A DNA stretch of 64,000 nucleotides from Romanomermis culicivorax (Eukaryota > Nematoda > Enoplea > Mermithida > Mermithidae), in contig CAWUHX010000115.1 in NCBI GenBank assembly GCA_963922205.1, forward strand, positions 310,001 through 374,000. Direction: 5' to 3'. Within the stretch, counting starts at the first letter, position 1. Each line of letters opens with the position of its first letter. Made by a program: the position numbers and the translations under genes. The notes beneath the pieces were generated by a model. That model worked only from the letters and a program-made list of their open reading frames with translations. It did not search any database and was not told the origin of the DNA. Of this stretch, positions 1 through 64,000 are shown piece by piece.

Positions 1-1084
1 ATGGTGGCTGTAACTTGGCTGTATTTATTATTGTTCGCCGCTGATATCCGGCTCAATTTACGTTTTTTTGCGCCAAAATTTTGTGTACGAACTGAATTTT
101 TTCGCTAAATCTAACATGTACTTACATATGCTATATTTATTTGTATACTGTATTTCGAGCGAACTTCTGTTCCTCAGACCGATAAGTTTATACAAAGGTG
201 TAAATCATTTTCGTGAAATAAAATTGATAGACCGTTGACTTTTGTTAGGGAGAATTTTCAAGTCACATTGGAACGAAAACAAGCAGGGTAGTCCGTTAAT
301 TTCAAAGAAGCGTTGTGCGATGTGTATCAACCGGTTTCCCTTGAATTAGCTCATATGAATATTGCACTCAACAGACCCCAACCTATTATATGAAAATTCA
401 AGTGTCCGTTTGTGTGTGTGGTTCACAACACTACAAGTTGAAATATACCTATTTAAACAGGGTTCGTAGCGACCGCGAATTTTTGGTTGGACTGGGGAAA
501 CCAGGAATTTCTAATTTAATGGACGTTTTATCGTATTTTCGCAATAATTTTATTGCTTCTATGAATTTTTCATATGACTCGTCTTGTTGTTTTTTAAATT
601 TCATTTTGTGATTTCAAGCACCTTGTTTTTGGATTTCGATGGTCATCTTTTACTGCTGAAATTGTTAGGAATCTGGAAAGTCCAAAAACTTCCCGTTTCT
701 AAGATGCTTTCATTGATTGAAAGCAACGACTGTTTCGAGACTGTTTTTTACTTGTTTTGCCGTACTCGTATGTTTTTAAGACACGATTGCTGAGAGGTTC
801 AACCTTGAGAAAATTAATTTTATCTCAAAATGAGATATTTTGGGTATTTTCGTGCGCTGAGGTTCATGGTATCATTCATTTCGCTTGAAAATGAAAATTC
901 ACACTGCTACAGCATGCCAAATTTTGAAAATTGTATTTTTGGCATTTTCCAGTGCTAGCCAAGTGATATTCCAGGATCGGATCCGATTAATGAATATTCG
1001 TTTTACACAAGAGAAAATAAGGCCCAACCTGAATAGCCTACTACTGTGTTTTGTATACAGATTCAAAAATATTAGCTTGGCTAT
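1..1084. other. AT-rich stretch, no gene recognised
   Basis: Only short open frames of 60-75 codons occur here, in several frames. None shows a recognisable motif or convincing splice signals. No inverted or tandem repeat was noticed before the satellite begins at about 1085. Confidence 0.5.
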
Positions 1085-4000
1085 TAGGCTAAATGTGCTT
1101 ATGAATTAGGCCAATGTGGCTTAGTGGGCTAATGTGGCCAATGGGCTAATATGGCCAATGGGCTAATGTGGCCAATGGGCTTATGTGGCCATTGGGCTAA
1201 TGTGGCCAATGGCCCAATGTGGCCAATGGGCTAACGTGGCCAATGGGCTAATGGGCTTATGTGGCCAATGGTCTAATGTAGCCAATGGGCTAATGTGGCT
1301 AATGGGCTTATATGACCAATGGGCTAATGTGGCCAATGGGCTAACCTGGCTAATGTGTCTAATGGGCTTATGTGGCCAATGGTCTAATGTAGCCAATGGG
1401 CTTATGTGGCCAATGGGCTAATGTGGCCAATGGGCTAATGTGGCCAATGGCCCAATGTGGCCAATGGGCTAATGTGGCCAATGGGCTAATATAGCTAATG
1501 GGCTAATGTGGCAAAGGGCTAACATGGCCAATGGGCAAATGTGGCCAATGGGCTAATGTGGCCAATGGGCTAATGTCGCCAATGGGCTAATGTGGCCAAT
1601 GGGCTAATGTGGCTAATGGGCTTATGTGGCCAATGGTCTAATGTAGCCAATGGGCTTATGTGGCCAATGGGCTAATGTGGCCAATGGCCCAATGTGGCCA
1701 ATGGGCTAATGTGGCCAATGGGCTAATATAGCTAATGGGCTAATGTGGCCAATGGGCTAATGTGGCTAATGGGCTTATGTGGCCAATGGTCTAATGTAGC
1801 CAATGGGCTAATGTGGCTAATGGGCTTATATGACCAATGGGCTAATGTGGCCAATGGGCTAACCTGGCTAATGTGTCTAATGGGCTTATGTGGCCAATGG
1901 TCTAATGTAGCCAATGGGCTTATGTGGCCAATGGGCTAATGTGGCCAATGGGCTAATGTGGCCAATGGCCCAATGTGGCCAATGGGCTAATATAGCTAAT
2001 GGGCTAATGTGGCCAATAGGCTTATGTGGTCATTGGGCTAATGTGGCCAATGGCCCAATGGGCTAATGTGGCAAAGGGCTAACATGGCCAATGGGCAAAT
2101 GTGGCCAATGGGCTAATGTGGCCAATGGGCTAATGTGGCCAATGGGCTAATGTCGCCAATAGGCTAATGTGGCCAATGGGCTAATGTGGCTAATGGGCTT
2201 ATGTGGCCAATGGTCTAATGTAGCCAATGGGCTTATGTGGCCAATGGGCTAATGTGGCCAATGGCCCAATGTGGCCAATGGGCTAATGTGGCCAAAGGGC
2301 TAATATAGCTAATGGGCTAATGTGGCCAATGGGCTTATGTGGTCATTGGGCTAATGTGGCCAATGGCCCAATGGGCTAATGTGGCAAAGGGCTAACATGG
2401 CCAATGGGCAAATGTGGCCAATGGGCTAATGTGGCCAATGGGCTAATGTGGCCAATAGGCTAATGTCGCCAATGGGCTAATGTGGCCAATGGGCTAATGT
2501 GGCTAATGGGCTTATGTGGCCAATGGTCTAATGTAGCCAATGGGCTAATGTGGCTAATGGGCTTAAGTGGCCAACAGGCTAATGTGGCCAATGGGCTAAT
2601 GTGTCTAATGGGCTTATGTGGCCAATGGTCTAATGTAGCCAATGGGCCAATGTGGCTAATGGGCTTATGTGGCCAATGGGCTAATGTGGCCAATGGGCTA
2701 ATGTGGCCAATGGGCTAATATGGCTAATGGGCTAATGTGGCCAATAGGCTTATGTGGTCATTGGGCTAATGTGGCCAATAGGCTAATGTGGCCAATGGGC
2801 TAACGTGGCCAATGGGCTAATGTGGATAATGGGCTTATGTGGTCAATGGTCTAATGTAGCCAATGGGCTAATGTGGCTAATGGGCTTATGTGGCCAAAGG
2901 GCTAATGTGGCTAGTGGGCTAATGTGGCCAATGGGCTAATGTGGCCAATGTGGCCAATGGGATAATTTGGCCAATGGGCTAATGTGGCCAATGGGCTAAT
3001 GTGGCCAATGGCCCCATGTGGCCAATGGGCTAATGTCGCTAATGGGCTAACGTGGCCAATGGGCTAATGTGGATAATGGGCTTATGTGGCCAATGGTCTA
3101 ATGTAGCCAATAGGCTAATGTGGCTAATCGGCTTATGTGGCCAACAGGCTAATGTGGCCAATGGGCTAATGTGTCTAATGGGCTTATGTGGCCAATAATC
3201 TAATGTAGCCAATGGGCTAATGTGGCTAATGGGCTTATGTGGCCAACGGGCTAATGTGGCCAATGGGCTAATGTGGCCAATGGCCCAATGTAGCCAATGG
3301 GCTAATATGGCTAATGGGCTAATGTGGCCAATGGGCTTATGTGGTCATTGGGCTAATGTGGCCAATAGGCTAATGTGGCCAATGGGCTAACGTGGCCAAT
3401 GGGCTAATGTGGATAATGGGCTTATGTGGTCAATGGTCTAATGTAGCCAATGGGCTAATGTGGCTAATGGGCTTATGTGGCCCACCGGCTAGTGTGGCCA
3501 ATGGGCTAATGTGGCCAATGTGGCCAATGGGATAATGTGGCCAATGGGCTAACGTGGCCAATGGGCTAATGTGGCTAATGGGCTTATGTGGCCAATGGTC
3601 TAATGTAGCTAATGGGCTAATGGGCTTATGTGGCCAATGGGCTAATGTGGCCAATGGGCTAATGTGGCCAATGGCCCAATGTGGCCAATGGGCTAATGTC
3701 GCCAATGGGCTAACGTGGCCAATGGGCTAATGTGGCTAATGGGCTTATGTGGCCAATGGTCTAATGTAGCCAATGGGCTAATGTGGATAATAGGCTTATG
3801 TGGCCAATGGTCTAATGTAGCCAATGGGCTAATGTGGCTAATGGGCATATGTGGCCAACGGGCTAATGTGGCCAATGGGCTAATGTGGCCAATGGGCTAA
3901 TGTGGCCAATGGGCTAATGTGTCTAACGGGCTAATGTGGCCAATGGGCTAGTGTGGCTAATGCAGTGTGTTATAAATAATGGGTCTGGCGTATGGGCTAA

Positions 4001-4410
4001 TATGGCTAATGGGGCCAATGGGCTTATGTCGCCATTGGGCTAATGTGGCCAATGGCCCAATGTGGCCAATGGGCTAATGTGGCCAATGGGCTAACATGGC
4101 CAATGGGCTAATGTGGCTAATGGGCTTATGTGGCCAATGTGGCCAATGGGCTAACGTGGCCAATGGGCTAATGTGTCTAATGGGCTTATGTGGCCAACGG
4201 GCTTATGTGGCCAATGGTCTAATGTAGCTAATGGGCTAATGTGGCTAATGGGCTAATGTGGCCAATGGGCTAATGTGGCCAATGTGGCCAATGGGCTAAC
4301 ATGGCCAATGGGCTAATGTGTCTAATGGGCTAATGTGGCCAATGGGCTAGTGTGGCTAATGCAGTGTGTTATAAATAATGGGTCTGGCGCATGGGCTAAT
4401 GTGGCTAATG
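1085..4410. repeat. 17-bp tandem satellite array (about 3.3 kb)
   Basis: The block is made of variants of a 17-bp unit, GGCTAATGTGGCCAATG, which itself looks like two related half-units (GGCTAATGT and GGCCAATG). Recurring variants (GGCTTATGT, GGTCTAATGTAGCC, GGCAAAGGGCTAACATGG) show a higher-order structure: the GCAAAGGGCTAACATGG segment recurs near 1511, 2071 and 2384. Near the right end a non-repeat insert (GTGTGTTATAAATAATGGG) appears twice, 399 bp apart (about 3961 and 4360), indicating duplication of a larger block. Because 3 x 17 = 51, translation gives a 17-residue repeat. Open frames of 60-90 codons on both strands are a by-product of that period and are not called as genes. Confidence 0.95.
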
Positions 4411-4682
4411 TGCTAAAGTAGGCTGAATCATTAATATTGCCAATAGAAAAGGCCGCCAATAGAAAGTAAAGAGTAACAAGCTTAGAATCATACAGTGCAT
4501 AATTACCTGATTCCGATAATCTACACAAGAATCAAATCAAATAACTATTTTTGAAGGCAAAGAAAAAATAAAACAATTCACAAAAAATTTAGGAAAAATA
4601 AAAAAAAATTCCGGTGCAATGTAAAACAAACATTTTAGTGCATGTAAAATCATAAGTCTGTTAATGAGTTCACAAAAAATTT

Positions 4683-5396
4683 TCAAATCGAATCATTATT
4701 ATCTTTATAATTTTGACGAAATGAAAATTCGTCCAAATGAGCAGCTAAGTGTTCCATTGTTTTTAATCCATGCATTCTCGATATCCTCTGTTTGACGAGT
4801 CCCCACAAGCCTTCTATGGTATTTGTATGAATGTCATCCTCAGTCACGAATTCCTTATTATGGCACATGACTTTATGATTGTATCCATATGTATCTAAAT
4901 TAGCATAAGTGGCCAGACCATCGTGATATATTGTAACCTCATTCCATATGTATTTCTGGATTAGCAAGACTTCTCTTGAATTTGTTGGAACAATTCCAAG
5001 AATGCATTGTGTACCACTTCGTTCCACTATCCGAAATACTAAGGTCATTTTTTGCTTTTTTCCAAAAAAGGACTCATCTATTTCTACTGCAGTTTCCTGT
5101 TGGCTAATAAGGACGTCTGATGTAAATTTCAACAGGTTTCTTAGCATAATCTTTGTGCGAATGTCACGAAATTTTTCATACCACTCTGATATAGTGTCAT
5201 ATGTAACTCTTTTCCTGATTAATCGATGAGCCAAATATGCAGGATAATCGTTTCTAAATAAATAGAAGATCATTAAAGCAGTGTCTAATGGTAATCGGGT
5301 CCCATAAAAAATCGATGCAGTTCAAATTGATTTCTGTGACTTGCAAGTTTTGCAACCCCAGATAAAATTGTCATTTAATCGTTGTTTTTTAACCAT
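4683..5396 (-). pseudogene. Merlin-type (IS1595/ISXO2-like) DDE transposase with one in-frame stop
   Basis: Read on the minus strand from an ATG at 5396, the frame encodes about 237 residues interrupted by one TGA at 5322-5324. Before the stop there is a CxxC zinc motif (GCKTCK). Directly after it comes a segment equivalent to the conserved '(R)TGSFF-GSRLPL' block, then the catalytic part: the first Asp in EIDESFFG, a second in the YHDGLATY region, and an NTIEGLWGLVKQRI block carrying the acidic residue of this family, ending with the usual F-FRxN motif. The stop sits where relatives usually have Arg, so a CGA to TGA change is the simple explanation. Apart from that the frame is nearly full length. 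No terminal inverted repeats were found. Merlin elements are the eukaryotic relatives of bacterial IS1016/IS1595. The copy is probably inactive. Confidence 0.8.
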
Positions 5397-5399
5397 GTC

Positions 5400-7053
5400 G
5401 AACGTATAGCGAACTTACTAGTGTGTGTCATCCCCACAACTCAGCTTTTGAAATATCATGAAGAGGAAGAAACAAGTTGTCCTGCGAACTCTTGCAAATA
5501 AAAATCATGCTTTTCCTTTGGCTTTGTGCAAAATGTACAATGTGTTTCATTAGCATATTTAAAAATATACAAATATGACAAAAATAATACACGAAGTTAT
5601 CGTATATGTACATATATGCATGATTGAGATTTAAAATGTATATTTTGTTCATTAGCCGAGTAAATAACTGAATCAATAAACGATCCTCTTTAGCTGTGGC
5701 GCATGCTGTAGTAGGCTATTTCGGTTGGCCCGAAAATAAGGTATCTTTTGATGTAATGTTTAATGTAAATTTTTGCATATTCAAGAGTAGTGTCAAAAAT
5801 GAGCTGTCAAAATTAGGAAAATTTTTGTTTATAGGTGCTCCTGAGCACCTTCCCATCGGATGCCGCAAAATTTTATTGCCTTATTTTATAGCTAATGCAT
5901 TTTTACAGTATCGATCAAATTTTCGTCAAAATTTTTATACCGTTTTGGGAGCTGCACATGCTCTGAAGGCATAGTATGAAAATTTCTCAGAAATCATTGC
6001 ATTTTCCAGAGGGCCCCTGTCTAAGCACACGTGATACGTTTATTTTCTGTATTATAGAATTATCAAATAAAGTAACAGACTGTAGTCTGTTTCTTTCCAA
6101 ATGCTTGTAACGCAAAAATGCTATGCAGAATTTTGTGGCGAGATAATATTGTTGTTGACTGTATGTTGGGAATCGATTAACAGGCGGCTGTAAACAGTGA
6201 CTAAACTCTCAACTTAACTTGATAATTCTTTTGAAAATAACTCCCGTTCGATGCGAGAAATGTTCAAAAAAATTTTTTGCATGGCTAACAAAATATTGGC
6301 TCTGCGAGAAAAAGCTAAGCAAATGACCAGCATTGAGGGGCGATGCGCCGGATTTTGAGATTTCACCTTTCCAAAGCACACCAATTGTATCACGATCTTA
6401 AATCCCAAATTTTTTCGTTAAATGAGGCGAAAATTTTTTTCTCCTCTCCAACTAACTTTTTTCCTAACAAATAGCCTCCAATTAATGCGTTTTTCCTGTA
6501 ATACAGTATAATGTGCCCACGCCCGGTAATTGAACAAGCAATGTATACTTAATTTTATATTTTTCGGTTACAGGCATTTGAAAAAAGACTATAGTATGAC
6601 GTACTAATTGTTTCACAAACGAACATTTTGCACTGCCAGGAAGTTTAAACTGTCGAAAATGAGAAGCAACAAATTAAAAAAATCCTGTTTATAGGCACTC
6701 CAGAATAGCTTCAACCATGATGCCGAGGAATTTTATCTTATTATTCTTCAGACACTAGTGGCTACAGAAATCAAGAAAAAATTCTACGGCATCCTATGGG
6801 AAGGTGCCCAAAGAGGGCTCCATTGGACTTTTTCGGTTAATCTCAACTTCGGTTTTGGTACTTTAAATGGAATAAAAGGTGAAAAGCACTAGAAAAAGTT
6901 TTTCATGCCTGCATATAGAACATGATCTTCTACATGCAATGAACATTCGGCTTCAGAGTAAAGTCTTTTCTGAGCTGTGATATTCCGATACACATGTACA
7001 GACCGAAAAACGCCAAAAAATGTAAAAATTCAAAACTTTGGAATGTGTAGGAA
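5400..7053. other. Intergenic, decayed repeats
   Basis: No gene is recognised. A segment at about 5834-5880 (GGTGCTCCTGAGCACCTTCC region) has a related direct copy near 6690 and a related inverted copy near 6781-6812, which suggests an old inverted-repeat element. The open frame at 5696-5974 overlaps this repeat and is not called as a gene. Confidence 0.4.
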
Positions 7054-7454
7054 CATAGTTGTTTTTTTGTACTCTACAAAGATTTTTTCCCTGGTACGAA
7101 GAAAAATTTTGACAATCTTTGTACATGTACAAAGATATTTTCCTCCAGGAGGAACGATGAACGTCAGTCTCGAGATATTGCCAATGTTGTCGTCGTAGCT
7201 GCATACAAAATAGAATCCTGATGTTCGAAATTCGAGCAATACATCAGTGTAAATCGACTGTTTCCTCCAGTTGTGTGTTTTGTTTTTTCATGCACGCACG
7301 TAGCTGATTATGGAACTGACTGATACTATCAGGATTACTAAAAAGTATTTACGAAACGAAAATTTTTTTGAACAAAGAAAAATTAAAATGTACAAAGACT
7401 TTTGACTTCAATCTTTGTACAAGTACAAAGGGGTGTTGTACAAAAAAAACAGTG
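7054..7454. mobile_element. Non-autonomous hAT-like element (CACTGTTTTTTT family), 401 bp
   Basis: The right end read inward is CACTGTTTTTTTTGTAC and the left end is CATAGTTGTTTTTTTGTAC. Both are followed by a CTTTGTAC/GTACAAAG word. A perfect 8-bp duplication, TGTAGGAA, flanks it at 7046-7053 and 7455-7462. Inside is a perfect 22-bp palindrome at 7115-7136 built on the same GTACAAAG word. The 8-bp target-site duplication fits the hAT superfamily. There is no coding capacity. Confidence 0.8.
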
Positions 7455-7462
7455 TGTAGGAA

Positions 7463-8868
7463 TGAGAATTTTTATATTTATGCGAAATGAATGCTGTCAG
7501 GATTTTTCGACATATAATTTGTGTATCTCTTTAAAAATGCGAGCATCGCGAGCCCCAGTTTACTAGGTACTAAAAGTTACTGCCAAATCACATAGATGTG
7601 GACGATTCAGTATTGAGAGATGATGCCGGGGTAAATATTACTCTGTATGCTCCTTGAAGAAATGCAAATGATAAAAGTCAAACCGGAAAGGCGTGTACGC
7701 TCTATTCGGCTGGTACGAAAAAAGACTCAGTTCAACAGTTCCATTTTCTTCACTCCTTTTTCTATATGCTTCTTGTCAATACAAGAGTATTGATCATACT
7801 TGAACGAATAAAAATTTTACTTATTATTTAATTATTAATTTTTTTTGCTTATAATTTAACACGTCACACTAGAGTCCGATCCTTTGAGAATCACTCTTAT
7901 CGCGACACTTCCCAGGATTTCGAGTACTTATAAGCAAGTATAGGGTAGTGTATAAGGTCTCGTAGTGCATTAGGTATAACATAAGCTTATATAGGCTTAT
8001 ATAAGGATACGCCGATCTTATGTGGACGATGGTAGCACATATGGTTTATATAGACCAATAATTTTTTTTTGATAAAAATTTTGTGTGCATTATTCTATAG
8101 GATGGGCTTTGGAAAGGTTGATAAATACTGTTAAAAACTGTTAATGGTAGAAAAAATTGTTGTATGAAAAATTGACGTCTATATAGATCTTATGCGCTAC
8201 CGCTTCAGGTAGTTTTCTACACACAAAAAACAAGTATCTAATTAATGAAAGACATCATTATGGAAAAGGCTGTAGCACATTTTTTAATTCTCTGCTTGCT
8301 ATCAGTAAATTTCAGGATATTTTTTGTGGTAAGACATAAAACGGTACATGGTATATGATAAGATGGTCATAAGATCAACATAGATCTTATGATTACCTGT
8401 ATAGCATAGGATCCTCGTACGTCATCATAAGGTCAATATAGATCTTATGATTTCCTGTATAACATAAGATGTTATACTGGTAATGTTATACATTAAAATG
8501 CTATAATGTTGTGCAAAAGAGTAACGTTACACATTTCATTAACAGTACTGTAAAAAAGTTCATGGGTTCACTCAAGTATGACAAGTGTGTTGGGGTAACT
8601 CAAAATAATTGAATTAGTTGAATAATTACTGATTTTTGAGTAGATTTGAAATGAAAGTTTTGATTTGTCATTAACAAGTTTGAAGTTACTTCAGATACAA
8701 AAAAATGATCATTTTTCTGAATTGGAACAATTCGAATTTTTTAAGTTGCACGAATGACTGATGCGCATGTTTATTCCGCTCCTTTAGTAGCAATTATTGG
8801 GTTATACTGCGTCTACTGTAATACGACTTTTGAAAATTCTTGGTTTTTTCGTTTTTTATGCATATACA
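7463..8868. other. Intergenic; short duplicated palindromic segment
   Basis: No gene seen. Around 8369-8470 a segment of about 58 bp is present twice in tandem. Each copy contains a near-palindrome of the form CATAAG(A/G)TC...GATCTTATG. The same GATCTTATG words recur loosely at 7980-8200 and 14.98-15.10 kb. Confidence 0.4.
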
Positions 8869-10106
8869 CACTGTTTTTTTCCACGAACTTTTTTCCACAA
8901 ATGTGGAAAGGGGTCAAATTTTTTTTCCACGTGTGGAAAAAAATTTTTTCGTCTTAAAATCCTCGTTTTTTGGCTTAAAAATGCTCTCAGGCGCTTTATC
9001 GCACTGTTTTTGAGCTTTTTCAGGCCTTCCGGTGTTTTTAGAGAAGTTAATTCATTAAAATTGAAGAAAAACTTGAAATGTTCGACTTTAAAGCCTAATC
9101 TACAAGCATTGTTGAACAAATTTTCTAGCAAACTATCCAAGTGCATAATTGACTTGAATTACACAAGAAATCGATGGTGAGGTGAGGTCCTCTATGATGA
9201 CAAGTGAAAGCCCAAAAAAGATAGTAATCTTTCCGGCGGTGTTTTCAGACCCGTTAATTCATTAAAATCGAGGAAAAAATTGAAATTTTCGAGTTCAATG
9301 TTTAATCTACAAGCTTTGGAACAAACTCTCAAGCAAACTATCCAAAAGCATAATGACTTTGAATTATACATGAGAAATCGATGATTAAGTCCTCTATGAT
9401 GACAAGTGAGAATCCAAAAGGGATATTAATCTTTCCGGCGCAAAGCGCCGGAAATATTTTTTGGGTATTGATATTCTGCAATGCTAGAAAATCAATTTTC
9501 CGAACATTTGTTTCAAGAATTAGATTTGAATTTTGTGTTTAAAAGTCGTAATTTCGAGAATTTTACTTGAAAAATTTTAAAACCAGTATAATTTATTTGT
9601 AAACTCTCATACTTGATCGAAAATATATGAGTGAGCAGAGTATAAATTTCCGAAAGATATTTCCATGAAGCGTTTGAATTGATTTCACGTTAGAAAAGAA
9701 ATAATTGCATCAAAACGCTTAGAGACTTGACGTATTGATTTTCCTCCAAAGGAAAAAATGTGGATCTTCATTAAATATCATAAAATATTGAAGATTACCA
9801 ATGAAAACATGAGATAATACGTTCAAGATGATGAAAACTATTATAGATTATATGATAAATAACGGTAGACATGCTAAAAGCCGCGCCTGAGCTAAGTAAT
9901 GCATTATAATTATTATTAAAGCTATAATCGGCGCGAAGCCCCGGAAAATTTTGAGATTATGACCTACTAAAATGAACCAAAATGCATCTTTTCTGTATCC
10001 GATCACCAAAATTGTCTTCCCCAAATGGGGAAAGAGCCCAAAATTTTTTTCTTTTTTCCGAATTTTTTTTCCCGAAAAAGCACGATTTGGGACAAAAAAA
10101 ACAGTG
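8869..10106. mobile_element. Non-autonomous element, CACTGTTTTTTT family (1.24 kb)
   Basis: It begins CACTGTTTTTTTCC and ends with the inverse, AAAAAAAACAGTG. Its body matches, in inverse orientation, the element at 38592-39605: the same mirrored 'CCCCAAATGGGG/CCACAAATGTGG' word near the end, a segment containing TTAATTCATTAAAATTGA (duplicated here at about 9045 and 9255), and GGCGC...GCGCC hairpins near 9437 and 9931. No matching flanking duplication was found, so the ends may be composite. Confidence 0.6.
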
Positions 10107-12600
10107 GTGCCCATTGCCCAACCTATTTCTCAGCTAACCATGCCAGGGAGAAAAGAAAAAACTGTGCAACACCCAAAAAGAAATGGAATTCTGAGACAAT
10201 TTAAATAGCTCTAGAATTGTGCAGGAAGTTCAAATTGATTCAATATCCGACTTCAAAGTACAAACGAATATCTATGTTATGTATATTTAACAACCATGTG
10301 AAGAATAGAGAAAATAAAGTCGAAAATAGTGTTAATTTTTGATCGAAACATTGTACCATTATCAATGATATCAATTTTTCTATTTGAATCTATCAAACAC
10401 AAAAAGTAAGAATTTCAGTTTTAAATCCGAATCTGACTGAATGAAGAAAGAATATTCAGAATTTTTTTTTTCACTCATCAGTCTTGATAGCCTATAAAGT
10501 TTGCTGCAACGATACTAATACATTGTTTGAAAAGAGATCGTTTGCATTCGGGTCAAATTTATATGGATAGGAAATATTATATTCATTGATTCGGGGCAAA
10601 GCGCTGAAAATTTGTTTGCATTTTAAGCCCCTAAAACGTCTAAAAATCAAGAAAATTTAATGTTTGACCAGCCAAAAAATTTGTGCTGATTGGCACAAAC
10701 GCTCAAAATTTTTTGTGCCATTCCAAATTTTTTTGTGCCAAAAACCATGTTGTGGCACACAAAAAAACACTGATCGGCATGGTTTTTTTGCACAGGCCAG
10801 GTTGCAATCACCGTTTTTTTTCTCCAAGATTTTTTCCACATGAGAACCAGACCCAAACTTTTTTTCTTCAGTTAAATTTCAGTTAAAAGTTAAAAATGAG
10901 CTCATGAAAGATATATTGGTGTTCTACAGGAGCAGGTGAAGCATGTTAATGATAGAGTTCTCAGAAATATATCCACTCTATTGACATTTCGGTGGTTCCA
11001 ATTAGAATCATCTAATTTTATTTAGCTCTTGGTCTGGCGCAGAGCGCCAAAATTTTTTTTTGATTTTCACTTTCTAAAACGCTGGAAAATGAACCTTCAC
11101 AACCTTGAGAAATAAATTAAAATCAAACTGATGAACTGTAATTAATTCTCCATTCCGGCGCAAAGTGCCAGAAAAATTTTTGGGTTTTATATTCTAAAAT
11201 GCTGGAAAATAAATCTCTTCAACAGATATTCATGAACAGAAGTTCTAAAATCGCAGACTAGAATGATGTCTTCAATTTCCATCTTCAATAAATGCAAAAG
11301 TTCAGGTTGCAAACATTTAAAAAATTCCCAGCATCGAGAGAAAAATTGAGAGAATTGATGAAAAATCTCACATTTGGGCGACATAATGAACTGTAACAAT
11401 TAGAAAAGGAAACAAGCTAGCTAACTTGATTGATGGAAACTGTTGAGTATTAATTAGTAGGTCCAAGTAGATATGCTAAAGGCCGGCCTGATAGAAAATA
11501 GTCAAGATTATACCCATGACTGGCGCAAGGGTCCAGAAGATTTTGACTCTTCTAAGTCCATCAAAACGCATCTTTTCAGTTTTGAATTCCTCGAAAATTT
11601 TTCCTCAATGAGAACCATACCCAAAATTTTTTTCCTCATTTCGAAATCTTTTTCCTCAAAACACCCCATTTGAGAAAAAAATGATGGTTGCAATGTGAAA
11701 CTTGAGGAAAAATTTTGATTGCACAGATACATTTTTGGTTGCTCACTAAAATCAGTAAATTTGCTTAGATTTATTAGAAAAAGCATCGCAAACTAGTTTT
11801 TTGTATTTCATTCGATCTGCGTCAGTTTTAGGCATTTAAAACCCAATTTTACGAGTTTTGGAGACAGAACAAAAAGATTAGTTTGACTGGACTAGAGTAA
11901 TTAGTTGGGCGCTCAGTGCCGAAAATTTTTTCTGGATTTTAATATTCTAGAACGCTGGAAAATGAATCTTTTTACTTTTTATTTCCGGATAGAAGGTTTG
12001 ATTTCTCAGTGAATTTAATAAATTTTCAGTTGGACAAATCAGAATTCAAAAACTAGGCAAGCGACCAAGAATTTTGATCTTCTAATGGGAAAAAATTTCT
12101 ACACTCTAAATGTTTTAATCTCATAAAAGTCGAAATTTTTATGAAGATGCAAAAAAATTTTGGGAAAAAGACCGAGAAAATGTTAGTTCTCATCAAATTC
12201 GTCAACAAACAACACAGGATCAAACATTTATCCATAACATGTTGATAATTAGATAGAACCTATAAGCACTAATTAGAATGATCTCTTATAACCGCACACT
12301 AGAATAATGTGAAAAATCATGAATGAATTGAAACCCAGCATGAAGCGTTTTTCCTTAATTTTTCAATCTCATATATCTGCAGGCAGTATCAATCATAATT
12401 ATTTATCAAAAAATTTTCAAATGATTTGAAGCTCAAAAATGCACGATAGGTATTTTACTTTGACTTGTATATTGATAATTATTTCTGACTCTTAGCACCA
12501 GAAGAAAATTTCAGGTTCTGATATTCTATAGCATTGGAAAATAAATATTTCAAATATCTTGTCCCTGCATGAAATGTGTCCAATTTTTCAGTGAATTCAA
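9400..12600. repeat. Diverged repeat units headed by GGCGC-loop-GCGCC hairpins
   Basis: A unit recurs irregularly: a short hairpin (for example GGCGCAAAGCGCC), then GAAAATTTTTT, then 'ATTCTAAAACGCTGGAAAATNAATC'-like sequence. Instances start near 9437, 9931 (the hairpin alone), 10594, 11036, 11156, 11909 and, very decayed, 12497. Related units occur in the 38.6-39.6 kb, 55.4-56.4 kb and 60.9 kb regions. No protein is encoded. Short open frames here fall inside the repeats. Confidence 0.6.
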
Positions 12601-12979
12601 GTCTGGCAAACTTATTTTTCAGTGAATTCAAGTTTGGCAAAACTGCTGTACCCTAAGTTAAGCCTAAGGAAGATCTAGAAATTAAGAGCACATTTTACCC
12701 ACAATCTCATAATTCAGCTTGAATGGTTAAATGTGTCCAGCGAGGGCATCAATTGTCAATGACATTTATAAAAAAAAGGTTATAATGGTGCGGAATTCAT
12801 AAAAACCTTTGTTTGCCAAATGTATGGGGACTTGCTGGCTAAATACAAGTATCGAATTTTAGGCACATATGCGGATTCCACCCATCAAACTTAAAAACCG
12901 CTGGAAGATCTAGATCCTACTGGCATCAAAATTCTCAAGTGTAAATACATTTTTGGTGCACTATAATCCATGTTTTATT

Positions 12980-13167
12980 AATAAATTCACTTTTATGCAT
13001 TTTTAGATTTGATTGATGCATTTTACACGCGGCACCAAGAATGCATCTGGAATGCTGAAAATGGAGCACAAATCAGTTGTTCGATGTTTCACAATGTGGC
13101 AGCAGATGTTATTGATGCATTTAGAGCTCAAGCAAATGCTAATGGAGGACGAAAGCAAGTTTTATGA
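12980..13167 (+). CDS. Possible exon or exon remnant, unrecognised
   Basis: A reading frame of about 60 codons stays open across an acceptor-like TTTTTAG and ends in a TGA just after a possible donor (AAGCAA|GTTTTA). The translated composition is protein-like (Trp, Cys and His present, no runs), including the words ECIWNAENGAQ and DVIDAF. I do not recognise the family. Stretches of this length can occur by chance in AT-rich DNA, and its phase does not fit the next candidate exon at 14194. Confidence 0.22.
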
Positions 13168-13252
13168 TTAAATAATGTTTATATTGCTCTATGGTAAAAA
13201 GAGACAGAGGTTGATGAATCTACATTTCAGGATATATATGGGTTGACAACAG

Positions 13253-13655
13253 ACATGCATGGCAAGAATTTTCCAGGGGGAGGGTCAATGGACTTTTTTG
13301 CCTGGGGGATAGAGGAGGGGGGTGAGCAAAAAAATGTTCTGCAAGCCACATTTTTTGATGTGCCGCATCTTTTGATGTCAATACTTTTCAGGTATGAAAA
13401 CATTTTTTAAATTTTGAACAAAAGTGATGACTTTATTTCGAGAAAAACGATCTTAATGTGATTATGTACACATCATTTTTGGTCTGAAAGGAAATAGTTA
13501 ATAATATTGAAATAAGTATGGCATGAAGGGCCAGAAAATTTTCCGATTTTTACCACTTTTGGCATGAATTTAATGCCCTAAGTTTCAAAAAATTCTGCTG
13601 GGGCTAGGGAACTTTCTACAGGGGGTACATACCCCCATGGCGCATGTGTGGTTCT
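13253..13655. repeat. Interspersed repeat with GGGG-rich ends, copy 1
   Basis: It opens ACATGCATGGCAAGAATTTT, followed by CCAGGGGGAGGGTC, GGACTTTTTTGCC and GTGAGCAAAAAA. It closes with GGTACATACCCCC and GCGCATGTGTGG. The same blocks appear in inverse orientation at 23486-23747, so this is a dispersed family. The ends are weakly inverted (ACATGC...GCATGT), as expected of a small DNA transposon. No clear target-site duplication. Confidence 0.55.
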
Positions 13656-14193
13656 AATGTACACATGTTACTGAAAATCTGCATTAATTAATCAGAAGGT
13701 TGCTTAATACGCTGGTTTAGCAGGTTAGAAGGTCTTCTGACTTACCAGGTTTGAGGATCACTTGATCTTTCAAAAAAACTTGTTTCAAGCAAGGAAGAAA
13801 AAAGGTATGCAATGCATCTGAAAACAAGACAACAATGAAACTGAATTGTAAAATTTATTAGTATGCAAAGCACAATAACATCTGGAATTGATATGTACAT
13901 AGAATACAGATTTGAAAATTTCTGCTCTTCCCACAGGGCTAATCTGAAACAGTAGCATCTTGGGGGCTTATTTAGGGTAATATGGTAGATTCAGAATGAT
14001 GATAAAGTTCAAAGCTGAGTTGTTTCCTCCCTATCTTCAAAATTAATTGAGTCAGTGTTTTCTTAAAACATTATGCTGGGCACCGCACCAAAGTATGGAC
14101 CATGTAACAAATTTGAACACTGCACAATTCTCATGGAAACGTTTTTTCAAACATGCATCAGCTATTCAACCTGTATAATCATACTTTTTTCAG

Positions 14194-14287
14194 ACAAATT
14201 TTCGTTGACGATACTTCGTTTTATAAGTATGCCATCTGCAAACAAATGAAACTGAGTGTCAAGTTTACCGAACAGATATACGATGAG
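14194..14287 (+). CDS. Possible exon, unrecognised
   Basis: A CTTTTTTCAG acceptor precedes an open frame that ends at a GAG|GTAATT donor. The translation (FVDDTSFYKYAICKQMKLS in its first part) looks protein-like but matches no family I know. With a phase-0 junction it could join 14352-14471. No start exon was found, so this is either a fragment of a real gene or a chance frame. Confidence 0.25.
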
Positions 14288-14351
14288 GTAATTATACTGT
14301 TGTTTACCAAAATAGTTGTACAAGTTGAAACATTTGTAAACTTCAGCTGAG

Positions 14352-14471
14352 GACAATGCTGGACAGCTTTTGGATGAAAAAAAGACACTCACAAAGAAAA
14401 ATGACGTCGCATTCAATTACAAAAGCAGAGTGTACTGTCAACTTCTATGCAATCGTCGCCACTGTTTTAAA
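14352..14471 (+). CDS. Possible exon, unrecognised, Lys/Cys-rich
   Basis: Forty codons in phase 0 lie between a CTGAG| acceptor and an AAA|GTAACA donor. The translation is rich in Lys and ends in several Cys/His (CQLLCNRRHCFK). The downstream MITE at 14493-14660 would lie in the following intron or UTR. A competing, better-looking acceptor (CTTCAG at 14341-14346) would change the frame. No function can be assigned. Confidence 0.22.
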
Positions 14472-14492
14472 GTAACAGTCTGTTTTATCATA

Positions 14493-14660
14493 AAGGGTCA
14501 TTTATGCTAGCCTTTTCCATTGGACTGCAATGGCAATGGAATTAATCACCAACAGCCTGAAAATCAACTTTTGATTGGAAAGGATAACTGTGATTTTGTA
14601 GAAAGTGACCAAGGGTAGCTTCCAACGGACCATCAAAAAAGACAAGTATAAGTGACCCTT
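14493..14660. mobile_element. MITE, 168 bp, AAGGGTCA termini
   Basis: The left end AAGGGTCATTTATGC and the right end, read inverted, AAGGGTCACTTATAC form terminal inverted repeats. The subterminal parts (CTTTTCCATTGG and the inverse of CCAACGGACCATC) also pair. The target-site duplication is unclear. It is too short to code. Confidence 0.65.
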
Positions 14661-16724
14661 AATGCTTTACTTTCGCTATGAATGATTCATTATTAATACT
14701 TACAGGTGAGTTGTGCAATTTTTGATCTATTCCTCATTTTATTCATTGTAAAATCTGTTGATTCTGTTTTATTGTTAAATGCTTTACTTTTTGTTGTTGA
14801 TGTTCACTATTTGTCTTTACGCGAAGATTTCGTGCAATATGATCTAATCAGTCTATTCATTGTTGATTACATAGAATTGTTTTATTTGTTGTTATACCTG
14901 TGTGAAATAAAATTTATCAATTTATTTACTAGGGTGAAAAGAATATTGCAAAATTGAGTAAGGTATAGGATAACATGTCATAAAATTCTACAAGGCATGG
15001 CATAAGATCATTATAATAAAGTATACGGTATGGGATGGTCATGGCAAAATTCTGTAAGGTAGTTTATACGGTCTATTACAAATATTCATAAGATCTTGGA
15101 CAATCTTATACATTTTTATACTAGACATTATATTATACCTTACACCTCTTTATAAGAATCCAAAACCCTGGGTTTATCCCATAGGGAATCCCTGCGGGAG
15201 ACACACATTTTAGGAAAACAATTTTGGTGCATATTGGACTCCGATCAATCTAAAGAAGAAAATGAAAAGAAACGGTCTCCATTGACATCCTGTCGGTGCC
15301 ATCTTTCTAAAAAATTTCCACAAAGATGAGCCGCATGGTATGAAATCTAAAATTTATTTTAATTATCAATCAAAAAGTTGCTACATTTCAAAAAAAGGAC
15401 AATTTATCATAGAAATATGTTTATAGTTCTTTACGATAGAAAATTTTCTAAACAACCGAAAAAACGTACTCTGTGGTAAAGAAGGTGCATGCAAAATATG
15501 GAAACTTCAAATTGTATCCCTCAAAATCAGCATCACGTTACGCGTAAAGTTCCCAAAAACCAAACACAATAACAAACCTCGAACAATTATCTCTCTCTAA
15601 AAAAGTTAGTTTTTATAATAACGCGCTAGCGAGAGGACTAAGCGACTCGGAAATTAGCCGCCGAAATATACAAACAATAAAACGCGGTTTTTCGACACTT
15701 ATTTTTTTGCTCACCGGTTTCTAAACGATTTTTTTCCATTAAATTTAGCGTTCTTTCGGTAGTTTTCGGGCGGAAATTAGTAATTTTAGCATAAATTCTT
15801 TTTCTCGTCCATTTGTTGCGTTGCGGCATTCCATGTATTTGAACCGGCGGTTTTTCTTAGTGACCAATTTTTTATATGATAAAAGCGACGAAGTAAATGA
15901 ACTCCTAGAAAACTGATAAAGAACGATGTGCATAGTACAACAATGACGTATGTACGTATGATAACCCGTGCGTTTGACTCATAATGATTACAGTAAGATG
16001 ATGATAAACACGCGAAATATACTGTAGGATTACTGTAAGGTAGATGAAGCGCGATCATAAATATGTGTACTCCTACGACCGAAGGAGGAATGATCTGATA
16101 ATGATCTCTAAACTTTGCTTATGAAAACGCGCGCGAAAAAGTGCACTTTTGGAGCGTCAGAAGCAGATAACTGGATATCCGAAGCCACGGGGCCGAATAA
16201 TATTTGCCATATGTTATGGCTGTCGCTAAAAATGAGAGGCGGTGGGGCGGGGAAAAGTTCTGGGACAACCTATCATATTCCATTAAACCGAATAACGCGT
16301 AAAAAATAACGTGACACTGATTTTGAGAGCTGTATTCGCATGACAGAAGCTGCTAAAAGAGTAAAAAATGTTCAGCAAGTGCACTCGGAAAGAAACAAAA
16401 AACTAAAAGCAAAAAATATTTTTTTAATAAAATCTGCGAAAAATCATGCTGCCTTTCTACTGTAAATTATACAAGGGAAAAGCACACATAACGGGACATG
16501 ACTTTTTAAAACACTGAAGACGAACAAAGAAAAGAAAGGAAAAACTGGAGAAAACCGAAAACACGAAAATATAGCGGCTTATATTGTGTAATGACATACC
16601 TATATAAACTTCTGAAGACAAATTTTCCTCGGCCATTTGAAACGTTACGAAAAAAATTTTTGAAAAAAAATCAAATTTTGGATGAAAAACTTTTGATCTC
16701 TTTGGGTATCATAATAGTCGTCGT
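14661..16724. other. Intergenic stretch downstream of PABP
   Basis: T-rich open frames near 14.7-14.95 kb and small frames at 15.64-16.3 kb show no recognisable domain or splice structure. The 3' UTR of the minus-strand PABP gene should lie just below 16725, but no clear minus-strand AATAAA was identified. Confidence 0.4.
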
Positions 16725-23485
<6,761 letters not shown>

Positions 23486-23747
23486 TCAGACCATACACGC
23501 ACATAGGAGGGTAGGGGGGGTAAACCCCCATACCTGAGACCCTGGCCACCCCCCTGGCTAAAAAAATCGTCAAAACACCCCGCCCCCTGAACTTTTATTA
23601 AGACAGTATTTTTCATGATTTTTGTGGACATTTTGTATGAAAAACAGGCTTGTAGAACTTTTTTTGTTTTTTGCTCACCCACCCCCCTACCCCCCTGGGA
23701 AAAGAGTCCATGGACCCTCCCCCTGGAAAATTTTTGCCGTGCATGTC
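23486..23747. repeat. Interspersed repeat with GGGG-rich ends, copy 2 (inverted)
   Basis: The inverse of this block reads ACATGCACGGCAAAAATTTT, CCAGGGGGAGGGTCCATGG, then GTGAGCAAAAAAC, matching the repeat at 13253-13655. Flanking words TGCATCAG and TGCATCTG (7 of 8) may be a target-site duplication. Confidence 0.55.
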
Positions 23748-23822
23748 TGCATCTGACTGAGGCCTGTTTCGGAATAACATCTTTTCGAACATATTTTTAA
23801 ATACTAAGGATATTTTTTAACA

Positions 23823-24299
23823 TGTTGAGGTGGGCTCAGGTGCACGTGTTCAGCTTCCGGCGTCGGTGCGCAGGCGGTTGGACGCGGCGAAAAGTGGCGA
23901 GAAAGAATGATAAATTTGCATAGATTTATGCTGCCACTGTTTCGCGGTTTTTGTGTCTTTTTATTATTGTTAAAAAGATTAGTTTTTATGGAGCGACGCC
24001 GCCATCGCCTACTTACAATTATTTTGTTTATTATTTGTTTTTGGCGTCGCCACTCGTTACCCAATACACATTGAACCCGTAAGTGTATTGTTTTGTGAGC
24101 GTAGGGGAAGGATTTTATAAGTATAGGAGTGGAGACTTGGGTAGGAACTCCTGAGGTACGTGTCAAGGTGTTCTGCCTGAGGTTTAGTGAGAGTTCTGGT
24201 GTATATCTGGTGAAACGTCTGGGAGAGTTTTGTGTTTGTTGCTGTTGTTAGCCTGTGGTTAGAACTGTTGCTTAATTGTGACCCCACAGAAGCCTAACA
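23823..24299 (+). repeat. 5' LTR (477 bp)
   Basis: It begins TGTTGAGG and ends CCTAACA, the usual TG...CA with a short TGTT/AACA inverted tip. It matches the 3' LTR at 476 of 477 positions. A TATA-like TTTATAAG occurs near 24114. An 8-bp pair GCGACGCC/GGCGTCGC (about 23993 and 24043) could form a stem. Antisense frames inside the LTR appear identically in both copies and are not genes. Confidence 0.95.
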
Positions 24300-24301
24300 A
24301 G

Positions 24302-24320
24302 TGGTGGACTCTTAACGCCT
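24302..24320 (+). promoter_or_regulatory. Putative primer-binding site
   Basis: Two bases after the LTR the sequence TGGTGGACTCTTAACG starts with TGG, as expected for pairing with the CCA end of a tRNA. The donor tRNA could not be identified by eye. Confidence 0.45.
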
Positions 24321-24407
24321 CTCACGACGGATAACCGGAGAACCACCAGAAAAGTAACTAAACCTCCTGGGTTTTATTTGCAATCACATACCGGAAAAGT
24401 GAAAAAG

Positions 24408-27400
24408 ATGAGTATTCCGGTAGGAAAAATGTTGAGAACTCCTCCTAGGTCACATGAACCTAGTGTTTCGAATCTGGACTCTGCTGAAGAACACGCAGCG
24501 GTAGAAAAGGTTCAAGCACAGGCGCCTGAGACTGAAGGAAGGAGAGAGAGTGGAATTGCCGAAATGGCAAGAGTTGAAGAAGAGTTGAGGAGAAGTGGTT
24601 TTGAGATGGCTAGGAGAGCCGAGATTGAAACTACTGTAAGTGGTAGTGTCAGAGGTCAGCAGACCTTTGAGAAGGAGAGACCGACGTCGCCCTCGAAGTT
24701 GGTCCATCCGATGGCCGAGACGCTGGAGGAGATTAGACGGAAATCGAAACCGGCGTGGAGGTCGAACATGATGGACATGAATTACGACGAGTATTACGAG
24801 GACGCGCCGGCCGATTTATACGACGACAAATATTCGAGGCGATACGACCCCGAAATTACAAATTGGAATCGACGAGAGGATCCGAGGGATCGAGTCGATC
24901 CCAAGGATTTACGATTTAATGCGCTGGAGAAAAAGGTCGAGTTATTGATCAAAGTAATCGAAAGCGCGCAAGTCAAGGAAAAAGAAACGGAGGATGATCA
25001 ACGGAGGAAGATAGGTGAGTCTTCTTACCTTGAGAGTAGAGTTGAGAGAGTTAGTGAACCGAAGAGAGAGGTTCATTCAGAAGTTTATGTAAGGTCTCAA
25101 GAAGATAGAGACAAATATTCGGCTAGAGACAGAGGTTGGACTGAGGAGCCGCAGAGTTCGAGGAATGCTGAACAAGCACAATCGAATGCCTACGGTTACT
25201 CAGAGAATAGGAGGTCGAGGGAAAGGAAGGTGACTATTTGCGACGAATCGTCCCAGGGAGAGGATAGGTTTTCTCGTCCTACTCCTTGGAGAGATACCGC
25301 AAATAGAGCTGACCTTAGCCCTGAAAGGAGAAGAAAGAGAAAGTCGAAGAGTCGAAAGAGATCTCACAGATCAAGAGCTAGAAGTAGACATTACTCAGAT
25401 AGTGATAATAGCAGTTCATCTACTTCGAATTCTAGCTCAAGTGTTGAAGTTGATGTGAGAGATGTGGTAAAGGCCTTGAAACATAGACCTTTACATGATA
25501 GTATAAAGCCGACGGAGGCTTTGAAGTTTTTTACTGATCTGGAAAGTGAGTTTCTGGAGAATACGGCTGATAAAGTGAAGAAAGAGTGTTTGAGAAGGTT
25601 GTCTCAGAACACGGCGAGGAGGATAGCGAGAACATCCTCAAGTTATACAGAAGCGCGGAGAAATATTTTAAAGTATCTCGCGCCGACTTATGATTTGACG
25701 ATGCTCAAAAGAGAATTGTTTAATATGAAACAGGAAGAAGGCGAGTCAGCCTTAGAGTTTTTAAAGAGATTGAGTAATCATGTGGATCTGGTCTATGCAG
25801 ATCAGAGTGATCAAATAAGGCAAGAGAATATTATTAATGCCTTCATTTATAAGAGTAGTCCGTTGTATCAGACGGAGTTGCAGGACGTATTGCCATCAAT
25901 GAAAACATGGCAAGACCTTGCATACGCCGTAACTCAAATTGATAAAAAGTATAAGAATGTATTTACTACTTTTGGAGCCAAAGATAAACCGATTGTAGTG
26001 AATCAAGTTGTAGCGGAGGAGATGTGCCCGGAAATTGCTTTTGTCGGGAATGCTCCGTATGGAAGTACTAAAAAGTATAACCAGACGAAGTCAAGACCAC
26101 AAAATCAGTTGCAAAAGGCAGTGGAAGAGGAGAGAAGTGAGGAGAATGGGGAAGAGATGATACCTGGTCCGTCGCCTCGTGATGTCAAAAAGTCTAACGA
26201 GGAGCAGGCCAAGGAATCTTTTCTAGCTATTCTCTCAAAGGAGTGGCTACAATTGGTTCAGAAAGTAGACAAATTACAAGTTACTCAGAGTGAAGCCTTA
26301 AAAGAGTTGACTACTGTGAAGGCTGCATCTGCTGAAAAGCAGAAGCAGTTGAAGCAGCAGAGACCCTATTGCATTTATCATAAGAATAATACGCATGCTA
26401 CGGAAGAGTGTAAGACATTAGCCTACCGGCGTCAGCAACAGCAACGCGGTGGATTTAACCGTGGCATGTCTAATCAGTATTATGGTGGTGATAGGAATGC
26501 TTCATATAGAGGAAGTTTTAGAGGTAGAGGTGGACCTCAATTTGGATTTAGAGGAAGAGGAAGAGGTGCCTATTATGTAGGATTCCCCGAAGAAGATCAA
26601 ATGTACGGGTATGACCCAGAATTTGAGAGATACAGGGAATTCTGCAGACTTAGGGAACAAGGCATCCAGTTGCAGAGACAGCCTCAGTTGATGTTACCTG
26701 CACCAACTAGTCAACCTGCTATTCAGGGTAGTACCGTCCAGGATCAGTCTGGATCATTTGTTTCGAACCAGTCGCAACCTAGTTCGCATAACGTAATGGT
26801 GACAAGCCGTACGGATGTGGATGATGAAAGCGAAAAGAGTAGAAACAAATCTTCTAGTTTGGTTCTCGGAAGTATTATTCACCTGGATAAGGTGACACCT
26901 CTAGAGAAAGTGAAAGAAAGAGATTTGGCTCATGTGAAGTATGGGAGAAAAGCAACGGACATGGAGAGAAGGTTGTTGGAAAATTATCCGAAAACGGTTC
27001 CGTTCTATATAAATGTGGTTATTAAAGAAACGGCTACCAGAGCTTTAATTGATACAGGAGCTCAGTGTACAGTCATGTCTTCTAAGCTCCTGAAAAGGGC
27101 ATTAGACGTTGATTATACAGTGTACCCTCGTATCCTTAAAGTGACTGTAGCTGATGGAAAAGTTGTGCATGCCTATGGGTATGTACCAGTTTGTATGAAG
27201 ACTGAATTCGGAAGTTTTCCAGTCAATGCTATAGTGTTGCCAGATGCAGGTGAGGACCTGATCTTGGGCACAGATTTTTTGGCACACCCAGATTTAGGTG
27301 TGGTGATTGATTTCAAAAGGAATGCCATGACAATACAGGGCATTGAGAGAAAGATTGACGTAGTTCAAGTTCCTTCTGTAACTACTGTGCAAACAGTAAT

Positions 27401-30400
27401 GGAAGAAGTAACTAAAGTCAGTGTGGCGTCGACTGATTGCATAAATCAAATTGTTTATCCAAAAGTCTGTCTACTAAAGACAACTGTTGCAATTGTTGCA
27501 TGTAGTAAAACCTACATTCCATATGGAACAGATGTTTTGATGAAGGCAAAACTTTGGGATCAACATGGAGATGCCACGTTGAACGGAATTATTGTCGAAT
27601 CAAAGGATTCTGAAAGGAAGTTCAGAATGGAGAAAGCGGTTGTAGACGGGTCACAAGAGGAGTTTGTAGTACTAATCTCCAATATCACGGGTTCTGGATG
27701 TCGGTTTGAGAGAGATCAAATCATTGGCTATACAGAATCTATGCTTATTGAAGATGATGATACGTACAAGAAGGTGAAAGGAATGAAAAAGATAAAGGAG
27801 GAAGAGGAATATCAGACCTGCATGGTAAAGGAAGGAATGCCTGCATTATCAAAAGCTGATTCTGTAGAGTTCTATACTGCACTATGCAAGATGATATCAA
27901 AGGCAAAAATATCGGAAGAGAAGAAAACGGAAGCTATAGAGTCTTTGTTGAAGTACAGAGATGTCTTTAGCTTGCCTGGTGATCCGGCTACTACAACCCC
28001 AGCTCTGACATGCAAGATAGATACAGGAGATGCAAGACCTGTAGCAAAGAGATATTACAGAGCTTCAATTAATAGTCGGCCAGGAGTAAGGCGACACATA
28101 AAGGAGATGTTGGATCAAGGAGTGATCGAGCCCTCGAAGTCACCGTGGGCTGCACCCTTGTTCCTGGTTGGAAAGAAAGATGGAACTACGAGACCCGTAG
28201 TGGATTTTAGAGGTATAAACGAAGTGACCAAGGATGATAAATATCCCATCCCGAGAATGGATGATTATTTAGATTGCCTTGGAAGAGCGAAGTTTTATAC
28301 GACTCTAGATTTGAAGTCGGGATATTGGCAGGTCCCGATGGAGGAGGAAAGCAAGGAGAAAACGGCTTTTATATGCCAAGAGGGCTTATTTCAGTTTAAA
28401 GTGATGCCGTTTGGGTTGAAGAATGCACCTGCTGAATTCCAAAGGATGATGGAGAGAATCCTTGGGGATTTGGTATGGAAAATTTGCCTAGTGTACATAG
28501 ATGATATTATCATCTTCTCGAATACGTTCGAGGAACACTTAGAGAATTTGAACTTGGTGCTAGAAGCGTTGAGGAAGGCGAAGTTGACTCTTAAGCCAGA
28601 GAAATGTGAATTTCTTCCCGAGAAGGTGCACTTTTTAGGACACATCTTGGATGCGAATGGAATTTCTCCGGATCCTAAGAAGGTCAAGGCGATAACGGAA
28701 TTTCCATTCCCGGATTCTGTTAAGAAAATGCAAAGATTCCTAGGTATGCTACAATGGTGTAAGAAATTTATACCAGACCTAGCAGCACTAGCTGAACCTT
28801 TGTACAAATTAACAGGTAAGAAGGGAACATGGAATGTAACGGAGTTGCATTACACAACTTTTGAGAAGCTCAAAGTAGCATTGACCTCAGTACCTTTCTT
28901 AAGACATCCAATTCTAGATGGATCTGCACGATTCATTCTTCAAACGGATGCCAGTGGAATTGCATTGGGAGCAGTGTTATGTCAAGAGACTGACTCGGAA
29001 CGTTGGGTAGTTGCCTACAATAGTCGGATATTGCGGGCAGAAGAAAGGAAATGGTGCGCCACCGAAAGAGAATGCTTAGCTGTGGTTTACGGCCTTAAAA
29101 TTTATAAACATTATCTTTTGGGCCAAAAGGTCAGGATTCAAACTGACCATAAACCATTATTATCAATGAGGGTGAATACACAGACTAACGACAAACTCAA
29201 GAGGTGGTACGCATTCATTTGCCAGTTTAATCACAAGTTGGAGTATGTGCCTGGCAGACAAAATGCCATGGCAGATTTCCTCTCCAGGAAGGAGGAACCG
29301 GATGAGCAGAAAGAGAAGTTGCCACCAAAATGGGAACTTATCTTTCAGAAGGAAGATGTGAAATCTCTTACTGAAGACGAAGTCCTTAACCAAAACCACA
29401 AAGTTTTAGTGAAACAACTTCGGGAACTCAGAGGAGATGAAGTGGATGAGGCTGTAGGAGTCTTCACTCCGGTGAAGATGGCCACAGCTTCAGTGGCTTC
29501 AAAGTATAGTGTTAGTGATGAAACTCAACTTAATATTTCTCCAGAATTTGATAACTATCGAACGCCTGAGAAATATGAAATTGAGGCGGTAGTCACTAGA
29601 CAAATGGCAAAAAACTTGCAACAGGAGGAAAAAGGACATCCTCCTGGGCAAGCAAAACCTAGAGAAGAGGTGAAGAGAATATTTGAACCGAAGGAGAAGG
29701 AGTTTGAAGAAGCCCCAGAGATTGAAGATGGTAGACCAAAAGGGCTTATCTCAAACGCCTTGATGTCAAAGTTGCAAGGAAAGGATAAGGATCTAAAAGT
29801 GATCTTCGAGAAACTAGGTGCTAGTAGTAGCACTAAGTCTCAAAGTAACTTTTATATCGATCAAGGGATACTATATAGAGAGACTTTTGGCGAGGCAGAG
29901 GATCAAGTTGTTGTCCCCTCTGTTCTCAAAAAAGTTGTCCTGCATCAGTATCATGGAGCAGTAATGATGACGCATCAAGGGTTTAAGAGAACCCTTGCTA
30001 TTATTAAGAAGCGGTTCTGGTGGCCGAGCATCGAGAAGGATGTTCGGAGCTGGATCAGCTTTTGTCCGATATGTCAAATTGCGACTCCAGGAAAGGCCAC
30101 GATTCCGCCATTGAATCCAATCATTCCTAGAGGACCATTTGACATAGTCTCTGTAGATATTGTGGGAATATCTCCCATGAGCGAGAAAAGACCGTATGTG
30201 ATAGTATTTCAAGATTACTTTACAAAATGGGTGGAAGCAGAAATGATCCCGGATCAGTCTGCTGTAACCATTGTGGACAGTTTTCTTCGGAATATTGTGT
30301 TCAGGCATGGAACCCCGGTGAAATTGTTGAGTGATAACGGTTCATGCTTTACAGCTGATTTGATGACGTCAGTCTGTAAATTGTTGGAGTGTCAGAAGAT

Positions 30401-31058
30401 TTTCACAACTGCCTACCATCCACAAGGAAATGGAATGGTTGAAAGGTTTAACCAAACCTTGATCAAGCAGTTGCGAAAAGTTGCTATAGAGGATTCAGAT
30501 AAGTGGGACAGATATCTGCAATCTGTCGTTTTTGCATATAATGCCACACCTCATACCTCAACAAAATGTTCTCCATTTGCCTTATTGAGGGGTCATGAGG
30601 CAAATTTTGGCATTAGTATTGGAGTTGCTAGAAATATAGTTCTGCCAATGAACTATGAGGCTTATAAGCATATACTAACCGAAAGTTTAGTAGAAACTTA
30701 TGAGACCATTTCAGAGAATATCAGGAAGGCTGCGGAGAGCAGTAAAAAGTTTTTTGACCGTAAAGCAAAGGCTCATGATTATTCCGTCAATGATTGGGTT
30801 TTGCTGAAAGTCGATAAACAGAAAAAACTGGGTCTGCCGTGGCAAGGACCGTATGTTGTTACTGATAATAAGAGATTATCAGAGAATGTGCTTGAAATCG
30901 CTCACTGGAGAGAGCCGCTGAAAAAGCAGGTGGTATCCGTGAGCAGGTTAAAGCACTTTCGCTACGAGACCGGCAGATGGCTGCAGTCTAACGACGTGTC
31001 ATCTAAGGACACGCAGTTTACTGTAGATTCGAAAATTGAGAATTATAAACTGCCGTAG
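24408..31058 (+). CDS. Gag-Pol polyprotein of Ty3/gypsy retrotransposon (2216 aa)
   Basis: Single frame, no frameshift. The frame is open further upstream; 24408 is the first ATG. The N-terminal quarter is charged and coiled-coil-like. A retrotransposon capsid-type region lies at about residues 350-520 ([13 protein letters not shown]... LEFLKRL). A zinc-knuckle-like CxxHxxNTHxTEEC is near 655, followed by an RG-rich stretch. An aspartic protease with DTGAQ is near 880. Reverse transcriptase spans about 1210-1390 with the YIDDII catalytic motif near 1362. RNase H has [12 protein letters not shown] near 1512. Integrase has an HHCC zinc domain near 1845-1885 and core acidic residues in SVDIVG, SDNGSC and VERFNQ (about 1916, 1975, 2011). 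Gag and Pol are fused, so Gag levels must be set some other way than by frameshifting. The frame has no internal stops, consistent with the young LTRs. Confidence 0.95.
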
Positions 31059-31529
31059 CGCGTAGCGCTGTGTTTTGTGTGTGTGTGTGCGTATGAATAC
31101 CCCCCCATATTTTTTCGTCCCCAATTCTGTATTTAAGTACAAATTGTAATTAATTGAATTATTTATGTATTTATCGCGTATTTATCGTGTATTTTTAAAT
31201 TTTTCTCGCGTAAATCTAAAAATTTCTCAAAATTTTTGGTAAAAAACCACCCTTCGCAAAAAATTCCAAATTCTTAAAATTTTTTCGCGGCCTAAATTTT
31301 AAATTTCCCCGAGTCCGATTAATTTCGGAGGAAATACTTAATTGTTGCCCCCCAATTCTGTGAATATTGGAAGAATTGGGAAAACCGCTGAGTTTTAGAG
31401 TGAAAATAGACAAAAAGTAGCGAAAGCGGAAAATTTGTCGATTTTTCAGCTCTTATAAAAAATTATTAAAAAATTTTCGCAAAAATTGATAGTGCCGAAT
31501 TATTAGAATTCGAAAAGGAAGCAGAAGGA
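31059..31529 (+). other. Intercistronic region with candidate 3' splice site
   Basis: There is no coding. A good acceptor, ATTTTTCAG ending at 31449, lies 80 nt before the ATG of the second gene. A donor-like AAAAGTAAC occurs in the leader (GT at 24354-24355). Joining them would yield a subgenomic mRNA for the second gene in the way retroviral env is made. This is inference from splice motifs only. Confidence 0.4.
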
Positions 31530-34500
31530 ATGTCCAGGCCCCCCAATGGACGCCGGACGAAACAGTATTTGGTCACGGACCCCCACGTGACCTACGGACA
31601 GCCGCAGGTGCGGCAAAACAATCGGTATTTTTTAGTCGATGGTAAGCGACCTAAGTTTTAAACTTAGTTAATTTAAAAATTATTTGGGCAAAGCAGGATG
31701 TCATAGCCCACGGGTGTCTAGACGAAGGCCTAGACAATTGTAAAAGTTTAGTGGGAACATAATTGTTCTGTCAACTTGAAAAAGTGTGGCAAAGCTGCCC
31801 GTAGCGCAAAAATTTGGACTTTTTGCGAAACTACATTATTCCTCTACACACATAGCGAGTTGAATAAATTCGTCTATGTGATGGGGAAGAAGTGGAGTGT
31901 AGCAACTAGTCGACTAGGGGTAGATAATTTCAAAATTTATTTAAATTTCTAAATTCCATCTTAATTTACTTTTATACGAATTTCCTCATCTTGGGTAAAT
32001 TGTAAATATATTTTCAAATTTCTTCTTGGAAATTCTTAATTTATTAGTTGGATAGGCCGTTTTGGGCGTTGGATTGAGACGGCTAGCAGTCGATTGATGG
32101 AAGACGCAGGTGGTCTGTGCGTGTACTCCCGTATAAGGTAGAAGTCGGGGCCGCACTTGTGTTTAACTATCTGCCAACACTAACCCAATATATGTTTGGT
32201 ACCTTATTTTCCCCTGCTTGCAATTTTCTTTTCCTTTTTCCTATTTGTGCTTACTATCTGTGGTGAAGGTAGAGTTTAACCGATGTTTGTCCGCTTTGGG
32301 AAAAATTTTCATTAAAAAGTTGTAAACATTCCGCCTGAATTTTTTAGACTACAATGTTAAACGCATTGTTAGAGTCGGCGAATTGGAACGATGGTTTGCA
32401 ACGACGTTCGGAAGATTTCCGTTGGAACTAACAGAACCGAAATTGGTCGAGATAGGTAAGGTGGCTGAGATGATCGAAACTCTGAAGGTGAGCAGGTTTC
32501 GAGGACAGCCAGTTATCGGTTTTGATACCGAAAAAATTACGCAAGAGTATGTAAGCAAGGTTTTCGCGACTTCTGGGGTTGATAACCCAAAAGGGAAGGA
32601 GTTCGCGAGAGTCATTAGCTTCTCGACGGTGACTGGAGACACTTTTGTTGTAGATACTACGACAATCATGCCGAAGGAATGGACGCTCATTCATGAGCTC
32701 TTAGATTCGGACATGCTTCTCGTTGGATACAACTTGGTTACAGATCTGGTTGCCGTCTGGAATGTTAATGGCGCAGGCAGAAATCACCAGGATGTTGATC
32801 TGACAGCAGAGATCAAGTATAGAATTACATCTTCGTATGGCCGTTATTATGACGTAGCCAAGGTAGGAGATCAATTGAATGGAAGATTTTTGGCAATGTC
32901 CAGGAAGTTGGGACTTTGCCCAGAGACATTTAAGCTGAAAGGATTGTTCACGGAGCTGTATCTGGCGGACGTTGGTTATTTCCAAATCGATTTCCGTCAG
33001 AGAGCGCAACGTGAACGATTCTGTAGGCACACGTTGACGCAGTTTGAAATCAGGTATTCAGCACTGGACGCCTACTACTCATTGTTGGTTTTCTTAGCGT
33101 TTTTCCACTATGAGTTAGCTATGGAAGTCGAGGTCGGATTCCAGTATTTTCCGCATGATTTGATGAAAGTGGATCAAATCCAGATAATGTCGTACAGGTT
33201 GTACAGGTTTTTTAATATCATACATGGAGAGAATTTTCCGCAGACTTTTTGTGGAAGCCCGGAAGTAGAGGAGCCGCAGTCGTCGGCTATTTACCACGTA
33301 ATGAGACAGGAAGCGTATGCCCGTATGGCTGCCCAAATGGACACCTCATTTGGAGGCTATGTGGAGTACAGCTTCCCTCATTACGAGGCAAATCCGAAGA
33401 GAGGAAGAGACGTGAGTATACCTAAGGGTATTCATCCTGATTATACCGTTAAAGAAAAAAGTAAAAATGTAGACGGTAACGATACGGTAAGTGAGGATGA
33501 AGAGTTCGAAGAAGCTTTGTCGGAAAAGCAGATTAGAACTCGAATAATGAACAAGGTGGTAGATATGGTTAATCGAGGGAAGAGTTTTAGTAGACTCGAT
33601 GAACCAGTATCTATGGTTTTATACGAGAATTATCTAAGGTATAGAAAAGAAACGAAGCAGTTATTGGAGATACCAACTCTGGAAGTTGATTACCACGAGT
33701 ATGAACCGGTCAGAATTTCGAACGGTAAAGACTCGTATGTAAGGCAACACTGGAGTATGGATATCGCTCCTTATTCTGAAATATTGATCGAGGACAATTT
33801 TAAGAATTTGGAGTCAGTGTGTAATAAAGTTCCGCTTACGTTTCATTTGTTTTGGCCAGCTTGCAGAGAGGAGGCGGAGGAGTACCTTACCTCTCTCCTT
33901 GACCACAACTATTTGAGATCCTTTAGCCCTGAGGGAAAGGAACAACTCTTGAAGATGTTGTGGAGGGGAGATAGGTATGGTCAGTATTTATCATTTTTGA
34001 ATAGTCTTCCAGTAACAGAGGTACATACGCCAACCAAGGGCGATTCTATTACATGTTGGGGAAATCGTTTCGGATTTCTGCCGATTCGATTTTGGCCTAA
34101 GACAAAGTCATGGGAGCAAAGACCGGAAGATAAAAGGAAGCATTTGGCGGAGTGTCCGCAGTACAAAGATAATCCGTACTGCTATCAGAGGTTTTACTTC
34201 CGCCAGATAGCTGTTAGAGTTCCAGGTTTGCGATACCCAATAGATATGAGTGAGGACGCAACGAAGGAGAATCAGAAAAAGAGCGTCTTAGCGTATCAAC
34301 CGGAATACGTTCCAGGTTACGAGCCGCCATTTTTTGAGCCGGTATTGCCGTCCGATGCTCCAGGTTTTACGATTACGCATATTGGCGATAAGGTTGTAGT
34401 GACGCCGATAGGTAAGCAGCCAGCAGTGCCGGTTACAGGCACTGAGGTAAGCACAACGGTGAGTCAACAATCTGGAGTTGATATGAGTAGTTTGGATCAG

Positions 34501-36663
34501 GTGCAGGGGATGCAGGCTGAGCCTGTTGCGGCGAAAGCACAGCTACAGGTGATACCTGCAGACCTCAACACCCCCATAGACTTGAATCAGGTAGGAGACG
34601 ATTTAGAAGTGGACAATGAAGTCACTGTTGAATCGTTGATACAGCCTGATCAAGAAACACAGGTAACTTCATTAGTAGATCAGACAGAGAGTTTACTTTC
34701 TGGAATGGATGTCAGGGCAGAGCCGATGGTGGATGAAAGCAATCTGATAACGATTGCTGCAAGTCCAGCAATAGAGGAAATTGAAGCAAGGCTCAGGGAG
34801 CAAGCTGAAAAGGAAATCGAGAGACAGAAAGAGATTTTTACTAAGCAGCTTGCGGAGCAAAAAGCGAGATTAGATCAGCAGCAGAAGCAGCTGGAACTAG
34901 TATTGGCTGGTTTTACGGCGCAGCCGACGCCTCTGGCAGCGCCTACAGTCGTGCAAGCTCCAGCCAAGCCGCCTACTGCTTATCATATCCCGAAATTGCC
35001 GGTGCAACCTTCTAGTACGCAGGTCATCCAGCCTGCGGTCAGCAAGGTTACGCCGACAGTTCAAGTAGCGCCCAGAGATCCAAGTATGGACGGTGGTATA
35101 CCAGGTATGTATACTGCCGAAGAGGTCAGAAAGTTCAGAGCAGAAGGTCGTACGGACGATCAAATTAAAAGACTAGGAAGACGAAAGTTAGCCCGAAGGG
35201 CCAATAGGGCTAAAAAGAGAGAGGAAGAAGATGTTATTGAAATCAGTGATGGTGAAGGAGAACAGACAGGGAGTTCTACGTCTGTGGATTTGAAGTTTGC
35301 AGGATCTACAACTTTATTGACGGATTCAACCAAATCCAAGACTGGAACTACGCCGACGAGCCTGATGCCTGGAACCAAAAGTTCTACGAGTCAGGTGCAG
35401 TCGACGGTTGCTTCGGCTAAAGTACCTAGTAAATCGTCTGCATCTCAGGTAAGTGCAACGACGAAAAGTACTTTGGCTAAGCCCGTGTCTAAGGTGGATA
35501 AGACTTCTCAGCAGGACCAGAGCAGCGCTTCAGGGAAAAAAGTTGTTTCTAAACCCTCTACGTCGGAACCGACAAAATCGGTCAAGAGAAGTAGAGATAA
35601 GGAAGTAACTTTGGAGTACCTAAGTTCTGTTTTGAGAGACTACTGGGACGTCCATAAGAAGTTTCCCTTGGTGAAGGGAAGGATAGATTTTTCGACACCG
35701 GAGGTGATCGAATTCTTTGCTCAGGATATGCCAGATGATAATAGGAATCAAATCATCTGGGCATTAGTGAATAATGGAGTAGAGGAGCTTTACGAGAACT
35801 ACGGGGATCACTTTGACCTTCAAGGTGGTTTCCTGTATGATCATGTAAACGTTCCTGAGCCCATTTGGGAATATATTTGGCTCAAGTTCATGCCAAATTG
35901 GTTTCATCATTTTGATGCGGAAATAGTGATGGCAGCCGTGAGATACTTATGTACCATGGTGTTGCTAAAATTAGAACAACAGCAGTTAGGCCCGAGACAT
36001 ATTGGTGCAATTGATGCACGGGCCAAGTCATTTGTTACGGAAAGGTATTATTCTATCTACCTGCGGGGAGAAGGTAGTACTGCATTCAGGGAAGCGTACG
36101 CCAACCGAATGCAGGAACACCAACAAACTGCAGTAGATATGGCAGCAAAGAGAAGGTTGTCGGACATGGTTCAGAAATTTTCTGGTAAATTCCAGAAGGC
36201 AGAGGATGAGGAGGGGCAACCCTTCAAGATTCCAATGTTAACAGAGAGACAACCTAGGGATGCATCCAGGACTAGGAGCCAGCACTCGCGACAATCGTCT
36301 CACTCGCAGGGTCGGCACCAGCCTGGAGTGTTCAAATTACCGTATGCGAATCAACAAAGTCAAGGTAGGTCCACTACCTCAGCTTCAGGAGTATCTTCCG
36401 TAAGTTCCACTCAGGGCTCGTACCAGAGGGGAACTGGAGGGGGATATGGCCGGGGCTGGGGTCAGGGACAGGGTCAAGGTAGACCCTTTAAGATGGTTAA
36501 TCCGCAACCGTATAGAGGACAGGCGATGGGCGGACCCCCTCGTGTGGCCCAACCTCGAGGAGTTTTTGGGGGATTCCTCAGGGGTCGTGGAGCTCGAGGT
36601 GGTCCCTACCCTCGCCGTGGTAGCTTTCAATACGGCGGTTATGGTGGCGGCGGGCAACAATAA
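31530..36663 (+). CDS. Retrotransposon ORF2: DEDDy 3'-5' exonuclease-domain protein with RGG tail (1475 aa, spliced)
   Basis: The proposed model joins 31530-31641 (ATG, donor G|GTAAGC) to 32348-36663 (acceptor TTTTTTAG) in matching phase, giving 4428 nt. Without the splice, the long frame lacks an ATG near its start and stays open back to the acceptor. Residues about 85-290 form an RNase D/WRN-like exonuclease: Exo I GFDTE (D97, E99), Exo II GYNLVTDL (N166, D170), Exo III YSALDAYY (Y274, D278), preceded by LTQFEIR as in the family's L-x-x-Q-x-x-Y. All DEDDy catalytic positions are present. A His/Cys cluster follows near 680-690 (HLAECPQYKDNPYC), then a low-complexity Gln/Ser/Thr/Lys part with a short coiled coil, an unrecognised region rich in Trp, Phe and Tyr, and an RGG/GQG-rich RNA-binding-like C-terminus. 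No signal peptide or transmembrane segment is seen, so it is not an envelope protein. It may act on cDNA or RNA intermediates, but the role is unknown. Confidence 0.8.
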
Positions 36664-37402
36664 TTTCACATAGCCGCTTACTTTTTGGACCAAAATTCGT
36701 TATTTCGTACAAATTTTATTTCAAAAATATAAAAATACAAAAACAAAAATAAAATACAAAATACAAAAAAAAAATATATTATCTCGTTTTATTGTTGCTT
36801 TAAATTTTAAATTTTTTCTCCTTTCCGGTGCCCAAAAGTTGCCCGGCGAAATTCGTCTTTCCGTCCATCTTATTTCGGGCGTATATATAGCCCTCGTATT
36901 TTTCTTGTTTACTTTCAGGGCCTGAAAAAGATGAAGACGTGAAATTTTATTTTGCGTTTATAAATTTATTTCGTAAATCTGAAATATTTTATAGAAAATA
37001 TTTTTTACTGAGTAGATTTGTATTGGACGGAGCGATGTGGCGAGCGGCCGACCGGGGAGGAAGCGCACCTGGGTCACCTCATCACCGAGGTTGTAAAAAC
37101 CAGGAAATGGGAGAAGAGGAACGGCGACGCCCCGGATCTAGGCACAGATCGACGTCAAAGTCCAGGCCGAACTACGTTCGTGATCGTTTCCGGTAGCCCG
37201 AAAGGGAGTGCCCTGCCGAATGGATTGGTCAAGGTCGCCGTCACCTGAAGGACCTGGTAGGGGCTGGATCACATCTTGGAGGGGGTAGCCCCAAAAATTT
37301 GTTTTCCGAGGGGAAAACTGTTATGCAGTCGGGGCCTCAGTATGAGACTCAGGCTGCAGAAAGGTTTTCACCTCCCGTTGGTCGGTTTTGAGGGCCGAGG
37401 GA
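36664..37402 (+). other. 3' non-coding segment and polypurine tract of the retrotransposon
   Basis: AT-rich just after ORF2, then a GC-richer part from about 37020 with no recognised protein. A purine-rich run (GAGGGCCGAGGGA) directly abuts the 3' LTR and is the likely plus-strand primer site. Confidence 0.6.
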
Positions 37403-37879
37403 TGTTGAGGTGGGCTCAGGTGCACGTGTTCAGCTTCCGGCGTCGGTGCGCAGGCGGTTGGACGCGGCGAAAAGTGGCGAGAAAGAATGATAAATTTGCA
37501 TAGATTTATGCTGCCACTGTTTCGCGGTTTTTGTGTCTTTTTATTATTGTTAAAAAGATTAGTTTTTATGGAGCGACGCCGCCATCGCCTACTTACAATT
37601 ATTTTGTTTATTATTTGTTTTTGGCGTCGCCACTCGTTACCCAATACACATTGAACCCGTAAGTGTATTGTTTTGTGAGCGTAGGGGAAGGATTTTATAA
37701 GTATAGGAGTGGAGACTTGGGTAGGAACTCCTGAGGTACGTGTCAAGGTGTTCTGCCTGAGGTTTAGTGAGAGTTCTGGTGTATATCTGGTGAAACGTCT
37801 GGGAGAGTTTTGTGTTAGTTGCTGTTGTTAGCCTGTGGTTAGAACTGTTGCTTAATTGTGACCCCACAGAAGCCTAACA
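37403..37879 (+). repeat. 3' LTR (477 bp)
   Basis: Identical to the 5' LTR except for A instead of T at 37817. Followed by the AACA duplication at 37880-37883. Confidence 0.95.
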
Positions 37880-37883
37880 AACA

Positions 37884-38591
37884 CGACCTCTCTTGACACT
37901 GTTGAGAAACAGGCCGCTGGTGTAAAAGCGTCGGCTTGCGAAAGTGGGTAACGAGAGCCATTAGAAGAGTATCAGATTTTTTTAAAGCCAATCGATTGGC
38001 TGTCTGAGTTCCAGAAATTTTTAATTCAAAAATCATGAGTCTGAATATATCGAATTATTCCTGCTTTAAATCACTGAATGATGACTCAATTCCAACGCAA
38101 AGCTAAATATCTGAATTTCGGGGAATAATCACCGCACTGCTAGTCATATGGCCAACGACTTCTGCAGGTTCCTTCGACCCTCCTCTCCACCACAAGTTAC
38201 GGATTCATCTAGATACTTATCATTGGAGGATCTTCCCACACTCGAAAAAGGTGGGCGAAATTACTTTTCATGGCCTTTTTCAGGAAATGTTCAAATTTTT
38301 CTCGACTTAGGGGACTCCCGGATTCGGGAATAAGTACTCCAACCCCACAACTTTGCAGTCAATCATCCCTCAACCGACTGCAGCTCTTACAGGTAGCTTA
38401 GCCGAAGCGGCGAGCAGAGTTCCTCCCGGAGAAAAAATGAGACCCAAAAGTCGATATTTTGGTGCGTTCGACGCGAAAACTTCACTAAACTTGTTCACAT
38501 GTCGAGGAAGTAAAAAAGGACAACTTTCTCCGTATTTCGGACATCCTCAACGTGATTGGTTAAATCTTTGAGATCACAGTAGGGAAAGGAA
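37884..38591. other. Intergenic, no gene recognised
   Basis: Two frames of 60-72 codons (38148-38333, 38353-38571) show no known motif, splice context or repeats. Nothing else was seen. Confidence 0.4.
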
Positions 38592-39605
38592 CACTGTTTT
38601 TTTTCCCCCCAAATCGTGCTTTTTCGGGAAAAAAAATTCGGAAAGGGGAAAAAAATTTTGGGCTCTTTCCCCATTTGGGGAAGAAAATTTTGGGGATCGG
38701 ATACAGAAAAGATGCATTTTGGTGCATTTTAGAAGGTCATAATCTCAAAATTTTCCGGCGCTTCGCGCCGATTATAACTTTAATAATCATTATTATGCAT
38801 TACTAACCCCTGGCGCGGCTTTTAGCATGTCTACTTTCATTTATCATATAATCTATAATAGTTTTCATCATCTTGAACGTATTATCTCATGTTTTCATTG
38901 GTAATCTTCAATATTTTATCATGATATTTAATGAAGATTCACATTTTTTCCTTTTGAGAAAGATCAATACGTCAAGTCTCTAAGCTTTTTGATGCAATTA
39001 TTTCTTTTCTAACGTAAAATCAATTTAAATGCTTCATGGAAATATCTTTCGGCAATTTATACTCTGCTTACTCCTATATTTTCGACCAAGTATGAGAGTT
39101 TACAAATAAAATATACTGGTTTTAAAATTTTTCAAGTAAAATTCTAGAAATTACGACTTTTGAACACAAAATTCAAATCTACTTCTTGAAATAAACGTTC
39201 GGAAAATTGATTTTCCAGCGTCGCAGAATATCAATACCCAAAAAATTTTTCCGGCGCTGCGCGCCGGAAAGATTAACATCCCTTTTGGGTTCTCACTTGT
39301 CAACATAGAGGACTTAACCATCGATTTCTCATGTAATTCAAAGTCATTATGCTTTTGGATAGTTTGCTTGAAAGTTTGTTCCAATGCTTGTAATTAAACT
39401 TTGAACTCGAAAATTTCAATTTTTCCTCAATTTTGATGAATTAACGGGTCTAAAAACACCAGAAGGCTTGAAAAAGCCCAAAAACAGGTAAATAAAGCGT
39501 CTGTGAGCATTTTTAAGCGAAAAAAACGACTTCGGGAAAATGGGGAAAAAAATTTTGATCCCTTTCCCCATTTGGGGAAAAGGCCCGGGGGAAAAAAAAA
39601 CAGTG
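38592..39605. mobile_element. Non-autonomous hAT-like element, CACTGTTTTTTT family, 1014 bp
   Basis: The ends are CACTGTTTTTTTTCCCC and, inverted, CACTGTTTTTTTTTCCCC. Flanks GAAAGGAA (38584-38591) and GAAAGAAA (39606-39613) agree at 7 of 8 positions. The body is an inverse copy of the 8869-10106 element and carries two GGCGC...GCGCC hairpins (about 38756 and 39252). Near each end, mirrored words such as CCCCATTTGGGG could extend the hairpin. Confidence 0.75.
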
Positions 39606-39646
39606 GAAAGAAATTGTGAATTCCTCACAGCGGAAATCCTTGTGCT

Positions 39647-39855
39647 CATACCTGTACTTGGCGGGAGGTTGGGGGGGACCCCCTCAACTTGGCCAACCAT
39701 GTACCCAAATTCATCCAACTCCCCCCACCCCAGTTTGGAAAAAATTAAAAAAATTTGCAAAAAAGTGTATGTTTTTTGGCCCTTTTTGGGGAAAATTTCG
39801 ACTTTTTTCTACCCCCCACCCCAACTACTGGCTGGCCGGAGGTCTTACAGGTATG
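39647..39855. mobile_element. MITE, CATACCTGTA family, copy 1 (209 bp)
   Basis: The 10-bp inverted ends are CATACCTGTA and TACAGGTATG. A perfect 8-bp duplication, CTTGTGCT, occurs at 39639-39646 and 39856-39863. The body has G- and C-runs near both ends and a central GTGTATGTTTTTTGGCC. Non-coding; the 8-bp duplication suggests mobilisation by a hAT transposase. Confidence 0.9.
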
Positions 39856-39870
39856 CTTGTGCTTGTGAGT

Positions 39871-40287
39871 TAAACCTGTAGCTGGGGGATTGGAGGGGAC
39901 CACAGAACTTGGTCGAAGTCGAACCGTATATCCAAATGTTGGGACCCCGCTCAGCTCGAAGAAATGTGAAAAAAGGAGCTTTTCTTTGGGAACTCCTCCA
40001 AAATTTTAATACTCCCGCTCCAAAAATTTGGGGTTTACTCCCACTTGGTCGGACCTCTCATATCTGTAAGAGGTCCGACCAGCTGGGGGGGTAAATCCGA
40101 AATTTGGGGGGAGGGGGTCGAAAAAGTCGAAATTTTCCCCAAAAAAGGCCAAAAACATACACTTTTTAGCAAATTTTTTTAATTTTACCCAAACTGGGGT
40201 GGGGTTGGGTATATGGTTGGCCAAGTTTGGGGGGGTCCCCCCCCCCAACCTCCCCCCAATTACAGGTATGGGACCTCTTACAGATGT
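39871..40287. mobile_element. MITE, CATACCTGTA family, older copy interrupted by copy 2
   Basis: The decayed left end (AAACCTGTAGCTGGGGG) and right end (GGTCGGACCTCTTACAGATGT) belong to one old copy. The younger copy at 40059-40270 has inserted into its right end and duplicated GGACCTCT, so the old terminus reads on after it. Confidence 0.7.
40059..40270. mobile_element. MITE, CATACCTGTA family, copy 2, nested (212 bp)
   Basis: The ends are CATATCTGTA and TACAGGTATG, in the opposite orientation to copy 1. A perfect 8-bp duplication, GGACCTCT, occurs at 40051-40058 and 40271-40278. It sits inside an older member of the same family. Confidence 0.9.
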
Positions 40288-41652
40288 AATTACATGACGG
40301 AACTAAGATCAGAAAAAATTCACGATATTTAAAACTTGACATGACATCGAGTCACAGACTCTCAGTTATAATGCAATTATTGCGCGAACTAAATATAAAC
40401 AAATTTACAAAATCGGCTCACTTTATGATAAGATTGATGTATTTAAAATTCCAATTCCGGATTGATAATTGATCGGTGAATTGAATTGACGATGACGGAG
40501 CAGACTCGGCGGCGATGGAAAATTTGCCTTTCTTTTTTTATAAATTTTAAAGTTTTATAATTTTTTTTATTTTAAACTAATTTTGAACTTTTTATTTGAT
40601 TATGGAACGGTTTCCAAGTCCGTTTTCAATGTTTCTAAAAACACTAAAAACGAGAAAATTACCGAAAAGCGGCTAAAAAGTGAGTAAATATTCACTAAAT
40701 GACAAACTACAGTAAGATCGATAGATAAAATAAGGGGGAAAACAGGCGTGACGTCAGATAAGAAATAGCACCAAAGTTTTGAGACTTTTTTGACGGAAAT
40801 ATGCGCGATAATAGTCCCATTTTAAAAATTAAATCGGTACCCCAAACGATTTTTAATATTCGTGAAGCTTTTTCTTGATAAGTATCGTTAGAACTCAAAA
40901 TCATATTCATTTTCGATCGATAAATAATACGCGGGTCATTTCTGGATGTCTCGTAACGAATTACGATTTGACGTATCTTGCAAACTATATTTATTTAAGG
41001 GCCATTTTGAATTTTATGAAAGCTAGTGAAGCTAAATCACTGTTCAACAAGTATTCCAAGGGTAGATTTAAAATAAACTTTGTCTTTCACATACTAAAAT
41101 TTTCCAAATTAGTCTCGACGAAGCAGAAAGATGTTCGTAGTCATGAAAACCCTGCATTTAAGATGTAAGTCGATAATTTTCTCATAAGTTGACTTATACG
41201 GAAAATTCTTACTTGAGCTGCAAGATGTAACCGTTGTTTTTCTTCTGTTTTTTCATTTTCATCTGCATTTCGCATGCCTTGTGCTCATTTAAAAACCAGA
41301 GGTGAAAGCATGCTTTTGGAAATTTTTCTACTATAGTCTATTTAATCTGAAATGACAGATGCAGTCATCCTGTCCAATTGAAGTAAGTTCAAACTGATAA
41401 GCTCATCACTTTAATCAATGGAAAAACTTTTTCTCATCATTGAACGGGAAAAGAACAACTGAAAATATCCCTTACATATAGAAATTTCGCGAGTCGCTCA
41501 GCTAGTGTGGACATAATTTTATCCAAGTCAGAATTGGTAAACCTAATGTTTATTTTCTATAATTCTGGCCCCCCGCGTTGTCATGCAGAAATGCAATATT
41601 TTTGCAATGTAAAGTTTTTTAATGTCAGGACGAATAAAATTGAGTTGACTTT
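40288..41652. other. Intergenic, no gene recognised
   Basis: AT-rich. One 97-codon frame (40875-41168) has no recognisable motif or convincing splice sites. Confidence 0.4.
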
Positions 41653-41899
41653 GGGGTCGGTTTCATCAAGGAGACTTAAGCTCTAGCTGAGCTACGCTGT
41701 AGCTCAACTCAATAATATGTTTTGCATTGCTGTTAAGGTGCAGCTCAGCTAGAACTACTTGACTTTCTCGATATATTTTGTGTGTATAGGTTAAGCTGCA
41801 GCTGATTTGCACCTTAAAGCCAATGGTATAACATATAGAGTTAAGCTACAGAAGCTGCAGCTCAGCTGGAGCTTAAGTCTCTTTGATGAAACCAGTCCC
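41653..41899. mobile_element. MITE with GGTTTCATCAAGGAGACTTAAGC termini, 247 bp
   Basis: The left end (GGGGTCGGTTTCATCAAGG) and the inverted right end (GGGACTGGTTTCATCAAAG) pair over about 35 bp, continuing with AGACTTAAGCT and the AGCTCAGCT words. Internal TAAGCT/CAGCT words repeat in both orientations. The target-site duplication is unclear (TGACTTT/TGATTTT). Confidence 0.75.
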
Positions 41900-42467
41900 T
41901 GATTTTCTTTGCGACCGATGTATTGGGCTCACAAACCTCTGAAGCTCATTCACGCATCGAAATTACCGTACATCCTAGTGATGGAGAAGACCCCAATGTT
42001 CGACGATATTATATCACAAAGTGGCTCGTGAAGTTACACACACGTTTCATGATCCATTATGCCACTGAAATATCATTTTTACGGGTATTCGGATAAAAAT
42101 TGTAGAAAGTTAAATAATCTATTTAATAATATAATAATAATAATTTATCAGGTCGAAAATAATATGTCGTAAATACAAAAAATAGATACGTGTAACACCA
42201 CTATTTTTTTCTTACGAGAATCGCTATTTTCCGATTTTTAGGAAAAACCAGTCGCATGATAGTCATGACTTCATAGAATTTCGTTCCAAACGCCCGTCAG
42301 TTGCGAAATTTGCTCGAAATCTCTGTGGGGCATGGTCGAAGCTCCGGCAGCTTTTGAATGTCAAAGTAAGGCAATTTTTTTGAAGATCCAATGTCTGTAA
42401 CATATTGCAAAAACCACTTTATTACGAAAACGACGACAGCTGAACTCCCATATGCAAAAAATATCGA

Positions 42468-42556
42468 GAAAGTTAAGCTACAGCTGAGCAGCACCCTAAG
42501 GACAACGATCGTTAAGCTTAAGCTACAGCTTAAGTCCTTTGGATGAAACCGGCCCC
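42468..42556. repeat. Solo end of the GGTTTCATC MITE family
   Basis: The inverse of this stretch begins GGGGCCGGTTTCATCCAAAG and continues with GACTTAAGCTGTAGCTTAAGC, matching one terminus of the element at 41653-41899. No opposite end was found. Confidence 0.6.
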
Positions 42557-43229
42557 ATGGTCTTGAACAAAAAGACATATGAACCGCGAACCAAGAAATA
42601 TAAGGATCACTAATCATCAAAAAGAAATAATGATTTAAAAATCTCAATTTCTACGACACATCAGAGAGAATTACGATAAAAACACATTATGTTTCAAACT
42701 GACAATTTCACTTTGATTTTTGAACATCTTGTTAATTCTGTGTAAAAAACACTATTAGAAATCGTCGTCAAGGACGTCGAGTTATTCGAAAAAATTGACT
42801 TTTTTGAGGCCATTAGTCAACCCGATTTTCCAATTCCCATATTTTTTCTTCATTTTTTAGGTGAGTAAAATACAGATTTATCAAGTTGTATTCGTTTTTT
42901 CAACATAAATATTAGCACTATTTTGAAGATTTATTTAATGCCATTACAGAATCTCGCTGGTCAGTACACGTGTTGGCTGGCCATTCTGACTATACTGGTC
43001 ACGTGAATAAACTGGCCAAATGATCACACTGTTTAAGTGACTGACAATCATCTATTTTTTGGCTCGCATTTTAATTGAAATTGCTATACCCATGACTTTG
43101 GACAAGACGCGTAGTCTCTGACCATGTGTGTTAGAATACAATATAAAACTCAACTTTTGAGGCCAGAATTTTCAATCACGTGAGACATTGCCATTGGCTC
43201 AAAAACAGAAGTAGGCGTATCGGTTTTCC
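42557..43229. other. Intergenic, short CTGGTCAC/CTGGCCA words
   Basis: No gene. From about 42956 to 43060, words such as CTGGTCA, CTGGCCA and TGATCAC recur irregularly, resembling the sub-repeat style of the foldback arms elsewhere. No partner array was found. Confidence 0.35.
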
Positions 43230-43264
43230 CCCATATTGGTTTATTGTCTTTACGACTATGCATG

Positions 43265-44035
43265 GTGAGTAAAGATGACTGTGCCATTACAGCCACTGAA
43301 TCGATTCAGTCACAATGTTTTGGCGAGTACCAATTTAGCCACCATATCAATTTGATCACTAGTGTCTTTTCGGTTCAGCCACTATTTTCAGGCATGGAGT
43401 GTCGATTCAGCCACTGTATTTTTCGATAAAAATGTCAATCTTCTTGGAAAATAGTTATTTTCGAACAAAAATGGTCAAAAATGTGGTTTTTTGACGTTTC
43501 GCGCCATGCAAATGTTCATGGTTTCTGAACAACAATTACAATTTTTGGAAACATTTTCGGATTTTTCAATCAAAAAAAAATTGAATTTTTCCCTCAATCA
43601 TCCCCTTGAATTTTGGGCGATCTACCCATAAAAAATCGCCAATCTTCCTCGGACTTCGGAGCTCCGGCATTGTTCATTATAGCAATCAGACATTTCTGCG
43701 GGGTGTCATCATCAACCTCTGAGGATTTTCTACTACAGGTTCAATTCAGTCATCGTTTCATTTATTCTTGAATCACTCAAGTTTACGCACATTTTTTAAA
43801 AGTTTGGCACGTGCAATTAGCTCAAAACAGCAAGATTATGTACGACGTGCGAAAAACAGTGGCTGAATCAGTACAATGACTGATATGACACGACAGCCGA
43901 GAACGAAGTGATCGAAATATTATTGTGGCTGTATCGATAAATCAAGCGAAAAAATAGTAGCTGACCCGATGCAATAGTTGAAATGGCACAGTTTATGGGA
44001 TGACATAGGGACTGAAATTACGTGTGGCTATATCG
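43265..44035. repeat. Possible third foldback element with TTCAGCCACT sub-repeats
   Basis: The left block (about 43265-43430) contains repeated TTCAGCCACTG, TTTAGCCACC and TTCAGTCAC words. The right block (about 43855-44035) has the inverse (CAGTGGCTGAATC, TGTGGCTGTATCG, TGGCTATATCG). GACTGTGCCATT also pairs across the element. Boundaries and target-site duplication could not be fixed. The spacer of about 420 bp is non-coding. Confidence 0.5.
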
Positions 44036-46378
44036 ACATATGATTCCCCACACGTAACATGCTTTGTAGCCCGAAACCTCTGTAAAACGAATAAACCAAT
44101 CAGGATGCTCTCGCAATGCCTACTATTGGTATTGAGCTGGTGTCTGTATGTGAACTGTTTCTTCGAAAGTCGTATTCCATGTGACCGGAACATCCTGATT
44201 ATTCAATGTCATTCCAAAATTTGGTGTCCATAAATATCCATTTTCTACGTGTCTATGTACAATCACCTATTCTGCCAACTGATAACTAGTGTCTTTTGGT
44301 GTGATCTGGATAATTCAATGAGTCATCAATTTTCATGATCTCAGGACAGCCGCCTCATGTGACTTTCTCTAATTATGGAAATTAGCTTATATAATTTGTT
44401 TTCCAAATTATATCGTGTGGGTATATAAAAATTCGCTCTCTTGTCACCCTTGATGATTGCCTCGAATCATCGCTATCCTTGACATTGATAGCATAACAGA
44501 AACGTTTATCAGCAACCCATGACGTGCATAGCAAATTCATTTTTAGTTTTTTGCAGACATTTGAATGGTCATACTCTTGTTCCAACCACACACAAGCTAG
44601 AATAATATCTGGGACGTTTTTCCTTCTGAAAGTCAACTTCATTGGGGACATCTTTGTTTGTTTGAATAAATATTAAGTGTAAAACCTTTCAAGCGGACAT
44701 TATGCATCGATTGAGCTCCGAAACATCTGGATTGTAAGCTAACCACCTCTAATCCTCATTGAATTCTTGAACTCGAAGACACGGGCGACTTATTCAGGAT
44801 ACTCTGCTGGATGCACAACCATGATCACGTGGGTTATTGAGTGGGTAATTATTGATCTGCCAGGCTGATGAGCAAATTCAGGGAAATAAATAGCTATGTT
44901 ATTCAACATGCCTCATCTTCATTATTGAACCCCTCAAGATCAATTCGTATGGTCAAGAATTCAGTCTTCTATGGCAATTCTATGTGATGAACTGCTTTTT
45001 CACAAGAAACTGCGAGATATCAACTTTTGTCAGCATGCTCTTTTCTCACTATGGGATTATATGTGATTACATATGAAAAATTTGGGGCCAAAGCTTGTGG
45101 AATGAATACATGTAGACAAGAAAACTTCCGAAGAGCAGAACTTAGTGTGCTTGCCTTGAAATGTTTCTAAATATTAAAAGTAGAAAACAAGTACTAACTA
45201 CTCCATATTTTTCTATGTTCTGCTAGACTATTACTATGTTGCATAAGATTGGAACTTTTTGTGCATACTTTACTAGCCTTTAACAATGTTTTGAATAACA
45301 GATCATACAGTAAAGCCACGTTTGATCTTGGTGGCAGTGCTTCATTTTTTTTAATTTTTGAATTTAGAAGCATTGTAGCAGCAAGTGCTTTTCTATAGGG
45401 TTTCAACCACATACTTTTACCTCACTACTCTATCAGAAGTCGAAAAAGAATTTCACTAAAAGAATGTGCATAACAAATATTCTTAGCTCCATGAAGTCTG
45501 CTACATCCAGTGATTTATGAAACGCTGAAATTCTGGATGAATCTAAGCACAAAAATAAACGGCCCTAAAGTGATCCGAAAGTTTTACCATTCCGTTAATA
45601 CTTCTGTAACAGGAGAAACTTGTAAAATTCGTGTACATGTCTCTCTTTTATCGGAATGGGTCATACGTGGATGTGATGTAATCATATCAGAAGCATCTGA
45701 AGGACTTTTTTTTGGCACTCCTCGCGCGTGGCCTTCTATCAATTTCTTTCTTCGTCAAAAGTCACATAAAATTAATCATTGCTCATCACACTTCAAGGAA
45801 AATCCCTGTTTTTGTTCTTCCTTGGAAAACACTTTTTAATTTTCCTCGATAAGGGAGACTTGATTCTTTTTTTTTCTTTTTGGCGTTCGTGTTCAAAAAG
45901 CAAACACAATCAAAAATGCATGAAAAATTTCTCGAGCTGAGTGCTTTTGTGTGTAGAGATAAAATGTAGATAACAGTTTTTATGTCACGCATTTGCGGGA
46001 GTAAAAAATCTTATCAATGATATAAGGAGATGAGATAAGCAAAGATACAACATATAGCGGAAATGAAAGCCAATGTGGAAGCTAAAAGCATAAAGTTTTC
46101 CATTTCTTTTACTGTATCTTTCCAGAGAGCGTAGAGAACTGGAGCAAAGGTGAAAATTATTCCTTGGAGTATGGCATATCCGAAAGTGTCTCATAAATTC
46201 TTAATCAAAGATTTTCACTCTCGGCCGCTTTTATCCCTCGAAGTTAATCAAAGTCGCCGGAAAATCCATTGATGCGCAAAATAAATTGTGTCGTTTTGTT
46301 TTATTTTGTGTACAAATTTCCAAAGATTCCACTCTGTCCGTGATGGCCACTCTTTGAAAGGTTTTCGGTTACAGTAAT
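44036..46378. other. Intergenic, no gene recognised
   Basis: Frames of 60-110 codons occur (for example 45510-45839), but none has known motifs or coherent splice structure. The right end should contain the promoter of the gene starting at 46379. Confidence 0.4.
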
Positions 46379-49300
46379 ATGAATCGACAGTCGGTTTTTA
46401 GATTTTTATTTCTGGGTGAGCATTTCCGCATTTGTAAGTGTTAATCTTTTGCACGCAAATTCTGTTTGCAACTGCATCACTAATCAAACTGAGTCTCGTG
46501 CAACAATATAGTAATCCTAATTTCTTTAAAATCAACTATTCAATCAGGAATTTACGTCAGCTTTAGTGGTTTATATTAACTGGAAGACTCAATAAAAACC
46601 TTATATATGATGGCCAGAAATCTGCCGTTTTGTACGCACTTCTCATGGTTTTCACAGCTGATAAAAATTGATCGGATTAAAAAATGTTTACTCGTGCTTA
46701 TTGACTTTCGATTTTTTTGATGTTTTTGATTATACCAAAATTTGTGGACCGTTCATCAATGTTTGACCTTACAGCTAAATCGGTTCATGGTTATTACGCA
46801 CGATGATTTTATAATCTGAAAAGAATGCATCCTTTTCAAATGATAAAATAAATCAAGTGGAAAAAATTCTAGAGGAAGTTCGACTGATTCCAATTATCTT
46901 ATACTGTTACGTGTAATTCGAGAAAAAATTAATTCAGCAGTAAATGTTTCACGAACCAACTTTCGGCGAAACATCTGTCACGTGGAAATTCTTCATTTGG
47001 TGGTCATGAGAACTAAATAATAATCAGTAGGCGTGATAGTTTAGAATCTTTAAGTACTGATTTGTCGTTTTTTTCAGTTAAAATCGTTATCTGTGCACCG
47101 TCGGCTTGCCTATTTCGATGCAAAGATTCACATTTAGTCCAAATGCAATACGATCAAATGGCTCATTTACACAATTTCGATGATTCGACAGCGATGTTAT
47201 TCCCGATTCAAGGATTGATTTTAAAGTCAAAACGATTCGATCAGGTCAAAGAAGGGCTAAAGTTGAATTGCAAGTGAATGCTATTTTTACGCACGAAAAA
47301 TTTCTACTAAAAAACTCTAAGAGGGCCGTCTTGGTCTTGTGGTTATCGCCTTTGGCTGCTAGTCTCAAGAACCAGATTCGATTCCGAGTGTAACCCGAAA
47401 TTGAATTTCTGGTAGCTGGCCCAGGCAGACACAACCTTTCATCCTTTTGGGGGTAGATAAATTGAGTAGGCGAGCTTAGAATGCTGCTTGCCGGGGTCCA
47501 CTCAGCCCAGTTAGCATGCTGGCGATAGTGTGGCGAATGAGGAGGTGGGCCTATTCCATTATGAGGTAGGTAGCCGATCAAGTCCTGCTTGTCAGGCAGA
47601 TGCCAGCCTGTGGAATGTGGCCTCCACTAGGCGATAAAAAGCACCCGAAGAGCGCCTCTCATATAAGGTGGGCACCGTGACCCGACATTCGAGCGCCGGA
47701 CAATAGAGCTTGGACATTAGAGCGCAGGAACATAAGAGCGCGAACATTGGGGCGCAGAGACATTAGAGCGCAGGACAATAGAGCGCAGGTACATTAGAGT
47801 GCAGGACAATAGAGCGCAGGGGCACTAGAGCGCGGGGACATTAGAGTGCAGAACAATAGAGCGCAGGGACATTAGAGCGCAGGAGAATAGAGCGCGGGAC
47901 AATAGAGTGCAGGGACATTAGAGCGCAGGACAATAGAGCGCATCTGTTGGTTCGAAAAAAATTTAACCAACGTTCCACAGTCTTAATGGACGCGCCTTTT
48001 AAAATTGTTTTTGAACATGAAAAAAGAGTACTATGCAAGCAGCTTTATTTCAAAAGTCGACAAAGTTTTCAAAAGCTGACAAGAAACTGCGTTTGATTCT
48101 GAATGCGAGTTAGAAATTTAAGATGAATTCGAAAATAAAAAAATGGAACAATTTTATTAAAAGGTTCAAAGGTCAAATATTTGCGATTTTTTCTGTCTTT
48201 CGCGACTTTTGTGTGAAAGGTTTGCATACCCCATCTTTTTACTAAATACTCAAACAAGCATTGATCCCGCCCTTTATCTACTCGCCACTGGTCGACGCAG
48301 GAATTTGTTGACGCGGAATTTTTTTTACAATTTTCATATTTTTGTTAAATTAATGGCATTGATATTTTTTCTTTTTTTTCTTCAAATCTCTTCAAAAAAC
48401 GAAACAAAAAAACGAAACCATGGGGCAACTGGCAAGAAAATAAAAACGATAGATTAAAGAAGAAAGAAGAAAAAATTCGAAAAAAGTAAATTTCGGCTAC
48501 ATTATATGATTAAGTTTTGCAGATTTCTAATAATTTTCGTTTAAAAAATTATCTGGATAAGTTTTATTTTTGGGACATGAGTATACCAGGCGCAGTCGCC
48601 CCCGCTCCCTGCATCCACCACGGCATTGCCCTGCGCTCTAATGTCCGCGCTCTAATGTCCTGCGCTCCCTGCGCTCTACTGTCCTTGCGCTCTATGGTCC
48701 CGCACTCTATTTTCCTGCGCTGTAATGTCCCTGCACCCTATTGTCCCGCGCTCTATTGTCCTTGCGCTCTATTGTCCTGCGCTCTAATGTCCCTGCGCTC
48801 TATTATCCTGCGCTCTAATGTCCCTGCACTCTACTGTCCTGCGCTCTAATGTCCCTTCGCTCTATTGTCCTGCGCTCTATTGTCCTTGCGTTCTATTGTC
48901 CCTGCGCTCTATTTTCCCGTGCTCTAATGTCTTTGCGCTCTATTGTCCTCGTGCTCTAATGTCGCTGCGCTCTAATGTCTGCGCTCTAATGTCCGCGCTC
49001 TATTGTCCTGCGCTCTAATGTCCCCGCGCTCTAGTGTCCCTGCGCTCTATTGTGCTGCGCTCTATTGTCCTGCGCTCTAATGTCCGCGCTCGTCCTGGCG
49101 CTCTAATGTCCCTGCGCTCTAATGTCCCCGTGCTCTAGTGTCCCTGTGCTCTATTGTGCTGCGCTCTGATGTCCCTGCGCTCTATTGACCTGCGCTCTAA
49201 TGTCTGTGCTCTAATGTCCGCGCTCTATTGTCCCGCGCTCTAATGTCTCGGTACCGGTGGGCACATGTATATGACCGTATAGTCCTGTAAAGCCTGCTTT

Positions 49301-50775
49301 TCCGGCTATAGGAAAATGTGTAGGCGTACCCGCAAAAAAATTAAAAACTGGAAGTTGCTGATTTCAGTGTGACAATGTTCATTAAGCTTTCTATATATCA
49401 TACCACAAATTATCTTTGGTCTATTACGTTTTACCATTTTTTCTACAGGAAACATCTTTTTATACAAATCAAGAGATATTCTGCAGCAAAGCGTAATTTG
49501 TTTCTTCTCAAATTTTTGACAAGCTTTTAGTGCAACAAATCTTATTGAAAGATTGGAAATTTTCTGTCTACGATGCAATCATCATATTTTTTGAAAATTA
49601 GATTGAACCTCGATTATAAAATTTGTTTGTCCGAATGTACATCAAGCAACGAAGGTAGATTGTTGTTGGCCGGCCTGAAGCCCTGGTTATTTATTTGCGA
49701 TTCGAATAATGAAAGAAGTAAGTTGAGAGGACAAAATGATTGATGAAAATCGAAATTGAAGATTAATTCAAAATATTTTCCAAAAAACACGTACTTTTAG
49801 CGGGAATTAGATAACTCTGACCACATGTATGAGCCTATTCCATCAAAAGGCATATGCAGCCCAAGTGATGTTTTTTGCATACATTTTGAGAAGCGCAGTT
49901 AAAGTTGCCGAAGTGGCTTAAACTTAGAGATTTCGGAAAGAGTGCTTTGGTGTCATATTCTAACAAATAAACTGCATTGCACTTTCTTTGAAAAACTGAC
50001 CAGTAGAACATTTGAGAAAACTTTTAGAAGTACAATTTTGTGCCAAAGTGTCATCCGGTGGAAAACGGATCAAATACTTTTAGCTCGAAACTCTGAAAAA
50101 TTCAACAGTCATTTGTCTTGTGCATGATTTTCTTGTAGAACTCGAGCTGTTCCTGCGCTGTTTTTGGACGAACAGCGATAAAATGGAGAAAATGTGCAAT
50201 AGGCAAATGACAAATATCAATTATGCGCTACAAGATTTGATAAATTTGAAAACATGGAGAAGCTTTCAATTCCGACAGTTGTGCCAGTAAGACTATGCTT
50301 TTAGTGGGACTTTTCACAGAAGCAGATCTTCTATTTATTTCACAATAATCAACGTCGAGCTATTTATTCAATATCTTCCAGATATCTAAATGAACACGAT
50401 AAATGCTACGGTAGATCAGTTCACAAATTTTGCGGTCTTCAAGAATTTAACTTTATCAAAGATTTGTCAGAAATAAATAACGCTACTTTGTTGGAAATTT
50501 TCCGTTTCGATCCGACTTTGGCCCGAAAATTACCACCGGAATGTGTTAACAAAAGAACGGAGATTTTGTTCCGAAAAAATATAACCGTGACCACTACGAT
50601 GATGATGATAAAGAACTTTGGACCGAGAAATGGGCTGAAAAGAGTGCACGATTACGAGTATATGGATTTCGAGAGTAAACATGTGAGGAAGAATTCAGGC
50701 AATACGATGATTGGTGATACAGTAAAACCTTTGTTGATGTTTCTGTTCTTAATATCGATTTTCTTGACTAATTAG
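46379..50775 (+). CDS. Putative secreted, GPI-anchored protein, 3 exons (208 aa), family unrecognised
   Basis: Exons are 46379-46415, 47078-47273 and 50382-50775, with GT-AG introns (G|GTGAGC, TTTTTTTCAG; AA|GTGAAT, CTTCCAG) in matching phases, total 627 nt. Splicing exon 1 to exon 2 builds a hydrophobic N-terminus (residues 1-22, FRFLFLVKIVICAPSA), which reads as a signal peptide. The mature part has cysteines at about 23, 27, 77, 86, 95 and 132 and N-glycosylation sites (NAT near 111 and NIT downstream). The last 17 residues are hydrophobic (KPLLMFLFLISIFLTN) after a small-residue stretch, as in GPI-attachment signals. I do not recognise the family; small Cys-containing secreted proteins of this kind are common in nematodes. 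Intron 2 (3.1 kb) contains a SINE split by a foldback element. Confidence 0.65.
47321..49340 (+). mobile_element. tRNA-derived SINE interrupted by a foldback element
   Basis: The head at 47321-47392 resembles a tRNA: an A-box-like TGGTCTTGTGGT (47332-47343) and a B-box-like GATTCGATTCC (47375-47385). A tRNA-unrelated body follows to about 47666 and resumes at 49256, after the inserted element, ending in an A-rich tail near 49340. Flanking TAAAAAACT/TAAAAACT words may be the target-site duplication. It lies in intron 2 of the secreted-protein gene. Confidence 0.6.
47676..49255. mobile_element. Foldback element with 16-bp sub-repeat arms, 1580 bp
   Basis: The left arm (about 47684-47945) is a tandem run of ACATTAGAGCGCAGGG-like 16-bp units, alternating with ACAATAGAGCGCAGG. 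The right arm (about 48630-49245) is the inverse run, GCGCTCTAATGTCCCT and GCGCTCTATTGTCCT. The arms are unequal (about 260 and 615 bp) around a spacer of about 680 bp without a gene. An exact 9-bp direct repeat, GGTGGGCAC, flanks the element (47667-47675 and 49256-49264). Outer tips CGTGACCCGACATT and GGTACCGAGACATT pair imperfectly. Both the arm design and the 9-bp duplication are as in Foldback transposons. Confidence 0.85.
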
Positions 50776-52393
50776 ATTCAGTTCCATCCAAAATGACGAT
50801 GTTAGTCATCGACAGGTTTCTGTCGTTATTTCATAAAATAATGCGGGTCATTTTAGACGATTTTCAAAATTGCGGCTGATAATCGACTACAATTCGTTCA
50901 TTTTGAAGTGATCGATGAAACGCTGTCACGAGTTAACTACGGAAACACTGGAGTCTGTTTTTTCTAAAACGCTTCTGAATTAAAAAATACGCAAATGAGT
51001 ACTGTCATTTAAACAAGGCTTTTACTGTAGAATTTCTCGCCCAAAGAAGTCGTTGACACCAAAGTATTGCTCACAAAATTTCAGTCCTGGATGTAATGGT
51101 ATTGTTTGTTCTCTCGTATTTTTTAGGAACGTTTCAAGGAAAAACAGACTAAGCTTCGGTGAGAGCAGCTGAACATGGTTAAGTGGTTAAAATTTCTCGA
51201 GTAGCATTCAGGCATCGACAAAGTTCTGCCCAAATCGACAGTGGATAAGCGTGATGTTTTTTTCACGGATTTTGGCCTTTTCCATCGTGACGTAGAAATT
51301 TAGCGTTACAATATAAAGTTTTCCACTAAGTGAAAATAATTGCGTATAAAATTGAACCATTTTTCGGTTTCTTGTGCGCCCATCATTTTATGGGATATAG
51401 AAACCAAAGCAGTCGTCTTCAAACAGCAAGTGCTGGAAAAGAATAATCATTCGGTTTTTTGACTTTCATCTGTTGTACACTTGCAGCCAGTTGAAATATA
51501 TTTGCAAAGGTCATTTCCAGAATTTTTTAAATGGATGTATCTGTTCGGAAAATCATCTGAAAACTAAGAAATTGAAAGAACGCAAGATTTCAAAAAATTA
51601 TGCGTTTTTGCTTCATACTCTGCGCCTTTGATAAGTTCGCGGTGAAAATACTTCAATCCAAATCGTTTACAGATAGTCTATGCACAAGGTTCAAAACCCG
51701 CTAATGGAGCATTGTTGACGTAACAATGTTTATTAATCAATTGTTTCCTTAAATGCTTTTGATACTATAAGTAAGTCAACATAGTCATCAACAGTGGTGG
51801 TTGTGGTGAAATAGTCAATATTGGGAAAAGTATCATTACTGAATGGTATTTTTTCCAATGTTGGTGCTACATTGTTTTTGATTGAAATGTACAAAAATTT
51901 TATTGAAAATAATTTCTATCTACTCCATTCATTTTGAAATGTTCTATGCAGCAAGGTCAAAACTTTTATTAAAAAATACGGAAGGCTCTATGACTCTAGG
52001 CAATAAATTTTTCTACATTTTACAGACTCGCGTGATGATCACTCTTTTCAGCCTTTGCAAGATTTTTCGACATGTCCTCTACAGTCTGTTGTTTATGAAA
52101 CGCTCCTAAATTGAAGAATAACAAAAATCAGTACTATCGTCGAAATCGTTCACACAAAGCTTTTGGAGTAAGATCCTTTGCTCAAAAAATTGCGAACAGT
52201 TCCTTGAGTAAGTCCACAAATTTGAAGTCCGTTGTGACGTATGGTTCAGCAGAAAATCGTAAAACTATGGAATAATACTTGCTTTCAACTTTTATTATTT
52301 AGAAGCATTTCAGGAAAAACAGATTACAGTAATGCTGCGTTTGCCAAAAATCCGACCACTATATCGATCATTAGAAATGAATGAAATGTATGG
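50776..52393. repeat. Intergenic with AGTCTGTTTTT MITEs
   Basis: Two members of a MITE family of about 200-250 bp occur at about 50950-51151 and 52080-52326. Each starts (A)GTCTGTTTTTT...AAACGCT(T/C)CT(G/A)AATT and ends with the inverse (ATTTAGAAGCATTTCAGGAAAAACAG). No gene is recognised between them. Confidence 0.6.
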
Positions 52394-53307
52394 TGTAATG
52401 ACCAGATTTGTGTGAGGTACTTTACTTCTAACCAATGGTCGCTACGACGGGAACGGCTATAACGGGACGAGGCGCGGCGTACGGTTACAATAATACAACG
52501 GATGATCGACGGTCGCTTGAATGTCGACAATATCAAAACGCGTCTCGATTTACAATACGAACGGGGCCTCGGTTTAAGTTGCTTTCGTACAATTGGCCGC
52601 TTGCAAATATAAAAAAAGGACGGGGCGAGCGTGGTTTAAAAAAAAGATGAATTCGATATCCGAAGATTCTAACCAATAAAGACAAAAATCATGCTTTGCT
52701 TCTTCTTTTATACAACGTTTTTGGCCACTCCCTGGGCGTCGCGGGAGGTCGAGCTTCTGTCCATCTTCTTCCGCCAATCGTCACTTCCTGCTACGCTTTT
52801 TATGCTTTCTTAGTTACGCCTTTCTAATGCTTTCCTGGTACTGTATGCTTTCTGTGCTTCGCTTGCTTTCTACGGTGGGCTTGGCCACACCTTTGTGCTT
52901 TTGTGCATGCTTCCTGTATCGGTTTCTCCGTATACACATGTTTTGTGGGGCCGCCACTACCGTTACACTTGAGACTACTGTCTGGCGGGGCTTCTACGTA
53001 TTTTACTGTGTGCAGGTGTTGTTTACAATTTTTACGGGGGATTACGGTAGCTGTGGAATGTGTAGTTTAGTGTAGGTTCTAGGGGAACAGCTGCCGTTTG
53101 TGCAAATTAATTAGGGCATCTTAATTGGGCTACAGGGGTGTGAACGGATCAAAATAAAGTACTTCACATAATTTTAGAGGAATGTTTGGGTGTGAATCCC
53201 AGACACCCTTGAGACGATAAAATGCGAAAATAAAATAATATCTAATAAATGTCTATCACATACAGTATGTTACATATTTACAGTACTGCTTTAGCAGGTA
53301 CGTTACA
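52394..53307. mobile_element. Solo LTR, 914 bp
   Basis: It begins TGTAATGACC and ends GGTACGTTACA (TGTAA/TTACA inverted tips). A 4-bp duplication, ATGG, flanks it at 52390-52393 and 53308-53311. It is GC-richer than its surroundings, has a TATA-like AAATATAAAAAAAGG near 52604 and an AATAAAG near 53153, as expected of LTR promoter and polyadenylation signals. It is unrelated to the 477-bp LTRs at 23.8/37.4 kb. It most likely arose by LTR-LTR recombination. Open frames inside are not called. Confidence 0.8.
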
Positions 53308-53311
53308 ATGG

Positions 53312-53790
53312 TTTGTTTTTTTTATAAAATGCTTCCAAGTTGAAAAGGGATACAAATCAGAACTGTCGTGAAAATCGTTAACATGAAGCTCTTACTGTGA
53401 AATTTTTCACTTGGAAGTTAAAACGTATAGTCTGTTTTTATAAAATGCTCCTAAATAGAAAAGTTACACAAATCAGTGTCGTCGGAATTGTTTTCCTAGT
53501 GATCTTTCTGTAAAATCTTTCGCTCGAAAAATTGTTAAAGGTTTAGTCAGTATGCTCACAAGTTTCCAGTCCTATACGAGATATTGTTCACCGGCAAAGC
53601 GTGAAAATCTGAAATATTACTACTTTCATTATTTAGAAGCATTTGAAGAAAAACAGACTATAGGTTAGTATGCTCACCAATTTCCAGTCCTATATGATAT
53701 TTTGTTTAGCAGCCAATCGTGAAAATCTGAAATACTACTTGCTTTTCACTTTCATTATTTAGAAGCATTTCAAGAAAAACCGACTATAGT
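53312..53790. repeat. AGTCTGTTTTT MITE cluster
   Basis: A complete copy lies at about 53425-53661 (TATAGTCTGTTTTTATAAAATGC ... CAGACTATA, flanked by TA). It is preceded by a 5' fragment from 53312 and followed by a duplicated 3' half ending near 53790. TA flanks would fit Tc1/mariner-type mobilisation. Confidence 0.6.
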
Positions 53791-54176
53791 TCATTCCTTA
53801 AGAGTTTTTATTTAATTATTGAATGATTTATGCAATTAATTGATGTTTTCGTATGTAAAAGTAAAAGATGATTACTGGATCCTTATTTTACGTTATTTTC
53901 ATAACTCAACAATTTATGAAATCTGTCTTCCTTATGTCATTACATTCCAAACACACGCAGGTACGTTTTGTCAAACATAACTTTCAACTCTAACAGAATT
54001 TACTGTGCTAGAAGACAACAGAAAAAAAATTTTTCTTCAGTTTGCGCTTTTTTTCCGCCGTCGGTCGATTGTTGTGTCGGATATGACTCATTAGTAAATG
54101 ATCATCGGGCTTTGCGACTGATTTGTCACTTTCACGCATTGTGCATTTATACTCGATATATTGCATCGAAAAAACA

Positions 54177-57100
54177 ATGTCGGGCCGTATAGAATTTACT
54201 ACTTTGACAGAAGACGATGCTTTCGAAGCGCCTCATTCTGGAACATCTGGTAACTTTGATACAATCAAGCCCGTTTTTAGAGGGGGAAGGGGAAATTCCT
54301 CCCCCCAAATTTTTTAAAATATTTTTCGGTTTTTTACATTTTTATGTTTTTTTCAAAATTACCAGCGTTTTTTTGCGCACGGGCATTTGTGCCATACCTG
54401 TACTTGGAGGGGGGGGGTTGGGGGGGGGGGGGACCCCCCCCAACTCGGCCAACCCTATACCCAAAATCATTTTCCCCCCCCCCCAACCCCCCCCAGTTTG
54501 GAAAAAAAATTTTTTTTTCAAAAAGTGTATGTTTTTTGGCCTTTTTTGGGAAAAATTTCGATTTTTTCCTACCCCCCCCCAAAATTTCGGATTTACCCCC
54601 CCCCCAACTGGTCGGAGGTCTTACAGGTATGATTTGTGCCAATCGGCACAAGAGGCGAAAAAAATTTGTGTCAATCGCACAAAAATTTTTTTTCTACCAG
54701 TTACATACTGAAAACTGCGGAATGGTTTTAGACCAAACCCAAAACGTTTAAATTTAACATTAATATTTTGTCGAAATCGTGCCATTTTTCAGCCAACTAT
54801 GTCAGTGAGATCAGAGGGTTTTTTTGCACAGGCCAGGTTCAGAGCGCCCCATTGGGAGGGGTATGAGGGGGGTATTACCCCTACCTAAAGTCCTTAAAAT
54901 CGATCACTGGCTGCCTAAATTTGAGACAAAATGACGTGTTTAGTGGACATTTAGCTACACTACCCCCGAAAATTTTCAATTTTACCCCTACCTGAAAAAT
55001 CTGACCTTGGGGACCTCTGGCCAGGTTGCAGTGTGCAACTTGAGGAAAAATTTTGGTTGCACAGATAAATTTTTGGTTGCTCACTCTAAAATCGATGAAT
55101 TTGCTTAAACTTATCAGAAAAACGATCGCAAACTAGTTTTCTTGAATTTCATTCGATCCGCGTCGGTTTTAGGAATTTAAAACCTAATTTTCTGAGTTTT
55201 GGAGCATACCTGTACTTGGGGGGGGGTTGGGGGGGACCCCCCCCCAACTTGGCCAACCCAGTACCCAAAATCATTCCCCCCAACCCCCCCCCCCAGTTAA
55301 AAAAATTAAAAAAATTTGCCGAAAAGTGTATGTTTTTTGGCCTTTTTGGGGAAAAATTTTGACTTTTTCCTAGCCCCCCCAAATTTCGGATTTACCCCCC
55401 CCCCCCCCCCAACTTTTCGGACGTCTTACAGGTATGTTTTGGAGATAAAATGAAAAGGTTAATATAACTAGACTAGTGTAATTTACTAAATTTATTTTTC
55501 CTGAGTTTCAATATTTTAGAACACTGGAAAATAAATCTTGCCACCTTCTATTTCCCAGACAGAAAATTTGATTTCTCAGTGAATTTTATGAATTTTCAGT
55601 CGGACAATCTAAAATTCAAAAACTAGGCAAAAGACTTAGAATATAGATCTTTTAACCGGCAAGATTTTCTAGCATTGTCTTGCACTCAAAATGTTTTAAT
55701 CAAACAAAAGTCAAAATTTTTATGAAGCTCGCAAAAAAATTTTGGGAAAATGACCGAGAAAAAAGTTAGTTTTCATAAAATTCGTCAGAAAACAACTTAC
55801 AGGAGGATCAAACCTTTATACATATTATGTTGATAATTAGAACCTACGAGCATTAACTAGAACGGCATTTTCTAACCGTGCACTAGAATAAAATAAAAAT
55901 TTGGCTGCACAGCCCGAAATTTGATTGCTGTGTGCAAAAAAACCTTGAGTGAGATAAGAAAAAACTGTGCAAGAAAATGATTCACGACGACTCAAAAAGA
56001 AATGGAATGCTGAGAAAATAAAATAAAACTCTAGATTTGTTCAGGAAACTCATATACTGATTCAATTTTCCACTACAAATATCTATCCTAACAACAATGT
56101 GAAGACTAAAGAAAATAAAGTCGAGAATTGTGTAAATTTTCGGTCGAAATGTCGTATACCTACCAACGATATCGATTTTTCTCGTTGAATCAATTAAAAT
56201 ATAAAAAGTAAGAATTTAAGTTTTAAATCCAAATCTGACTGAATGAACAGAGAATATTCAGAATTTCTTCTGATTCATCAGCCATTTTCAGCTAAAGTTT
56301 TCCGCAACGATACTAATACACTGTTCGAAGAGAACTCGTTCGCGTTTGGGTCAAATATACAAGTAATTAGCATTAACATTGACTCGGTGCGAAGCGCCGA
56401 AAATTTTTTGCGTTTTCTGCCCCTGAAACGTCAAAAAGTTAGGAAGCCAAAAATTTTGTGCCATTCCAAATTTTATTGTGCCAAAAACCATGTTTTGGCA
56501 AGAAAAAAAACTGTGATTTATACGATTAAACTGATATAAAAGATAGATTAAACTTAAATCATAAATTTCAGAATAAAATTTTCAGCAATATCATTGTACT
56601 CATACATCACAATTCTCAAATTGAATTATTATATTTACATACTTGTCGTGAAATATAGAATTTAGCCCCTAATCCAAGCACACATAAACTAACTGAAAAT
56701 AGGTCGACTTTACTGCAAAAATGATCTTCTTTTTATTCAGTAAATTCTAAAAAAATGTTGGAAAATTCCTCCCTTTTCAAAAAATCCTGAATACAGGATG
56801 CATACAATTATCAATTTTCGAACCATCTTTTCAGTATCGAAAAGTAAAAGCGGAGAAATTACGCCGTTGAAAGAATTGAACACGAAAAAGCAAGATTTTC
56901 GTAACCGGGCTGAAGGACTTCAGTTTATCATATTACTTTTCGTTATCGCTTCGTTTTGCATTACGGTTGCGTTAGCTGTTGAAATCGTGATTGGCGAATC
57001 TCAAGTAAGTCTCTAAGAATTGAGAAGATTTCTAAAATTTGAAACAATACGTGGACAATCGAATGAGTCAATTTAATCTCTTTTCACGAGTCAACTAAAA

Positions 57101-60100
57101 TCTATGATGAGAATCTGAGTTTCCATGCTCAGGAGGAGAATCTGCAGAGCCGAACATTTGCAATCGTTTATTTTTGTTATGGTTCACCAAACCAATAATT
57201 TATGTGTAAAATACCTAGTATCACTAATTTGTACACACACACGTATCAAACCGAAAAATTATGCTTGGCAATCAGAAATAATACAAAATGCGCGGAATAT
57301 TAAAACAATTCTATACACAAATCTCATCAATCATATTGAATCGTCCAAGTTGATTTTTCCGAAAGTGTACGTCGTTTCGTCCAAGGCCATCAATTTTTTT
57401 ATATTTTGATTGACGAATTCTTTGCCTTTACACGGATTTCTGGGCGTTATTCTTATGTTAGCGGGGAAACTTTTCGCCTGGCTCTCGATCATAAATTCGC
57501 CATTCGTGTTGGTCATTTCTCGACCAATCATAATTCCGTTTACTGGAATCCAGAAAGTACAACATTGATGGAAAAAATGCCTACCGCTTGAAAGTGACGA
57601 CAGTATTAGTCCTATTTTTCATGACAGTATAGTGTGGACATTACAGTTGCGCCATTGAGAATTTCTGGTGATTCTGAGAAGAAACTGAATACCCATCTAT
57701 AAATATAGTAATCGACAAATCAAGATTTTTCCGCGATATTTCGCGCGTAAAGTACTGAAGAGTGCTGATTCAACATCAAATGAATGACACGTGATTATTG
57801 AAGACTTACTGCACCTGTGGAGTTTTGGTATTTATCAGTCATGACTAATTTCGAAATTCAAAGTTATCAAGGATGCTCCCTTTCTACTTGAGAGATAAAT
57901 CATGCTAAGCCATTTTCTACTTGAAAAATTTGCCTTTTTCAGAAAGGGCTTTACTTCCTATGCCTGAAAATTTTTGCCATCAATGAACTGGCCCAGCAAA
58001 ATCAAAACGCTATTAAAAAATTTTGTTTTTTAACGAAAATGTTAAACTTCTTTCCTTTTTGGGAGGAAACCTAAATTTTTATCATCAGGCTGCAAACTTA
58101 ATATCGGAATTAGGATTTTATCGTCCAGAACATAGGTCCCTTAGGTCTTTCAGGTAGAGGTAAAGTTCGAAATTTGCTGGGGTAGTGCAGCTAAATGTCT
58201 AATAAAAACGTCATTTTGTCTCAAAACTAGGTACCCAGTGAGTGACCAATTTTTTGGACTTCTGGTGAGGTAATCGTAATACCCCATCATACTCCTCTCT
58301 ATTGAACAGTCTGGTCCAGAGGTTGGACTCGAAAGTTTTTCGGAACTAAGCGAAGAGTCGATAACACATACCATCACAGTAAACTTTTTGATAATCATTG
58401 AATTTTAAACATCCTTCAAATCCTTCTTCAAAAAGTGACATAATGCTAACTGATCGACAAATTTACAGAAAACGCATTTCTGAAATTTTTATAGCTTCAG
58501 TTTTGATGGTGTTCTTTGTGTTCATTTTTTGAGTTCGCATGCTTCAGACAGAAGTCGTTGTTACCTGTCTATCGCCGTATAAATAACATTTTTTTGAGTA
58601 TCATTCAGAATTTTGAATCTAAAAATTCTTCATCTATCTGTACAGAATCACCCGAAAAGAACATCAGGAACGTTCTTTTTCGTAATTGACGTTTCCATCC
58701 AATGTTACTGATGAAATTCTCAATATATTATTTGAGAAAAATTTTCATATGGAATGATGTATGAAGTCAAACAAAATTCCGAATCGGCTTGACGCCACTT
58801 TCAAAGCGAAGGGTTCTAAAATGAGTTGTTGAGAGGCACGTAGGTTGTACTGCTAGGAAGGCTCTGGAAAAAAAGCTATTTTGAACTGAAGCTAATTCAG
58901 TCATTCTTACACTGTTCGATGGGTCATTGCTTGCTTATCACATTTCTAAGTTTTATTATAATTGGTCAAGTATATGCTCGAAATGCTGTGCGCAGCAAAA
59001 TTTGGGGATATTTTTCAGACCATCCGTAACGAAATATACTTGAGTCTTACCGGGTCCACGAAGCTCAACCAACGCTTGAACGACCGGCATTTTCCCGCAC
59101 ATAACTTTTCCCTTGAACGTATTCATCATCATCATTTCCGTACAATTGCAGAAAAACGGCAACAAAATGAGAAGGGCGAAAATTTTGTACATGTTGAAAT
59201 ACTGCTACAAAGATCTATCTATCAAAGGTTATCAAAAAATGTAAATAATGAGACGTTTTTACTTACTACTTCTATTTTTATACGAGCCTAGAATTAAAAA
59301 CTGGTTCAGTTTTTCGTCATCAATTAATTGTCCTTGGGGCAAATTAATTAGAGCGTAGAATGCCTTTGATCCATAAATGAAAGTTAATTATGTAACAAGG
59401 GCGGAGGTCAAGTTCTAATTTTTGGCTTTGGAATAATAAAAGATGCGTTAAACGAGTTAGGGGGGAAGTATGCGCCTATAATTTAACAATTGTTACGATC
59501 CGATCTGGTTCATGTTGATCAGAGGCATTGATCAACTGACGCCCAAGTTTTAAAAATAAACGCGTTTTATTCACATGTAATGAAGACCACGAACTACCAA
59601 ATATCTTTGGCCGAATATCGATTCCACCTCTTCCTCCGAACTTTGTCAGTCCCACGACTGAAAAAGATATAGTCATAAGGATAGCCTCACATCTGTCCAT
59701 AAAAGAAATAAAATCGTTCAATTTTTCTTCGACGGCATGTTTGAGTAAATATCTCTGAGGTTTTGGTCATTTAAGCACGAATTCACTATTTTTTTCTTTA
59801 GGAATGCCTTATTTAGTCGATCTGAACTTTTTTTAGTTTTTATTCCCACAGTATCGCATCGCAGGCCACTTTAACAGGTTAAGCCAAAAAAAGGCGACCG
59901 GTGCTGACTTTCATAACTTTCCAATAGGTGGAAATTTTTTAATGCCGATTGCTGCATTAAAGTTCCCTATTCGTCTTTGTTGTTAGGGCCAAGTTTTATG
60001 CTCCTAGTTTTTGTGGTTTTCACATTAATGGAAATTTCGTTAAAGTGATAATTTTTCCAAAAGTAAAAATTGCGAAATGAAAGTAAAAGTTGTCCTATTG

Positions 60101-63100
60101 TGAAAAAAGTTTTGTGAAGTTGTTTACACACGAGAAAACTTTAAAAATCACCCAGATTTTTAAATTACGCGTAATTTAAAGTAATCAGTCTCTTGTTTTG
60201 ATAATGTCAAAATATCGTCATAATCAAAAAATATTATTTGCAAAAAATCGACGTCTAGTATTTTTGATTCTAGTCAATCAATATCTGGGAAATCTGGCTG
60301 AAACTTCGCACTTTTTATGGCAGATGTTTTACATATTGACCGCAGTAAACCGTGTCAAAAGAGCTTCATCCATTCGAAAGCTATGAAAGCTAGCACCGGT
60401 CGCCTTTTCCGGCCCACCCTATATATATATATACACGATCAGGGTTTTTTTTTTGACCTACGAGTCACAAGCCAAGTGGCTTGTTGACCTAAAATTTTAC
60501 AAGCCAATTTTATAATATCAGTATACGTGAATAAATTCCAATGCTAGGTTATTTTTCAAAGAAATGTAAGCATCACGGCAATCGATCAAACTCATGAACT
60601 TGGCCGAAAAGATGTGAGTAAGAAGAGTAGAATTTCCGAAAACTACTTCCATGAAGCTTTTGGATTGATTTTACGTTAAGAAAGGTTTACAGACTTGACG
60701 TATTGATCTTTCTGAAAAAATGTGTCAAGGATAAAATGTGAATCTTCATTAAATATCAAGATGAAATATTGAAGATTACCAATTGAAACATGAGATAATA
60801 CGTTTAAGATGATAAAAACTATTAAAGATTAAATGATAAGTGAAGGTAGACATGTTGGAAGCGGCGCCTGAGCTAGGAAATAAATAATAATGCTGATTTA
60901 AGTTATAACCTGCGCGAAGCGCCGGAAAATGTTGAGATTATGACCTTCTAAAATGCACCAAAATGCATCTTTTCTGTATCCGATGTGATCAAACACATGA
61001 CTCAAAAAATTCTGACAAGCCATTTTGGCTTGTTGGACTAAAATTCTACGAGCCATTTTGTCAGTCCAACAAGCCATGGCTTGTAAAATGCTTGAAAAAA
61101 GTATGCGCACGATGTCTCTCGATATCATTATTTAATGTTTTTTGATATATTGATATCAAATTCTGAAAAGCGGTTCATTATCATTTAAAATTTCGGGTAG
61201 TATGATTAGAAAGTTCGGTTTTAAATTTTTTTTCTCTATTTTTAAAGGTTACATTTTGAAATTTAATGCCTCTATTTTTCGGATTTCTAATGGCCAAGAG
61301 CTCTTCGAGAAATCATGTTCACGATTCCTAATTTTATGGTTGTTATTGACGTTTCTTCAGGTTCCATCTCACGGCGCAGTTTCCAGTTTGTCCGGAACCT
61401 GTTCGGACGTTGGAGTTGGTATTTTAAAGAAAAATGGTAACGCCGTCGATGCAGCCATTAGCGCTATGATTTGCTTGATGGTTGTCGAACCGCAAGCTTC
61501 GGGGCTGGGAGGGTAAGTTGTTTCTTCAAAGTGAGTAAAAACTAGAGTGTGAACCTTGTGTTTTCAATGAAACGACGTTTTTCAATTTTTTCAGTAATTA
61601 CTCTTTTGAAAACTCAATATCTATGAATTTCAAGATTATCTTCTGATATTGACAGGTTAAAAATTAATCGCACCAAAGTTACGAGTGTTGTACAGTTTCA
61701 GGTGCTCATCACAGTGATGACATTCATACCGCTCAAAAACGCGTTTTCACATGACTGAAGTAATCTAAAAATCCGAATTTCTGGCATTTTCAACAATTTT
61801 GAGTAGTTTTGTTTTTACGCATGCTACTCGACCTGAAAAAAACATGGTGCAGTGTTCCGCCGTGAAATTTGTAAATTTAGTCTATTGGCGTCATCGCAAC
61901 AATATTTTAGAGGTGGCTTCATAGTAATTCACGACCATAAGCGCAAAGATCATCCAGCAACGGTGCTGGATTTTCGCGAAAGTGCACCTGGAGATATTGC
62001 CACTGCGAGTGGAAACTTCGAGAAAGAAATGCATTCAAGAGTAATTTTCTACGGAACGTCCGTTTCGGTCTCGTGATACATATTTTCTTTGTTTCAGCCC
62101 GGCTTACGAGTCGGCGTACCCGGAGAATTATTGGGTATGTTCGAAGCTAGCAAAGCGCACGGCCGTTTACCATGGAGCGAATTATTTACCCCTGTTATAA
62201 AAATTGCGGAGGACGGTTTTCCAGTTTCTGCTCGATTAGGTAAAGTTAGTCACACGTTTTTACAGCAAGAACTTGAGAATATCGAAAATTGTATCTAAAA
62301 TGCAATTTTTCGTTCTGTATGAGCATTAAAATTGTAAGTTTTCGTTTTAAAATTAAAACTCACGTTAGTTTTTTGCTGCTTTCTTTTTAAAATTTTCGAT
62401 TCTTGACTGTTCGCTCGTGAATCAGTCTGTTTTTTCATTAAGTATTTCTAGATAGAAAAATGGTACAAAATCGATGCTGTAGTCAACATTGTCTACCATA
62501 GCCTTTACTGTAGGATTTTTAAAATTAAAATTACTACAATTTAGCTGGCTATTCAAATCGATTTTATGTGCAGTATGTGGTTCAGTAGCAAACCGTAAAA
62601 ATGGAAAATTAAACTTGATTTCCACTCCTTTATTAATTGACAGCATTTTAAGGCAAACAAATTACAGTTCGTCGCATAAATTATTCGGAATATTAAAGTC
62701 GGCTTTCTGTTACCATGATAATAAAAAGTGTTTGTTTATGCGTTTTAGCAATGAATTAAGGTAAAAAGATAAGAATTTATGAATGTAAATTTTAAAAAAT
62801 TTTGTTACTTGCCTATGTCTCTTAAGCTTTTTGTTTTTTTGACTTATCTTTTCATTTTCTAGCGAAGGTTTTGAGAAAGCGTGTTGCCAAGGAAAAAGAT
62901 TTCCCCGACGGCTTCTTCAATGTTTTTCGGAATCCAGCTACGAATCAGCTATACGACGAAGGCGACGTAATGCATCGTAAGGATTTGGCCAATTTATTCC
63001 GAAAAGTTTCAACCGAAGGCATCTCGACCTTCTACAGTGGGAGTATTGCTGAAGAAATTGTTCGAGAAGTACATAAATGTGCATTTTGCTTCGATTGAAA

Positions 63101-64000
63101 ATTTTCAAGAATCTCTTGAAGGTTCAAAAGAACGGAGGTGTGATGAAACTTGACGATCTAAAAAATTACCGCGTGATGAGCGACATCAGTCCGATAGTTG
63201 GAAAATTTTTGAGTAAGTTTTTACTGCTTTTTAGACATTGAAAACAGCAAAAATCAAAAATTTGTTGAGTTAATGATAACGCACATTACACAATGCCATT
63301 CTCAATTAAAAAATTTATGCTTGAAGTTTCATTTACTGTTTTTCTAACTATTTATTCATCGAGAATTTGGCGTTTTCAATGAATTTTTTGAGAATTTAAT
63401 TAATTGAAGTTATGGTTTTTTCTACAATTTTTCACATTTTCACTCTTATTTGTTTTCAAGATTATACCGTTGTTACTATGCCAGCGCCGAGTTCTGGCAG
63501 TCTGTTGCTTTACACTTTGAAGAGTGTTGAGAAGCTAGACGTTGACAATCCGCTCTCAACATTGTATATGACAGCTTTAACCGAGGTAAAAAGCACACTT
63601 TATTATTGATTTTGTGCTTATAGCCTATAGGATCTTTGAATAAACATGTCCCAATGTAGCAGTAATCACATCTTTAGATTGCGGATTTCAATTTGTATGT
63701 CATTTAGGCCACCAAAAATGCCTACGTTTGTCGCACTTTACTCGGCGATCCTTACAAAAACCCAAAAGTTCGAGTGTTCGAATCACTAATCGCCAAGTAG
63801 ATTACTTTTTCTAAAAATTATGTTTCTTATTACGACTGTTTATGGTAACTCGCGCTTGTGTTGTTTCTCGGTTGATTATATTACTCTATTCAGCAAAACT
63901 GTGACAAATAATGTAGATGTTTGCGAAACACTTAATCACGATTCGATTCCGGTTGATGATCATGGTACTGCACATGTTAGTGTTATCGACAAAAATGAAA
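54177..64000 (+). CDS. Gamma-glutamyltransferase, exons 1-10, 3' end beyond window
   Basis: A type II membrane ecto-enzyme that cleaves or transfers the gamma-glutamyl group of glutathione. Exons: 54177-54249, 56835-57004, 61361-61512, 61911-62040, 62098-62239, 62863-63068, 63122-63212, 63461-63585, 63708-63796, 63894 to the window end; phases agree throughout. Exon 1 starts MSGRIEFTTL. Exon 2 gives a cytosolic tail and one transmembrane helix (FIILLFVIASFCITVALAV). Family motifs are GNAVDAAI, ASGLGGGGF, DFRESAP (R154, equivalent to the Arg that binds substrate), VGVPGEL, HGRLPW, MPAPSSG and, in exon 10, DDHGTAHVSV with the nucleophile T418 at the new N-terminus made by autoproteolysis. The remaining small subunit lies outside the window. 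At the exon 5/6 join, TTAG|GTAAAG to CTAG|CGAAGG was preferred. Intron 1 (2.6 kb) holds MITEs; intron 2 (4.4 kb) holds a gene on the other strand. Confidence 0.92.
54393..54631. mobile_element. MITE, CATACCTGTA family, copy 3 (239 bp)
   Basis: The ends CATACCTGTA/TACAGGTATG are exact. A perfect 8-bp duplication, ATTTGTGC, occurs at 54385-54392 and 54632-54639. The long G- and C-runs are characteristic of the family. It lies in intron 1 of the GGT gene. Confidence 0.92.
54846..55015. repeat. Short interspersed repeat shared with 58150-58310 (inverted)
   Basis: Words such as TATTACCCCTACCT, GAGACAAAATGACGT and CATTTAGCTACACTACCCC here match, in inverse orientation, the block at about 58150-58310. 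Confidence 0.5.
55205..55436. mobile_element. MITE, CATACCTGTA family, copy 4 (232 bp)
   Basis: The ends CATACCTGTA/TACAGGTATG are exact. A perfect 8-bp duplication, TTTTGGAG, occurs at 55197-55204 and 55437-55444. The paralogous repeat at 11856-11863 shows the same site with a single TTTTGGAG and no insertion. Confidence 0.95.
55445..56560. repeat. Copy of the 10.2-12.3 kb repeat region (GGT intron 1)
   Basis: From 55025 to about 55870 the sequence parallels 11690-12300 (for example GCACAGATA(C/A)ATTTTTGGTTG and AAAACTAGGCAA(G/A)). The part near 56040-56510 parallels 10200-10760, including a hairpin GGTGCGAAGCGCC near 56387. No gene. Confidence 0.6.
57331..59192 (-). CDS. Transthyretin-like (TTL/ttr) secreted protein, 2 exons (117 aa)
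   Basis: Small extracellular beta-sandwich protein of the nematode transthyretin-like family (Pfam PF01060). Exon 1 is 59192-59051 and ends CCCG|GTAAGA. Exon 2 is 57542-57331, after an ATTCCAG acceptor. Phases match and the total is 354 nt. Residues 1-17 (MYKIFALLILLPFFCNC) are a signal peptide. Family features are FKGKVMCG near the start of the domain, ALVELRGP, TNTNGEF (the TDxxGxF motif of the family), and a final TYTFGKINLD strand. At 117 aa it is slightly shorter than the usual 130-150 aa, and the region before the second cysteine is compact. The gene lies entirely within intron 2 of the GGT gene on the opposite strand, with its own 1.5-kb intron. Some TTL proteins act in phagocytic signalling or are excreted by parasites; its role here is not predictable. 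Confidence 0.82.
57605..58900. other. Intron of TTL gene / GGT intron 2, repeats only
   Basis: A block at about 58150-58310 is the inverse copy of 54846-55015. Otherwise AT-rich sequence without exons on either strand was seen. Confidence 0.45.
59875..60420. mobile_element. MITE with GGCGACCGGTGCT terminal repeats, 546 bp
   Basis: The left end CAGGTTAAGCCAAAAAAAGG then CGACCGGTGCTGACTTTCATA, and the inverted right end AGGGTGGGCCGGAAAAGGC then GACCGGTGCTAGCTTTCATA, pair over about 45 bp. The right flank is an (AT)n tract. No coding. The end sequence resembles Tc1/mariner-type elements, but TA flanks are not clear on the left. It lies in GGT intron 2. Confidence 0.75.
60440..61105. mobile_element. 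Diverged member of the CACTGTTTTTTT family, 666 bp
   Basis: The left end CAGGGTTTTTTTTTTGACC is followed by ACAAGCCAAGTGGCTTGT-like palindromic words. The right end, inverted, has CATACTTTTTTCAAGC then ACAAGCC. The central part (60610-60990) matches 9650-9990. Flanks TACACGAT/CGCACGAT agree at 6 of 8. The word ACAAGCCATGGCTTGT is a perfect palindrome. It lies in GGT intron 2. Confidence 0.5.
62415..62670. repeat. AGTCTGTTTTT MITE in GGT intron 5
   Basis: The left CAGTCTGTTTTTTC...AAGTATTTCTAGAT and the right inverted CTGTAATTTGTTTGCC ends, with the internal GTATGTGGTTCAGTAGCAAA, match the family members at 52.1 and 53.4 kb. Confidence 0.55.

What the first reader, a model, noticed from the sequence alone, without database searches (positions are those of the whole stretch)
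31530..36663. A Ty3/gypsy retrotransposon carrying an RNase D/WRN-like 3'-5' exonuclease gene in the env position
Seen: between pol and the 3' LTR of a young 14-kb element lies a 1475-aa gene whose N-terminal part has all DEDDy motifs in order and spacing (GFDTE; GYNLVTDL; YSALDAYY). It ends in an RGG-rich tail. Known: a third gene in this position is normally env; I am not aware of a described LTR element with a DnaQ-fold exonuclease there. Inference: it might process or proofread cDNA ends, trim RNA intermediates, or counter host small-RNA silencing. The intact frame in an element with 476/477 matching LTRs suggests it is under selection and used.
Basis: partly seen in the sequence, partly recalled or inferred. 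Interest (0 to 1): 0.92.

Follow-up and report, generated by a model that had tools for sequence, protein, structure and literature searches.

The report
Retrotransposon with its own RNA-trimming-type nuclease
A jumping element in what is most likely the genome of the mosquito-killing nematode Romanomermis culicivorax carries, where retroviruses keep their envelope gene, a gene resembling RNase D/WRN exonucleases that selection has kept intact across many copies and that is predicted to trim the ends of RNA, possibly to escape the worm's gene silencing.

Summary
A 14-kb Ty3/gypsy element (LTRs 476/477 identical, 4-bp target duplication) has a third gene between integrase and the 3' LTR. Its predicted spliced product is 1475 aa with all DEDDy exonuclease motifs. 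Alone it scores just under Pfam's cut-off for PF01612; a homologous family (C) in the same genome scores above it. The assembly matches Romanomermis culicivorax v2 in size and contig number. All 30 copies examined keep the catalytic residues. pN/pS is 0.06 in the nuclease region and 0.09 over the gene; 39 copies ranked by nucleotide score agree. New here are a nematode host, a large predicted two-exon protein with an RGG tail, high copy number and measured purifying selection. Most likely role: an RNA 3'-end exonuclease in the element's RNP, perhaps against siRNAs; this is inferred. Structure prediction failed; no RNA or activity data.

The parts
23819..23822 (.). target-site duplication AACA, left copy (right copy 37880-37883)
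   Evidence: printed flanks
23823..24299 (+). 5' LTR, 477 bp, TG...CA
   Evidence: 476/477 match to 37403-37879
24378..31058 (+). gag-pol in one frame (first ATG about 24408): protease, RT, RNase H, H2C2 and integrase core
31530..31641 (+). ORF3 exon 1, predicted, 112 nt, 37 codons plus 1 nt
   Evidence: of 30 copies: ATG kept in 29, donor GTAAGC in 28 and GCAAGC in 1; L015 lacks this part
31642..32347 (+). predicted intron of 706 bp; acceptor AG kept in 30 of 30 copies
   Evidence: no RNA evidence
32348..36663 (+). ORF3 exon 2 (stop-to-stop frame 32326-36663)
32446..33195 (+). DEDDy 3'-5' exonuclease-like domain; motif I GFDTE 32518-32532, motif II GYNLVTDL 32725-32748, motif III YSALDAYY 33055-33078
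   Evidence: pN/pS 0.062
33196..34395 (+). middle region, no family match, pN/pS 0.064
34396..35565 (+). low-complexity, probably disordered region with a coiled-coil-like stretch and a basic stretch, pN/pS 0.205
35566..36315 (+). conserved C-terminal region, no family match over its cut-off, pN/pS 0.054
36316..36660 (+). RGG/Gly-rich tail
37403..37879 (+). 3' LTR
   Evidence: found behind ORF3 in 28 of 30 copies with 28 distinct flanks

Best explanation
The third gene of this 14-kb LTR retrotransposon carries the motifs of RNase D/WRN-type (DEDDy) 3'-5' exonucleases, is homologous to genes that match that family and is under strong purifying selection, and its protein is predicted to be an active nuclease that likely trims RNA 3' ends, most likely those of host silencing RNAs or of the element's own transcripts. 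Shown: the position behind pol, the motifs, the homology to family C genes that match PF01612, the conservation across copies. Inferred from sequence: a 706-bp intron, so the protein would come from a spliced mRNA, as retroviral env does, while unspliced RNA would serve as genome and gag-pol message. Inferred: the RGG tail would hold the protein on the element's RNA-protein particle, and the nuclease would act there on RNA rather than proofread inside the capsid, because it is not fused to pol. Inferred: the useful target is probably silencing RNA. R. culicivorax is reported to lack Piwi and its piRNAs, and HENN-1, the enzyme that protects piRNA 3' ends, is reported lost outside nematode clade V, so small-RNA 3' ends there would be open to such an enzyme. 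My step confidences: exonuclease homology 0.95, catalytic activity 0.75, splicing 0.8, RNA substrate 0.6, counter-silencing 0.3.
For: Pfam PF01612 on the window domain E 2.7e-4; NCBIfam PRK14975 exonuclease weak partial hit, E 0.0032, far under its cut-off. Family C versus window ORF3: 7 of 8 C loci match by tblastn, E down to 2e-21 among the loci held, and four A copies recovered by the C query in the whole genome at E 1.5e-14 to 3.2e-14 (places matched). C and B pieces pass the Pfam cut-off (1.5e-7 and 4.7e-7; 5.2e-11 and 1.6e-13). Family B also comes nearest to WRN, mut-7 homolog and Rrp6 chains, but only at E 0.005-0.24. Motif I D and E, motif II D, motif III Y and D kept in 30 of 30 A copies. 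pN/pS 0.086 over ORF3 and 0.062 over the exonuclease, 30 copies. Nucleotide-ranked control over 199 codons, 39 copies: 331 nucleotide differences from the window but only 56 to 72 amino-acid differences (23 copies counted exactly, 16 from scores and identities). pol tail upstream in 29 of 30 and 3' LTR in 28 of 30 copies. Small-RNA losses of the host: PMC4323106, passages.
Against: The window domain alone is below Pfam's cut-off. Both AlphaFold models are poor (pLDDT 32 and 42), and the Foldseek search has no match at E <= 0.001, its top hits a mix of integrases, Pol I, Egalitarian and Rrp6. No RNA data for splicing or expression. No assay. Nothing in the sequence points specifically to siRNAs. 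Exon 1 and intron diverge at similar rates (0.018 and 0.026 per site, 29 copies), so exon 1 is only weakly supported as coding. Copies were ranked by protein score, which lowers pN/pS. Outside family A some pieces lack a motif I acid: L051 (C) has K for E and L049 (B) has E for D, and the aligner did not superpose B's motif I on A's.
Confidence: 0.5

Rival explanations
1. Replication accessory: the nuclease trims or proofreads cDNA or RNA 3' ends during reverse transcription or before integration; the rotifer paper likewise suggests processing of the 3' ends of element RNAs.
For: WRN and polymerase-associated relatives act on DNA (family knowledge; B comes near WRN chains at E 0.005). Strong conservation.
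Against: The gene is separate from pol and behind a predicted intron, so the protein would not be co-packaged as part of Gag-Pol. The rotifer paper reports the same ORF type in Penelope-like Athena, which copies itself differently.
Confidence: 0.25
2. Catalytically inactive RNA-binding derivative (as Maelstrom and EXD1 are said to be in PMC5408684, passage) that works as a structural or RNP-assembly protein.
For: Profile score is weak; large middle and C-terminal regions are as conserved as the nuclease (pN/pS 0.064 and 0.054); RGG tail.
Against: All five catalytic positions kept in 30 of 30 A copies. In family C pieces motif I is kept in 4 of 5, motif II in 6 of 6 and motif III in 5 of 5; in 11 family B pieces in 10, 11 and 11, although the families are only about 20-25% identical. 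The B and C loci were found by their PF01612 score and the B pieces chosen for open frames, which favours this.
Confidence: 0.15
3. Envelope-like protein for cell-to-cell spread that merely sits in the env place.
For: Position between pol and 3' LTR and predicted splicing.
Against: No clear transmembrane stretch (highest 19-residue hydropathy 1.58, just under the usual mark of 1.6, recalled), no env family match, RGG-rich C-terminus.
Confidence: 0.03
4. Host exonuclease gene that was interrupted or flanked by an LTR element by chance.
For: None found beyond the resemblance to cellular exonucleases.
Against: Same gene behind pol in 29 of 30 copies and before the 3' LTR in 28 of 30, with 28 distinct flanks.
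Confidence: 0.01

Closest known systems
Bdelloid rotifer LTR retrotransposons Juno and Vesta with DEDDy ORF3 (Rodriguez et al. 2017, PMC5408684; abstract and discussion passages, sections 3.3 and 3.6 read)
   Same: LTR retrotransposon, third ORF in the env place encoding an RNase D-like DEDDy exonuclease, acquired at least twice there; several unrelated elements of one host carry it.
   Different: Nematode host; 1475-aa predicted two-exon protein with RGG tail; 150 or more copies of the nuclease region; motif kept as DEDD, while the paper gives DEED; purifying selection measured here. [quoted passage not shown] Sequence homology to the rotifer ORFs was not tested (no sequences at hand).
Athena/Terminon Penelope-like elements with DEDDy ORFs (PMC5408684, PMC6431247; passages read)
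   Same: Retroelement-borne DEDDy exonuclease.
   Different: Penelope-like RT rather than a Ty3/gypsy pol; other replication mode.
RNase D, WRN exonuclease, mut-7, Rrp6 (cellular DEDDy family, PF01612)
   Same: Motifs; profile matches of families B and C; weak chain matches of family B to WRN, mut-7 homolog and Rrp6.
   Different: Cellular enzymes; window ORF3 is far diverged, finds no PDB chain and has long extra regions without family matches.

Membership tests
DEDDy 3'-5' exonuclease (PF01612) | D-x-E, D and Y-x(3)-D motifs in order | tested here: met
   30 of 30 A copies; pattern in 0 of 20000 shuffles
DEDDy 3'-5' exonuclease (PF01612) | profile score above the curated cut-off | tested here: inconclusive
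   window 21.2 bits vs 23.6; homologous family C pieces 31.8 and 30.2 bits
DEDDy 3'-5' exonuclease (PF01612) | DnaQ/RNase H-like fold | tested here: inconclusive
   models pLDDT 32 and 42; Foldseek best E 0.17
DEDDy 3'-5' exonuclease (PF01612) | nuclease activity | not testable with these tools
   needs an assay
Ty3/gypsy LTR retrotransposon | pol order protease-RT-RNase H-integrase | tested here: met
Ty3/gypsy LTR retrotransposon | paired LTRs and target-site duplication | tested here: met
   (4-bp AACA)
Ty3/gypsy LTR retrotransposon | tRNA primer-binding site and clade placement by RT tree | not tested
   no reference RT set or tRNA match made
Bdelloid-type DEDDy ORF3 retroelements | DEDDy ORF behind pol, before the 3' LTR | tested here: met
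Bdelloid-type DEDDy ORF3 retroelements | ORF3 closer to the other retroelement DEDDy ORFs than to cellular ones | not tested
   rotifer sequences not available; of protein searches, the first found nothing and the others only R. culicivorax
Retroviral env-like gene | transmembrane segment / env profile | tested here: not met

The most novel reading that the evidence does not exclude
An animal retrotransposon carries its own silencing suppressor: a nuclease that erodes the unprotected 3' ends of Dicer/RdRP-type siRNAs in a nematode lineage that has lost piRNAs and the HENN-1 cap, which helped several such element families multiply in one genome.
Probability: 0.2. Interest if true: 0.88.

Novelty: new variant of a known kind. 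Interest (0 to 1): 0.62.

Why it matters
A DEDDy exonuclease in the envelope place has now been seen in retroelements of two animal phyla, rotifers (published) and, here, a nematode, and here selection on it is strong and measured. That moves it from a curiosity towards a gene the elements need. The host is reported to have a simplified small-RNA system, so whether such enzymes serve replication or escape from silencing can be tested directly.

Tried and rejected
Env, host-gene capture by chance, and chance motifs were considered and rejected (see rivals). Structure prediction failed twice (single sequence; with ten sequences), and Foldseek on the second model is not significant. Protein search with residues 1-420 of the exon-2 frame found nothing at E <= 10; with family B one R. 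culicivorax protein; with an A+C profile ten, all R. culicivorax. A viral-contig scan found no relative. PDB sequence search with ORF3: none; with the A+C profile only ribosomal protein L1 at E 0.5-2, judged chance. LTRs of families B and C were not found in the stretches held, and linkage of family D to pol was not tested. Asked but did not complete: a nematode spliced-leader RNA search, an intron-based copy count and an integrase family search. An early pN/pS run was wrong, because half the loci (15 of 30) were on the other strand; it is replaced. The L015 copy has an unrelated repeat in place of pol tail, exon 1 and most of the intron.
Full report
What is there. [quoted passage not shown] Between integrase and the 3' LTR lies ORF3. 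The stretch 31530-36663 has many stops before the long frame that opens at 32326, so it is not one frame. A donor at 31641/31642 and an acceptor at 32347/32348 join in phase and give 1475 aa. Splicing is predicted, not shown.

Host. G000 has 359,112,060 bases in 595 contigs. The published R. culicivorax v2 assembly has 359.1 Mb in 595 scaffolds (PMC10879605, passages). The one and ten named proteins found are all R. culicivorax. I take the host to be this mermithid nematode.

Nuclease identity. The isolated domain scores E 2.7e-4 against PF01612, 21.2 bits against a cut-off of 23.6. On its own that is suggestive only. A PF01612 search of the genome gave 80 matches from 119 candidates. I fetched 34 of the 80: L031 and L032, L033-L052 and L055-L066. 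L031 was the family B query; L032 is its close relative (80% over 6 kb). Of the 32 others, 24 match family B and 8 match family C. Family C is homologous to the window ORF3: 7 of the 8 C loci match it by tblastn (L042 does not), and in the genome-wide search with a C query four copies of the window family come back at E 1.5e-14 to 3.2e-14 (places matched). The C and B pieces scanned pass the Pfam cut-off. So the DEDDy assignment of the window gene rests on direct motifs plus homology to C. Structure prediction did not help. Within the aligned pieces, motif I is intact in 4 of 5 C and 10 of 11 B pieces that cover it; motifs II and III are intact in all that cover them (6 and 5 C, 11 and 11 B).

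Families. A is the window family: 32 of 32 scored matches span the full 1445 codons of the exon-2 frame, 2 of 32 with a stop, out of 4740 first-look candidates. With the nuclease region alone, 150 of 150 scored matches are full length at 92% aa identity or more, 12 of 150 with a stop, out of 2736 candidates; 150 is the cap, and many of these lie in frames shorter than 1445. C is mostly broken, with a Ty3/gypsy pol directly upstream in the copy at C130; its RT is 64% and its integrase 46% identical to the window's, while the nuclease regions are only about 23-26% identical. ORF3 thus evolves much faster than pol between families, yet is kept within A. B has a 609-aa ORF3 frame in L032 behind a distant pol (integrase of L031 31% to A and 25% to C). 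D was seen through its matches to C. I hold only 84 aa of it (31.5% to C, 26% to A). It has 150 of 150 scored matches, 5 of 150 with a stop, out of 506 candidates, many in frames of 1355-1361 codons. D's link to pol is untested.

Selection. Over 30 copies of A (30 of the 32 matches), pN/pS is 0.086 for ORF3, 0.062 nuclease, 0.064 middle, 0.205 disordered stretch, 0.054 C-terminal region, 0.14 tail. Those copies were ranked by protein score, which biases the ratio downward. A control ranked by nucleotide score scored 40 copies of 374 candidates, the window among them. For 23 of the 39 others I hold letters, but these are also in the protein-ranked set: they differ from the window by 179 nucleotides and 30 amino acids in 199 codons, 16 of the 23 by one amino acid and 7 by two. 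For the other 16 the numbers come from scores: 152 nucleotide differences (4.5 bits each, calibrated on the 23) and, from the rounded identities, 26 to 42 amino-acid differences, none with a stop. Over all 39: 331 nucleotide and 56 to 72 amino-acid differences. Under neutrality roughly three quarters of changes would be replacements (general expectation). The nuclease is therefore kept by selection while the element multiplies. pN/pS of gag-pol was not measured.

Association with the element. Of 30 copies, 29 have the pol tail, exon 1 and intron upstream; 28 have the LTR at the same place downstream, with 28 distinct flanks. L015 lost the upstream part. L005 and L010 lack a detectable LTR in the stretch held.

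How it likely works. The gene is apart from pol and would be expressed from a spliced message, so it does not look like a capsid-bound proofreading module. The RGG tail, like RGG repeats visible in the gag part of the frame, suggests RNA binding. The rotifer paper finds the same ORF type in LTR elements and in Penelope-like Athena, which argues for a step shared by very different retroelements, such as RNA 3'-end processing or silencing. PMC4323106 (passages) reports no PRG-1/Piwi and no 5'-triphosphate small RNAs in R. culicivorax, says that HENN-1, which stabilises piRNAs at their 3' ends, shares PRG-1's pattern of conservation, and says that the transposon-silencing small RNAs of clade I T. 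spiralis are made by Dicer. In such a host small-RNA 3' ends would be open to a 3'-5' exonuclease. This chain is inference.

Known work. DEDDy exonuclease ORF3s in LTR retrotransposons are known from bdelloid rotifers (PMC5408684), and accessory DnaQ-like domains in LTR elements are mentioned in PMC6338049 (passage). [quoted passage not shown] Searches listed no report of such a gene in a nematode; I saw listings only (47, 78 and 88 cut at 20 of 1,532, 12 of 52 and 12 of 16 papers), except for the papers opened. Hence new variant of a known kind, not a first.

Noticed in passing
window 4686-5273 (-): ORF of 196 aa matching the ISXO2-like transposase domain PF12762, E 1.2e-18: a DNA transposon of the IS1595/Merlin kind (kind name recalled).
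   Followed up: partly
window 47684-47942 (+) and 48630-49247 (-): Two arrays of the same 15-16-bp minisatellite unit in opposite orientation about 700 bp apart; 20 matches to a 16-mer with up to one mismatch, none expected by chance.
   Followed up: partly
window 1109-4361: 196-copy array of a 17-bp unit.
   Followed up: no
L001-L030: The 3' LTRs found in 27 other A copies are 84-99% identical to the window's LTR while their ORF3 is 98-99% identical, so the LTR changes faster than the gene.
   Followed up: no
L046: A family B copy in which an RT fragment runs directly into the nuclease frame, skipping RNase H and integrase: a deletion or rearrangement.
   Followed up: no
P0001: An annotated R. 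culicivorax protein (UniRef, Exonuclease domain-containing protein) joins another exonuclease-domain part to pieces of family B ORF3, probably a gene-model chimera.
   Followed up: no
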